Below, piece by piece: positions 1 through 64,000 of a DNA stretch of 64,000 nucleotides. Source of the DNA: Tetrahymena elliotti 4EA (taxonomy: Eukaryota; Ciliophora; Oligohymenophorea; Hymenostomatida; Tetrahymenidae); NCBI GenBank assembly GCA_000231825.2, contig JH720315.1, forward strand, positions 1,089,728-1,153,727, read 5' to 3'. The notes beneath the pieces were generated by a model. The model did no database searches. It was not told the origin of the DNA and saw only the letters and a program-made list of their open reading frames with translations. Every line of letters begins with the position of its first letter. Within the stretch, counting starts at the first letter, position 1. A program made the translations under genes and the position numbers.

Positions 1-6
1 AGACCT

Positions 7-44
7 GACCTTTTCAGAAAAAATAGTAGATTCAAACTATTTTA
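7..44 (+). repeat. Left copy of 38-bp direct repeat
   Basis: This segment matches 2945-2982 in the same orientation at 35 of 38 positions. The shared core begins TTTTCAGAAAAAAT and ends CAAACTATTTTA. The two copies lie 2.94 kb apart. No coding function is visible. Confidence 0.7.
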
Positions 45-2944
45 TTATAAAGAAAGTATGATAAAATAAGTTGTAAATGTGAATATATAATAATAAAAAA
101 ATATTTTTCTAATTATTGCCAGCAGGCAATAGGTAGCACTTATTCTTATTGATATACAAAATATAGTTAAATTTTCTGATAAAATCATCTTTAATAAGAA
201 TGTTAAATAAAAGTTCAGAATGAATGAAGCTTTATCAAAGCTATTTTAGACTAATTTTAAGAATATGATTATCTATAACTCCCATAGTTAGGATATTCTA
301 TTGCATAAATGATGAATTCTGACAAGTTAATCATAAAAGAGTAGGATGTAGTAAATCCTCTCTATTACCATGAAATAAATCATATTTTTTTTTAGCGTTT
401 TTCATCAGAGCTCATGATCTCTAAAACCAGTCTCACGCCCTGAAATACATATTTTACTGTGATTTATATGATTTAATTCTAATTTATCTAAATATTGATA
501 TTTTAATAACATTTCTTTGCTATGAAAATAAATTTTTGATAAAAATCTAACATAATATTATATCAATTTAATTCTTAGAAGTAAATCAAATTCTAGTTTT
601 ATTATTATTTTTTATGAAATTTGATAAAATAATTTATTAATTAATTGAGCTAAACCTACCTTTCTAATTTAAAAAAGAGATAAGGATTTAAAATTATTTT
701 TAATTTATTATTTTCTGTAGAGTTATTTTAGTATTATCAAAATCTATTTTCTAACAAAATAAAATGTAATAGGATGTTGTTTTATTTTTATTTAATTCTT
801 TTTTTAAATTATATTTCATTTTTTAATAAATTACCCTTTTATTTATTTTTGATGAGAAAAATAAAGGAATACTAACTAAATCAATTACCTGATCAGTGAA
901 AAGCGCTTATCTTAAAAGAAATTTAATATTAAAAATGCTCACTTGCAAGTTACTAATAAATAGATAAATTTAAAATGTTTGAAAATTAAATATTCAAATT
1001 AATATTTATCCAGATTTTTAATTTAATCTTTACATTTTTAATTTTTTACTTTATATTTTCAATAAAAGAATGAACTTAAGAATTTAGATTATTAGTAATA
1101 GGCATTTAATATTTTTTATTTATTTCTATTATTTGATTTTATGCTAATTATTCAAAACTCAAACTTTTCAAAGGTTAATTTTATTATTTTAATCATAAAG
1201 TGATCAGGACTCATTCAAATAAAATATACTTATCATATCTGATCAAAAACAATATTTTAGCTAATAAATTTTGATTTACTTTAAATATTAATTACTTTTG
1301 CATTTTTTTTGAATCTACTGAAATATTAAAATTATTCAATATTCATCAATAAATAGCTTTTATTTTAGAGAGCTATATTGCTTTCCTTTACTTTAAAATA
1401 AAAAAGATAATTTAAATAAGAGAAAAAGGCTATTATTTTACTAGCCAAGTTATTTCAAAAAATAAAATAACCTTAAAATGATAATTTCTTACTTGATTTA
1501 TTTGTTAATAATAATTTTTTATTTTGATTAATATTGGCTAAAAAGTGGATCAAACTTCCCTCTCCTCAAAATATTAAAATTTGATCTTTTTAGATGTAAA
1601 GGGAAATTCTATGTTAATAAAAAATTGTATTTTTATTATGTTTTAAGTCAGCAGAAAATCTTTAAGACTGTGATAAAAATAATCTATTTTTTTTAAATAT
1701 TTAGGATATTAAAGAATATAAGATTAAAATTTATGTAATCATTTCATTTTAAATTGTCCAAAGAATTTCCATTCAATTTAAAAAATGATGAAAAGGAGTT
1801 GGTAGCTACAATTTAAAAGGGAAAATCAAAAGACTCCTAAATTTCTTACATCACAAAATCTTAAAGGATGAGAAACCATCTTAAAAACTCAAAGGTTATC
1901 TAATTTAAAAAAGTTTAACATTTTAATGTAGGACAAAATTTAATAGAGTAATTAATTATATAAATTTTTATGTGCGTCATATAAAATCTCTTCTTAGTTC
2001 AGAACACAAAATAAGAATCTTATTTTTATTAACTTAGAAAACTAAAAAACTAAAGAATTGATTTATTTATTTTTTGTATTTAAAGTAGAATAAATGAATG
2101 ATTAAATTTAAAGAACTAAAACATTTTTTGTTAGAATTATTTTATAGTATTTATAATAATACTGATTAAATTAATTTTGAATAAACAAAAATACTAGAAA
2201 ATAAACATTTCTTTTAATAAATTTCTACTCAAAATGATAAAATGATGCTAAGAACTAAAACAACAATTGATATATTTTTTAATAGTAAACTACCAGTGTA
2301 TCTAATATTTAAGTCAAAAGATTGGAAGTTTTTTCCAGTACTAGCAATAAAACTTAAATTGTAAGTGAGCTTTCGATTGGTTGTCTATGTTTTGCAAGAG
2401 ATTATAAATTTGGTGCCATCTATTATCTACTTTTAGATATTAGCCATACCTAAAAAGAAGGATCGATAGTTAAAGAAGAGGTTAAAGGAGCTATATCTAT
2501 TAGTGTTATGCCACTACCATCAACATTTGCTAATCTTATATTAGTAATTTATTAAGCATTAGATGAAATAGTCATTTTAACATTTGAAGTTAAACAGGAA
2601 TCACAATCTGTTCTTTGAACAGGTGTTAATATTTAATTATTAAGCTAATCAATAGTGAAGGTGCAACTGTTGTCAGCACTAACTAAAACTAGTAATGATG
2701 ATATAATTATTGATAACATTTCTGTTTTTATTTCTATTTTCTAAGAGAATTAACTTAAACATCTTTTTTCTTACTTTTAATTTCAAAGGAATTGTTAGAT
2801 TCTCTTCTATTTTTATGATCAAAATACCAATTATTAATTCAAAATTAGTTTTTTAGCAGAAAAATAAAAAGAAGATTATCTTAGTTTGCTATCTTAATTT
2901 TTTGATAAATTATCTAATAAGAAAATAGGCAGGCAAGTAGATTT

Positions 2945-2982
2945 GAACTTTTCAGAAAAAATGGTAAATTCAAACTATTTTA
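2945..2982 (+). repeat. Right copy of 38-bp direct repeat
   Basis: This is the partner of 7-44 with three mismatches, in direct orientation. It lies about 160 bp beyond the stop codon of the RING/TRAF gene. It could be a flanking repeat of an old insertion or a dispersed repeat family member; one pair cannot decide. Confidence 0.7.
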
Positions 2983-3139
2983 AGCTGAATTTTTAAAAAA
3001 ATAGAGGGATTTCAGTTTAGTAAAACCCCCTCAGATTGGTTTGTAAGAAATAATATTTTAGTTTTTTAGAGAGAATAGTATTTAGTTATTTAAGTATTTT
3101 AAGAAAAAAAGTTAAAAAATGATCTTAGGTAATTATTAT

Positions 3140-3905
3140 TCATTAGAGAGTGTGTTTGATATGATGTTATCTTATGTGGTTTTCAAAGTCACAATACTGG
3201 ACTTACATACCACATAGATTTTAAGATTCTTCACTAATGTGTCTATTAGAACATTATATTATTCTAAATTTACACTTTGTCATGTGTATTTGTTTTTATG
3301 TATATTAATATTTTATTGAGCAGCCTTTATTAGAGCATTTAATGGTTAGTAAATCGAAAATCATTTATTTTTAAATAGGGCAGTTCAAAAGATCTTTATT
3401 CTTGTGGCTCTTACATTTAAGACAGCCTTTATTTTTCTTAATGAGAAATTATTTTATGGAACATTCTAGACAATAAATTTAATTGCAGGCTTCGCAGCAT
3501 CCTTTTTATGTTAATTTTTCAATATTATTTGAGTAAAAGAAAATATTTACTTGGAAAATCAGCTATTTTTTAGCAGTAAAAACATTTAACTTATTCAACT
3601 AAATCTTTCATTTCCTCTAAATCATAGACTTATTCCATTTTTACTTTGCTGTTTTCAGTAATGCATTCTTCAAAATTTCTCATCATCTTGCTAATATCAC
3701 AGTCTTATGTAATGGAGTAGGTTATTCTACCTAAAGGCTCAGAAATTTAGTAAGCCTTAGGAAATAGTGTTTTCTTATTTTAATTCAAAGTAACAGGTTT
3801 TTTTTGTAAGTAATTTTTAAAAGGACTATTTAGCTTACTTTTCTCATGTAAAAATTCTTCTAAATCATCCAAATTATATTCTTTGTCAAGTTGATTTGTC
3901 AGCAT
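3140..3905 (-). CDS. RING/TRAF-type zinc-finger protein
   Basis: This 238-residue protein has two exons (3905-3551 and 3501-3140), joined across a 49-nt GT-AG intron, with a TGA stop. Residues 1-105 are acidic and lack a recognisable domain. A RING-like cysteine cluster starts at about residue 110: CFYC, then CCEAC, IYCLEC and GCLKC. It is followed by TRAF-type zinc-finger spacing (CSNKGC, then a His and Cys, CSNRH, CGMQV, and a closing H-x3-H pair). RING plus TRAF-type fingers usually mark E3 ubiquitin ligases or signalling adaptors. That role is inferred from the family; the second ligand of the RING is atypical. Splicing is required because the unspliced frame loses the cysteine pattern. 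The start ATG lies just after an AT-rich leader, and no other in-frame ATG fits better. Confidence 0.8.
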
Positions 3906-6059
3906 TGTTGATTGGTAAAAAATGATCAAATATTTTAATTATTTGTAATTTTTTTGATAAAAAGAATTATAAGATTTATTTAGCACAAAATAAATTAATA
4001 GATAGAGAAAAGTTTTAAATTTTGTTACATTGATTTATACTTTTTAATTCTTGAAATTTAGGTTGAAGGTATTGATTAATTTTAGTTTTTGTTATATATT
4101 ACCAATCCACCTCTAATAAATTACAAAAGAATTTGAAATAACCTTGAATTATACTAATTTGATTTACCTTAAAATGTGTACGAAAATAGAAAAATTTCAA
4201 TTAAGAACAATATTAATCACATCAAAATCTAATTGCACAAATTGTTTTTAAGAGAAAAAGAATACTTTGTAATTAATATTTATTCTATTTTCTTTTTGAA
4301 TGAAATAATTTTATTAGATGTTTTTTAAAATATCTAATTTATTACATTTTATTAATGAATATTTTTTTAAACACCTTCTGTAAGGTATTTTATTAAATAA
4401 TTTTTATCCACTCTTTACTAGGTTCTATTATTTTTCATTCAGTATATTTTAATACAAATTCATTGAAAAGCAAAACAGTAAATTTTATTAATCAGAGACA
4501 TCTCGACATTTTAATCCTTCAAATTAACAAAAATTTGAATTTTTTAAAATTTATGATAGAATTTAATTTATTTAATGATAGGGTAAAACCTATAACAAAT
4601 ATGATTGTTAATTGTTTATCAGTAATTAATATTTTAAGGCACTTGAATGTTAATTTAGGGATAAGCTTGAAAATATGTAAACTTAATAACATGTTAATAT
4701 TAAATCAAAATCTCTATGTAAAAAAGTATTTAGCTTAATGAAAATATTTCAATTAAAAATTACTTGGATTATAAAAAATCCAATTTATTTAGGTTTTTAC
4801 ACTTCATTCAGCTAGGAAAATTACACTTCCTATTAAAAAAAAAAAAATTCAATTTAATAAACTAATGGGTATTATCTAAAAAACTTAGGGAGATCTAACA
4901 AATCTCATCCAGAATATATTTTGACGATTTATAATCTGTTCTGTTTAATAATTTATTAAATATTTACTTACTTGTGATTTAAAATATTTTTTTGCATTCA
5001 AAAAAAACTATTCTTTCTAATAATTTATGGAATAAACATTTTTTTATCAATCAAAAATATTTTGTCTACTTTAAGAAGCATTTTTATTCAGCCCTATATT
5101 TACACATTCATTTTAGTAAATTATGCTGATTTATTATGCAAGTAGAAAATTAAATATTAACCCTTTTTCAAAAATAAAAAATTAATTATTAGTGACAATA
5201 TTTGATTGACATAATCAGATTAATTAATACTTTCGATTATTGAATGAAATTTTTATGAGATTTTATTAACCTAATTTTTTTACTTTAAAAAAGCATAAAA
5301 AAACTACATTAATATTTTTAAAAGTTTAAAATTATTCTTTTAAAACTTTTATTTTGTATTAATTTTTAATTACAATAATTTACTTGTTTAAATTTTTTTA
5401 ATGATTTATATGAAAAATGATAGAAATTTATTTATTTTAAGCTTAAAAAAGTCATTAACATTATATAATCATAAAATTAATCTATATATAGAATATTGAT
5501 TAAACATATTTAATTTTAGGGTAAGATACAATAATAGTTAAAAGGAAAATAAGATCTTATCAATTAGAAATATTTAATTTTTCAGAAAAGGATAAATCTA
5601 ATATTAAAAATTATTTTAAAAAATCTACAATGTGAATTATTATTTAACAAATAGAAAAAGAAATTAGGAATCATTTTTGTATTTGCTAAAAAATAGTTTA
5701 AAAATACTTAGAATAATTTATTGTTAGCTTAAAATATTATAATTAGATATTCAATTTAATAATAACTAGATGTCATAAAAGATTGTGTGATAATAGGTTT
5801 AATGCTATAATTTTGAAAAATTATTGAAGTTCTGACCAATATTTTTTATTCTTTTGCCGTATCTAATACAATTGCTTTTAATAATTAAAGAAGATCAATT
5901 ATTTAAATAGAAAAATTTAATTCACTTCTACTTATATATAGTTTACTTACCTTGTAAAAATAGCAAAAAAACCAAACAAAAACCTACTCTAAGTAAAAGT
6001 TAATTGGTATAAAAGAAAGAAAGAAAGAAAAGAGCAATATAAAGCCAGTAAATATTAAA
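3906..6059. other. Intergenic AT-rich spacer
   Basis: This gap separates two genes transcribed outward from it (the zinc-finger gene leftward, the kinase-LRR gene rightward), so it should hold both promoters. No specific promoter motif can be named. A 91-codon frame at 4463-4738 has low-complexity composition and no domain. A short GAAA microsatellite sits at about 6011-6032, just before the kinase-LRR start codon. Confidence 0.5.
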
Positions 6060-9000
6060 ATGTCAAAGAAAATTTTGGATTAGTTAGTAGAAACTATTTC
6101 ACCAAAAATATCCTATAATTGCTCCATTTAAAGATTATTATTGAGAGAGTTAATCTAGTAAATGTTTAATCAGAAAACGCACTTCAAAAATTTTGAATAT
6201 TTAAGCAATAATGCTTTTTCTCTAGATTTGAAGGCCATGAATATTTAATAGAATTGTTAGGTATGTCTTAGGTTTATAAAATACTCAAACTAAGATGGTA
6301 AGAATAGTATAGAATCTTTGTAAAAGGATTATGAGAAGCTACAAATGTTGAGTCCATCAGATTTTTTAGTAAATGTCTATGATCTTTTCTATTTAATGGA
6401 AGAAAATGAAGCTTAGGAAGAGAGTTAAAAAGAAATATCTACTTAAACTGATGTCAAATCCTTCTTTGTTGTAGAAATGGAGCTTTGCTAGAGTAAATAA
6501 ATTAAATTTTTTAAACCATTTTTTCTTAAAAAATAGCTCATCTTAAAAAAAAGTTATATTAAAAGTCATTTAAGGATGTTGATTTTAATAAATAAAATAA
6601 ATAATAAATAGGAATACTAATTAATTTTTAATACATGATAGAATAATCATTAAATTAAATATTATTAGAATAAATTATCAGCAATAAAAAATTATTTTTT
6701 AAAAAGCAAAGAAATTCAAAAATTCTAAATATTTTATTTTGCTAATTAATGGGTATTTTATGGTAGGTATATGTTTAAAAAGGGATTGATAAATTTTTAA
6801 TAAATACTTGATTGAATATATTTTAAATTTATTAAAATTGTGTCTTTTATATTATTTAGACAACCTTAAGGATTTGTTCAATTTCTTTAGAATAGAGTAG
6901 TTAGCATCGACAAATATAAAAGAAATATTAGCGATTTAAATGCTTGATGGATTAAATAGTCTTCATTTGAAAAACATTACACATAAAGATATCAGGCCTT
7001 AAAATTTCCAAATTAGCCCTTGCAAAAATATAGGATTTACTATCAAGCTTTGTAAAATATTCATGTTTTTAATTAATTAATTGATTAAATATAATAAATT
7101 AAGGTGGTTTAGGTTTTTCGTAAGTAGTTGCTAAATCTAAAAGATTCTAGCTTAAGGTTAATTTTATAAATATTTTTTTTAAATTAAAATTGCCATTTTT
7201 AATACAAAAAGAGAGTAAATGACACATATTCAGCTCCAGAAACAGAAAACGGATCACCAAGGATTCAGGTTTTAAAATTAATACTAAAATTTTATTTTTA
7301 AAAATGATTGTAAATAAAAGTCTGACCTTTTCTCAATGGGGCTAATTTTATTAGAACTTGATAACCTTAAAACTCTGGAAGAAGATTGGATTGATTCAAA
7401 TACTAGAGAATATCTTGTCAAGGGAAAAGAAATACCTCAAGAAAAATATTAGTTAAATAAGAAATCAAATATTTATAAAATAGCTTAGATATGCTTAAGA
7501 CCTAATTATCTAGATAGGACAAGTGCTGGTGATTTACTCTCTGATATTATAAAAATGCACAGTAAACCACTAGAATTAACTCTCACATCTATGATATTAG
7601 AAGTAATTTTAATACTTATTCATCAGGTTTTGATAAAATAGTGTTTCTATTCATCAAATTAGAAATATATTAACTGAATTATCAAGATTTAAAAATAAAA
7701 ATTATTTATTTGGTTTGCTTTTTTTTATGATTTGATTTTTGCTCTTAATTTATTTTTTTAAGAATTTTATTTATAAATAATAAATAACTAACTTTAGGAT
7801 AAAATTCAGATTTAGGCCTAGTAACTGGTTGATAGATTTAATTAGCAACAAAAGGTAAAAAATATTTTTATTTATTATTTATTATCAATTATTAATTTAA
7901 AAAGTTTAAATTAAAGAAGTAATTTAAACAAAGTTTATTTTATTAGCTTTCTTAAATTGATGAATTTGAATAATTTGTACTGGGAAATACATACTTTAAA
8001 ATCAAGAATAGGAATTTATCTTAATAATTTACTAATGTAGAAATATCATCCAACCTGCTTAAAAGTCTTTATGAAGATAAGAAATATTCAAATAACTTCA
8101 AAATTCTTAGCTTTGGAAGTGAAGGAATTTTGCTTTCTACCAAAAAAATTGAATCAAACAATGAAGAAATAGTACTTAAAATACAAAAAGTTGAGAATGA
8201 AGAAAACATCTAAAATGAGATCAGCATTATGTAGAAATTAAAAGAACCTTTTGTAGTCTAGCTTTATGATAGCTATTACATAGAAAAAGCTACAGTACCT
8301 GATAGATATGTGGTTTTTGAATTAGAAAAATGTTCATGTAAAAATTAATTATTCTATTAAGATCTATAATATTACTACCATTGTATACGAATTAACACCT
8401 ATCCCTCTCTCCCCCCTATAGATTTTGGAGTTAATAAATTTCTTTGGCCTAATAATTTAAGAAATATTAAGGGGAGGGGCGTGTAATATTTCAAGACTAA
8501 CATTTGCTAAATCTAATTTTAATTTTACAAAAAGGTTCACTGGAAGATTATATCAATAGATTAAATAAAGATGGGTTATTAAATGAAGATTCAAAGCTTA
8601 ATATTGCTATCGAAATAATAAAATGTGTTAATTACATTCATAGTTTTAACATTATCCACAGAGATATTAAAATAGATAATTTTCAGGTTTGCTTAGAAGG
8701 AGATTAAACTGAAATAAAGTTATGTAAATAACTTTTTAGTTTTATTTATTATTCAATATTTTAATAATTTGAAGGTAATTTTGGTTATTCAGTTCAGTTA
8801 GGAGACGATTAGGATTCAATTTAAATTTTAGAAGTAATATTATTGAAATGTATTCAAACTCTAATCTAATATATTATATCAATTTAGCCTATTGGAAATG
8901 TTGGATATATGGCCCCTGAAATTTTAACTAAAAAAGAAAATGAAAATAAGATTTATTCTAAGAAGGTATTTATTTGTTCAAAAATATAAATTTGCTATTA

Positions 9001-12000
9001 ATATTTATTTCTAAAAATAGTCAGATTCTTATTCTGTAGGATTAGTTTTAGCTTTAATTGATAACTATTAAGAGTTAAAAGAGTAGCCATCTCTTAGTTT
9101 TTTAAAGATGACACTATCTTAATCTTAAACATCCTTCTAAAATCAAAAGATTCAAATTAATGAAAATACAGAAACTTATTAATTTATAAAACCTTTAATA
9201 GAATCCGATTTTAATAATAGAACAACCATTTCTGAATTAGTAGAATTGAATAAGAAATATTTTTCATCTGATTTTGATGATATGGAAAATGAATTAAATG
9301 ATTTAGACAATCAAAATAATTAGGAAGAAACTTTAAAAAACTAAAATATTGAGATAAATAATATCAAGGATTTGAGTAAGATAGCAGGTTTTCAAGTCAT
9401 TCATATAAACTTAAAGTAATTTAAATTTATTTTCATTTTATGGCACAAATTTAATTAAATATTTGAAGATCAAATCAAATCGGAACATTAGGTGCAAAGA
9501 ATCTAGGGGCAGGAATAGCTGAATACAAGAACATTACAAATCTATCTATTGACTTATAGTAAAACCTAAATTTTTTAGTTACACTAGATTTAATTAACTT
9601 TTGATTTAGTTTTTGTTATCGAAAGTTTATTTAAGAATTTTTAAATCAAGTTAATTTGCTAAAAAAATATCTAATTTCTTTATCGTACTTCAATAACATT
9701 TTAATATTAACTAAATCAGTGTTTTTTATTCATCTTTTTTATCTATTTTTATTTATTTAACTTAAAAGTTGGAATAAGATTGGTGACTAGGGCATATAAG
9801 ATTTGGTGGTCAAAGGAATATCTTAATGCAAGAATATTACTAATTTAAAGCTTGACTTATAGTAAAGCATTATTTATTGATAAAGAATTCAAATAATGAT
9901 TATTTATTGATTTATCAGTTAAGTTTGGGCTAACTCAATCACACTTATTGATAAATTTTTTATTAATTCTAAAATCAAAATTAATAAAATTAAAAATTTA
10001 TTTTTCAAAATTAGTTTAAATCAAATTACTTCACTAGGTGCTAAATTTTTAGGCACAGGAATATCATAGTGTAAGGAGATCACACACTTAACACTTGACT
10101 TAGGGTAAAATTAATTTATTAGTTAATAAACTAAGTAATTAAGTAGCGTTGATTAATCTAGCAGATTAGATAATAGATATTTAAGAATTCTTTTAATCAT
10201 TTATATTGATATAAAATCCTATTTTATTATACTTCTCCCTTAGATTCATAAAATTATTTATTTATTTATCCTTATATTTAAAGTTTAAATCAAATTGGAG
10301 AATAGGGGGCAAGTGATTTAGGCTCAGGAATAGCAGAATGCAAGAATATAACAAATTTGGTGATTGATTTACGGTAATTATCAAATTGTGATCAATAAAT
10401 ACAAGTTTTCCAATTTTTTTCCCTTAAAGTGAGAATCAAATAGGTGATTCGGGTATTAAAGGTTTAGGCACAGGAATATCCTAGCTCAAGAATATCACAA
10501 ACTTAGCCCTTAATTTATAGTAAAATTGAATTTATTAATTGATAAAATAATGATAAGAGAATGAAATATTTAATAAATTTAACTAAATTTTTGATTTACT
10601 TCTTTCTATAAAATAATTTATTGGGTTAGTTATTAATTTAAAAATATAATTTTCTGAATTAAAGAAAATATTTTAAATAGGAATAAATTTTATTCTTTTA
10701 TAGATAATTTTCTTCAACATAAATTCATTAATTAAATAATAAAATAAAAAGTTTAAATCAAATTGGTGAATAGGGAGCTAAAGAATTTGGCACTGGAATA
10801 GCCTAGTGCTAGAATATCAGAAGTTTGACACTTGATTTTCGGTAAATTTAAATACATATAATAAGTAGAACAAATTTAATTAAAATATGAGCTTATTTAT
10901 TAGTTAATTGGATAAATATTTGAGGATTTTTCTATTTCCAACTAATAATGAAGAATTAATTAGCTTCTAAAAAAGCAATAAGAGAATGTAACACCCACCA
11001 CTTATTGTTACCCCGAATTAACCATAAGGTTAATTCGGGGTAACAATAAGTGGTGGGTGTTACATTCTCTGCAATACTAATTATTTAAAAAAATATTGAA
11101 TTTCCAATCATTAAATAATAATTTATTCTTAAATTTAAAGTGAGAATATGATTCTTGCTCAAGGAACAAATGATTTAGGTAAAGGGATATCTTAGTGCAA
11201 ACTCATAACAAATCTAATTCTAGACTTACGGTAAAGTTTTATTTCTACTTTTCAGCTAATTCAGAGCTTTTAATAAAATTGAAGTTGATAACTTAGTTTT
11301 AGTCTTACAAATTAAAATATTCTAAAACTCTGTCTAGCTGATTTATTTTAAAGCATTTTCTTGCTTATTTTAATAAAAATAAGTTGAAAATCAATACAAT
11401 TAATTAATTAATATTTAACTTTAAAAAAAGTTGGAATCAAATAGGTGATTTGGGTGCCAAAAAATTAGGCAAATGTTTAGCTTAGTGTAAGAATATCACT
11501 AATTTGAAACTTGATTTATAGTAATACTTAATTTATTGATGGATAATCTTTGATGCATTACTCTTCCCTTTTTTTAAATATAAGAATTTTTTTTAAAAAC
11601 GCATTTTTATAAACCTTTTTAATTGGATTAATTAAATTAACTATTTGTTCTTAACTTTAAAAGTTCAAATGCTATCACCTCTTAAGGTGCAATTGATTTA
11701 GGATTAGGAATAGCATAAAGCAGCAATATTACACATTTGGCAATTGACTTACGGTAAAGATTTAAAAGAAATTAGTTCATTTAGAATTTATAAATTTAGC
11801 TAAGCTTTACATTAATTTATAATTTTTTATGAGGCAAGATAGCTTTTTACTCTATTAGCTTATTTACGTATTTCCTAAAATAAAAATTATATAATAATTT
11901 AACTAATACTTTTGCTTCTTCATACTGGTCATTAATTTTATCTTTGAAGTTCTAATCAAATAGATTCTCTTGGTGCTAGAGGTTTAGGTAAAGGGATATC

Positions 12001-12868
12001 TGAATGCAAGAATATCATTGATTTGAATCTAAATTTATAGTAAAACTTATTTCATAGATAGCAAATATACAATTTTTTTCTTTGTTCTCAGATTTTTTCT
12101 CAGAATTAATTGTTTATTTTTAATGTTTCTAGTTCAAATTAAATCGGTGCTTAGGGTGCTAAAGATTTAGCAACAGAAATAGGGTAATGCAAGAATATCA
12201 CAAATTTGACTCTTGAATTAAAGTAAATCTTAACCAGAAGGAATAAGAGATATTTTTATCTCTTCTCAAAACGAATTAAATACAGCTCATCCATATTTAA
12301 AAAAAAACTAATTTCAATTTTTTTTAACTTATTTTTTTAATTTAAAGCTCAAACCAGATAGGTGATTAAGGAGTAAAAGATTTAGGCAAAGAAATAGCAT
12401 AATGTTAAAATATCGCAAGTTTAATGCTTCATTTAAGGTAAAATTTCATCATTAAACTAACCGTTTAGATAAGTTATTGAATAAATATAGAGTTTTGTAA
12501 TTATCTTGACAAAGCATCTTAAATATTAATGAAACCTTTTATTATTATTTCTTCAAAATAAATTAATTTTTTTATAAATTTAAAGTAAAAATAATATTGG
12601 AGAATCTAGCATAAAAGATTTAAGTGAAGGAATAGCTTAATGCAAAAAGATTACAACTTTGACACTTGAATTAGGGTAATTTAATTTTCGATTAATATTA
12701 TTACAAGCAAGTATTTATTTTTAATATAAAAACCATTTTTAATTTAAAAAATAAAGAAGAGTATACTTATTTACTTAAAAATTAAATTAAAATTTAATAA
12801 TTAATTAAAAGGCTTACCAAACATTAAAAGGAAGAATTTAAATAACTTTTTACAGATGTTATGTTTGA
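6060..12868 (+). CDS. Tandem kinase-like domains plus LRR protein
   Basis: I model one gene of 25 exons and 1,123 residues: 6060-6492, 6860-7051, 7104-7156, 7212-7268, 7321-7602, 7798-7854, 7947-8337, 8535-8723, 8775-8833, 8888-8965, 9021-9415, thirteen LRR exons (9469-12675) and 12856-12868. All phases agree. Kinase-like domain 1 (residues about 50-330) has HKDIRPQN at the catalytic loop, APE and DLFSMG motifs, but GLG where DFG belongs. Domain 2 (about 385-650) has a glycine loop, a VLKIQK lysine, an alpha-C Glu, HRDIKIDN, NFG in place of DFG, APE, and DSYSVG. Loss of the DFG aspartate in both predicts weak or no catalysis. LRRs fill the C-terminus. Domain 2 has no upstream ATG of its own, and a phase-0 intron (7603-7797) joins it to domain 1, so I favour one gene. 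Two genes remain possible. Confidence 0.8.
9469..12675 (+). repeat. Thirteen LRR exons, one repeat per exon
   Basis: Exons: 9469-9558, 9769-9861, 10015-10104, 10284-10373, 10430-10519, 10752-10841, 11141-11230, 11431-11520, 11664-11753, 11950-12039, 12133-12222, 12348-12437 and 12586-12675. Twelve are exactly 90 nt and one is 93. All begin and end in the same phase (phase 2). Each encodes the pattern S-N-Q-I-G-x-x-G-A-x-x-L-G-x-G-I-x-x-C-K-N-I-T-x-L-x-L-D-L, an RNase-inhibitor-like LRR. The symmetric phase means any repeat can be lost or gained without breaking the frame. Introns between them have diverged far more than the exons. Confidence 0.9.
10981..11070. mobile_element. 90-bp perfect foldback element with 6-bp duplication
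   Basis: Two 43-nt arms (10981-11023 and 11028-11070) are perfect reverse complements around the loop ATAA. The hexamer GCAATA directly flanks both sides (10975-10980 and 11071-11076), as a target-site duplication would. The arms are much richer in G+C than the surrounding intron. There is no coding capacity. This looks like a miniature foldback transposon inserted in the intron between LRR exons 6 and 7. The perfect arms suggest a recent insertion or selection for a hairpin. Confidence 0.8.
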
Positions 12869-13869
12869 AAAAGATTTAAAAGTATGCTATTATTTTAAAA
12901 TTTAAAATAAAATTAATTTATTTTTCTTTAAAATTAGCTGAAAATATATTGATAAAGTAGATACAAATTAATTATTAATGTACTTTAGTGAAATTATTTA
13001 ATTTATATATTTTTTTATTATTGTTAATATAATTTTTCTATATTCATTTTATTTTATCTCATTTATTATTTGTTTCAAAAGTTTATTCCATAATTTTTTT
13101 AAATAATTTTTTTAACAACATAATATTACGTTTTTATGTATTCTTAATAAAAATAAAGAATATTTGAAAGTTATCATAGGTATTTTAGCAAAAACTTTTT
13201 TTTATAAAAATTTAACAATAATTAAAATTTTAATTAATTTTATCAAATTTTTAATTTTAATTAATTATTAGAATAATTTTATCAATATTATTGGATTCCT
13301 TCCTACATACCTTTTTTGTGACATAAATGACTATATATTTTCTATTTTTCTTAATTATTTTTGAATGTTTATAGTCCTTATATTACAGTATTTTTTCTGT
13401 TTATGTTAAATTTGTCAGTTAAATTTTGTCCATTAAAAAATTTGTATTCTTTCTAATTTAAATACATAACTGATATTTCTAAAATGCTTTATATTCTCTA
13501 TCAATATCCTTTTAGAACTTAAATTGAATGTTAATTGATTAAAATAGAAACCTTAATAAACTTTTCAAAAAAATTTTGAAAAATATAAAAGAAATTGAAT
13601 TAATTTGGTCTTTTCTAAAAAAATTGACACATTAGTATTAATTTTAAAACTAAAATACAGTTTTTACATGTAGTGAGTGAACAAGCTTTAAAATATTCCA
13701 AAATAATAAAAAAAATTTCAAACAAAATCCAGTATATAAAAATGAATTGGGTATATTATTAGTTACTTAAATAGAATCTTTTTTCACACTGCAATCTTTA
13801 TATTTTGGAATATCTAGATTACGAATAGAATATTAGCAAATTAATTAATAGAAGAGAGTAAAAATAAAT
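12869..13869. other. Intergenic spacer between convergent genes
   Basis: The kinase-LRR gene and the small GTPase gene end toward each other across this 1-kb gap. It is nearly pure A+T. I see no open frame with domains and no RNA gene. Confidence 0.5.
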
Positions 13870-14423
13870 TCATTAAGTTTAGACAATAATGTCTAAAATT
13901 TTTTTTGTCAAATCTTCAACTCCAAAGCCTTTTAAAGTGCTTGTCTCAAAAAAATAAAATCCACTTTAGTTTGCTATTTCCAAACCTTCTTAATAGGAAA
14001 CCTCCCTTTTATGTTCTAAATCAGATTTATTACCAATCAAAATGATTATTGCATTATATTATCTGTTAGTACTATTCATAATTTCAAAGCTTATTCTATT
14101 AAAAGAAGCCCTCTCAGAAATGTCATATGCCATTATAATAAAATTAGAATTTAGAAGTCTTTTTCTAGCATTTTCAAATTTGTAAACCCAAAATGTATCA
14201 AACAGTTACAATATTATCTTTTAAGTATCCTTTTTAAAGATAGTTTATTAATACTTTGATGAAAAACAATATTTACTTTTTCAAATTGTTTAAATTCACA
14301 TTCAATCCACTGAATTGTACTCTTTTTGTGGTCAATAAAACATTCAAGCAAGGTAGTCTTTCCTATCTATGAATCTCCAAATATTACTACTTTTTGAGTT
14401 ATATAAGAATTTTTTTCTTGCAT
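13870..14423 (-). CDS. Divergent Rab/Ras-like small GTPase
   Basis: This protein has 168 residues in two exons (14423-14277 and 14229-13870) with a 47-nt phase-0 intron. It opens with beta-1 and a P-loop, VVIFGDSQIGKTTL (residues 12-25). Switch II should read DTAGQE but here it is LFDTFWVYKF. NKSD (G4) and ETSTLKG (G5-like) are present, and the fold length fits a bare G domain. Three features are unusual. The glycine and glutamine of switch II are missing, so hydrolysis is probably impaired. The switch I region is short. The C-terminus lacks a cysteine for prenylation, so ordinary Rab membrane anchoring is unlikely. Rab proteins direct vesicle traffic; whether this one does cannot be told from sequence. 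The TGA stop follows DIIVQTQ. The start is the first ATG before the P-loop. Confidence 0.85.
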
Positions 14424-15633
14424 TTCTCCGACCTAATCTTTGAAAAATTTATCTGGTAGATATTTTTAATAAAAAAATTAAAATAATCAATAGAAAATTA
14501 TTAATAAAAAATTGGAAAAACTTTATTAAATCCAGTGATATTAGAAATTATAAGAATTCATTAATCAAAATTTTGTTGCCAGAAATTGATAAAAGTAAAA
14601 ACAAAATAGTCAGTCATTCATGATAATTATTCTAAATTCTTTACTTTGACTGAAGAAATTTTAACAAAATAAAAAAATTTGTTTTCTTGCATCTCAAGAC
14701 AAACCTTTGAAAAATTCAATAGAATTAAGAAAATTCAAAGCACGTTATTAAAAAATTTGTATACTTTAGTTAATTAAGTAGTATTAGTAATGATTGGAAT
14801 TCATCAAATTATGTATCAAAATTTTGTGAGAAGGAATTATTAAATATAAAAAAATGATAGTCCTAATATCAAATTATTATAATCTGATAATTTTAAGTAC
14901 AATATTTAACATAAGAAATGAAATAATTATTTTAAAATAAAATCAATTATTTTTTTTTTGAAATGATAAAATTTGGTGATAATATATATTCTCATAAAAG
15001 AATTAGCAATTGAAATATCTATTTAGAATTTCTTTTAATTTAAATTAATGCCCTTAAAAAGATTTAAACATTTTAGATTACATAAACTTAATTAATTGGA
15101 TTGCATGGTAAAGCCTGCATTTTGATTAATATTTTGGATTTTTAGCTATTTCTAAACAATTAATAAAGATTGAAGAACCATTCAAAATTGACAATAATTG
15201 ATAAATAGTTAATAATTATTATTTATTTTAAATAAACAGTCTTTCATTGGTTAATAATAATAATAATAGGGAGATCTTACTTACTTTTTTTGCAGACAAG
15301 AAATTAATTTATTTTGATATTAAAATAAAACTTGAAAAAATAGATTAAAAAATAAAAATATTCTAAAAAACAAAACAGAGTCTTGAATAAAATAAAAAAT
15401 ATGATTGTAATAATAAAAACTCTTCTTCTAAAAATATTTTTGATAGTTTTCTAGTAAACAGATAATATCTAACTTTTCTAAAAATTTAATGCAGAGCATA
15501 TCTTTTCTAGATTGTTTTTAATATGCAGCTTTTAAAATAATCAAATATTTTTAAAATAAACAAATTAATTATCAGATTAGTATTTATACATTAATTTAGG
15601 AATATTTAGTTAATCAAAAATTAAAAATTAGGA
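14424..15633. other. Intergenic spacer between divergent genes
   Basis: This 1.2-kb AT-rich gap lies between the 5' ends of the GTPase gene and the acidic-protein gene and should include both promoters. I see no coding frame with domain support and no recognisable motif. Confidence 0.5.
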
Positions 15634-16463
15634 ATGATCAATTTTGCAGAAGAACTTGAAAAGTAGATGAAGGCTGGTGAAGACCAAGGAGCCAATCATA
15701 CTACTAAAGAATATAAGCTAGCAGAAGGAATATATTTTACTGATTTTCGTTCAGCCAAAGCATAATAAGCTTAAACAACATGTTTTGAGATTTAAGAAAA
15801 CTAGTAAATATAATTTAATTTATAAAAAAAATAAGATTAATATTGTAAATTGGAAATAGAAAAAAGAATTATGTTCCTCCTAAAGAGCCAATTATTCTAG
15901 AGGCGGACTTTAAAGAGTTTTAAAAAAGAATAGATAAGATGAAAGAATCAATACAAGGTAATTTTAGTTTTAGATTTTAGAAAGAAAGTTGTATCATTCT
16001 ATTTATAAATTTAGAAATTAAATCAATTGATGATTGGTAAAGTGATAGAGATTTTAGAGATGCCATTGAAGAAGATTATGCAGCAATAACCAGCAATTAT
16101 AATAAACAATTAGCAATTTTATAAAAGTTTAAAGAAATCGATCCTTGTTGTGATGCTTTGAAAAAGAATGCAAGAGAAGAAATAGAAGAAGCTCTTAAAG
16201 AAAATAAATTATAAGAAAGTGCATTCTTACTTGAAATATATGGTTTATAACCTAAATAATAGTAAGAAATGGAAATAGAGCAAGTAAATAATAAATAGAA
16301 TGAAGCAAAACCAACTTAATAAGAAAAAGATAGTTAATAATAGTAATAGATTGAAGAATTAGAAGATGATGATATTTTAAGCATATAAGATCAACTAAAC
16401 AAGCAAAAACTAGATTCTAATAAGTAAAAACCTGATGATGAAGATGAAGGTGTCTTCTTGTGA
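15634..16463 (+). CDS. Acidic Gln-rich hypothetical protein
   Basis: I do not recognise this 238-residue protein. It has three exons (15634-15803, 15860-15957, 16015-16463) with consistent phases and a TGA stop. Residues 1-60 are mixed and polar. About 62-150 are predicted helical and charged, with heptad-like patches (e.g. FKEFQKRIDKMKESIQ). About 165-225 are dominated by Gln and Glu, many of the Gln encoded by TAA or TAG. The tail is strongly acidic and ends in DDEDEGVFL. There is no signal peptide or membrane segment, so a soluble, possibly nuclear protein is likely (inference). Both introns are needed to keep a charged, protein-like reading, and splice sites are canonical. It has no obvious functional link to its neighbours. 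Confidence 0.75.
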
Positions 16464-17788
16464 AATTAATGAAATAATACAATAATTAAATCATTTTTAT
16501 AGTAAATAAAATATTTATATTTTTTATCTTAATTTTGCATTATGAATGAATATGATAAAATATATTATGATTAAAAATAAATTAATTAATTCAATATCGA
16601 TAATAAAAGTATGATGTCAGGTCATCTTTTTTTTTTGCTAATAGATGAAAAATATCTTAATTTTGATATACATGAGCAAATTATATACGAAAAGTTATTA
16701 TTGATTTTGATTGAAATAAATAATATTTATTTCTGTTTGTGAAAAAGAATGATAAATATTTAATGGTTAAAAAGAGAATGGTAGAGTTTTGATCATATTA
16801 AATTCTAGAATGATTAACAAAATAAAAAAATAATTAATGAGTAACTAACTAATTGAAAATGATAAGAAAAAATGTTCTTAAAAATGAGAAAAAGAAGCAT
16901 TTTTAAAATGAGAAGGATAAAATTTGATTTTGATTATATTACGGTAACTTTTTAATGAATAAATAACATAAAAATATTGTTTTATGTTAAGATAATTAAT
17001 TGATTTATGAAATAAAATATATTAAGCCTTCTTATTTTAATTTTTATTTGTAAGGTATTTCTATATAACTAAAAAAGATTACAAAGCCAATTATTTTAGA
17101 TTAATGATAATTTTTTAATACTAAATCTTCAGTATTTATTTTAAATACTCAGATTGTCAATTCTTTCTATCTTTCAGTGGATTAAGTTAGGGAAATCTTA
17201 TTTCATTTTTTGATACAAATTAGGGTGTGATATTCTCAATATATCAGATACAGTTTAATTAAGCTTTTTTTTATTAATAATAAATCATTGATTTTAAATT
17301 TTTTATTTATTTTATATTCTAATTTTAATAAAGTTTCATGAATATCTTCAATCAATAAACATAATGAAGTGAAACAATTCTCTTAAAATAATAAATTTGC
17401 TATCTTTAGAGATACCTTTCATTATTATTGAAATATATAAGTGACTAGATCTATTTATATTACTTTAATTAATTCATGCTTTGTTCCTGGTTTTTTCTTT
17501 TCAAATGCTTTAATTTTTTTTGGGGCGTGGACTATCAAGGGCGTGGTTTTTAGAGTAGAAAAATATGAAGAGTAAAAAATTTTGAGTGTTTTATTTAAGA
17601 TTATCTTAATTAAATTGGAGATTTGTCTTAAAATATGAAAAAGTGTATTTATACATTTGTTTATTCATTTATTGATTGGTTTTGTAGGGTGAAATAGAGT
17701 TTGAGAGTAACTCATAATTAGAATAGAAAGATACTTAAAAACTTTATTTAAATTTCAGAATAGGATTTAGTTAGATAGAAGATCTTAC
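16464..17788. other. AT-rich spacer with a GC-rich doublet
   Basis: No domain-bearing frame is visible. The striking element is a pair of GGGCGTGG octamers near 17523-17546. The left two-thirds may include the 3' flank of the acidic-protein gene. The right end may contain further short 3' exons of the ankyrin gene that I could not define: a GTAAGA donor follows its last sure exon. Confidence 0.4.
17523..17546 (+). promoter_or_regulatory. Paired GGGCGTGG motif
   Basis: Two identical octamers, GGGCGTGG, start 16 bp apart (17523-17530 and 17539-17546) in otherwise almost pure A+T sequence. The same core GGGCGT also occurs at about 8477 in a GC-rich intron of the kinase-LRR gene. Zinc-finger factors of the KLF/Sp1 type bind such GT/CACCC boxes in animals. 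A regulatory role here is only inferred from the repetition and composition. Confidence 0.3.
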
Positions 17789-18788
17789 TGAATTTTTGAT
17801 GTTTGTATTGGCATTATGTTGGAGGAGGAAAGTAACTGCTTTTTACTGATTAAATTGGGCTGCCTTCATAAGTGGAGTCTCATTACCCTATTTTAAATTA
17901 AATAATTTTCAATTTATTCTAATTTTTCCTTTTTCTTTGCTTTTGTTATCAATATATTTTTGCTTTGCTTTTCTTCGAAATCTATGAAAAAAGTATCTCT
18001 AAAAAACTATTTCTTATGATTTTTGCTTATTCATTCATAACTTGCATCAATTTATGTGGGCTATCTTATATTTTATTATTTTATATTGCCTAGACTTAAG
18101 CTTAAGAAAGTAAATCTAACTTGTACAATGTCATGCTATGTTTAGAATGAAGTTTCTTTTTATAATTTAGATTGATGGCTAAGATCAGAAATTAATTTGA
18201 TAAAGAAGAGCAGCAAAGAAAAAGATTATGAAGATAAGAAGGCTTACCAAAGTAACTGCATTTATATTGGCACCATTTTGAATAAGAACCTTAATTGTAT
18301 CAACATTACCACTCATAGCTGCATAATGTAAGGGTGTTCTGTCATTCTATTTGTTTTGATAGAGTTTTTTAAAATGTGATCAAAAATACTTAAATTCATG
18401 AGTAGAAAAAACATCAGAAAATGAATGAAAAAGTCTAAGAAATTACAATATCCTTGATGTCTACTTATGGCTTTTATTGGAAAAGACCTTAAACAATATT
18501 TGATCTGCCAAATTGAGAGTTTATGTGCAAAAGAGATAACTTCAAGTAAGGATTTACATAGTTATTGATATCATAATTAGGAAAGTTTTAATAAAGTTAA
18601 TTAATTAATTTGGCAACATCTTTTTCTTATGTTTCAGCCTTGCTCAAATGTTCCCAAATAGTTTTATTAACGTTCTATATTTTTATAAAAATGCATAATT
18701 TATATATTTTCAAGTATTCTCATTGGGATATTTCTTTATAAGGATTAAATATTCTATGCGCTTCTTTTGTAATGGCTTCTTTTTGCAT
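17789..18788 (-). CDS. Ankyrin-repeat protein with interrupted 5' end
   Basis: Three exons are clear: one reaching down to 18447 (upper limit uncertain), 18346-18248 and 17887-17789. The last two are exactly 99 nt, phase 0, and each encodes one ankyrin repeat. They contain DRTPLHYAAMSGNVDTIKVL and NETPLMKAAQFNQQKAVTFL. The first exon carries a related half-repeat (LKLSLLHINSQFGRSN). Ankyrin repeats bind partner proteins, so a scaffold role is likely, but the partner is unknown. The frame upstream of the first exon runs back to an ATG at 18788, with one in-frame TGA at 18722-18720. No GT donor exists between them to splice it out. Either the true start lies elsewhere, the gene is damaged, or TGA is decoded. 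The 3' end is also open: a GTAAGA donor follows the last repeat. Confidence 0.6.
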
Positions 18789-21700
18789 TGATAATTACTC
18801 ACTGTTCGTTTTATCTTTGTCAAATATTTTTTTTGCACAAATTATTTTCTTTAATAAATGGAAATAGTTTGTCTAAAAATGATTTTTTTCCTATAAGCCA
18901 TCTATTTTTCGCTAAAGAAAGACCTAAAAAAGTAATGCTAGTGAATCAATTTATCTCAAAAAAGAGTATCCCTTTAAAGAATAAAAAATTTTGCCTAAAA
19001 ATTACCTTTAATTATTGTGGATCCATCTTTATTCAATATTAATTACTAAAAATATTAGCTGCTTGTTTTTTATTTTTGATGATTAAAAAGCAAAAAATAA
19101 TTAGTTTTTTTTGTTTCTTGTTTAATTACTTATTAATTTTTTTCTTTGAATTTTTATTATCTTTATTTTATTACTTTTTTATTTTTGAAACAAGTTTATC
19201 TATTTATCCAATGAATCTTCAAATTATTGCGTATTAAAATTTATTCACAACATGATAATTGAGCATTCAAAATAAAAAAAATTAACTTTGCTACCATTAT
19301 AAAAACATCTAAATCCTTAAGTACTTTATGTCGAAGCTACTGAAAAGTTATCAAACCATCAAAAGAATCCCATTTAATTATAAATAAAATATTTGTTTAA
19401 CCAAAATAAACAAACTCACTTAATTATCTTCTCATTTATTCATTCATTAACCCAATCTATAAGTTTTTTGAATTATTTATTCATTCAGTTTTACTTACTT
19501 TCTTAATTCTTAATTTAGTTAGTATTGATTGTTTTTTTTCTCAAGCAAAAAATAACCTCAACTTAATGTTTGTTTATTGATTATCAGAATGAAAGACAAA
19601 AAATAAAGAATATTGAATCCATCAAGCAATATTAAAATGGTCATATTAAATATTATTCCAGTTAGGTATAAATAAGTTAAAATTTAATAAATAGTTACAT
19701 CCAAACTGAAATCAACATTACTAAAATTTCTTGAATAAGCATTCAGTAAAATTTTAAATTTCTTTGCTAAATATTTTCTATTTTATCTTTTTGGAAAATT
19801 GCTATGTAAATTTGATTTGTAATTTAATCAATCTATTTTAACTATATTCTAACTTAATACATGCTTATTTAATACAAACTCTTTCAATCTGATAATTAAT
19901 TTATCATAATTTTAATATAAAATTTGTTTATTAGATATGAAAAAATTCATTCATCTTTAGACAAATCAGATATATTTAGCTTTAAAATATTTTCATGGAA
20001 ATAAAGCTAGAAGATATTTTTAAATCACTAAAAGATATTTTAAGTGTCATTCATCTATTTTGTAAATTAATTAAGAAAATTGTAAAATTTAAGTAGATAT
20101 TTCAATAAAAGTTAAAATAGTAAAATTAATAAAGTATTTTGATAAATACTGAATGTAACTATTTTGATCTTTCATTCTATAAATAAATATTATTTAAAGC
20201 TATATAACAAATAAATCTCATTAAAAATTTAAAAATAAATTTAAAACTTCTAAAATATTTATAAAAATTCACTAAAATAAAATGTAATTCTAAAGTATCA
20301 TTCATTTTTTGTTTATTATTTCCTGCATTTAATTCAACCATATAGAAAAGAATCTGCAGGTAAATTTTCAAATTAATTTTAAAATAGAAAGGAAATAAAA
20401 AGATAGACAAATGTGCTTATTATTTCATCTTCAAATTTAAAATGATAAATATCTTTCTATCATAATTAAAGAGATCTTACTTAGGTTTATATCAAAAAAG
20501 CTAAGTTGATTAAAATAAAATTATCAATAACTATTCTAGTTTAGTAAAACTGTTTTCTTTTTATAATAAGTATGTTATTCCTTATCTCAAATTAAATGAA
20601 ATTTCCACAAATCAAAACAAAAATAGTAAATGAATAAGATCTTTAAATTTGCTTTAATTTTTCAAAATAAAATTTCAAATAGATTTTATGACTGAAAAAG
20701 GCAAATTCATTTTATTATACTATTAAAACTTAAAAAACTGAACAAAAAACTATTCAAATAAAAGAATCTAATAGCTAATTTACTAAAATATAATTTAATT
20801 AATTTTAAATTTAATGTGCTTGTTTAAGAGAAATTAATGATTATCATTAATTAAAAATATTAAACACATAGTTATTTTCTTTAAATTGTATTTATTTTTT
20901 TACACAAAATAAAATAACTCCTCTTAATCAATTTTAAATTTATGTATTTTATTAAAAATTCCAACAAAAAAAAATAAAAATTTAAATCTTATTCATTAAA
21001 AAATATTTAATAGGCTAGAATTTTATTGAATGATTATTTATGTATTAAATATTTTTATTTTAAAAATAAAGTAGATTTTACATTCTCATTTTTAAAAAAA
21101 TATTTATAATTTTTTACATTTAATTTAGTCATTAAGAGCTATTTTAAACTGAATCCATTTTTTAAAAATATTTAATTGAATTATTTATTCAATAATTCTG
21201 TTTATTCAAAAATTAAATACAGAGTTATATAAATGGTAGAACAATTAATTTTAAGAAGAAAATATTTACAAAAATAAGAAATACTTTGGTTTTTTAATTG
21301 AAATTAAGGATGTTTTTTAATATTTAGGAGAAAAATCATATTTCAAAAAGAAATTCAAAGATATTTTTTTAATTTGTTGGCTGATTATCCTTGACATTAT
21401 TTTTGTTCTGATTTTTTAAACATTATTAAAGACTTTTTGTGAAATTATATAATTAAAATAGATTTTGGATTGTTAAAGTAAATATAAGAGTAAATATATT
21501 TTTATAAATTTGTAAAATATAAAGTTGTTTTTAAAAATAGTTGAAGATTGTTGGAGTATTTTTTATGATAAGTTAGAGAGAGATAAATGAAAGTATTTAA
21601 AATGGAAATCAAATAAATTATGTCATTTACAATATAAAGAAAATTATGAGAAAGTAAAATAAATAAATGCGCATTTATGAATAATTTAATAAAAAATAAA

Positions 21701-22521
21701 ATAGAGTAAAGAGGTTTTTATTCTTTGAAACTTCTCTAAGAGGAAAATTAGATTAATAATAAATTAATTTGATATATGATTGGTAAAAATTATTTAAATT
21801 TGTTTTTATATAATATTATTAAAATTTTGTGGACAGATGATTATTGTTTATTAGATTATTTAAAACAAGAAAAATCATAATCTATTTAAGTATTTCCTTA
21901 TTCTTTTATTAGGGATACTAAAAGAAATAATTAAAAAAGCTAAATTTGTTTTTATTTGATTGAATTTTTTTGATGTTAAATAATATTATTCATATTTGTT
22001 GGATTTCTACGGATGACACATATATACTATTGGATGCTTCTCATTTGAATTGATTGGATTGAAGAGTGTTGTTTGTTTGAATGAGATGCACAAACTAATT
22101 TAGAAAGAAAAACACTGAAAAATTAATTAGCTCAACCAAAATTTTTGAGTTAAATTCTGTATTTGATTAGAAAAAAATATAATTAAAAACTAATAAAAAG
22201 ATAAGAAAAATAGGAATTTAATTCTTAATACTATCATATTCAATTAAGTTAAAAAAATAAGCAAGCAAAGAAGCAGTGTATTCATTCAACAAGCTTTGAA
22301 TTGTAAAACCAGCTCTAAAAAACTAGAATTTGAAGACAAAACTCTTTCTAAACAATAAAATATCTGAAAAAATTCTTTCATAGTTTAAATAGCTAAAGCC
22401 TTTAAATTATTTCTGTCATTTTATCTTAAAAAATAACTATCTTAGGCAAACTACATTACTTACAAATTTAAAATCTAAGGACGACTCTCTCTGTAATCAT
22501 AAAAAAATATTCTGAAAATAA
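18789..22521. other. 3.7-kb AT-rich intergenic region
   Basis: Nothing here has domain support on either strand. Short frames occur at 18788-19042 (+) and 20177-20410 (-), but they are low-complexity products of A+T bias. At about 21260-21590 (+) a longer frame contains a hydrophobic stretch (LICWLIILDIIFVLIF), but its only nearby ATG is out of frame. The right end should hold the promoter of the lipid-enzyme gene. Confidence 0.5.
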
Positions 22522-24440
22522 ATGAAGCATCAATAATTTGACGTAGAAAATGCTGCTGGTCATGATCAAGATGATCATCATGTTGCAGTCACAAATGGTA
22601 GCCACGATAGCCCTATTTTGCATGCATAAAATAGACATGATTCTTGTTGTTCTTAATCTACTAGAGATTCTGCAAATGACAATATTGTTAAGATATAATG
22701 GTATGTTGAAAACAGAGGTGTTTATTGGACAATTAAAATGATAGTTATTGGACTTATGCTGAGTGCTGTATGGCTTGGAAAGAATTATGGTACCGTAAAC
22801 AACAATAATCATTTATTTTAAGATTAAAAATAGACATTTCATGAAATTTTCTTTTAAACTCATATTAGGTTAAAAACACCTTATAATATTTTTATGTTTT
22901 TGAAAATTTAGAGTTTGATTTAAATTAATAAGTAGTCTTTGAAATAAATAAATACATCCATTTCATTTAATAGAAAAGCTGCAAGCAGCATAACAAAAAC
23001 TCATATTTTTCTTTTATAAATTTAACATTTTATCTTTTATTAATGATCTTTTTATTATTTGCAAATAAAGCCATCAGTTGAAGTCCCTAAGTTATCTGAC
23101 CCTATTCATGATGCCACAACCTATTTAAATAACTTGGTTAATCAAGATAAAAGCATTGCAATGTTCTTCTAAATCTCCGCCTCTATTATTATGGATTTCA
23201 GTTTCTTCGCTCTTTGCATTTATTGGTAAACGAATATAAATGATTCCATTTCCAAACTTTAAAATTACAAAAAAAGAAGCTAGCTCTTTACTTTACTTAA
23301 TATAATTTCAAAGAAAAATTATGAACAATCCAAAATGCATTTTTTAAGACTAATTAAAAGTGTAAAATATGCTCTTTAATGTGAATAATTTAGAAATAAG
23401 TCTATTCAAAGGATTTAATATTAATTTGATATTTTTGATGTTATTGATTTGCTAACCAATGATAATGATTAGCTAGTTTTACTTTCTAAAAGAAATTAAA
23501 TTCTTAAATAGTCTATGGAAAAATGTTACTATTAATTTTAATCAATGTAAATATAAGATATAAGCTTCCAAAAAAAAAAGAGTTATTTTGTAATCAAATC
23601 AAATTACAAATAAGCTCATCAAATGATAAAAAAATCAAATAAATAATAACATTATTTAAATTAATCTATCCTAACTTCTTTTATTTGTGTGTGCTTACAT
23701 TATTTATTTACAAATAAATAGGGTTATCAGAATTAATTCTGCAAGAGCTATTATTGCCATGGCTTGCTTCTACATCTTTAGAGGTCTTAATCAAGCCTTG
23801 ATTATTTTCCCCTTCCCTGAAGGATACTACTGGGATTACCCTAATTTCCCCTCTTACGTCACTCCTTATGGAAAAACCTCTGATTTCTTCTACTCAGGTA
23901 TTGCTTTTTATTCATTATCTTTTTTAGTATTAAGAATATTTTTATTTAAAATTAGGACATGTTGGTTTCTTAAATATTGTCGCTTTAGAATGGTATGAAT
24001 AAAAAAAATATTTTATGTTCTATCTTACATGCGCCTTTAACGTTTATATTGCCTTTGTCATGGTTGTCTTCAGAATTCATTACGTTGTTGGTAAAAGAAT
24101 TTTACATTTAAAATATTTATTAAAAATTTATTTTAGAATTTATTTAAACATTAAAAATTAATCTTTATTCATTTAATTTAAGTTTTTTTCAGGAAATTTT
24201 AGTATTTTTATGATAATAATTGAGTATTTTTAACATTTAAAATTAATAAATTTTATTAATAAACTAGACATTACCACTGGATTAGTTGTTTCTCATTATA
24301 TCTTTATGCTTATTTCTAAAAATAGTGATAAAATAGATTATTTATTTTAAAAAATATTCCACTGTACTGAAAGGTGCTTGGACTCTAGATCTAAAAACAA
24401 CCAAAGTTGTGATGAAGAGCTTTAAATCAATCGCCACTGA
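22522..24440 (+). CDS. Sphingomyelin-synthase-like (PAP2-C) membrane enzyme
   Basis: This 303-residue protein has five exons: 22522-22794, 23071-23225, 23722-23897, 23956-24090 and 24268-24440; all phases agree and TGA follows INRH. The first 65 residues are polar and His/Asp-rich. Hydrophobic segments follow near residues 73-88, 120-143, 150-172, 215-240 and 248-262. The two catalytic motifs of the PAP2-C/sphingomyelin synthase family are present: SDFFYSGHVG at about 197-206 and RIHYVVD at about 241-247, giving the His-His-Asp triad. Family members transfer a phospho-headgroup from a glycerophospholipid to ceramide or diacylglycerol in Golgi or plasma membrane. Which headgroup is used cannot be read from sequence; ciliates make aminoethylphosphonate sphingolipids, which is a plausible link. 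The Cys-rich C-tail (CTERC) is unexplained. Confidence 0.88.
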
Positions 24441-25182
24441 TCAAATTTTGCAATTAATAAAAAAGTGTGAACATTTATTTTCTGTCAATCAATATATGAA
24501 TTACATAATTGAAAGGTCTCTTAAATAGTTTAACTAGACTTCTTGAGTTGATTGAGAATTATCTCCTAATTATTTCAATGAAAAGTTATAAAATCAAATT
24601 AATTAACAAATAATAATGTATCTTTATATTCTTGTTTTGTTTTAACAGGTTCTTTTAATTTTTGATAACTTTAATTTTTTGAAAATTTTACAAAGTAGAA
24701 CTTTGTTTTTATATATTTATTCATTTATTTATTTAGTTAATCATAATCATCTTTCAAGAGTTTTTAAGCTAGTGTTTAAATTTAAAAATCACTAGAAATT
24801 GTAAATAATATCCTTCTAAACTAAATATTTCAAATTCATATAAATAAATATTTGAAATCTAACAAATCAATCAAATTTAATACAAAAAGAATTTAATGGT
24901 TAAACTCCACAACAATTTATTAATAGTAAATAGATAGATAATTTATTATAATTTTAATTTATTTTTTAATGCATTTTAATTATTTATTTTAGAAATTCAA
25001 TCAAATAAATTTAAGGATTATTCTAGAACTGGTTTTAACAGCTATTTGAATAAAATTTGTATGCTCTTTTTGATATATTATTTATTGAGATACAAAGAAA
25101 AGCAAAGTATATTTGTTTTTGTTCTTTTTATACAATTAAATCGTAGGAAAATTAATCTTTTTTTTGCATTTTAATGATTTTA
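24441..25182. other. Intergenic spacer between convergent genes
   Basis: This 740-bp AT-rich gap lies between the 3' ends of the lipid-enzyme gene and the coiled-coil gene. I see no frame or RNA gene. Confidence 0.5.
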
Positions 25183-26091
25183 TCATTTTATGTTTTTATT
25201 ACTGCGAAATTTAGGCATTTTTGTTTTTAAATATTCCTCCAATTTATCCATTTTATTTTTAACTGTTTCTCCATCTTCAAATTTGAAGTCTTCTTTTTAC
25301 ATAACTTCTCTTTTTCCCTCTAACATATTTTAAACTGCCTCATGGTAGAGTTTAACATAACCTAATAGAATTTCATTAATCTTAGAGTGATAGTATTAAT
25401 ATAAAAGGATTAATTCTTTAGGATCTAAATACTTTTTCAGTTGATTTTTATCTTTCAACTTAAGCATTTACTCATCCACAAAATCTTTGAAAGATTTTTC
25501 AGAAAGAGCAAATAAGTTGGTTTAGTATGCTTTTAAATCTTCAGTAAAATGCATTATTTCATCAGCTGTTCCTTCTATTTTACGATTTAAAACTCTCCTT
25601 TTAACAATATCTTAATACTCTTGCATTAATTAGATATTTTTACGCAAGATAATATTTTAATGATATTAGCTAGCTAAACTATCTATGTATCCTAAATTAT
25701 ATTTTTTTATTATTTAATCATGGTGAGCTTTTAATTCCTTTGCCTAGCCATAGGCAGTTAAGTAAGCCTAAAACCTACTTTTATTATTCATAAGAATTTC
25801 TTTCTCTGCTAATTCTTACACTATTCTAAAGTATCTATTCATTCCTTTATAACTTGTATAATGTTTTTCTATATATTTAGAATTTTTAAAAATAATCTAA
25901 TGTTTTTTAAATTATAATATAGGTGAATACACAATTTAAAATAAAATGAAAGACAAAATAATATTGAGAATTTTAATTTTTTTATTTTGGTGGAAAAAAA
26001 GTGAAAATATTTATTAATTATGAAAATAAATATTATTATGAAAAAACTGTTCTATCAGTTAAATAATAATTTTCTTCTTTTATGCTTCCAT
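25183..26091 (-). CDS. Coiled-coil protein, third paralogue's C-terminal part
   Basis: An uninterrupted frame of 302 residues runs from an ATG at 26091 to TGA at 25185-25183. Its first residues (MEAQKKKIIIQLIEQFF) align with the coiled-coil part of the two neighbouring LRR paralogues. The rest has no LRR: it is a long charged helical region (e.g. DEIMHFTEDLKAYQTNLFAL) ending in basic residues. The frame continues upstream to a TGA at 26193-26191, beyond which the shared N-terminal module is found in broken frames. About residues 20-75 are low-complexity and may be an unspliced intron; a second possible start is the ATG at 25842 (219 residues). Function is unknown. It may be the surviving part of a gene whose 5' end decayed, or a full gene starting here. 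Confidence 0.55.
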
Positions 26092-26449
26092 TGAATCTAT
26101 TATTTCTTTTTAAAAATCTTTAAATAATTTTCCAATTTTTTCTATGCTTTGTATTTGCCCAAATGGCGTTTAACAAAATTCTTAAAGAATTCAATTCAGA
26201 CTATCATCCTAAATAGGCCATTTATCAAAAATAGTGTTTTCTTCAGATTCTAACAATTCTTTTAGCAAAATATAGCTTTTAGATGTTTATTCGCCAAACA
26301 TTTAACACATTTAAGTAAGTCTTTTTCATCTTCATAGTCAAATCCTATTGATAAAGGCTATAGCTTATGGATTGCACACATTGAGTAATTTTACATAAAA
26401 AATAATCTATTTGTGAAATATTTTATTAATTTCCCGATATTTCTATCAT
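26092..26449 (-). pseudogene. Broken N-terminal module of third paralogue
   Basis: The stretch begins with an ATG at 26449 and MIEIS, as in the two other copies. It contains the Cys/His pattern (MCAIHK, then LLKCVKCLA) and the FDKWP motif, but these lie in different frames. Compared with the other copies there is a missing base before the CAIHK segment and another after the KCVKC segment, and an in-frame TGA at 26193-26191. It directly precedes the open coiled-coil frame. I read it as the decayed 5' part of that gene. Confidence 0.55.
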
Positions 26450-27076
26450 TTTTTGTTTTTAAATTTAAGAGTAGTTGTTAATCTTTTCATTTATTTTTAA
26501 GTTCTACTACTTTTTTGGTTGATTCAATTATTTTTATTTTTTAATTATTATAATCAAACAAAACAGATTAATAAAGTTATATAAGACAAAAGAAATTTTT
26601 CCTAATATACTATACAATTTCTATCTCTATTCCTATATATATTTACTGGCCATCCAGCCCTTCTTATTGTGCTTAATTATGAGACATGCTGTATGTGTTA
26701 CCTAAAAGCTCTAGGCATAGAATTAAGATTCTATCTCCATATATATTTATATTTAAAACATTCTAATATATTTAAATTTTTATTTTAGGCCTAGAATTAT
26801 ATTTTCATCTTCTATTCCTTTCCCTTTAAAATTTTAGAAATCAAATTAAATATCTAAAATAAAATAATATCAAAAAAATAAAATAAAAACAAATTAAAAT
26901 AAAAGAGGAAACATAAATCTTAAAGTAATCAGAAAAAAAATCCTAAATACTTTTTCCAGTAAAATTTCTTAAAGAAGCAAAGAAAAATAATAAATAATTT
27001 ATTTGAATTTGCTTGTGTTGAAAATAAGAATTATATGGAATGAATATTCTAATTTTCATATATTTCATAAATATTT
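26450..27076. other. Short spacer between tandem paralogues
   Basis: AT-rich; it separates the third paralogue's start from the last LRR exon of the middle paralogue and should carry the former's promoter. The segment at about 26640-26740 is less AT-rich than its surroundings, but I see no RNA fold or frame in it. Confidence 0.45.
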
Positions 27077-30000
27077 TCAAAAAAAAAGAAAAAATATTTA
27101 ATTCATAATAAATTACCCAAGATTAAGATTCAAAGATGTAATGTTTTGGCATTTTTTTAAACTCATAGTAATAATCTAAACTACTTCTACTGCATAATAA
27201 TTGCTATTAAGAAAATTACAATTATTATTTGGTTGTGTTGATAATAACAAATCAATTGAATTAATATTTCTAAATTCTCATAAATTTCAGAAATATTTTC
27301 AAAAAAAATAAAAAGACATTTAATTCATTTTTTATCAAATTACTCAAGAAGGTTGAGATCCAAAGATATTATATTTTAGCAGTTTTCTAAGCTCATTCCA
27401 ATATTCTTAGCTCCATCTGCTCTAATTTAATTACCACTATTATGAAAATTATCAATAATTTATTTGAATTAGTTTGTTTGAAAATTATGAAAAAAATTGA
27501 AATAATATTTCTTATTTCAAAAAATTTCATAAATATTTTCAAAAAAAGCAAAAGAAATTTATTTCTTATTTTATTAAATTACCTAAGGTTGAGAGACAAA
27601 GATGTAATATTTTGGCATTTTTCTAAACCCATTGCAATATTCTAAGCTCCATCTGCAAGTTGATTATATCTATTCAAAAAATAATCAATAACTTATTTGA
27701 ATTGGTTTGTGTTTAAAATTATGAATAAATTGAATTAATATTTTTTAATTTAAATGAATTTGATTATTTTCAAAAGAAAACAAAAGACATTATTCATATT
27801 TTGTTAAATTACTGAAGATTAAGATTCAAGGATGTTAAATTTTGGTATTTTTCCAAGCTCATTTCAATATTCTTAGCTCCATCTGCTCCAATTTAATTGT
27901 AACTGTAAAGAAAATAATAATAATTTATTAAAATTTATTTGTACTCAAAATAAGGTAGTTGAAATAATATTACCTCAGATTGAGATCTAAAGATGTGATA
28001 TTTTAACACTTTTCTAAACTTAGTCCAATATTCTTTCCTCCATCTACTCCCAGACTATTATAACTAATAAAAATAATTAAAAATTTAATTTCTTTTTGTT
28101 GAAAATAATTAATCAAATAATAAATTTCATAATTATATTTATTATTTAAATCTGATAAAATTTCTTTCATTGATATTTTCATAGATTACTTAAGATTGAG
28201 ATTTAAAATTGTAATATTTAGGCACTTTTCTAAACTCATTGCTATATTCTTAGCTCCTTCTACTCCAAGTTAATTGTCCCTATTACAATATTTTATTTAA
28301 ATTCTTAAGTGTCGGAATTAATTAATGATTAAATTTTTGAAATCATTTTAAATTAAAATAAATTTCATAAATCTCTTCAACAAAGCAAAGCTTCTAATAT
28401 CTTTAATTACTGAAGATTAAGATTCAAATATGTTAAATTTGGGCATTTTTCTAAGCTCATTCCAATATTCTTTGCTCCATCTATTCCTAGTTTATTCCCA
28501 CTATTAAGTAAATAATCAATAATTTAATAGAATTTGTTTGTGTTAAAAATTATGAATGGATTGATTTAATATTTTTTAATTGAAATAAACTTGAAAATTA
28601 TCTTAAAAACAGTAAATTTTATATTTAATTAAATTACTTAAGATTGAGACTCAAAGACATTATATTTTGACACTTTTCTAAACTCATTCCAATATTCTTA
28701 GCTCCATCTGCTCCAAGTTAATTATATCTATTCAAAAAATAATCAATAGCCTGTTTGAATTTTTTTGTGCTAAAAATTATGAATAGATTGATTTAATAAT
28801 CGAAATAAACTTCTAAATTTCTATGAAAACAATAAAATTTATTTCATTATTATTTTATTAGATTACTCAAGGTAGAAACTCAAAGATGATATGTTTTGAC
28901 ACTTTTCGAAACTCTTTCCAAGATTCTTAGCTCCTTCATCTCCAAGTTCATTACGACTATTAGAAAAATAATCAATAATTTATTAGAATTTACCTGTATT
29001 AAAAATTATGAATGAATATAATTATTATTTAAAAATTAAAATTCAATTCATAAACATCTTTAAAAAAATAAATATTATTTCACTAATAGTTTTTTTAATT
29101 ACTTAAGATCAAGATTCAAATTTGTTAAATTTTAGTAGTTTTCTAAACTTGTTAATATGTGCTTAGCTCCAGTACTTCCTAATTCCCATCCTCTATTAAG
29201 AAAATAATCAATAATTTATTTGAATTTGTCTGTTTACATTGAAAATTATTAATAAATAGAATAAAAAAATAAAATACCCTAAAATTAAAGAGAAATTTCT
29301 GACTTCTTTGAAATTCATTAAAATTTTACCAAATTCTTTTTAATCTCTTTTTCTTAACAATTTTTGCTCTCTTTATTTTCATAAAAAGTACCATAATATT
29401 TATTTACATAAAATTTAATGAGTACCTAAAATCAATTTCAATTGTTTAGAACTCTTTACACAAAGGAAGATCTTCTAGTCGAGCTATTTTTATTTAAGAA
29501 TTAGCTTTGTTTTAATGTGTATTCATTATTTTTGTATTGATTTGTTGATCAAATTTATTTTTTTCAAGGGAAGACTCATTAATAATCACAAATTTATTAA
29601 TCAAAGAAACTATTTCATTTTTGATGTTCAAATAATTTGTAAGATCAAAATCTGATTTATTAAAGTTATGAATGGAATCTATCAATTTTTAATAATTCTT
29701 TTATTAATTTAGATTATTTTGTCGTATTATTTCTTGAAGCAACTAGTTCTACTTTTACTAATTTTACCATTCTTTTTCTATTATTTCTTTAAGCCTATCT
29801 TTATAAGAAATCTTATTATAAATTTGAATAGGATCTTCACATTTATCATAAAACAATTTCAGTTGTTTTAAGACTTGATCTTCTTTTTCATCTATTAAAG
29901 AAAATATTTCTACTCTAAATTCTTTGAAAAATTTCTTTATTTTTTCTTAGCTTTCTTGTAGTTAAGATGGTTTTTAAACAATTTCTTGAAGGTATTAATA

Positions 30001-30250
30001 CAATTCTTCGCCATCAAAAAGAGGCCAATTCTCAAAAATTGTTTTTTATTCAGATTGTAATAATGAAGACATAGCTTTTATATGAATTTTTAGCCAAACA
30101 TTTGGCGCATTTAAGTAATTATTTATCATTTTCGTCATCTAATCTTATTGATAAAAGCTATTACTTATGAATTTCACACATTTTATAATTCTTTTTTAAA
30201 AAATAATCAATTTCTGAAAAATCAATTGAATCATCATGTATTTCTATCAT
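27077..30250 (-). CDS. LRR protein with Cys/His N-terminal module (middle copy)
   Basis: Exon 1 covers 30250-29426 and is followed by ten one-repeat LRR exons. The first ATG (30250) starts MIEIHDDS and leads to a zinc-ligand-like pattern, MCEIHK then LLKCAKCLAKN. That frame then hits a TGA. Compared with the neighbouring copy, about 8 nt are missing there. From a second ATG at 30072 the frame is clean: a long helical, charged region (e.g. KKFFKEFRVEIFSLIDEKED) and a first LRR-like end (LPLCKEFQTIEIDF) before a GT donor. LRR exons encode N-x-I-G-A-D-G-A-K-N-I-G-M-S-L-E-K-C-Q-N-I-T-S-L-N-L-N-L. The gene may be functional from 30072 without the Cys/His module, or may be a recent pseudogene. The 3' end at 27077 is the first in-frame TGA if the last donor is not used. 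Likely a protein-interaction role; no enzyme domain. Confidence 0.6.
27113..29195 (-). repeat. Ten LRR exons of the middle paralogue
   Basis: Approximate exon spans, reading down the minus strand: 29192-29100, 28955-28864, 28722-28634, 28500-28407, 28280-28190, 28057-27965, 27900-27811, 27673-27584, 27435-27342, 27203-27113. Each is about 90 nt, bounded by AG and GTAAT, with the same phase-2 borders as the LRR exons at 9469-12675. The intervening introns are also clearly similar to one another (for example near 27000, 27240 and 27470), which shows recent tandem duplication of exon plus intron units. Confidence 0.8.
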
Positions 30251-31654
30251 TTTTCTTTTATTTGTTGGAAAACAAAATCTTTGTTTTTTTGTCTATCTAT
30301 CTTATTTATTTTTAATTCCCTTCTTTTTTTTAACAATTTCAATTAATTTTAAATTTAATTATTATAAATAAGATAATCAGACAAAGAGATAATTAAAATT
30401 TTTCAAAATAAAAGTAATATATATCGCATCTTCAAAAAATATTACCCATATTGACTTGATATTTCAGTATTTGACATTCATTCTATTGTAATAAGATTGA
30501 ACGTAGTTAAATTTTATCTAGGGGAGTATGATATTTTGCAACTTACAGTATAGTATATATGAAATTTGATTATACAAGATAAATATAATGATTATTTATT
30601 TACAATACAATATTGTTTTTTAGTTATTTTCAGAGTATTTATGGATTGTTCTTGTCTTCTTTTACTTCTCCTAGGATTACATCTGAAATTTTGAATAGTT
30701 ATGGAACCATAATATTAAAGTAGCTATGTATTTTTTGGATAGTTTGTATATAAATGTCTCATGATTCCTTCTTATGCATTTGTGCTTCTTGCTAGTTCTA
30801 GTTCCATACTAATTTTAGTTAGCTAAAGCTACTTTTGTTTTTAAGTTATTTAGTTATTTTATCTTCCCCATTATTACTAACAGAAATATTTTTTGTAAAT
30901 TAAAAAAATTAGATGATGTTTTTAAAATTTAGAAACAAAATTTTTAAGAGATAAATCAAATTTTATTCAAATTATTTAGTTAGCTATTTTAACTTCTTTA
31001 TTAATCATAAAAATGCTTGTAAATTAAAAAAATTAGTTGATATTTATTGTGTTCAGAAACAAAATTTTTAAGAAAGATAAAATTATTGAAATATAAAGAG
31101 GTGGTATTGAAATCAAAGAACAATATTTTAATTTTTAAATATATAGTTAATATTAAATATTTACTACATTTTTGAACAAGTATTTTATAAGTATGAAGAA
31201 TATATCCTTATTTCATATTTTAATATTAGATAATTTGTGCTATTAATTTAAAATTTAAATTTATCTATTAATTTTGCTATTTATTAAATAATTTTGATTT
31301 ATTTTCTTCACTCTTAAATTTTGTTTTGGTTAAAATATTTTTTTGATTTAAAAAATCAAATCCATAACTCAAAACATACTAGTCTTTTCAATTTATATTT
31401 TAGGTCTTGAATTATTTTTTTGTCTTCTTTTCTTTTTCTGAAGAAATTATCCCTTTAGGTTTTTCAAAAATTAAATTAATCTAAAATAATATTCAATAAA
31501 AAAAAGTAATAAAAGTAAATTCAAGGTAAAAAAATTTATTCATTTTATACCCTAAAATTATTAGAGAGAAGCTTATGAATATTTTGTTTGTAAAATTTAA
31601 TAGATAAATCAAAAAGTAAAAAAATAGTTTATTTGTTTTTTATTAAATTACATA
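30251..31654. other. Intergenic spacer between two LRR paralogues
   Basis: AT-rich, with no domain-bearing frame on either strand. It lies 5' of the middle paralogue and 3' of the right one, so it should hold the promoter of the former. Two similar stretches near 30880-30960 and 31000-31080 look like a local duplication. Confidence 0.45.
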
Positions 31655-34094
31655 ATTTAGAGATTTAAAAATTGTTAATTTTGACATTTTTCTTTCCTCA
31701 TTCTTATATTCTTAGCTGCATATTCTCCAAATTCATTATACCTTTTCGAATAACCAATATTTATTTGAATTTGCTTATGTTGGCAATAATAAATAAATTC
31801 AAATAGTATTGTTAACAAAATAATAAAATTCATTAATATCAAAACAAAAGACATATCATTCTTATTTTATTAAATACCCTATATCAAGATTCAAAGATTA
31901 TATATTTTTACACTTTTCTAAACTCTTTCCAATATTTTCAGCTCCATCTTCTCTAAGATTATTCCACCTATTAATAAATAATCTATAATTTGTTTGTCTT
32001 GAAAAAAATGAATAAATTGAAATATCATCAAAACAAACAAAAGATATCTAAATTACTAAAGATTGAGATTCAAAGATGTAATATTTTAATACTTTTCTAA
32101 ACTCTTTCGAATATTTTTAGCTCCATCTACTCCAATTTCATTTGACCTTTTATGAAGATAGTCATTAATTTTTTTGAATTTGTATGTTCAAGCTGAAAAA
32201 AATGAACAAAAAACAATAGATATTTCTATCATATTTTATAAAATTACCTAAGGTTGAGATTCAAACATGTTATATTTTAGCATTTTTCTAAGCTCTTTCC
32301 TAGATTACAAGCTCCATCTGCACCAAGTTCATTATCTCTATTAATAAAATAATCAATATTTTGTTTGTGTTTTGAAAAAAATGAATAAATTGAAATATCA
32401 TCAAAATAAACAAAAGATATCTAAATTACTAAAGATTTAGATTCAAAGATTTTATATTTTAACAGTTTTCTAAACTCATTCCAATATTATAAGCTCCATC
32501 TACTCCAAGTTCATTATATCTATTAATAAAATAGTCAATAATTTGTTTGTGTTGAAAAAAATGAATAAATCGAAACAATATTTTTAAATGAAATAAATTT
32601 AAAAAAAAATTTGATATTTAATTCATAATAGGTAAAATCAAGATTTAAAAAGGTTATTTTTTGACACTTTTATAAACTCATTTCAATATTATAAGCTCCA
32701 TCTGCTCCAAGTTTATTATCTCTATTCAAAAATAATCAAAAATTAATTTGAATTTGCTTGTATTAAAAAAAATAAATTGAAATAGTATTTTTAAATTTTC
32801 ATAAATTTTAAAAGTATAAAAAAAAGATATTTTGTTCATATTTTGTTAAGTTACTAAAGACCAAGACCGAAACAAGTTATATTCTGACACTTTTCTAAAC
32901 TTAATCCAATATTCTTAACCCAATCTTCTCTGAGTTTACTTTTCCTACTAATAAAATAATCAAAAATTTATTTGTAATTAATTGTTTGTATTGAAAAAAA
33001 TGGATAAATTGAAATAATAATAATATTTAATTTAAATAAACATTCTTTCATATTTCAATTTTTAAGAAAATGAAAGTGAAATTGTTGAAATGATAGTTGG
33101 ATTTTTTAAAAATTAAAAAAAAATACTTTAAATTTAAAGAGAGATTTGTGGTATATTAGCAATCCATTACATCTCTACAAATGTCTCTTAAACCATTTAT
33201 TATGATTGTTTATTTGCTTTTTTATAAAAAATACAATAATATTTTTTTCAGTTATTTGTTTGTAATGAGTACCTTAAATCAATTTTAACTGTCTAGAATT
33301 TCTTGCACTGAGGAAGATCTTCTATTTCATCTATTTAGAGTTTAGAATTTTCTTTTTTTAAAATTTATTAATTATTTTTGCTTAGATATTTCGATAAATT
33401 TTACTTTCGAAAAGGAAATTAAGGCTAATAACATCCAATTTATTTATCAATGAAACTACTTGATTTTTATATTCTCATAATTAGTAATATCAAAATCAAA
33501 TTTATTTAAGTTATAAATGGAGTCTATCAATGTTTAAAAATTGTTTTATTAATTTATTTTATTTTATATTATTAATTCTTTTAGCAGCTAGCTCTACTTT
33601 TACTAATTTTACCATTCACTTTTTATTATTTCTTTGAGCTTATCTTTATAAGAAATCATCTTATAGATTTGAATGGAGTCTTCAAATAATTTATTAAGTT
33701 GTTTTAAAATTTGGTCTTCTTATTTATTAATTAATTTAAGTATATCCATTCTAAATTCTTTGAAAAATTTCTTTATTTTAAAAGAGATTTCTAGCTAAGT
33801 TGATTTTTAAGATATTTCTTGAAGCTATGAATACAGTTAGTTATTCATGAAGAAAAATAGGCCAATTATCAAAAATAGTATTTTCTTCATATTCTAATAA
33901 TTCTTTTAGGACAATATAGCTTTTATATTAATTTTTAGCAATGCATTTAGAACATTTAAGTAATTATTAACATTTTCATCATCTAATATTACTGATAGCA
34001 ATTTATAAATTTATAGATGGCACATTTTATAATTATTAATTAAAAAATAATCTATTTATGGAATATTTTATTAATTTTCTGGAAATTCTATCAT
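31655..34094 (-). pseudogene. LRR paralogue with multiple frameshifts (right copy)
   Basis: The exon-1 homologue spans 34094-33273 and starts MIEFPEN. It aligns along its whole length with the middle copy, including the LLKCSKCIAKN-like segment and KKFFKEFRMDI. The frame changes at least three times: a base is missing in the DDEN region before the KCSKC motif, the frame breaks after NWPIF, and another base is missing just before the first LRR. Seven LRR exons follow at about 32945-32853, 32725-32633, 32520-32428, 32340-32247, 32150-32056, 31968-31872 and 31745-31655. Several repeats stay intact, with good splice sites. I infer a decaying tandem duplicate. A raw sequence with indel errors would look the same, but the nearby 12.9-kb channel gene has no such errors. 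Confidence 0.65.
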
Positions 34095-35689
34095 TTTTCT
34101 TCCTATTTATTTGTATTATAAATAATATGTTTGTCTATCAATCTTATTTATTTTTAATTATTATTATAACTAAAAATACCAATTAATAAATTTTCCAAGA
34201 TAAAGCTTTTTTAATTAATTCTTTCAATATTTTAAAGAAGAAGAAATCTTTTTTCAAATCATTGCCAACTATATATAAAATTTTTGATCTTCAATAATAC
34301 TTTTTCATCTTACTTTTTTTGGTTTTAAATCTAAATTTAATGGAATATTACTAAATACATAAATGTTCCTATTTAAAAATTAAAAAAATGTTAATACATT
34401 ATTATTTATAACAAACACTCTGAATTGTTAAATAAATTTATTTAGAATATTAATTAAATAAAAAGTAGCACATTCTACTCTAAATTAAACTTGACATTTA
34501 TTTTTATAAATAATAAATGAAACTTTGATAAAAAATATTAAAATGTTTTTTTAATTTATGTTTTGAAATATTTTATGCATGTTTGTTACAGCTTTTTTGA
34601 GAAATAAGTCTCTATATTTTCAATTCAATTTTTTTGATAGTTTCATAATTTTTTTAAACAAGTTAAGGTTTAAAATGCTATGCAAATATATATTGCTGAT
34701 TTATAATTATAATTATTTTTGTTTTTCATAGAATATTAAATTGAAATATATGTGGAGAATTAATTGATTTTATTTTGTTTTTTTATTTTAAAGCCATATT
34801 GAAATAAATATTTTATTAAATCAGTATGTAAATAAGCTTTATTTATTTATATATTTATTTAGAGATATTGATTTTGCCAAATTTACAAATTAATAGTTTG
34901 GTAAAAATTATAATAATCAAGTTTCTTGTCACATGTAAAAAAATTAGAAATTAATTTAGAAAGGAAATTATAGTTAGATTTTTAGATAATATGTGGTCAC
35001 TGATATCAATAATTAACATTGTAAACAAAAAAATTATAATTTAAAACATCTGTATCAATTTTATGTTTCTGTGTGGTGATAACACAAATAAATTTAAATT
35101 TAATTTCCTAAAATAAATCTTCTCATAAGGATAATTAGTTCTAACAACATAAAAATGTGGATTGGAAAAAAGATGAAGATATTTAAGTATGAATAATGGA
35201 GGACTTATAATTGTTATTAGAATTGAGTAATTAAATTATTAGTTTTAGGATGAAATAAATAAATTACATTGAACGTAGAATAATTTAATAGTAAATATCA
35301 GCATGAAAAATAAGATAAATGATGAATCAATTAATCCCTATGTAATTGTATTGATGTAATATTTTTAGAATTAATTTAGAAATAGAAGCAAATGTCTCTG
35401 TATTTATGAATATATGTTTGGGATATATACTTATAGATCCGTATTCATCAAATCAAATAATTAATCATCTCAGTTATTAAATTCATTAAAAGGATCTTCA
35501 ATTAATTAATCAATCATTCATTCGCTTTTTAGCTGATAATTAAAAGATCAAACAAATAATTGGAAAATATCAAATTTTGATTTTTTAACATTCCAAGTCA
35601 AGTTCACAAAAATCCATTTTAGTTTTAATTTAGACATAAAAAATCAAAGCAATTTAGTTTTTTAGCATTTAGAGGATTAGTTAAACAGG
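34095..35689. other. 1.6-kb spacer upstream of the channel gene
   Basis: This AT-rich gap lies between the start of the right LRR paralogue (leftward) and the start of the channel gene (rightward), so both promoters should be here. No specific motif or frame stands out. Confidence 0.5.
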
Positions 35690-38600
35690 ATGAAATAGTC
35701 TGCTGAGAATAATTAAAATTAAAATCATCAAAATTAAAATAGTAAATAAATTTATTTTATTTTGCTCTTAGACAATTTAACATTACTTATTAGAAAAAAT
35801 GTTACTATAACGCAAATATTTATTCGTTTAATAGAATAAAATAAATGGATTTAGAAGCTCAAGACAATATTTGAAAATGAGATTACATAGTCTTCTCATA
35901 AAAAGAAAACAATAAAAGATAAAAAAATACTTTTAAGAACAAAAGATACTGATTCTGAATATTAAGAGGATGATTCAGATGATGATGATGATGATTCATA
36001 AGACATTTCTTTTTTGGAAAGAAATAAAGATAAAAAAAAGGTAGGAAGAAGCGTTAAACGATTTATTTAAATAAGTTAAATTCTTAATTATACAATCCAA
36101 AATTATTTAAGTTAAATGAGAAACGCTTAAGTTTGTTTTAATAAAATGAATAGGAATAAATGAAACATATGTATGAGTAAATTGCAGCAGAAATGAATTA
36201 AAATGATGGTTATAATGATATTGAACATGATGGTGAAGAAGATCTATGGGATTGGATGAGAAATTAAAATAAATATGAAGAAAATGATAATGAAGAATAG
36301 CAAATGCAATAATTATAAGAGTAGGAAGCTGAATTCATGGCATTAAAAGAGAAAGAAGAATAAACTAAATACCTTGATGTAGTAGAGATGAATGAGTTCT
36401 AAAAAATTTAAAAATTTACTGCAGACACTGCTTTAAGGAAGATTTTCAAGCAAATTTGGACAGTTAAAAAGTAAATATTTGATGTTTTCATTTACATTTA
36501 ATTCAAACAAAAGAAATTTTATAATAGAGTTATAATCAATTTTAAAGATTTATAAAGAATTTTGTTCTTAGTTTGCTAAAAATAGATACTGTTCTCATCT
36601 CTAGAATATATTTATTAGTCAATAGCTTTACAGCCTTTAATTTACAAAATTTAAGAGATTCTTTTGTCAAAAGTCTATCTCTAATTTATTAATATTTGTT
36701 CTATTTTAATCAAGCCCACCTAAATTAGTAACTATCATATTACACATCAAATTTATTCCACGAATGTCTTTTCATTTAATTGTAGCCTTTTTGAAATTCA
36801 AAAACAATTCTAAAAAAATGTATTCAAAGTTATTTTTATTAAGAAAAAATACTGGAAAAAACTACTTAAAATAATATTATATTCAAAAAATTTTGATTTT
36901 GAATATTATAAAATAAGAAATATTTGGAGATTATTTAGGTCATCCAATTTAAAAAAATAAAAGTTTATTTAATGAATAATAAATAAGAACTTTAATAAAT
37001 TAGTTTTTCAAATGTGTCTTTTGGTTAATAAAAATAAAAACTTTTTCAACTTCTTTAAACATAACTTTAAAAAAATAGAAGTAAACAGATTTAGATTTTC
37101 AGGAATTGACTCAAATAATAAATTTTTAATGATAGTTATTTACTTTTAGCTAATTTCTATTAATTTACCTTTCTTTGCTTAATATTTATATAATTTTAAA
37201 TAAAAATAGTTCGATTTCATAAATTTGCTGCAATATTATAAACAGCAAGCCTTTTGAATATGCTACTCTTTGTATTATTTTATGTAATTGCGTAATTTTA
37301 GCTATGGATGATCCAACTACAGATAGTGATGATTAATAAAGATAAAAAATAGAATTGGTCCTGCTTATTTTGTACACAGTAGAAATGGGACTTAAAATAT
37401 TAGCTTTAGGATTTATTTTTAATAAAGACTCTTATATGAGGGATTTGTGGAATATTTTAGATATTACTATTATTATTACAGGTTATTTACCTTATATCGT
37501 TAATACAAGTTAAGTTAATTTATCAGCAGTAAGATCATTGAGAGTTTTGAGACCGCTAAGAACTATTTCTAGAATTAAAGCTTTAAAATAAATTCTTAAC
37601 ACTCTTTTTAGTTCTTTTTCTCTGCTTAAAGATGCAATGATTATATTAGTTTTTTTCTATTTAGTATTTGCTATTGCTGGCTTATAATTATTTGCAGGTG
37701 CTTTAAAGAAAAGATGTTTTGATTCTACTAATGGCATACAATTTGGTGATAATATATCTAATATATATTTGTGTAGTGATGATCCTGACTGTTATTAATA
37801 TGCATAAAGTGATAAATAAATCAATTATATATGCGCAAAAGGAATGACAAGTCCTTTCTGGGATACTTAAAACTTTGATTCTTTTGGATGGTCTTTACTA
37901 AATGTTTATGTCGTTGTCTCTCAAGAAGGTTGGTCTACTATTTAAGCATAAGTCTAACAAACATTTGGTGTAAATTTACATTATTTTTATGAAAATAATA
38001 ACCTTCTTTTTTATAAATTAATTAGTATCCTTCATTCATTTATTTTATGATCTGCACATTAGTTGGAAATGTATTTTTAGAAAATCTATTGATGGCTATT
38101 ATTTAAATTAAATATGAAGAAAGTGAAAGATTACTCAAAAAAAGAGTTAAAAGCGTTGATGATTTTCAATCTCATAACTTAGCTGATTTTATTAGATGGG
38201 GTATTTACAAATCAAATAAATAAGTTTATAAAGAATTGGAAGAAAGGAAAGCAAAAAAAATAACAAGTATAGGAGAAATTATTAATTTTTTCAAACAAGG
38301 AGCATCAATTAAAAAGTTATTCACAATTACAAAATCTAAATCAAATAGCGGAAGTTTAAACAATAAAGAAAAGTAAGGAGAGGAGGATTAAAATATTGAT
38401 GAATAGGAAAACCCTTCAGCAGAAAAAAATTAAAATGGAAAAACTGAAAATGAATTAAGAGCTATTGAACAGTAGCCACAAATGAAGGATTAGCAAAATG
38501 ATTAAAGTAAACCACTTATTGAAAAAGATATACAAGAGCGTAATGAATAAAACTTAAATACTTAAAAATCTTAAGACACAAATCTGAATTTGCTTTTAAA

Positions 38601-41600
38601 AATACCTCCAATTGTTTTAAAAGAATCACAATTATCTATTTTAAATAATTATAATAGTAATTTTTCTCCTACAAATAGCAACGCTCTATTATCACAGCAT
38701 ATCAAATAAAATTAAAATTAAGATTTTGCGCTTTTAACATTAGAAGATAATCTTAGATAAAATTAACTCTAAAAATCCATCCGTATAAAAGACCTTGACT
38801 AAATTTAAAACAATGACTAGTAGTTCCCTAAATTTAATCCAATTCTTAAAAGACAACCCTAATACCTCAAAAGTAAATTTTATTTGTTTCTCATCAATTT
38901 AACGATTTTGTTTATGAAAATAAATAAAAATTATTTTTAATCTAAAACGAAAAATAAAATGAGATATTTAAGTTAAATGGTATATAAAATTTAGAGTCTT
39001 CAATGAGAGATAAATAATCTCCAAAAAGAGAAAACTAGAGGAAGAATTCCAGGAAAATGACAACAAAGAAAACGATGATTATAAAACCTTTAGAGCGAGG
39101 ATAGAGACAATTTAGGGGAAGTATAAAGAGCAATAATAATACTTAGATTCGTTTAACAATTGTAAAGAATAATTCATAGAGTAAAACAAAATAAATATCA
39201 TTCACTAAAATTTTAAACATTTTTGTATAAAATAATTTAGGTAGAAATCCTAGTGACATAAATTAAAATTCTTATATAAATTAATCAATTATAAATAGAG
39301 ATAGAAGCATGAATTAAAATACATATATTTCAAATAAATCTTAACAATAAGGGTCGAATTAATAAACAATTTTGTTATAGCCAAGTGTAATATAAAAGAC
39401 TAGACAGAATAAATAATATAGAGAAAGTAATTAGAATAGTTAATAGATCATACCTTCTAGAAAAGTAGAGTCTGATGTGAGTAGTATTGACAGTAATTTA
39501 AATAAAGATTATGATGAAGAGGATGAGTTTTTTAATGAAATATAAAAAACATATGAAATAAACTAATAGTTGGATTGTTAACTTGAATTAAAAGAAACCG
39601 AAGACAGCAAATTGATATAAAATATATTGAAAGATAGATAAATAGAAAGAAATTATAGAAAAAAAACTGTTACACTGTCAAATTTAGTTAATAATTAATT
39701 GAGTTAACCAATTATTTATAATGATCATATTTCTTTGAGTAGTATTCAAGAGGGCTCATAAAAGGAATTGATTGATGAAATTCCTAGAAATCCTAATCCA
39801 ATGCTAAAATCATTTAAACCTTAATCTTTTAAGAAGAAAAAGGAAGTTTCAATATAAGATTCATAAGAATTATATAGATAAGTAGATCCTGAATCTCCAA
39901 AGAAAGCAATTATGAATAAAAGAATTAAACACTTACCAGGAACTATGAACAGTATAAATTCATCTTCAAGAATCTAAAAGAGTCTTCCTGGTTCAATCAT
40001 TTTAGAAAATTCTTTAAATAATTCAAAATAAAAGCAAGCAAGAATTGCTTCCTAGTCTGAAATAAATTAAGATTCGAGATAACATATCTTATTAGATTCA
40101 AGCAAAATCAACTATTTAAATGATGATTTATTTTCTGATGAAGATTTTTACTATAATAATTAATAAAAACAATAACTGTCCAAGAAAGCAAGTATTGCAA
40201 GCAAATCAGGCATAAGCAAAATCAAGAAAGAAGTAAAGTTTTTATATATTTAATATAAGTTAGCCTTTTTAAATAAAATTATCAGATTTAGAAAAAGAAA
40301 TCAGTAAAAGATAAAAATGATGCTTAAGATTAAAAAATAAGCATAATGAACTAAGTCTTAAGTAAAGATGATGGTTAACTATACAGAAAACTTTTCTAAA
40401 ATAAAGATGTAATAGCAAGAGTGTTATACAAGGAACCCACTGACTATGAAGATGATATTTAACCTGTCTTAAAATCTTAAAAAAAGGAACTTAAAAAAAA
40501 AGAAAGAATTGAAAAACTTAAAAAAATGAAATTTTAAATCGCTTATCAAGCAGAAAAAAGGGTCAAACTAAGAAGTCAAGTTGTTGAAGAAAAAAGAAAA
40601 AGAAGTAAATAAATTCTTATTAAAATTTAGCATTTAATTCATTTCAATTATTTATTCATCATTAAATGATTGTCGACAAATAATTTTTGGATACAGTTAG
40701 AATAATTAATAGCTTAAAAAAAATATTTTATTTGAATTAATTATTATTTTTTTATAAATTAAGTGGAAAAGATGAAGTTTTTGCCAGTTAGTAAGAATAA
40801 GACTACCTTTTTGTTAATAAATTCTATAGCACAAGTACATCCAATTGGGATGAATCCTTTGGATTTAGCAGCTGCATAAAATAAATAAAAATCACAAACT
40901 TTAATTGGATAACCTACAAGTTAAAAATTAGTTCATGAAAATATGAGTTAGGGTACATATCATAAAGCTCCTAGTATTGTATAATAATTTTTAAAATAGT
41001 AAACATTATTTTCATAGAAGGGTAAAAATGATAATTTTGATGAGAAAGCCAACATTCTAGCTGATCCAAACTTAAAAACAAATGTTAATATGATTCCTTA
41101 GAGTGGTTAGAGTGCAGTTTCTTTGGAATATTTAGAAAATTAAGATAAGGCGAAAAAAGGAACAAATTTAATAATACCTGATTCTGATAAGAATAGTTAA
41201 TCAAATATGGGAACTCAATAAGCTTTTGATACTAATTTAATTACAAAGAAGGGAACATTAGCCAATTTTGATATATTAGATCCATAATAAAAATAAATAC
41301 TAACACCAAAAACAACAAAGGGAATATTGAAAATTAAATCAATGACTGGTAATGAATCAAATTAAAATGGAGAAATGAATAGATCTTAAACTAAACTTGA
41401 TGAAGCTTCTATAAATAAAAAGAAAACTAATCCTTATAGCAGTAACGTAGGTGCTAGACATTAAGGAGATTAACCCATATTTGATTGGGATTTAATAAAA
41501 GCAAGAGAAATACTATTCCCAACTGAGTAAGAAGAAGAAGAAAAATCATAAAGAGATACTGAATTTAGTATAGTTATGGGAGACAACGCAAGTATTTTTA

Positions 41601-44600
41601 ATAGTATTTTAGATGAAAGTAGAAGAAGTAGTTTGAACTCATCTAGTTATCAATATAGTTAAGGAACTTCTAGTAAATTTGAAAGCAATAGCATGAGCAG
41701 CTTTTCAAATCGTAGTCAAACAATTTCAAGTAAGGCATTTGATGAGACAATTGCTGATACATTAAGTAAAAAGTCAAAAAATTCTAAGAAAAAAGAAAAC
41801 ACAAATTCAAGCCAATTAGATACAAACAATTAAAAAGATGGAAAAGAAGATAAAAATAATGCTTAAAGCTCTGACTAATATAAACAGCCTTAAACTATTG
41901 ATCAGTTCATTAAAGAACCATTGGAAAAAGAATATGTCCAAATTGTTAAACAACAGGTCAATAATCTAATTCACAAAGGATAAAATAAGATCAAAGCAAA
42001 TTGGTCTGGAGATGATGTATTAATGGCAACTAAAGTTTTCAAGCAATAATAATCTATCAAAACCTTAATGAAATCATTAAATTATTCATAAACCATTTCT
42101 GAGTAAAATGAAGGAGGATTTATGGGAATAGTTAATGCCTTTAGGAGAAGAATTAAAATGCTTGTATAAGCTCCTGTCTATGAAAATCTAATTATGATTG
42201 TTGTCGTAATGAATACTGTCATTCTTTCCTTAGACGGTAGTGTCAACAGTAATTTATTCTTATTTTATCAATTGAAAATTAACTTTTTTCTTTCTTTCTA
42301 AAATCATCACAATAAAATTCTTCATTTGATAAATTTACATAAATAAGCTTTATTAAATTCTTTAAAAAATGTTCATGAAGTAATTTTTTCATATCAAGAT
42401 AATCTTTTGATTATCTAATTTTTTTAACAAATAATATTTTAACATGAGAGTTGAGGTAGATAAATTTAGCAGCACATAAGGAAGCTAAAAATAATAGCTA
42501 ACCTGAACTGGTTGATTGATTATTGAAATGATAATGATACATTACATGTTCTCACTTCCTAAATATCATTGAATCTTAAATATCTATCTACCCATTCTAC
42601 CACTTTTCATAAATATCAAATTAAGAGTCTTTATTGAGATGATTGAAAAATAGTTTAAAGTGAAAAAAAAATTAAAGTTTATTTCAAAAATATTAAGATA
42701 CGAATATTCTTGACCAATTCAATTAAATATTCACTTATGTTTTTGCTGTTGATATGGGATTGAAATTGATTGGCTTAGGTTTTACTTTATATTGTGCTGA
42801 TAGAATGAATATTTTTGATGGTTTAATTGTAATACTGTCAATTTTTGATATGGTATTTTTATCAGGATCTTCAGGTGGAAGCTCATTTAGTGCTTTTAGA
42901 TCTTTAAGAATATTAAGAGTATTTAGAGTTCTGAGAGTGACACGTCTTTTACGTTCTTTGAAGTTCATGAAAATATTGATTAAAGTTATATCTTCTATTT
43001 TAGATAAGCTTTTTTATATCATGCTACTGTTAGTTTTATACATTTTTATTTACACTTTGATTGGGATGTAGCTTTATGGTGGTTCATTTGTGGGTGTTTA
43101 AAGGAGTAATAGGATGGTTTTTGATTCCTTTTTGTAAGCTGGTTTCTCAGTTTTTGATTTACTAACAATAGAAAATTGGAATAATATACTTTATGTAGCT
43201 CTTAGAACTTAAGTTAATGTTGGAATTACTTGCTTTTATCTTATTAGTTGTATTTTCATAGGTAATTTTATCATTATGAACCTCGTCTTAGCTACTATGA
43301 TAGGAGCTTTTAATTCAAGTTAATTTGACAAAGAAAAAGATGAAATTGCCAACAACGTAGAAATTGTTGAAGATTTAGATCTTGGTCATACAACCACCCT
43401 AAACTCAACAACATTTATGAATATGTCTAATTCATAGTCTAGACTTGGCTCCAGTACTCATAGTTTCTCAGTTAAAAACAGATAAAGAATGTTCAGTGGA
43501 GGCTCATCTTAAGGATTTTCAGATGATCGCTCATAGCACAGTTTCTCTAAAAAATCATTATAAAATCAAAGAGAATCTTAATCTCAAGAAAGAGACAAAG
43601 CTAGTAGCATAAGTGATTCACACAATTAAAGTTTAGATAAATCAAGTCATAATAATTTAGAACTTTAAGTTGTTGATACTTAACAAAACCATGGCAATCA
43701 AAACAATATGTTTAAACAACAAAAAGCTGTAAAAAACAATGATGATGAAGAAAAAGAAGAAATCTTCTTGTTTTTTGACAACATCAAATGTTAAAGATCT
43801 CTTTATATTTTTTCTATGCAAAACAAAATAAGAAGAGCTTTCTATTACATCGTTAAGAACCCTCTTTTTGACAACATTATTCTAACGTAAATTTCCAATT
43901 TAATTTTTTATGAGATATTTGAACATTCACTTACACTCTATCATATAATTTATTTTCAAATATTGGATAATTCATTTATTTGATAACTCATTTAAATATT
44001 TTGGATAACTCAATAAATTATTTGATAATTCATTTATTAATGTTTGATAACTCAATGATATATATTTGATTATTAATTTATTTATATCTTATTTTAATCA
44101 TTAAATAGAGGTATCATTCTCAATTCTATCAAGCTAGTTTCTGATACTTATGATACAGGCTCTGATGCTTAAAAATAAGCTAGCTCTGTTTTAGATATAA
44201 TGTTTACCATTTTCTTTGCAATTGAATCTTGTTTAAAAATCATTTCTTATGGTTTTTTCTTTGATGAAAATTCATATCTTAGAGATAATTGGTCTAGATT
44301 AGATTTCTTTGTTGTTGTTACAAGTATACTTGATTTATTGCTGTAAAATGGCAATTTTTCTTCTCTTAAAATCTTAAGATTGCTCAGAACTCTTCGTCCT
44401 TTAAGAGTTTTACACCATAACAAGAGTATGAAATTAATTGTAACAACTCTACTTGAATCTATAGTTGGTATCTTAAATATGATTCTTGTCCTTTTCCTTG
44501 TTTGGTAAAATTTATTTCTTTGATTATTAATTTGGATAAAAACAATACATTTTCTATTTAATTTATAATGATTAAAAATAAATTGACATTTTATTTGAAA

Positions 44601-47600
44601 ATAAAAAGGTTAATGTTTGCAATTTTGGGAGTCAGCTTAATGAGTGGAAAGTTGAAATATTGCAACTTCCCAAATAATGGGATAAGCTATAATATTTATT
44701 AATATAATCAAGCATAAGTAAAGATTGTTATTTATTATGATTGATTTATTTAGTTATTTATACAAATAATAATAGTGTTAAATTGTTGGAGGAAATTGGA
44801 CTACTTATGACTTGAATTTTGATAGTGTTCCATCTGCTTTGTTGACCTTGTTTGTGATATCTACATTTGAAGGATGGCCTACATATGTTTTTAATTTCTT
44901 AGATGGAACAAGTGATGGACCAGTTTATTATGGTAGTGCTTATTTCTCCATTTACATAGTCTTCTTTATCTTAGTAGGAAGCTTTTTCTCAATCGATTTG
45001 TTTGGTGCAGTTTTATCTTTTCATTATGATATCGCTTTGCAAAAAAGTAAAAATAAATATCTATCAAGTGAATAAACATAATGGATAGAATTATAGAGAT
45101 TGATTCTTTTATCAAAACCTGATTATAACTCTATTGCTCTGCCTAAAAATAAAATTAGAAAATTTGTAAAAACTATAAATTAATTTATTTTTCAGATTAA
45201 ATAATTATTTGAAATATTTTGTAAAATTAGATTTGGGACATTTGCGAATCTTCATATTTAGAAATATTTATTATGATCTGTATTATAGGAAATGTTGTAT
45301 CTATGGCATTGGGTTATGACACATCTCCTTCTAGTTATGATACTATTCTTTAGGATATTAATCTTGCCTTTTCAATAGTTTTTATTAGTGAATGCATTCT
45401 GAAATTGATAGCATATGGCTGCAATGGATATTTTTATAAATCATCAAATATATTTGATTTCTTTGTGGTTTCTGTGTCTGTTATTGATATTATTTTTACC
45501 TATACTGGAAACTCATTTATCAAGTTCTTAAAAGTAGGACCTCAAATTGCTAGAATTTTTAGAGTATTTAGAGTTACTCGTCTTCTTCGTTTGATCAAAT
45601 AATTTGAAGGTTTACAAAAACTCATGTCAACTCTTATTTATGCTCTACCCTCTCTTGCTAATGCAACTGGATTACTGTTTTTAATTTACTTCATCTTTGC
45701 AATTTTAGCTTGCTATTTATATTCTCCTTATGAGTAAGTTTTTAATAATCAAGTTATAAAATGCATTCCCTTTAAAAATAAATCAACAAAGCAAATACTA
45801 ATTTTATTAAAAATTTTAAGATAAAAATTAAAATAAAATTGAAAAAAAAAAAAAATTTTTGTTGGATAAAAAAGAAGAAAATAAATTATTTATTTTTTTT
45901 AAATATTTAAATTAAAAAATAGGAATGGAAACAGTTTAAGCTCATTTTAGAATTTTTCTACATTCCATAGATCTTATTTGATGCTATTTAGAATGAGTAC
46001 AGGTGAAGATTGGTACCTAGTAATGTTTGATATTATTCATTAGACTAATATGTGGAGTGCTGCATTCTTTGTTATATTTATTATAATCCAAACATACGTC
46101 ATGATGAGTTTATTTATTTTGATTATTATTGAGTAATTTGAAAAAAATTATATCAATCCTGATAACCCAATCAATGAGTTCTAATATTCAGAAGAGGATT
46201 TCAAAAAACAATGGGTTCAATTTACAAGAAACAGCTATGGAATTAAAATTCATGAAAGATTTATTGCTGATTTTTACTTCCAAACACTCAGACCACTTGG
46301 TTTTGGTATATTTTTTATTAAATTTTCTAACATTATCAAAATATAAATTTTAAATTAGATTATAAGTCCAAGCTTAAAGAGTTTGTGGAACAAGTCAAGA
46401 CTATAAATCAACAAGTCAGTGAATAAGATTTAGAATTGATTACAGGAAAATTCAGAATCAAGCAAAAACAATTAGCTGAAAAAGAAATTATGAAAATGAA
46501 AATTAGATGTGATTATGATGGTTATGTTTTTTATAACGAATTATTATACTATTTTTTCAAACACTCACTTTATGATAGTGTTTTTGGTAGAACTGACAGA
46601 GCTTAATCTCAATCTGAATATGAAAAGTGTATCAAGGCAGAAGAAATCCTTTACAAAGAAGAGCATATCACTCGCAGAAAGCTCAGAGTTATTAAAAAGA
46701 AGGTAAAAAATATTATTTAATTTATTTTTTGACAAACAGTTAATTATTAAGTAAACTAAAATGAAGCCATTTATTTAGTAACTTGTATTAAAAATTAGAA
46801 ACAAAATAAAAATTATAAGTTTCTATCAAAAATATTAGCGATTTTAAAAGATTATCAAATCATTACTTAGTCTATTTATTTCAAAAATTAAATAAAACAA
46901 TTTAATAATTGAATTTAAAATATAAAGCAAAAATTTTTAAAATTGCTAACTCAAAATATTTTTTAAATTAATTAAATTGAAAAATATTTAAAATAAATTT
47001 ATTATTTTTAAAATAGCAAGCTGCATTGACAAAATAAAAGTTTATTTCTAGCAGATAAAAGGAAGTAAATCCTATGGTTAGAAGACTGTTTGTTGGGATG
47101 TGTTTTAAGAGTTGGATAAAATACAGTTAGAAAATTTAAAATACTATTTTATAAGATTATGATGATATATCAAGTTAGACTGATTCTGATGAGGAGTATG
47201 ATTAACTTTAAATAGATCCAGATGACTTTTAGAATGTCCTTGCTATTGACAAATTTTACAATTAAAAGGAAAAGGAAGACAATCTAATTCAGGTACTTAA
47301 AAATAGAAGGTTTATTATTCCTCGTTAGCATACAGTTATGCTTAGAAAACCAGATTAAAAAGATGCTTAACCAAATACTAATGAAGGCTTCTTTAATGGA
47401 AAATACTTTGAATTCCCTAATGCTGATGAAATTTACAAAGTAGAATTAGAATAAGAAGATATCAATTAATTTGAAATAAGAGTTTTAGAACAACAAAAGC
47501 AATAATAAATAATCAAAAAGAATGCTTAGAATAACAAAATGATGAATTCCTCTGTCCATTCAAATAATTAAGAAAGAGCATAAAATCAAAGAAGTGGCTC

Positions 47601-48597
47601 ACTAGATTAAAGAAATAACACACTTAAACTTTCTCATGTATTTAATAACATTCCAACCAAGCGTGCTTCTTTTGATGTAAATCATCTAAATTTAATGCAT
47701 AGCAACAACTTACTATAGGCAGCAGCTTAACATGTTTAATCTAATATAACTTTAGTCCAGCCTAAAAACAGACCTTCTATAGCTGAATCCACAAATTTAG
47801 CTAAAAACAGACCTTCTATTGCTGAATCCATCAATTTACATAAAAATAGACCTTCAATAGCTGATTCTTCCCATTTACCTAAAAACAGACCTTCTATAGC
47901 TGAATCTGCTGATTTACCTATAAACAGTCTTAAAAAAACATAGTCTGCAAACAAAGATTTGAAAATCCCAACAACTCCTTAATAATAATAACTATTAAAT
48001 TTAAGTTTAACTAAAAATGGAATTTAGTAAAAAAACAATTCTAAATCGCCTAGACTGTTAGCTCCTCATGAGAATAGTCATTAGAAAAAAGATAATAAAT
48101 CTATTTTTTCTTTAACTCCTTAAAACAGAGGTAATAATGATGATAATACTGATCAAAAGTAGAATGATGAGCATTTAATGTAATTACAAGCAACTCCAAT
48201 TAACTTTACATAGTTTGTCAACTCAAAGAATTTCATGAGCAGTCCTGAAGATGAATTCGAAGATGAAAATAAATAAAATTATGAATAAGTTTTACAAAAC
48301 AGACAATTAAGCTAAATTATATAGCCATCAAAAGAAAATAGCAGATTTGGAGACTCCCCTACATTAAAGCAACTAAAATAAGAGTTTCATTTAAATATTA
48401 ATTAAAATGAAATCAATGGTCACAACAATATTCAAACCTCAATTCCATTCATCCCATCATTAAACTTGGAACATAAGTAGTCTTCCCATTAATCTTAAGA
48501 TCATCATACTAAAATAGGTTTTGAAAACCAAGAAGTCTTAATATTAAAAAGCAAGAAAACAATCCCCCAAATCAAAATCAACTTTGAAGAAAATTGA
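35690..48597 (+). CDS. Four-domain voltage-gated Ca2+ channel alpha1 subunit
   Basis: Sixteen exons give 3,381 residues: 35690-35741, 35772-36040, 36154-36470, 37246-37969, 38026-38872, 38995-40232, 40286-40604, 40764-42248, 42698-43886, 44109-44504, 44609-44717, 44776-45165, 45231-45733, 45923-46305, 46359-46702 and 47017-48597. Every phase agrees. Four S1-S6 repeats lie at about residues 213-500, 1725-1960, 2140-2410 and 2450-2700. S4 arginine ladders include VRSLRVLRPLRTISRIK (I) and FRVLRVTRLLRSLK (II). Pore motifs are SQEGW, TIENW, STFEGW and STGEDW, so the selectivity ring is EEEE, typical of Ca2+ channels. In ciliates such channels drive Ca2+ entry across the ciliary or plasma membrane and control swimming direction. 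The I-II loop is about 1,200 residues of polar, Asn/Ser/Lys-rich sequence, far longer than in animal channels. The C-tail is about 650 residues with a 13-residue repeat. TGA stop follows INFEEN. Confidence 0.93.
43961..44057 (+). repeat. Short tandem repeat in a channel intron
   Basis: Five loosely spaced copies of TTTGATAACTCA-like units lie in the intron 43887-44108, between channel domains II and III. Copies vary by T/C and G insertions and are spaced about 16-24 bp apart. This explains the intron's length; it has no coding meaning. Confidence 0.6.
47761..47916 (+). repeat. Four tandem 39-bp units (KNRPSIAES repeat)
   Basis: Within the channel's last exon, four in-frame 39-nt units each encode 13 residues of the form x-K-N-R-P-S-I-A-E/D-S-x-x-L (channel residues about 3105-3156). 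Each unit contains R-P-S, a minimal site for basophilic kinases (R-x-S with a hydrophobic residue after). The unit is well conserved at the protein level, with several silent changes. A regulated, multi-site phosphorylation or docking tail is inferred. Confidence 0.85.
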
Positions 48598-49377
48598 TAA
48601 AATGAAAATCAAATCACACGTTTTTAATTAAAAAAATTTAATTTAAAAATTTAAAGTAATTTCTCCATTAAAGAATTAATATTTCTTTAAATTGGAATAA
48701 CAAAACTATTTTATATTTTTTTCAAATTAAAAATATAAAATTTAAAATATTTTATATTTATATACCAAGTCTTTTTTTTTAGAAATAAATTAAATATCTA
48801 AATTTAGTAAGGAAAGTTTCAATAAAATAAAAAAACATTTTTTTTTTTGAAAAATAGAAAAATTAAAATGAAATTGAAATAATCGAGTATTAATAATTAT
48901 TTATTTTATTTAAAAAATTGCCTCTATGATAAAAATAGTATCTTTTATAATATTTATTGTATGATTTGTTGGCATTTATTAGGAGATCTAAAGAATAATA
49001 TTTGCATTTCTAGAAAAATAATTAAATTTAATTAATAATTAGGAGAGCAGTAGAATAAAAAGTATAAAGATAGATAGATATTTTAAACATAAGTACTTTA
49101 AAAAAGTAAAATATTTTAATATTAAATGAAGTTGCAGATATAAAATCACTAACCTTTTATTTATATAAAGCATTTCTTTTGATTTATTTGTTTGCATTTT
49201 TGATCAATTAAATATTATTAAATTAGATCAATAATAAGCTTTTTAATCTTATAGTATTATGAAACCAATTATATTCCAAAAACAATAGAAAAATGAAATT
49301 TAATCTGCTATCAGATTTTATTTATTTATCTAAAATGAGATTTATTGAATTGTATTTTTTATTTGGAATTAGATTGA
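48598..49377. other. Spacer between channel and RAP-domain genes
   Basis: AT-rich, 780 bp, between two genes on the same strand. It should hold the channel's 3' end and the RAP gene's promoter. No motif or frame is supported. Confidence 0.5.
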
Positions 49378-52300
49378 ATGATGTTGCTTAACGCCTCTAA
49401 GAATAATAGTTAGAAAATCATTAAGGCACTTAAAAATAATTTAAATGTTTTGCAAGCTTAGTCAAGTTAGAGCATGAAATACAATTTTTGCACTAAGAAC
49501 AACAACTAAAACCTAGCAGATAGATAGAATATTTAAGTGAAAATGTAGGAAGTATAAAAGATTGACTAATAAATGCAACAAAAGTTGTTAGAGTTAGAGA
49601 AGAAGATAATAGCTAATCAGTTTGATGAAAAGAAATTTGTCGTTTAATTTTAATCTCTTTTCAATAACTACAACTTAAACAAGGAAGAGCAAGCGACTAA
49701 ATTGATAAATTAACTTAAAATTTCAATTGATTTTGTGCAAAAATTATAGACAATTGTTGGAGTTATTGATAAAGCTGCTAAATACAACATATTTTTATCA
49801 TAAGAATTTGAAATAAAACTGCTTAATCATGGTTTGAGTTTGATAAATAACTAAAAATATTACAATATAAAAAGTGATGAAGGTGATTTAATTAGAGCAC
49901 TAACATTAGTTGCTGGTTTAAAGAAAATAAGACACTTCAGTTTTTATGAAAGCATTATTGATATTATCAAAAAAGAAGATATCTCCAAGAAGAATTTACT
50001 TACAATTATAGAGACTGTTACTTACAATAAATTGCTTCCCTAATTAAAAAATGGAAATGAAATCACAGAGTGCCTTGTTAAATTAGCTTAATTGACTCCA
50101 AATGATTTAGAAATCTTTTCTCCTTTATCAAATTTGATTTGTTATTACTTAAAGAACAAATAAACTATTAATTTTTTCAGTTAAAACACTAAACTGCTAA
50201 CTAGTACTGAGCTTATTTTTAAAAGCATTCATAATTGCTTGTTCTCTCTTCTCTCTTAGTAAAATCCTGACAAGCTCGATGTCTTCTTAATTGCAGAAAT
50301 TCAAAATCACTTAGAAATGTTTGCCAAATTATCTTAAAAAGAAGAAGTCCTATTCATCTAAAAAAAATTCAACACTTTATTTAACTAATACATGGCCAGA
50401 AACTTTGCCTAAAAGCAGTATTATGACTATCAAAAGGTCTTGAGATATGTCAAAAAATTCATAGCAGCTCCTCCAATTGTATTAAATCCCATCATAATCA
50501 AGCTAATTGGATAAACTTACCAATCTGTCAACCCTACAAATATCTCAGAAATAGTTCCCTTCCTCTATTTTCTCTCTAAGACAGTCTAAAATTTCAAAGT
50601 ACCCTATGAAAGGTAGATTTTTTTTTTTACTTTGTTCATATCATTTAAATAAAACCAATAAATTTTATTGAATTAGTTTAAAATAAATTAAAAAATTAAA
50701 ATATTTCAGAGAAATAATAGAAAAAACATGAATTAAAGAAATAGAATGAATTTTTGAAAAGGTTTTTTAAAAAAAAGAAAAAGTAAAAAACACGAATTAG
50801 AAAAAAAAATGAATTTTATCAATGATAAAATAATAATAAGATTAATTATATTGGCTTTCTTTTAAGAAGATCAAAATAACACAAAAATCTTAAACTCTTC
50901 TAAACTATATATTGACGGAATTTATTCCAAAAAAATATTTTAATGATATAATAATCAAAATATGAATTCAACATAGAGAATAAATTTCAAAATTATAAAA
51001 TAGATTAAATGAGAGAATAAAATTTAATTCATTCATATTAAATAACTACGAACATAATTCAAAGGTTAAGAGTTAAATATATGAATGAAACTAACAGAAT
51101 TAATATGTGAAATAGTTGAAATCATTCTTTAGAAAAATTTAATAAATAAAAAATATTTTAATCAATTGTTTTTGTTAATAAAGCTAATAGATTATTGAGA
51201 AGAATTTGTAGTAAGAAAAAAACATAATTATGTTGAGCAAGTTGATGGAAATTTATGCTACTACTCATTACTCAAACGATTAGAATATTCAGGATTTAGA
51301 GTAGAGAATAATTTAGTTAAGCAGTTTTAGTGCTAATCCCACTTCTCCTTTGCTAATTTTATTTTAGTCCTTAGCAAATATGCATAGAGGTTAAACTAAG
51401 TCTCTTCGTTATATTGTTGATTATTTCAAATATCCTGGAGTTTTAAATAAAATTGAATTCTTTGATTTGATTGTCAAATTTATTCCTTCTTTGGCTATCA
51501 AAACAAAAGAACTCTATAAATTTACTACAAATATGGGATTCCAATCTTAAACTAATTTATTTGATGAATCAAACAGAATCGATTTAGACTTCTAAAACAG
51601 TAATATTTTATTTAAATTTTTATGTTTTCTTAAAAAGAATAAATAAATAAATATACTTTTAATCTTAAAAGGCTTGGAAGAATTATGGGATAAAGTTGAG
51701 TCTTTGGTGATTTCAAGAATAGATGAAATTTATTATGATAAATATCCTACTCTTTTGTTGCATTTTATGTATGCAAATTTAATGAAGAATAAATACAAAC
51801 GTATATTCTTCATTCTTTAATAGAGAGTCACTTAATATTTAGATAAATATACTCCTAAATAAGTAAGTGAAATTATCTATTCATATGCTAGAATGCATGA
51901 AAAGAATAATGAGCTATTCTTTAAATCAATCCCAATTATTTTAAAGAACATTGATTCATTCAACACTATAGAGTTAATTAATATTTATTGGGGATATGCT
52001 AATGTCCGTATTTATGATGATTAGCTTTGCACTGCTTTAGAAGAGAGTATTATGAAGGAATCATCTAAGGTCAATCCAGAAGGATATATCTAATTTTTCC
52101 ATGCTATTGGTATTTTTGGTAGACAAGTTTAACCTAATACAAAACTTGATGATTTTATTCGCTCTAAAATCTACAATCTTGATTAAATGAAATTGAACGT
52201 CCAATAATAATTTGCTTTAGCATACGCTATTTTGCTCTTTAGCAACAGAAGCTAATACTCTCTCTTTTGGGAAAATATTATTAATCTTGTTTTGTAGAAT

Positions 52301-53078
52301 CAATCAAATTTCATTTCAAGTCCTCTCTATATGAATTACCTCTATCAAATTTATATCCATCTTAGATATTCTGATTCTATTTTCCTTCCTTGTATGCAAC
52401 TCCTCCTTTAAGTCCTTATTAAAAATAAAGATACTCTTATTCGCTTCTATAAAGTCAATAAAAGATACACTAGCTCTGATCTTGAGAAAAAAATTACTTA
52501 AGTCATAGATCAAAAAATTGCAGCTCCTTAAAACGATCAAAAAGTCTTTGTAGTCTAAATCAAAGTAATTTAATCTTAATATAATTCCTCTATTTTAATT
52601 CCCTAAAATATTTATTCTTTAAAAACATCAAAAAATATTTAAAAAATCAAATTTAAAAACAAAAAAGTTTGAATTTAAAGTTTATATTTGAAGTTTTATA
52701 ATATATTTTTAAAATTTAAAATAGAATGATATTCCATTAATATTCTATGATGACTTAAGAGAGCTTGAGTAGAATCCTAAATTCCCTGAATATGAATTGA
52801 TAATACCTTACACTTTGGATTGCAGAAAGGGAGCTTTATGCTTTGAAGTAAATGGTCCTTAACATTATTTAACTGATATAAAAAATGAATCTAGATTGGA
52901 TGGAGTTACACTGCTAAAGAAAAACTTTTTGGAGTAACTAGGATTCAAGTACATAGAAATAAAATATACAGAATTTGTTCCAGGAATAGTGAAAGAAGAT
53001 AGTTTGCTTGCATAAAAAGTAATGGATATCATAAAAGACTAAATGCAAAGCGTGCAGAGCAAAAAAGAATAAGAATGA
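49378..53078 (+). CDS. RAP-domain protein, probably mitochondrial
   Basis: This 965-residue protein has four exons: 49378-50612, 51184-51599, 51672-52564 and 52725-53078, with phases 2, 1 and 0 that agree. A TGA lies directly before the start ATG, which fixes the 5' end. The N-terminus is basic, Ser/Asn-rich and lacks acidic residues up to about residue 45 (includes KYNFCTKN), fitting a mitochondrial presequence. Most of the protein is helical, with repeat-like leucine patterns. The last 115 residues form a RAP domain: LIFYDDLREL, then FEVNGPQHYL, then RLDGVTLLKKNFLEQLGF and YIEIKY. RAP proteins act in organellar RNA processing, stability or ribosome assembly, and the domain has a nuclease-like fold. 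The target RNA cannot be inferred. The 571-nt intron 50613-51183 is unusually long; a two-gene reading would leave the second half without a leader. Confidence 0.87.
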
Positions 53079-53390
53079 GAAAATCAAGAAATAGTTGGAA
53101 AAAATAAGTAAATTTGAGTAAAAAAGTAAGAAAGATATATAATATTTATTGTATACAATTCATAATAAATTAGTTAAGTTAATTTTTTGTTCTAAATTTA
53201 GTTTATTCGTTTTAGTGTTTCGATTTTACATTAATTTATTTTTTCTTAATTTGTTTTTTAATCTATAACTATTTTTAGAATTTTAATGTTATTTTTAGTG
53301 TTTCATAATTAATTCATTAAATCAGTTAGAATTTTTAATTGTTGTTATTATTTATAGTTCATCAAGCCAAATTATGATTGATGATCAATT
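53079..53390. other. 312-bp gap between convergent genes
   Basis: The 3' ends of the RAP gene and the Q/N-rich gene face each other here. It is AT-rich with no frame, and presumably holds both polyadenylation regions. Confidence 0.5.
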
Positions 53391-56300
53391 TCAATATTTT
53401 CTTTTGTCATATTTTTTGAGTTATGCTATTATTTCAATGTCATTGTATGCTTCCTTTAAGAAGTTTATCATAGCTAAATGAGCTTCTATGTCATGTACTT
53501 TACTTTACTCTAACCAGAAATCTGATAATTGCTTTAGGAAATACTCAAAAACTTCACCGTAATTAGGATGTTAAATTAGTAACTTAATTGTGTAGTGGTT
53601 GAATTTTTTCTTAACAATATATTTTAAGAATTTGTTTTGCATTTCATCAAAAGATTCAGAAATTTTTTTTGTTTTATTGTAATAAGAGAGAGCTGATTCA
53701 ATTTATTATTAGGAATAGCCAAATTTAGTAGGATTTTAAATGAAATTCTTGAAAGCAGTCATAATATTTTTTGCTACGTTTTTCTTTTTGTGTTTTTACA
53801 ATTACTGAATACAATGCCATTATTCAGATGTTAGATTACTTGATTTTTCAAAAGATTCTTCTTCTCCTTCTCCTTCTCCATTGTTTCTAGAAATATCTCT
53901 GTTCTGTTATCTGCTCGATTCTGAATCTTTAGAATAACCTCCATATTCTTAGTCAATTTACATGTATCTAGAATCATCTTATGGGTTCATATTTAAACCA
54001 GAGAGACACACAATATTATCTTAATTTTATTCAATTTAGGCTTATTAGCTAATTACTGATTATACAAGTAACTCATTACCTAATTTTATTCTGATTTTAG
54101 GATTTATATCATTTACAGAATCAATATCATGAGACTTATTATTGAATTAACTAAATTTTTAGATATCATCTAATTTGATATTTTTCTTATAATCCCAATC
54201 ACAGTACTTTGATTTAGCTTAATAAGTCTAGTAATTAGGTGCATGAGAATGGTCTCTCATATTTTTATCAGAAAAAATTTGATTTGTTGGATATCCAGAT
54301 TGCCTCTAAGATGGTTAGTAAATATGATTTTGACTGTTTAATATTAATAAAAAACTGATTAACATTTTTCATTTTTAAATTTAAAAAATTTGGTATTTTA
54401 GATGAATAAGTAGAATTTTCATTCATAAAACTTGAATGTAAATTAAGGAAAGTAGAATGTTTTTATTTAATTTGAAAAATACAAAAAAATTAATTAATAA
54501 ATTAGTCTTGTTAATTGATTTAGTTACATCAGAAAGAATAACAAAGATTGATCAAGGCATGAAAAAAAATAATTCGTTTTAGGGAAATAATGTAAAGTCA
54601 TAATGACTGATAAAAATATCAAATATAATTTTTAATAAAATTGCTCCTAAATTAATCTCAAAAATTGAAAATTCAAATAGATAAAGACTAGATAAATTTA
54701 CCTAGATTTGAAGTGAAGACCATTATGATTCAAAGTTAGGTTCTGTATCTTAGATTGAGTGGACTAAATAATATTTTATAGCTCGCTTTCAGTTCTTCCT
54801 CTGATATGAATTCTTTATAGAACATCTTTTCCATTTAAAAATACATAATCTGCAATATTAATCTATTATTCAGTAGGTAAGAGATGGTTTTATTTGGTGA
54901 ATATATTTGTTTCAAAAGGTTACTAGTTTTTTCTAGGTATACCTTTAATAGATAATAGTGGTTAGCGCTATTAATATTACTATTATTGTAATTACAACTA
55001 TTCTTATTATTATAATTAAGAATTAGATTAAATTATTTCTTAATGTTATTATTACTATAGACTTTGGTCAGCCATTTAATTAGAATTTTATTTAATGTCA
55101 TTGGGAAATAATTAGTTATCATAGGGGAATGGAGCAATAGGACAACATTATTTTTTATCACTAAATTAATGACAATTCAATCTATTTTCCAGATCAGATT
55201 GTATAGCAGTAGATTCTCGAGTATTATTTTACCATTGATAATTTGGATGCTATTAAAATTATTAATCAGATTGAGTGGTCTTTGTCATTTCTTGTTAACA
55301 GCAAAGTGGCTAAATTAATGAATTACCTTGCTTTTAGATTGGTTAATTATTTTAATAATCTATTTATTAGTAATGAAATGAAGGATCTACATTTGAATTC
55401 ATTTGAGAGAAATTTTAATTATTATTTTAAAACTGAGTCTAGCTATTATTTAAATCTGAATTTTCTGTGATTTTATTAAGAGATTAAGCAGCAGATTCTA
55501 TTTATAATTTGTAATTAGGTTGATGTAAAGTAGTCTATGGTAAATCTATCTCGCTATTATTGTTAACACAAGATGGGTTATCATTATCTTTTTAGAAACT
55601 AAAAAGATAATCTTCTTCTTCATGTTGGTGATCCTCTCCTCCTTGTTGATCTTGAGTGAATATGTGATTATCCTTGTATTTTTTTAATTAATTGGCGTCT
55701 TCTTCTTCTTATTGGTTATGATTGATATTATTATCATTCAAATTACACATGGCATTCTAAATTTAGCTTTTTTCAATGAGTAAATCTTTTTAATTAATTT
55801 AAAGAGGGTGATGATCCTATTTTTAGAACTCGTCTATTTTAATTAAAAAGGATTCTTCTATTTTTTCTTTATATTAAGATTATTATTATAATAATAATTA
55901 TTAATATTATTGTTATTGTAATTGTTGTTATGTTTACACAACCATTTTTTCCTGTGTAGTTTAAAACCCATTTTCTTCAAATTACATTTGATTCTGTAAA
56001 TAATTTTCTTCGTTGCCTTTTAACTAAAATAACGATTCAATTTGCTAGCTTTTTTGATAATTTTCTGCATCATTTCTTTGTTAATTGTCAAAAATATTAA
56101 AGTCATTCATTTTTTCAATATTTTAATTTTCGACAGCTTACTTTTCATCAACAATCAAAGACAAATCTTATTCTCTCTAAAAATTTATGTCATCTAGTTT
56201 TTCTTTGGTTGTTTGCCGATCTTCTTAAAAAGTAGAAGCAGCCATCAAGCTGTAATTTCCAAATTATTCAGAAATATTTCTTTCATTATTAAAGCTATTT

Positions 56301-56854
56301 TGGTTTTTTTCTTCATCACATTCATTATTACTTGATATTATCTTATTCCAGAATTAGTCAGTATCACTACTGATAAATGAATTATTTTTACAGAACTAAG
56401 GAGTCTCTGCTTAAAAGGCTTTAACATTTTTCATAGATTCATTTTCGACATCACTTGTTCTTAATTATTAATTACTCTGCTAAAGGTCCTCATTTTCATA
56501 TTATTTTCTATCTATATTTGAAGAAGGTTCTATTACCAAATAATCTAAATTATTTAGCTCTTTTTCATTAAAATGATTGGGCTTTTATAAAAATCTAGAA
56601 TTTGCTATTTGATGATGTTAGTAATAAGGTTGCTATGGACTAGCTTAACCATCTTAATATGTATTAAAATTCATATTGTCATTAAATTAAATTTTTTGTT
56701 AAACAGATTAATAGCCAATACTTTTTTCATTGCTTTCATGTTCTCTTTTGCCACTCTCTGTTGCGAACAAATATTAAGTAGAATTTATTTATATTTATGG
56801 AGATTATTTTTATAGATGTGGGCTCCCAACATCCATATATGTTTCTGATATCAT
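53391..56854 (-). CDS. Asn/Gln-rich protein with conserved C-terminal region
   Basis: Two exons (56854-54702 and 54333-53391) joined by a 368-nt phase-2 intron encode 1,031 residues. The start follows an in-frame TGA. Exon 1 is 717 codons without a TGA, although most Gln are TAA or TAG. Residues 1-730 are low-complexity, with Asn, Gln, Ser and His runs, including glutamine-dominated tracts near residues 330-350 and 640-660. The end of the protein is different: a folded-looking, basic and hydrophobic segment over about the last 150 residues (e.g. NIMTAFKNFIQ, FGYSQQQIESALSYYNK, FNHYTIKLLIQHPNYG, DIEAHLAMINFLKEAY). I do not recognise this as a named domain. Low-complexity N/Q tracts are common in ciliate regulatory and RNA-binding proteins and can drive condensates; that is inference. 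Exon 2 alone could be read as a 324-residue gene from an ATG at 54365, but the splice is canonical. Confidence 0.75.
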
Positions 56855-58940
56855 TTTTCAATCAATATATAAGATGGATCAATGCACAATTAACCAATAA
56901 ATTAACAAGTGTCAAATATAATAAATTTACTAGTTACTTTGAATATAAAATTTAAATTTATTAACTTTGTTTGTATTTATTATGCAACAATAATGGTAAT
57001 GGACAACGATATGTAAGTAAGTAAGTAAGTAATTAGTTAGTTAGTAAGATTTGATTCAAACGAATAGTTCCTTTGCCTTTTTGGCTTAGTTGCTTCTTTG
57101 CTTATTATTTCTTTGTTTGTTTGCCTTACTTTCTTGCTAGTATTTGCTTCTAAAAAATATAGAAAACCAATTTTTTTCTTGTTTATTATAAGCAGTATTT
57201 AATTAATATATGAAGTTTTTTTCTTATATTTTTTGTTAATATTTATTTGTTTATTGATTATAAATAAAAATGTTAATACTTTTTCTAATTAATTAAATCC
57301 TTCTATTCTAAAAATAGAATCACAGCAACGTAATTAATAATTTTCCACAATTTCTTTTTTAAATCTTTAGTTCTATATTAATATCTTTTACTTTAATTGA
57401 TTCCTCTTTTATGCAAAGTTAAGTTTTAATTTAAAAGCTTCATACAATTTTTATATAGTCTTATCTTTGTTATACCCTTTTAAGCTAGTTATTAACAAGT
57501 TAATATAAAATTCAAATACCTCATAAATCAGAACCATAATATATTTTTTAAAAACTAACTAACACACGTAATCCTAATATCTATCTGTATTTCAAATTAA
57601 CAAACTCAAAATCAAATGAAATCAAATGTAATCGCTAGATTTTATTGATAATATCTTTACATTAATCAAAATATTAACAATATCAAATCTAATCAATAAT
57701 GAAAATAGACAAAAACTAAACAGTAGCAATTGTTTTTTTTGATAGACAAAAAATATAGATCTTTACTCTTTTCCTTAATTTTTAATTTACAATTAACAAA
57801 TTCATCATTTTAAATTTTCAATCATTTATTTCAACTTCAAACGATTTAAAAACCTTTTTAATAATATTTAGAATTGGTAATCATTCTAATCATATTAAAA
57901 ATTATTTTACAAATATTTTATTAATTAATAAATTAATATTAATAAGTTTGAAAAAATAAATTTAAAAGTTAAAATGACAATAGTTTTTTAATCTCCAAAA
58001 ATAAAAGATATAAAAAACCAACCTGCATTTATTAATTTTCTTCTGTAGTAGATCTTAATGAATCCCTCCAATTCTTATTTTTTGAAAATTATTATTTAAA
58101 TCATCTCTATATAAATTATACTAAATATAGATTTTTATTTATAAAATAATTTAACTATTACAACTAAATCAATTTATTTTGCAAAGATTTACAAGAAAGA
58201 ATATACAGACTCAATAATTTATTTTTTAGCCATGACTTTTAATTACACCTTAAAGAATATCTCTAATCCTGATAAATAGATATTAATACTTTTTACGAAT
58301 TAAAAATTAATAAGATGTAAGGAAAATCATTTGAATAAATAAAAAGAGAAAACTATAAAATTAGCAGCGCATTTAGTTGATATTTAACACTCTTTTTAAA
58401 AAAAATATTTTTAATGAAAAATAAATCAATCAAAACAAAAAAATTTAAAATTGAGAGATAAGAATACAAATCAAATAAAAATTTTGTTGATAAAAGCAAG
58501 GATTTTGATATTAAAATAAAAAACTAAACAAAATTGTTTAGAAAATTCTTTTTAAGAAACTTTATTTTTTTAAAATTCACCCTTAAACCAAAATTTTTTT
58601 CATTAAAAAAAGTTCTAGGTATGATATTATTTAAAAATTAATATTTAATATTTTATAAGTTAATTTTTTTTGTTTGAATGTTAAAATTAAGTAAGTGAGA
58701 AAAATCAGGTTAATAATCAAATCAATTTAAATAAAAAATAAACATCTATTTCAAAACAAAAAAAATGATATTATAGAATTTCAGAATTAACAATTTATTT
58801 GATGTAAAACATATTTAACCAACTATTTGTATTTTATAAATGTTTTTTTTAATTTTAATAATAGCTTTAGTAATATGATCCTAGCTTATTCACATAACTT
58901 CATCTCTAGCTAAAGTAACCATTTTTATAATTTTTTATAT
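56855..58940. other. 2.1-kb AT-rich spacer
   Basis: It lies between the starts of the Q/N-rich gene (leftward) and the right-hand LRR gene (rightward). It contains a tetranucleotide microsatellite at about 57013-57048. The missing 5' exons of the LRR gene may lie in its right part, but I could not define them. Confidence 0.45.
57013..57048 (+). repeat. GTAA/GTTA tetranucleotide microsatellite
   Basis: About nine head-to-tail tetranucleotides run here, first GTAA units and then GTTA units. It sits in noncoding DNA 160 bp upstream of the Q/N-rich gene's start. Confidence 0.8.
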
Positions 58941-61900
58941 ATGAATATTTTATTGATAAATAGCAAATGCTTAATCAAAGAAGAATAGCTAGTTTAATTG
59001 AAGTCCTAATTAGAAAAATGTATTCATATTTAACAGCTAGTCTTAGATCTCTAGTAACTCATCTTAATTTATCTAAAATATAATATACATTTTGGACAAC
59101 AAAATTTCTAATAAAAGGAGCTGTAAAATTTCAGATAATCAAATCAAATTGCTATTGGATGATTCTAAAGGTTTTTAAAATCTTAATGATCTCAAATTGT
59201 AGTTAAGGTATATACCACTTTCTTTAGAGTCATTTTCATAATTTAATCTATGATAAAATCATTAAAATCAAAAAAATATTTTAAATCTAGATCAAATAAA
59301 ATTTCATTTATGGGAGCATAAACTTTAGGGTTATTTATATAAAATTGCCCTTAATTGATAAATCTTGAACTTGATTTAAAGTAATTTTAAATTGAATAAT
59401 TAAATATTATAAATTGTTATTTTAACCATTAGTGGAAATGAAATTTATTCAACAGGCGCCTCTTATTTATTTAATGCTATTGGTGGAAACGTTTAGATTA
59501 AAAGCTTAAAAATTTAATTAATGTAAACATTTAGTTTATTTATGATCTTTCATTCTATTTATTTTGATTACATTTTAAATATTATTTAAATAAAAAAATT
59601 TATTCTTTTTTTAATATATTTGAAAGAAAAAATTATTTACAAAATTAAGCATTACTTTCTCTTAGTTAAGCTCTATGTAATATTGGCAGTAGCCTTTAAG
59701 TTTTAGAATTAGCATTAGGGTAAGCAACTTAAAAATCAAATTTTATTATTTCTATTTTAATTAAAGCTCTACTTTAATTGATGATGAAGGAATTAATTTA
59801 TTAGGCTAAGGATTAATTCATTGTAAAAATCTGACTACTTTAGAATTGAATTTATTGTATATTTTCTTTAGATTATTTTTATTTTCTAACTGATTCTACT
59901 TGAAATAAAAAGCTCTATCTTCTTTGATTCAAAAGGGCCACAAAGTTTAGGAACTGGTTTAAGCGAATGCAATCAAATTACAGCCTTAAAGTTAAATTTA
60001 TAGTAAATATTTTTATGATTGAGTTACTCAAAATTATAAATAAAAAAAGCATAAAATTAATTGTATTTTCTATTCTTTAATAAAGGTATTGCCAACTTGG
60101 TATTGAAAGAATTAAATTTATTTGCTAAGGTGTTAGTAATTGCAAAAAAATGAAAAAATTTGAAATAAATTTAATGTAAAAACAAATATGAATTTAAATT
60201 AGTTTAATAATTACTGAAAAAATCAATTAAAACAATAGGAATAATGCAATCTATGAGTAAGGAGCATAAAGCATTGGAGATGTTCTGAATAATTGCAATT
60301 TGCTTGAAAGTTTAGTATTAAATTTAGAGTAAAAATAAATTTTAACTAACTTTAATTTTAAATTAAAATTTCAGATAAAAATATTGCTAGTAATCATTTA
60401 ATTTTATTAAAAATAGAGCAAACAAAATAGGGGATTTAGGAGCTTTACATATTGGAAAAGGCCTGAGTGAATGCAAAAATCTTACAGATTTAAAGCTGAT
60501 ATTAAAGTTAATTTAAAAAATTTAGATTTTACTTTTTTATTATAATTTTTTCAATTTTAAACACAAAAAACCATCATTTTAATCAGCAAACAAACTAACA
60601 AATTTTTAATTTTTTAAAATATATGCAAGGCTAAATAAAATATAAATTGAAGGAGCATCTTAGATTGGCAAAGGATTAAGTAAATGCAAAGACCTTAAAT
60701 CATTAGAATTTAATATAGAGTATTACCATTAAAATATTTATTTTTAATTTTATTATAAACTTTTCTTTCTTAAAGCAGTAATTTAATTGGTGATGAAGGA
60801 GCTTGTGCTATAGGTGAAGGTCTCAGTTCTTGTATTAAAATCACTAATTTAGTTATTAATTTATGGTAAGCTATTATAGTTAAAAAAGCAAACTAAATAT
60901 TGAATTACAATTAAATCATTTTTTATTCATAGATATTTTTTATGCTTTTTTTTCGAATATTTAAAATTGTTCTATAACAGGTTAAATAAAATTGGAGAAA
61001 TAGGAATAGCTGCAATCAGTAATAGTTTCAGCTAAATTTAAGCTCTTTAAAGTTTAAAATTTTATTGTTCGTAAATTAAAAACAATTGTGCTCATTTTTT
61101 ACATTATTTTATCAAAAAAGAATGAATACTCAATCAAGTAAAAAAACATAAAATCTTGGAAAAGCATTAAAATAGTGTAATCAAATTACACTTTTAGAAC
61201 TAGATTTAGGGTAATAATATTTTATTTATACAAACTTAACCCAAGGGAAGGGTCTCAAGTAAGTACACACACCTCTTATATTTAAAAAATTTTTGTTTTG
61301 AATCCCCATAAAAAGAGAAATCACTCAAATTAAATCCAATTTTTATTTTAGAAATATTAAATTACTTGATGAAGGAGCTTTTGCTTTAGGCGAAGGGATT
61401 GGAAAATGCTGTAATCTTACAAATTTAATTTTATGTTTAAGGTAAATTAATTGTTAATTTAATTGAAATTACTATGATGAGTGCATTACTAATTCATTCA
61501 TAAAACTAATTAAAAAGAAAGAAAATTTTGAGCACAAAATTTAAATTTTATTATTTTATATATTAAGTGCAAATGAGATAGGAGATATAGGAAGTTCAAG
61601 TATAGGTTAAGGATTAAACAAATGTTCAAATATTACAAATTTAGAATTAATTTTGAGGTATTTTAATATTTTAATTTGCTATAAAAATTAATTTTATTTA
61701 TTTATTGTATTTATTTTGATACAAAAAGAACTAATAAAATTGGTGACAAAGGAGCTGTTGCCATTTGTTAAGGTATTGGGAATAATAGAAATCTAAATCA
61801 TTTGAAACTTTTAATAGGGTACATATTTTTTCTTATTTAATCATTTTTTGTTTAATTTTGTTAATTTACAGAAGCAATTTTATTACTGATTCAGGAGCTT

Positions 61901-62396
61901 CTGACATGGTAAAAAGCTTAGATAATTGCAATAAAATCAAGAGTCTATCATTTAGTATTAAGTATACCTAATTTATTTATATTATAAATCTCTTACTATT
62001 TTGTTTTTTTTTAAATATATTATTTACTTTATATTCTCATTCAATCAAACAAAGAAAAATTATAATTTTCAAGCTCATAGAAATTATTTATGCCTTCAAA
62101 TATTAAACTAGCCTTTTTAATTTCTAAATTATTTTATTGAGGAAATACAGTAAAAATTACAATTTAAAATTTAGAGAAAATTAAATTAGTGAATTAGGTG
62201 AGTTATCTATAACTAAATTTTTTTCTAGCTTAAAAGATCTGTAATTTTTAGCATGTTACATAGAGTAAAATTATTAATTGAAATACTATTTACTAAATAC
62301 TTTTGTTTAATTTAGATTTGGAGATAAAATGTTTGAATCAAAAGATATTATCAACTCACAAAATATAAATTATTTAAAACTTATAATAACGTAAAA
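58941..62396 (+). CDS. One-repeat-per-exon LRR protein, ends uncertain
   Basis: About nineteen LRR exons can be followed, near 58990-59078, 59290-59381, 59431-59524, 59660-59719, 59766-59860, 59910-60003, 60086-60176, 60236-60330, 60424-60508, 60632-60720, 60776-60867, 60981-61070, 61113-61211, 61352-61441, 61565-61657, 61725-61818, 61870-61970, 62170-62263 and 62316-62391. They follow the same pattern as the left gene, e.g. GDEGACAIGEGLSSC and GDLGALHIGKGLSECKNLTD, with phase-2 borders. The proposed start ATG (58941) leads into a first repeat (LEKCIHIQQLVLDL). The second candidate repeat, near 59150, is short and one base out of frame, and that at 59660 lacks its first half. The 5' end is therefore doubtful and may be missing a kinase-like region. 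The 3' end after 62391 is a GT donor with no clear last exon. Likely a protein-binding scaffold, or a decaying relative of the left gene. Confidence 0.6.
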
Positions 62397-64000
62397 CAAT
62401 ATTTTAATTTACTTATCAATCTAAAATAAAACAAGAAAAATACTTGAATTTTTTGTTTTTGTGAAAATCATTTTTTTTAAAAATTCATTTATTTAAGTAA
62501 TCTTATTTTCTAAATTTTTAAACAAAAAAGAAAATGTAAAACGCATTAAGCTTATATTCATAAAAAAAAGCTGTTAAGAATAAAAAGACTAGTTTAACTA
62601 CAATTATCATCTATACCTGTATGACTTTTTATCAAAAGAAATGTTAAGAAAAATGATATAATTGACTTTAATAAATAAATCTATGCTTGAATTATTGTGT
62701 TGTTTTTGTTTTATTTTTATTTAATGGATTACTTACTTCAAAGATATTTATTTTTAAATTTACCCTTTCCTTTAAAAACATACAAACTTAACTTATAAAA
62801 CCTCAAATTATACAATTCTTTGACACAAAATAATAAATGTTTTAAATAAATTAGTATAAGGAAAATTTAAAAGAAATATCAAATTTTCTGTGAAAATATT
62901 TTATTTTAAACAAAATCATCATCAATATGTATTGAATGGCATGATAATTATTTTTTTAAGAAAAATCTAGAAATTAAAAAAAAAATTATTTTTAATGATT
63001 GAATGCTCTAATTTTAATTTCTAAATTTAAATTCATAATAAATTAATTTTCTCTTTTAATTAAATCAATAAAAATTTAATTAAAATGCAATTAAGATAGA
63101 TACACAAAAATAAAATATGATAATATTTTTTATTGGTATAGTACGATATAATTATGTAGCTAGTAGTTATAACTTTTAGAAAAGCAAATTTTTAAATCTA
63201 GTAATCATTAGATTATCTTTAAAAAAGTAAAGTCTGTCATCTATTTCAAGATTCTAAAGATAATTGAACTAGTCTTTTTGTTTTTTAAAATTTTGAAAAT
63301 AATCTTTATTTGCTCTTTTCACTAATATTATTTGCTCTTTTAAAAATAAAAAAAAAATATTTAAATGAACAAGAAAAACATACAAACTTGAATCAAAACT
63401 GAAATTAATAAATAAAATTAATGAGCCAGACAAAAATATAAATTAAACTAAAAAATTGGTGAGTTGCTCATAAATTAAAGCCTTTATTTATTCATTCAAA
63501 AATATATAATATTTTAACACTGTTTTTACCTTAGGTTAATAGTCAAAGCTTAGAGGTAGAGCATTTTGTTAAACAAGACCCTAATCTCTCTACTCCCTTT
63601 TCATTGATGTTATTTCCCCTTTTATAAAATTATTTAAATAAATATTTAAAAGAATGAGACAATAAACAAATTTGAATTAAGTATGAAAGCAATAAATAAG
63701 AACTTAAATTAGAAATTTAAAGTCTATGTTGAAATTGTGAAATTATTTTTTTATTGTTGTATAGATAATATATGTGGAAAATTTTATTTAATAGAGATGA
63801 GAAATTTATAATATTAAATAAATTAATTATTTAGGATTTTTAATTTCTATTAAACAATTTACTTTAACTAATATTTTTTATAATAATCATTTTCAAGCAA
63901 TATACTTGATTATGATAAATACTATTAATAAAATATTATAAATTAATTAATTCTAATTAGTAACAATTATTTTATGGTTGTGTATAAAAAATAATTTAAA
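62397..64000. other. AT-rich right end without a supported gene
   Basis: No domain-bearing frame is visible on either strand. A short segment near 63547-63563 resembles a tRNA D-arm, but no T-arm or acceptor stem follows. The final exon of the LRR gene may lie in the first few hundred bases. Confidence 0.45.

Follow-up and report, generated by a model that had tools for sequence, protein, structure and literature searches.

A hairpin in a predicted intron of Tetrahymena elliotti is a palindromic MITE that apparently corresponds to one doubled end of a heterotypic element

How does a perfect hairpin, bordered on both sides by the same hexamer, come to lie in a predicted intron of an LRR-type gene of Tetrahymena elliotti 4EA, and what keeps its two arms identical? 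The hairpin is located in a stretch of 64 kb, which as a whole is called the window here, and genome-wide searches were carried out in the assembly of 89.95 Mb and 134 contigs to which the window belongs. The features of the locus and the terminus sequences are as follows.

10975..10980, strand not applicable: left target-site duplication GCAATA, a flush 6-bp repeat read from the sequence
10981..11023, plus strand: left arm of the family B palindromic element; the same or a variant arm occurs at 20 further two-armed loci
11024..11027, strand not applicable: apex ATAA, 4 nt; of the 20 B palindromes without a gap, 18 have ATAA or its complement TTAT here
11028..11070, minus strand: right arm, the exact reverse complement of the left arm, with pairing over 43 nt
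11071..11076, strand not applicable: right target-site duplication GCAATA, read from the sequence
10842..11140, plus strand: predicted host intron of phase 2, with GT/AG borders and the phase read by eye
10752..10841, plus strand: predicted upstream LRR-type exon of 90 bp, from sequence, intron border and reading frame
11141..11230, plus strand: predicted downstream LRR-type exon of 90 bp, from sequence, intron border and reading frame
8330..8674, plus strand: protein-kinase exon, presumed to belong to the same host gene (protein kinase profile PF00069 at 4.9e-08 with code 6)
Element terminus sequences: AGAGAATRTAACACCCACC, ATATATAGTATAATACAGGG, ATATATGTAGAAATACG

The original prediction of a perfect inverted repeat holds to the letter: the arms pair at 43 of 43 positions around the 4-nt loop, and GCAATA is flush with the element on both sides. 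The element is also, as had been claimed, GC-rich in AT-rich DNA, with 40% GC as compared to 21.8% GC for the window. At assumed base frequencies of 0.39 for A and T and 0.11 for G and C, the probability of 43 consecutive pairs is about 1.6e-21, which amounts to some 1.4e-12 expected occurrences per 90 Mb if loops of up to 10 nt are allowed. A scan of the window with a minimum repeat length of 25 nt and a limit of 200 nt listed two inverted repeats, of which the hairpin is one; the second, at 23717-23752, is imperfect (80% over 25 nt). Folded as RNA, the element reaches -79.7 kcal/mol versus a mean of -19.8 for shuffled sequences (z -18). Searching Rfam gave only matches under the gathering threshold of their family, the best of them to miRNA hairpins (60.8 bits versus 90 needed), as any perfect stem would give.

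The placement in an intron fits the sequence as well, with GT and AG borders around the predicted intron at 10842-11140. This intron measures 299 bp, or 203 bp after subtraction of the element and one duplication. The region around the element contains LRR-like repeated exons and, upstream, the protein-kinase exon, which we infer to be part of the same gene as the LRR-type exons. Tetrahymena LRR genes with 90-bp exons and phase-2 introns are described in PMC6564038, and in its exon length, intron phase and LRR character the host locus fits the class as outlined there. One protein encoded in the window has relatives in Tetrahymena malaccensis, T. utriculariae and T. thermophila (3 hits, 53-56% identity). 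When the joined intron flanks were used as query in the same genome, only the two flanks from the window and one partial match to the right flank (81%, at C14) were retrieved, and no empty paralogous intron was found there.

That the hairpin is a transposon-like insertion, as originally suspected, is strongly supported by the genome-wide search, which yielded more copies with 6-bp duplications of their own. The 102-mer composed of the element and its duplications matches many places in the same genome. The terminal 19-mer has 53 matches with up to 3 mismatches, of which 49 (47 exact and 2 with one mismatch) fall into 28 loci, designated family B; the remaining four, all with 3 mismatches, are fewer than the 12 matches obtained with a reversed control. 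Family B comprises 21 two-armed loci, including L027 in which 100 N lie between the arms, and 7 one-armed loci, where 'one-armed' means that one arm was found by the search patterns and a strongly decayed second arm could escape. Compared over 300 nt on each side, the flanks of the 21 two-armed loci are mutually unlike, and their GC content of 21.0% versus 21.8% for the window, determined by the same measure, reveals no compositional bias of the insertion places. A flush identical duplication of 6 bp, never a longer one, borders 20 of these loci. In the 21st, L010, the repeat ATAATT stands beyond two extra bases CT, and the right terminus reads CTCTCT instead of CTCT before the duplication. 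The apex is CGA in copy L066 and TCCGA in L070. In the one-armed loci L064 and L065, too, the arm is followed by TTAT, which is ATAA read on the opposite strand.

Besides palindromes, the genome harbors elements with two different ends. Locus L062 contains a complete element of 133 bp with a B end and another end, termed A, between GCTATT repeats; this A/B element falls inside the span of a code 6 reading frame (L062:8751-9548). The pattern of the A end has 28 matches (7 pairs and 14 singles), inspection of all of which gave 7 A palindromes, 4 heterotypic elements (L062, L080, L082 and L093) and 10 loci with one recognised arm. In L080, L082 and L093 the A end is combined with a third end, C; the duplication is AGTATT at L082 and GATACT at L093, and L080 is without a matching one. 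The A and C ends are alike in their ATATAT start and in GGCTCAA, a likeness as would be expected for imperfect inverted repeats of a single element. For the C end pattern 70 matches were found (19 pairs and 32 singles), of which all 19 pairs were fetched and 15 of the 32 singles inspected. Two one-armed C copies, L119 (C23:1086420-1086620) and L120 (C23:1081580-1081780), are on the same contig as the window, some 3 and 8 kb upstream of its first position.

The palindromes of families A and C resemble those of family B in construction. A 6-bp duplication is present in 7 of 7 family A palindromes, and an identical one in 17 of 19 two-ended C loci, the other two (L112 and L115) having one mismatch. 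The apex of 9 of the 19 C loci is ACAA or TTGT, a stem base being altered in two of the nine; in the heterotypic elements L080 and L082, the tetranucleotide next to the arm is likewise ACAA. Each palindrome family thus corresponds to a single end of a heterotypic element that has been doubled, with a very short apex between the arms (0-5 nt when unpaired bases are counted strictly). The centres are not uniform: five forms occur among the 7 A copies and several in family C. Together with the apexes of family B, this variation argues for more than one formation event. In the C palindrome L113 each arm has a gap of 7 nt, and the apex lies deeper and is of another form, which suggests that this palindrome was formed independently. 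The right half of L115 resembles the centre of L062 and L063, and L115 may be a further heterotypic element instead of a decayed palindrome.

The hairpin is a mobile element of the palindromic MITE type, i.e. a non-autonomous DNA transposon. Similar to other MITEs, the elements are short, dispersed and present in many copies (89-140 bp in those without gaps, with one C locus of 117 bp), and terminal inverted repeats are combined with duplications of fixed length: a flush identical repeat of 6 bp, never longer, is found at 44 of the 47 two-ended loci (B 21, A 7 and C 19). An element of this length leaves no room for a gene. The family is real and apparently young, and it resides in an apparently somatic type of Tetrahymena genome; its kind is ordinary, its anatomy unusual.

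Tc1/mariner elements use TA and piggyBac elements TTAA as target site, and neither assignment agrees with duplications of 6 bp and varied sequence. A Tc1-type transposase relic and a look-alike fragment recognised by eye are located at L086:543-1500 and at about 1325-1500 of L083 (minus strand), respectively, both directly outside the A terminus of one-armed A copies. A search of the assembly with PF13358, the profile of a Tc1-type domain, gave 24 matches, among them the relic in L086 (C32:629255); the fragment in L083 is absent from these matches. In view of the 6-bp duplications and the position of the relics outside the A terminus, they are to be regarded as targets and not as the source of the elements, and Tc1/mariner was rejected as mobiliser. 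The search with PF00665, the profile of the retroviral-type integrase domain, gave no match in this assembly, and an autonomous element for these termini was not recognised in this genome. The arm pattern has no exact match in IMG/VR, so a viral origin is unsupported.

More can be said about the target. The central step of the duplications is YR in 25 of 46 cases and RY in 1 of 46, versus 20.8% YR and 20.5% RY in the flanks, and the YR excess sits at the centre, the next highest step having 14 of 46. This count covers 46 of 50 examined loci, namely 44 palindromes plus L082 and L093; L010, L080, L112 and L115 were dropped because their duplications are not both flush and identical, and the count does not include L062. 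Retroviral integrases are described in PMC4422553 as favouring YR and/or avoiding RY at the target centre, with the weakest YR preference for retroviruses that produce 6-bp duplications. The strong effect seen here is therefore not a close match, and 6 bp with a central YR is not unique to retroviral-type integrases.

The two arms of a copy agree far better than arms of different copies. In comparisons of the left arm from one copy with the right arm from another, family B arms differ at 1214 of 18060 sites, versus 5 of 903 sites within copies, and 0 of 10000 permutations gave a value as low. Columns 8, 21, 23, 35 and 41 are variable between B copies with both arms always agreeing, and at the variable column 38 the arms agree except in L022. 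Discordance in family B is limited to five cells, one each in L022, L027 and L066 and two in L070; no column is discordant in more than one copy, and the arms are equal in 17 of 21 copies. All four combinations of variants occur among the B palindromes both at columns 8/21 and at columns 21/35; the variants seem to have recombined and are nevertheless present in both arms. In family A, 2 of 448 sites differ within copies versus 198 of 2688 between them. For family C the statistics include 18 of the 19 pairs, L131 (117 bp, 7 mismatches) being left out, and give 40 of 1278 differences within versus 3289 of 21726 between copies, the lowest of 2000 permutations being 96; without L115 and L116 the values are 10 of 1136 and 2278 of 17040. 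Discordance among C cells with a variant state common to at least two copies amounts to 15 of 131 in the 18 copies and 3 of 94 in the 16 copies. One discordant change, at column 16, is common to L112 and L117 and reflects either descent or recurrence.

This equality suggests that one half was copied from the other, for which the evidence is good though incomplete. Fully equal arms are found in 9 of the 17 C loci with an intact duplication. Copies with unequal arms include L117 (3 mismatches), L131 (7), L116 (9), L115 (27) and L112 (2); within family C, the exceptions to arm agreement sit in older-looking copies. The duplication is damaged in L112 and L115. We read these data as equalisation mainly at or before insertion, with evidence from age that is thin, since such damage is confined to these two copies, one of which, L115, may be something other than a palindrome.

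Taken together, we consider the hairpin, with a probability of roughly 0.7, to be a palindromic MITE which entered the intron of the LRR gene by germline insertion, was kept in the macronucleus, and was made by fold-back copying of one end. The insertion with a 6-bp stagger, the doubling of one end and the mostly equal arms are documented by the copies themselves. As to the mechanism, a single transposon end would fold back around a very short apex, and the second arm would be synthesised on the first by snap-back (fold-back) copying or a template switch. Such doubling would give a lone end the two functional termini of a complete element, and a transposition enzyme cutting with a 6-bp stagger would then insert the palindrome. 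The arm would be copied at or before transposition rather than after it, which is more likely because some copies keep unequal arms. A more far-reaching version holds that every transposition cycle makes the palindrome anew, from a mobile form that is a single arm or hairpin DNA on which the second arm is made. We put this forward tentatively, and with some doubt. If true, every new copy would start with identical arms, and a fold-back replicative cycle would exist for at least three end types and be carried into the soma.

The enzyme may be sought among the Maverick/Tlr (Polinton) elements. According to PMC8097293, vertebrate Mavericks have 6-bp target-site duplications and ends of the type (AG)3//(CT)3 or (AGT)2//(ACT)2. 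A retroviral-type integrase is encoded by the Tetrahymena element Tlr1 (PMC4642659), and the share of Maverick/Tlr elements in the germline genome of T. thermophila is reported as 1.9% (PMC5182062). From this combination of duplication length, AG-type ends, integrase and abundance, a retroviral-type integrase of the Maverick/Tlr kind, acting in trans from the germline genome, would be a candidate, with less support than the copying step and to be entertained as a possibility of modest weight. A stronger proposal is that the arms themselves are shortened Maverick/Tlr ends, i.e. snap-back genomes copied by a protein-primed polymerase. Likeness to the systems outlined in these sources extends to the 6-bp duplications, the AG-type terminus of family B (AGAGAA...TTCTCT, starting with AGAG), the presence of an integrase in the genus and the central YR of the target. 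Families A and C have ATATAT...ATATAT and thus do not start with AG, PF00665 gave no match in this assembly, and Tlr1 is said in PMC4642659 to lack the polymerase. Moreover, the Maverick/Polinton and Tlr elements described in PMC8097293, PMC4642659 and PMC5182062 are large and carry genes, unlike the present elements of 90-140 bp without a gene. On balance we find the proposal unlikely.

A different account dispenses with copying of an end during mobilisation: each family would descend from one palindrome that spread by cut-and-paste transposition, and the arms would be kept equal by gene conversion from arm to arm inside the inserted hairpin. The frequency of equal arms in B and in C loci with intact duplications is compatible with this, and the single apex tetranucleotide in 18 of the 20 gapless B copies could mean one ancestral palindrome. 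Against it stand the unequal arms kept in L117, L131, L116, L112 and L115 (the last perhaps heterotypic) and the centres that vary within families A and C, which suggest more than one formation, and we judge this account improbable.

RNA interference exists in the genus Tetrahymena. A selected hairpin RNA gene, i.e. a small-RNA precursor that spread by transposition and the complementarity of which is under selection, would agree with this, with the strong RNA fold, with the intron location, and with the fact that L070 accounts for two of the five discordant B cells and that these two would be G-U wobbles, on one strand or the other; the remaining three are not wobbles, several C copies have unequal arms and the three arm types behave alike, so that such a gene, proposed from sequence features, would be a very remote explanation. 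A small-RNA role is not needed to explain the element.

The one-armed copies bear on the question whether the palindromes are partly an artefact, in which shorter elements with a single arm had that arm mirrored by a short-read assembler. Of the family B singles, L062 is heterotypic, L063 has the linker of L062 followed by N, the arm of L069 is itself cut off by N, and L064, L065, L067 and L068 continue with unrelated sequence from the apex or next to it. Searching inside the one-armed B loci for the outer 6-mer gave a clear second end in L062 only; candidate second ends for L064 (113 bp) and L067 (44 bp) may have arisen by chance and were not counted. Of 12 fetched single-ended C loci, seven lead over to unrelated sequence from the apex or close to it, four have N at this point, and L130 has N inside the arm. 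The A loci L081, L083, L084, L086, L089 and L100 all end close to the same place, AAATCT or ATATCT, where the centre of the heterotypic elements is joined. One-armed copies may reflect assembly trouble at hairpins, apex cleavage or loss of one half. In L123 the other arm apparently continues beyond 100 N, and on this ground some of the gapped one-armed C loci are probably whole palindromes with a gap.

In favour of mirroring one may point to the 7 of 28 B loci that are one-armed, to the assembly gaps that open at the apex or close to it in L027, L069, L122, L123, L124 and L126, as if sequencing or assembly had broken down at this point, and to the use of SOAPdenovo or ALLPATHS-LG for the assemblies presented in PMC6564038, if this is one of them. 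Mirroring would not create a second locus-specific 6-bp duplication with unique flanking sequence, as seen at 44 of 47 loci, and arms with private mismatches were resolved; there is very little chance that the palindromes arose in this way.

The fold-back origin of an inserted MITE, the reading we prefer, also includes its retention in the macronucleus. The exact 15-bp Cbs breakage signal has 0 matches in the assembly, and matches with one mismatch (21) do not exceed those of a control (32); for the T. thermophila germline genome, PMC5182062 gives 225 Cbs copies, of which nearly half have the consensus. For lack of exact Cbs and of an excess of near matches, we infer that the assembly is macronuclear. 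If it is, DNA elimination left these copies in place. Presence in an assembly without exact Cbs, taken as macronuclear, also speaks against an internal eliminated sequence.

Whole-element palindromes are known from Caenorhabditis elegans, where the PALTTAA-type elements are non-autonomous and have TTAA or TA duplications. By this description they share the full palindrome, the non-autonomy and a duplication on insertion with the present elements, and differ in the TTAA/TA site. In ciliates, the IES repeats rnd-1_family-87 and rnd-1_family-160 of Blepharisma are also short palindromes, which their authors view as possible MITEs or MITIES (PMC9942856). These repeats are presented there as coming from germline-limited IESs, whereas the present elements occur in an assembly taken as macronuclear and are characterised by 6-bp duplications, heterotypic relatives and arm agreement. 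Fold-back inverted duplications, as treated in PMC3907307 and PMC7467729, similarly have one side copied head-to-head at a hairpin; those are chromosome rearrangements, whereas the product here is a mobile element.

A search of the open-licence literature by titles and abstract openings found no description of these elements. The question of how MITEs arise and multiply without an enzyme of their own has long been asked, and one proposal is that they are copied by way of a hairpin or fold-back. With heterotypic relatives, palindromes built from single ends, and concordant arms with recombinant haplotypes in one genome, such an origin becomes testable by sequence. Transposable elements of ciliates are described in PMC5182062 as restricted to the germline nucleus, and the T. 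thermophila macronuclear assembly is credited there with about 1 Mb of putative transposable element content. The present elements sit in what appears to be a somatic ciliate genome.
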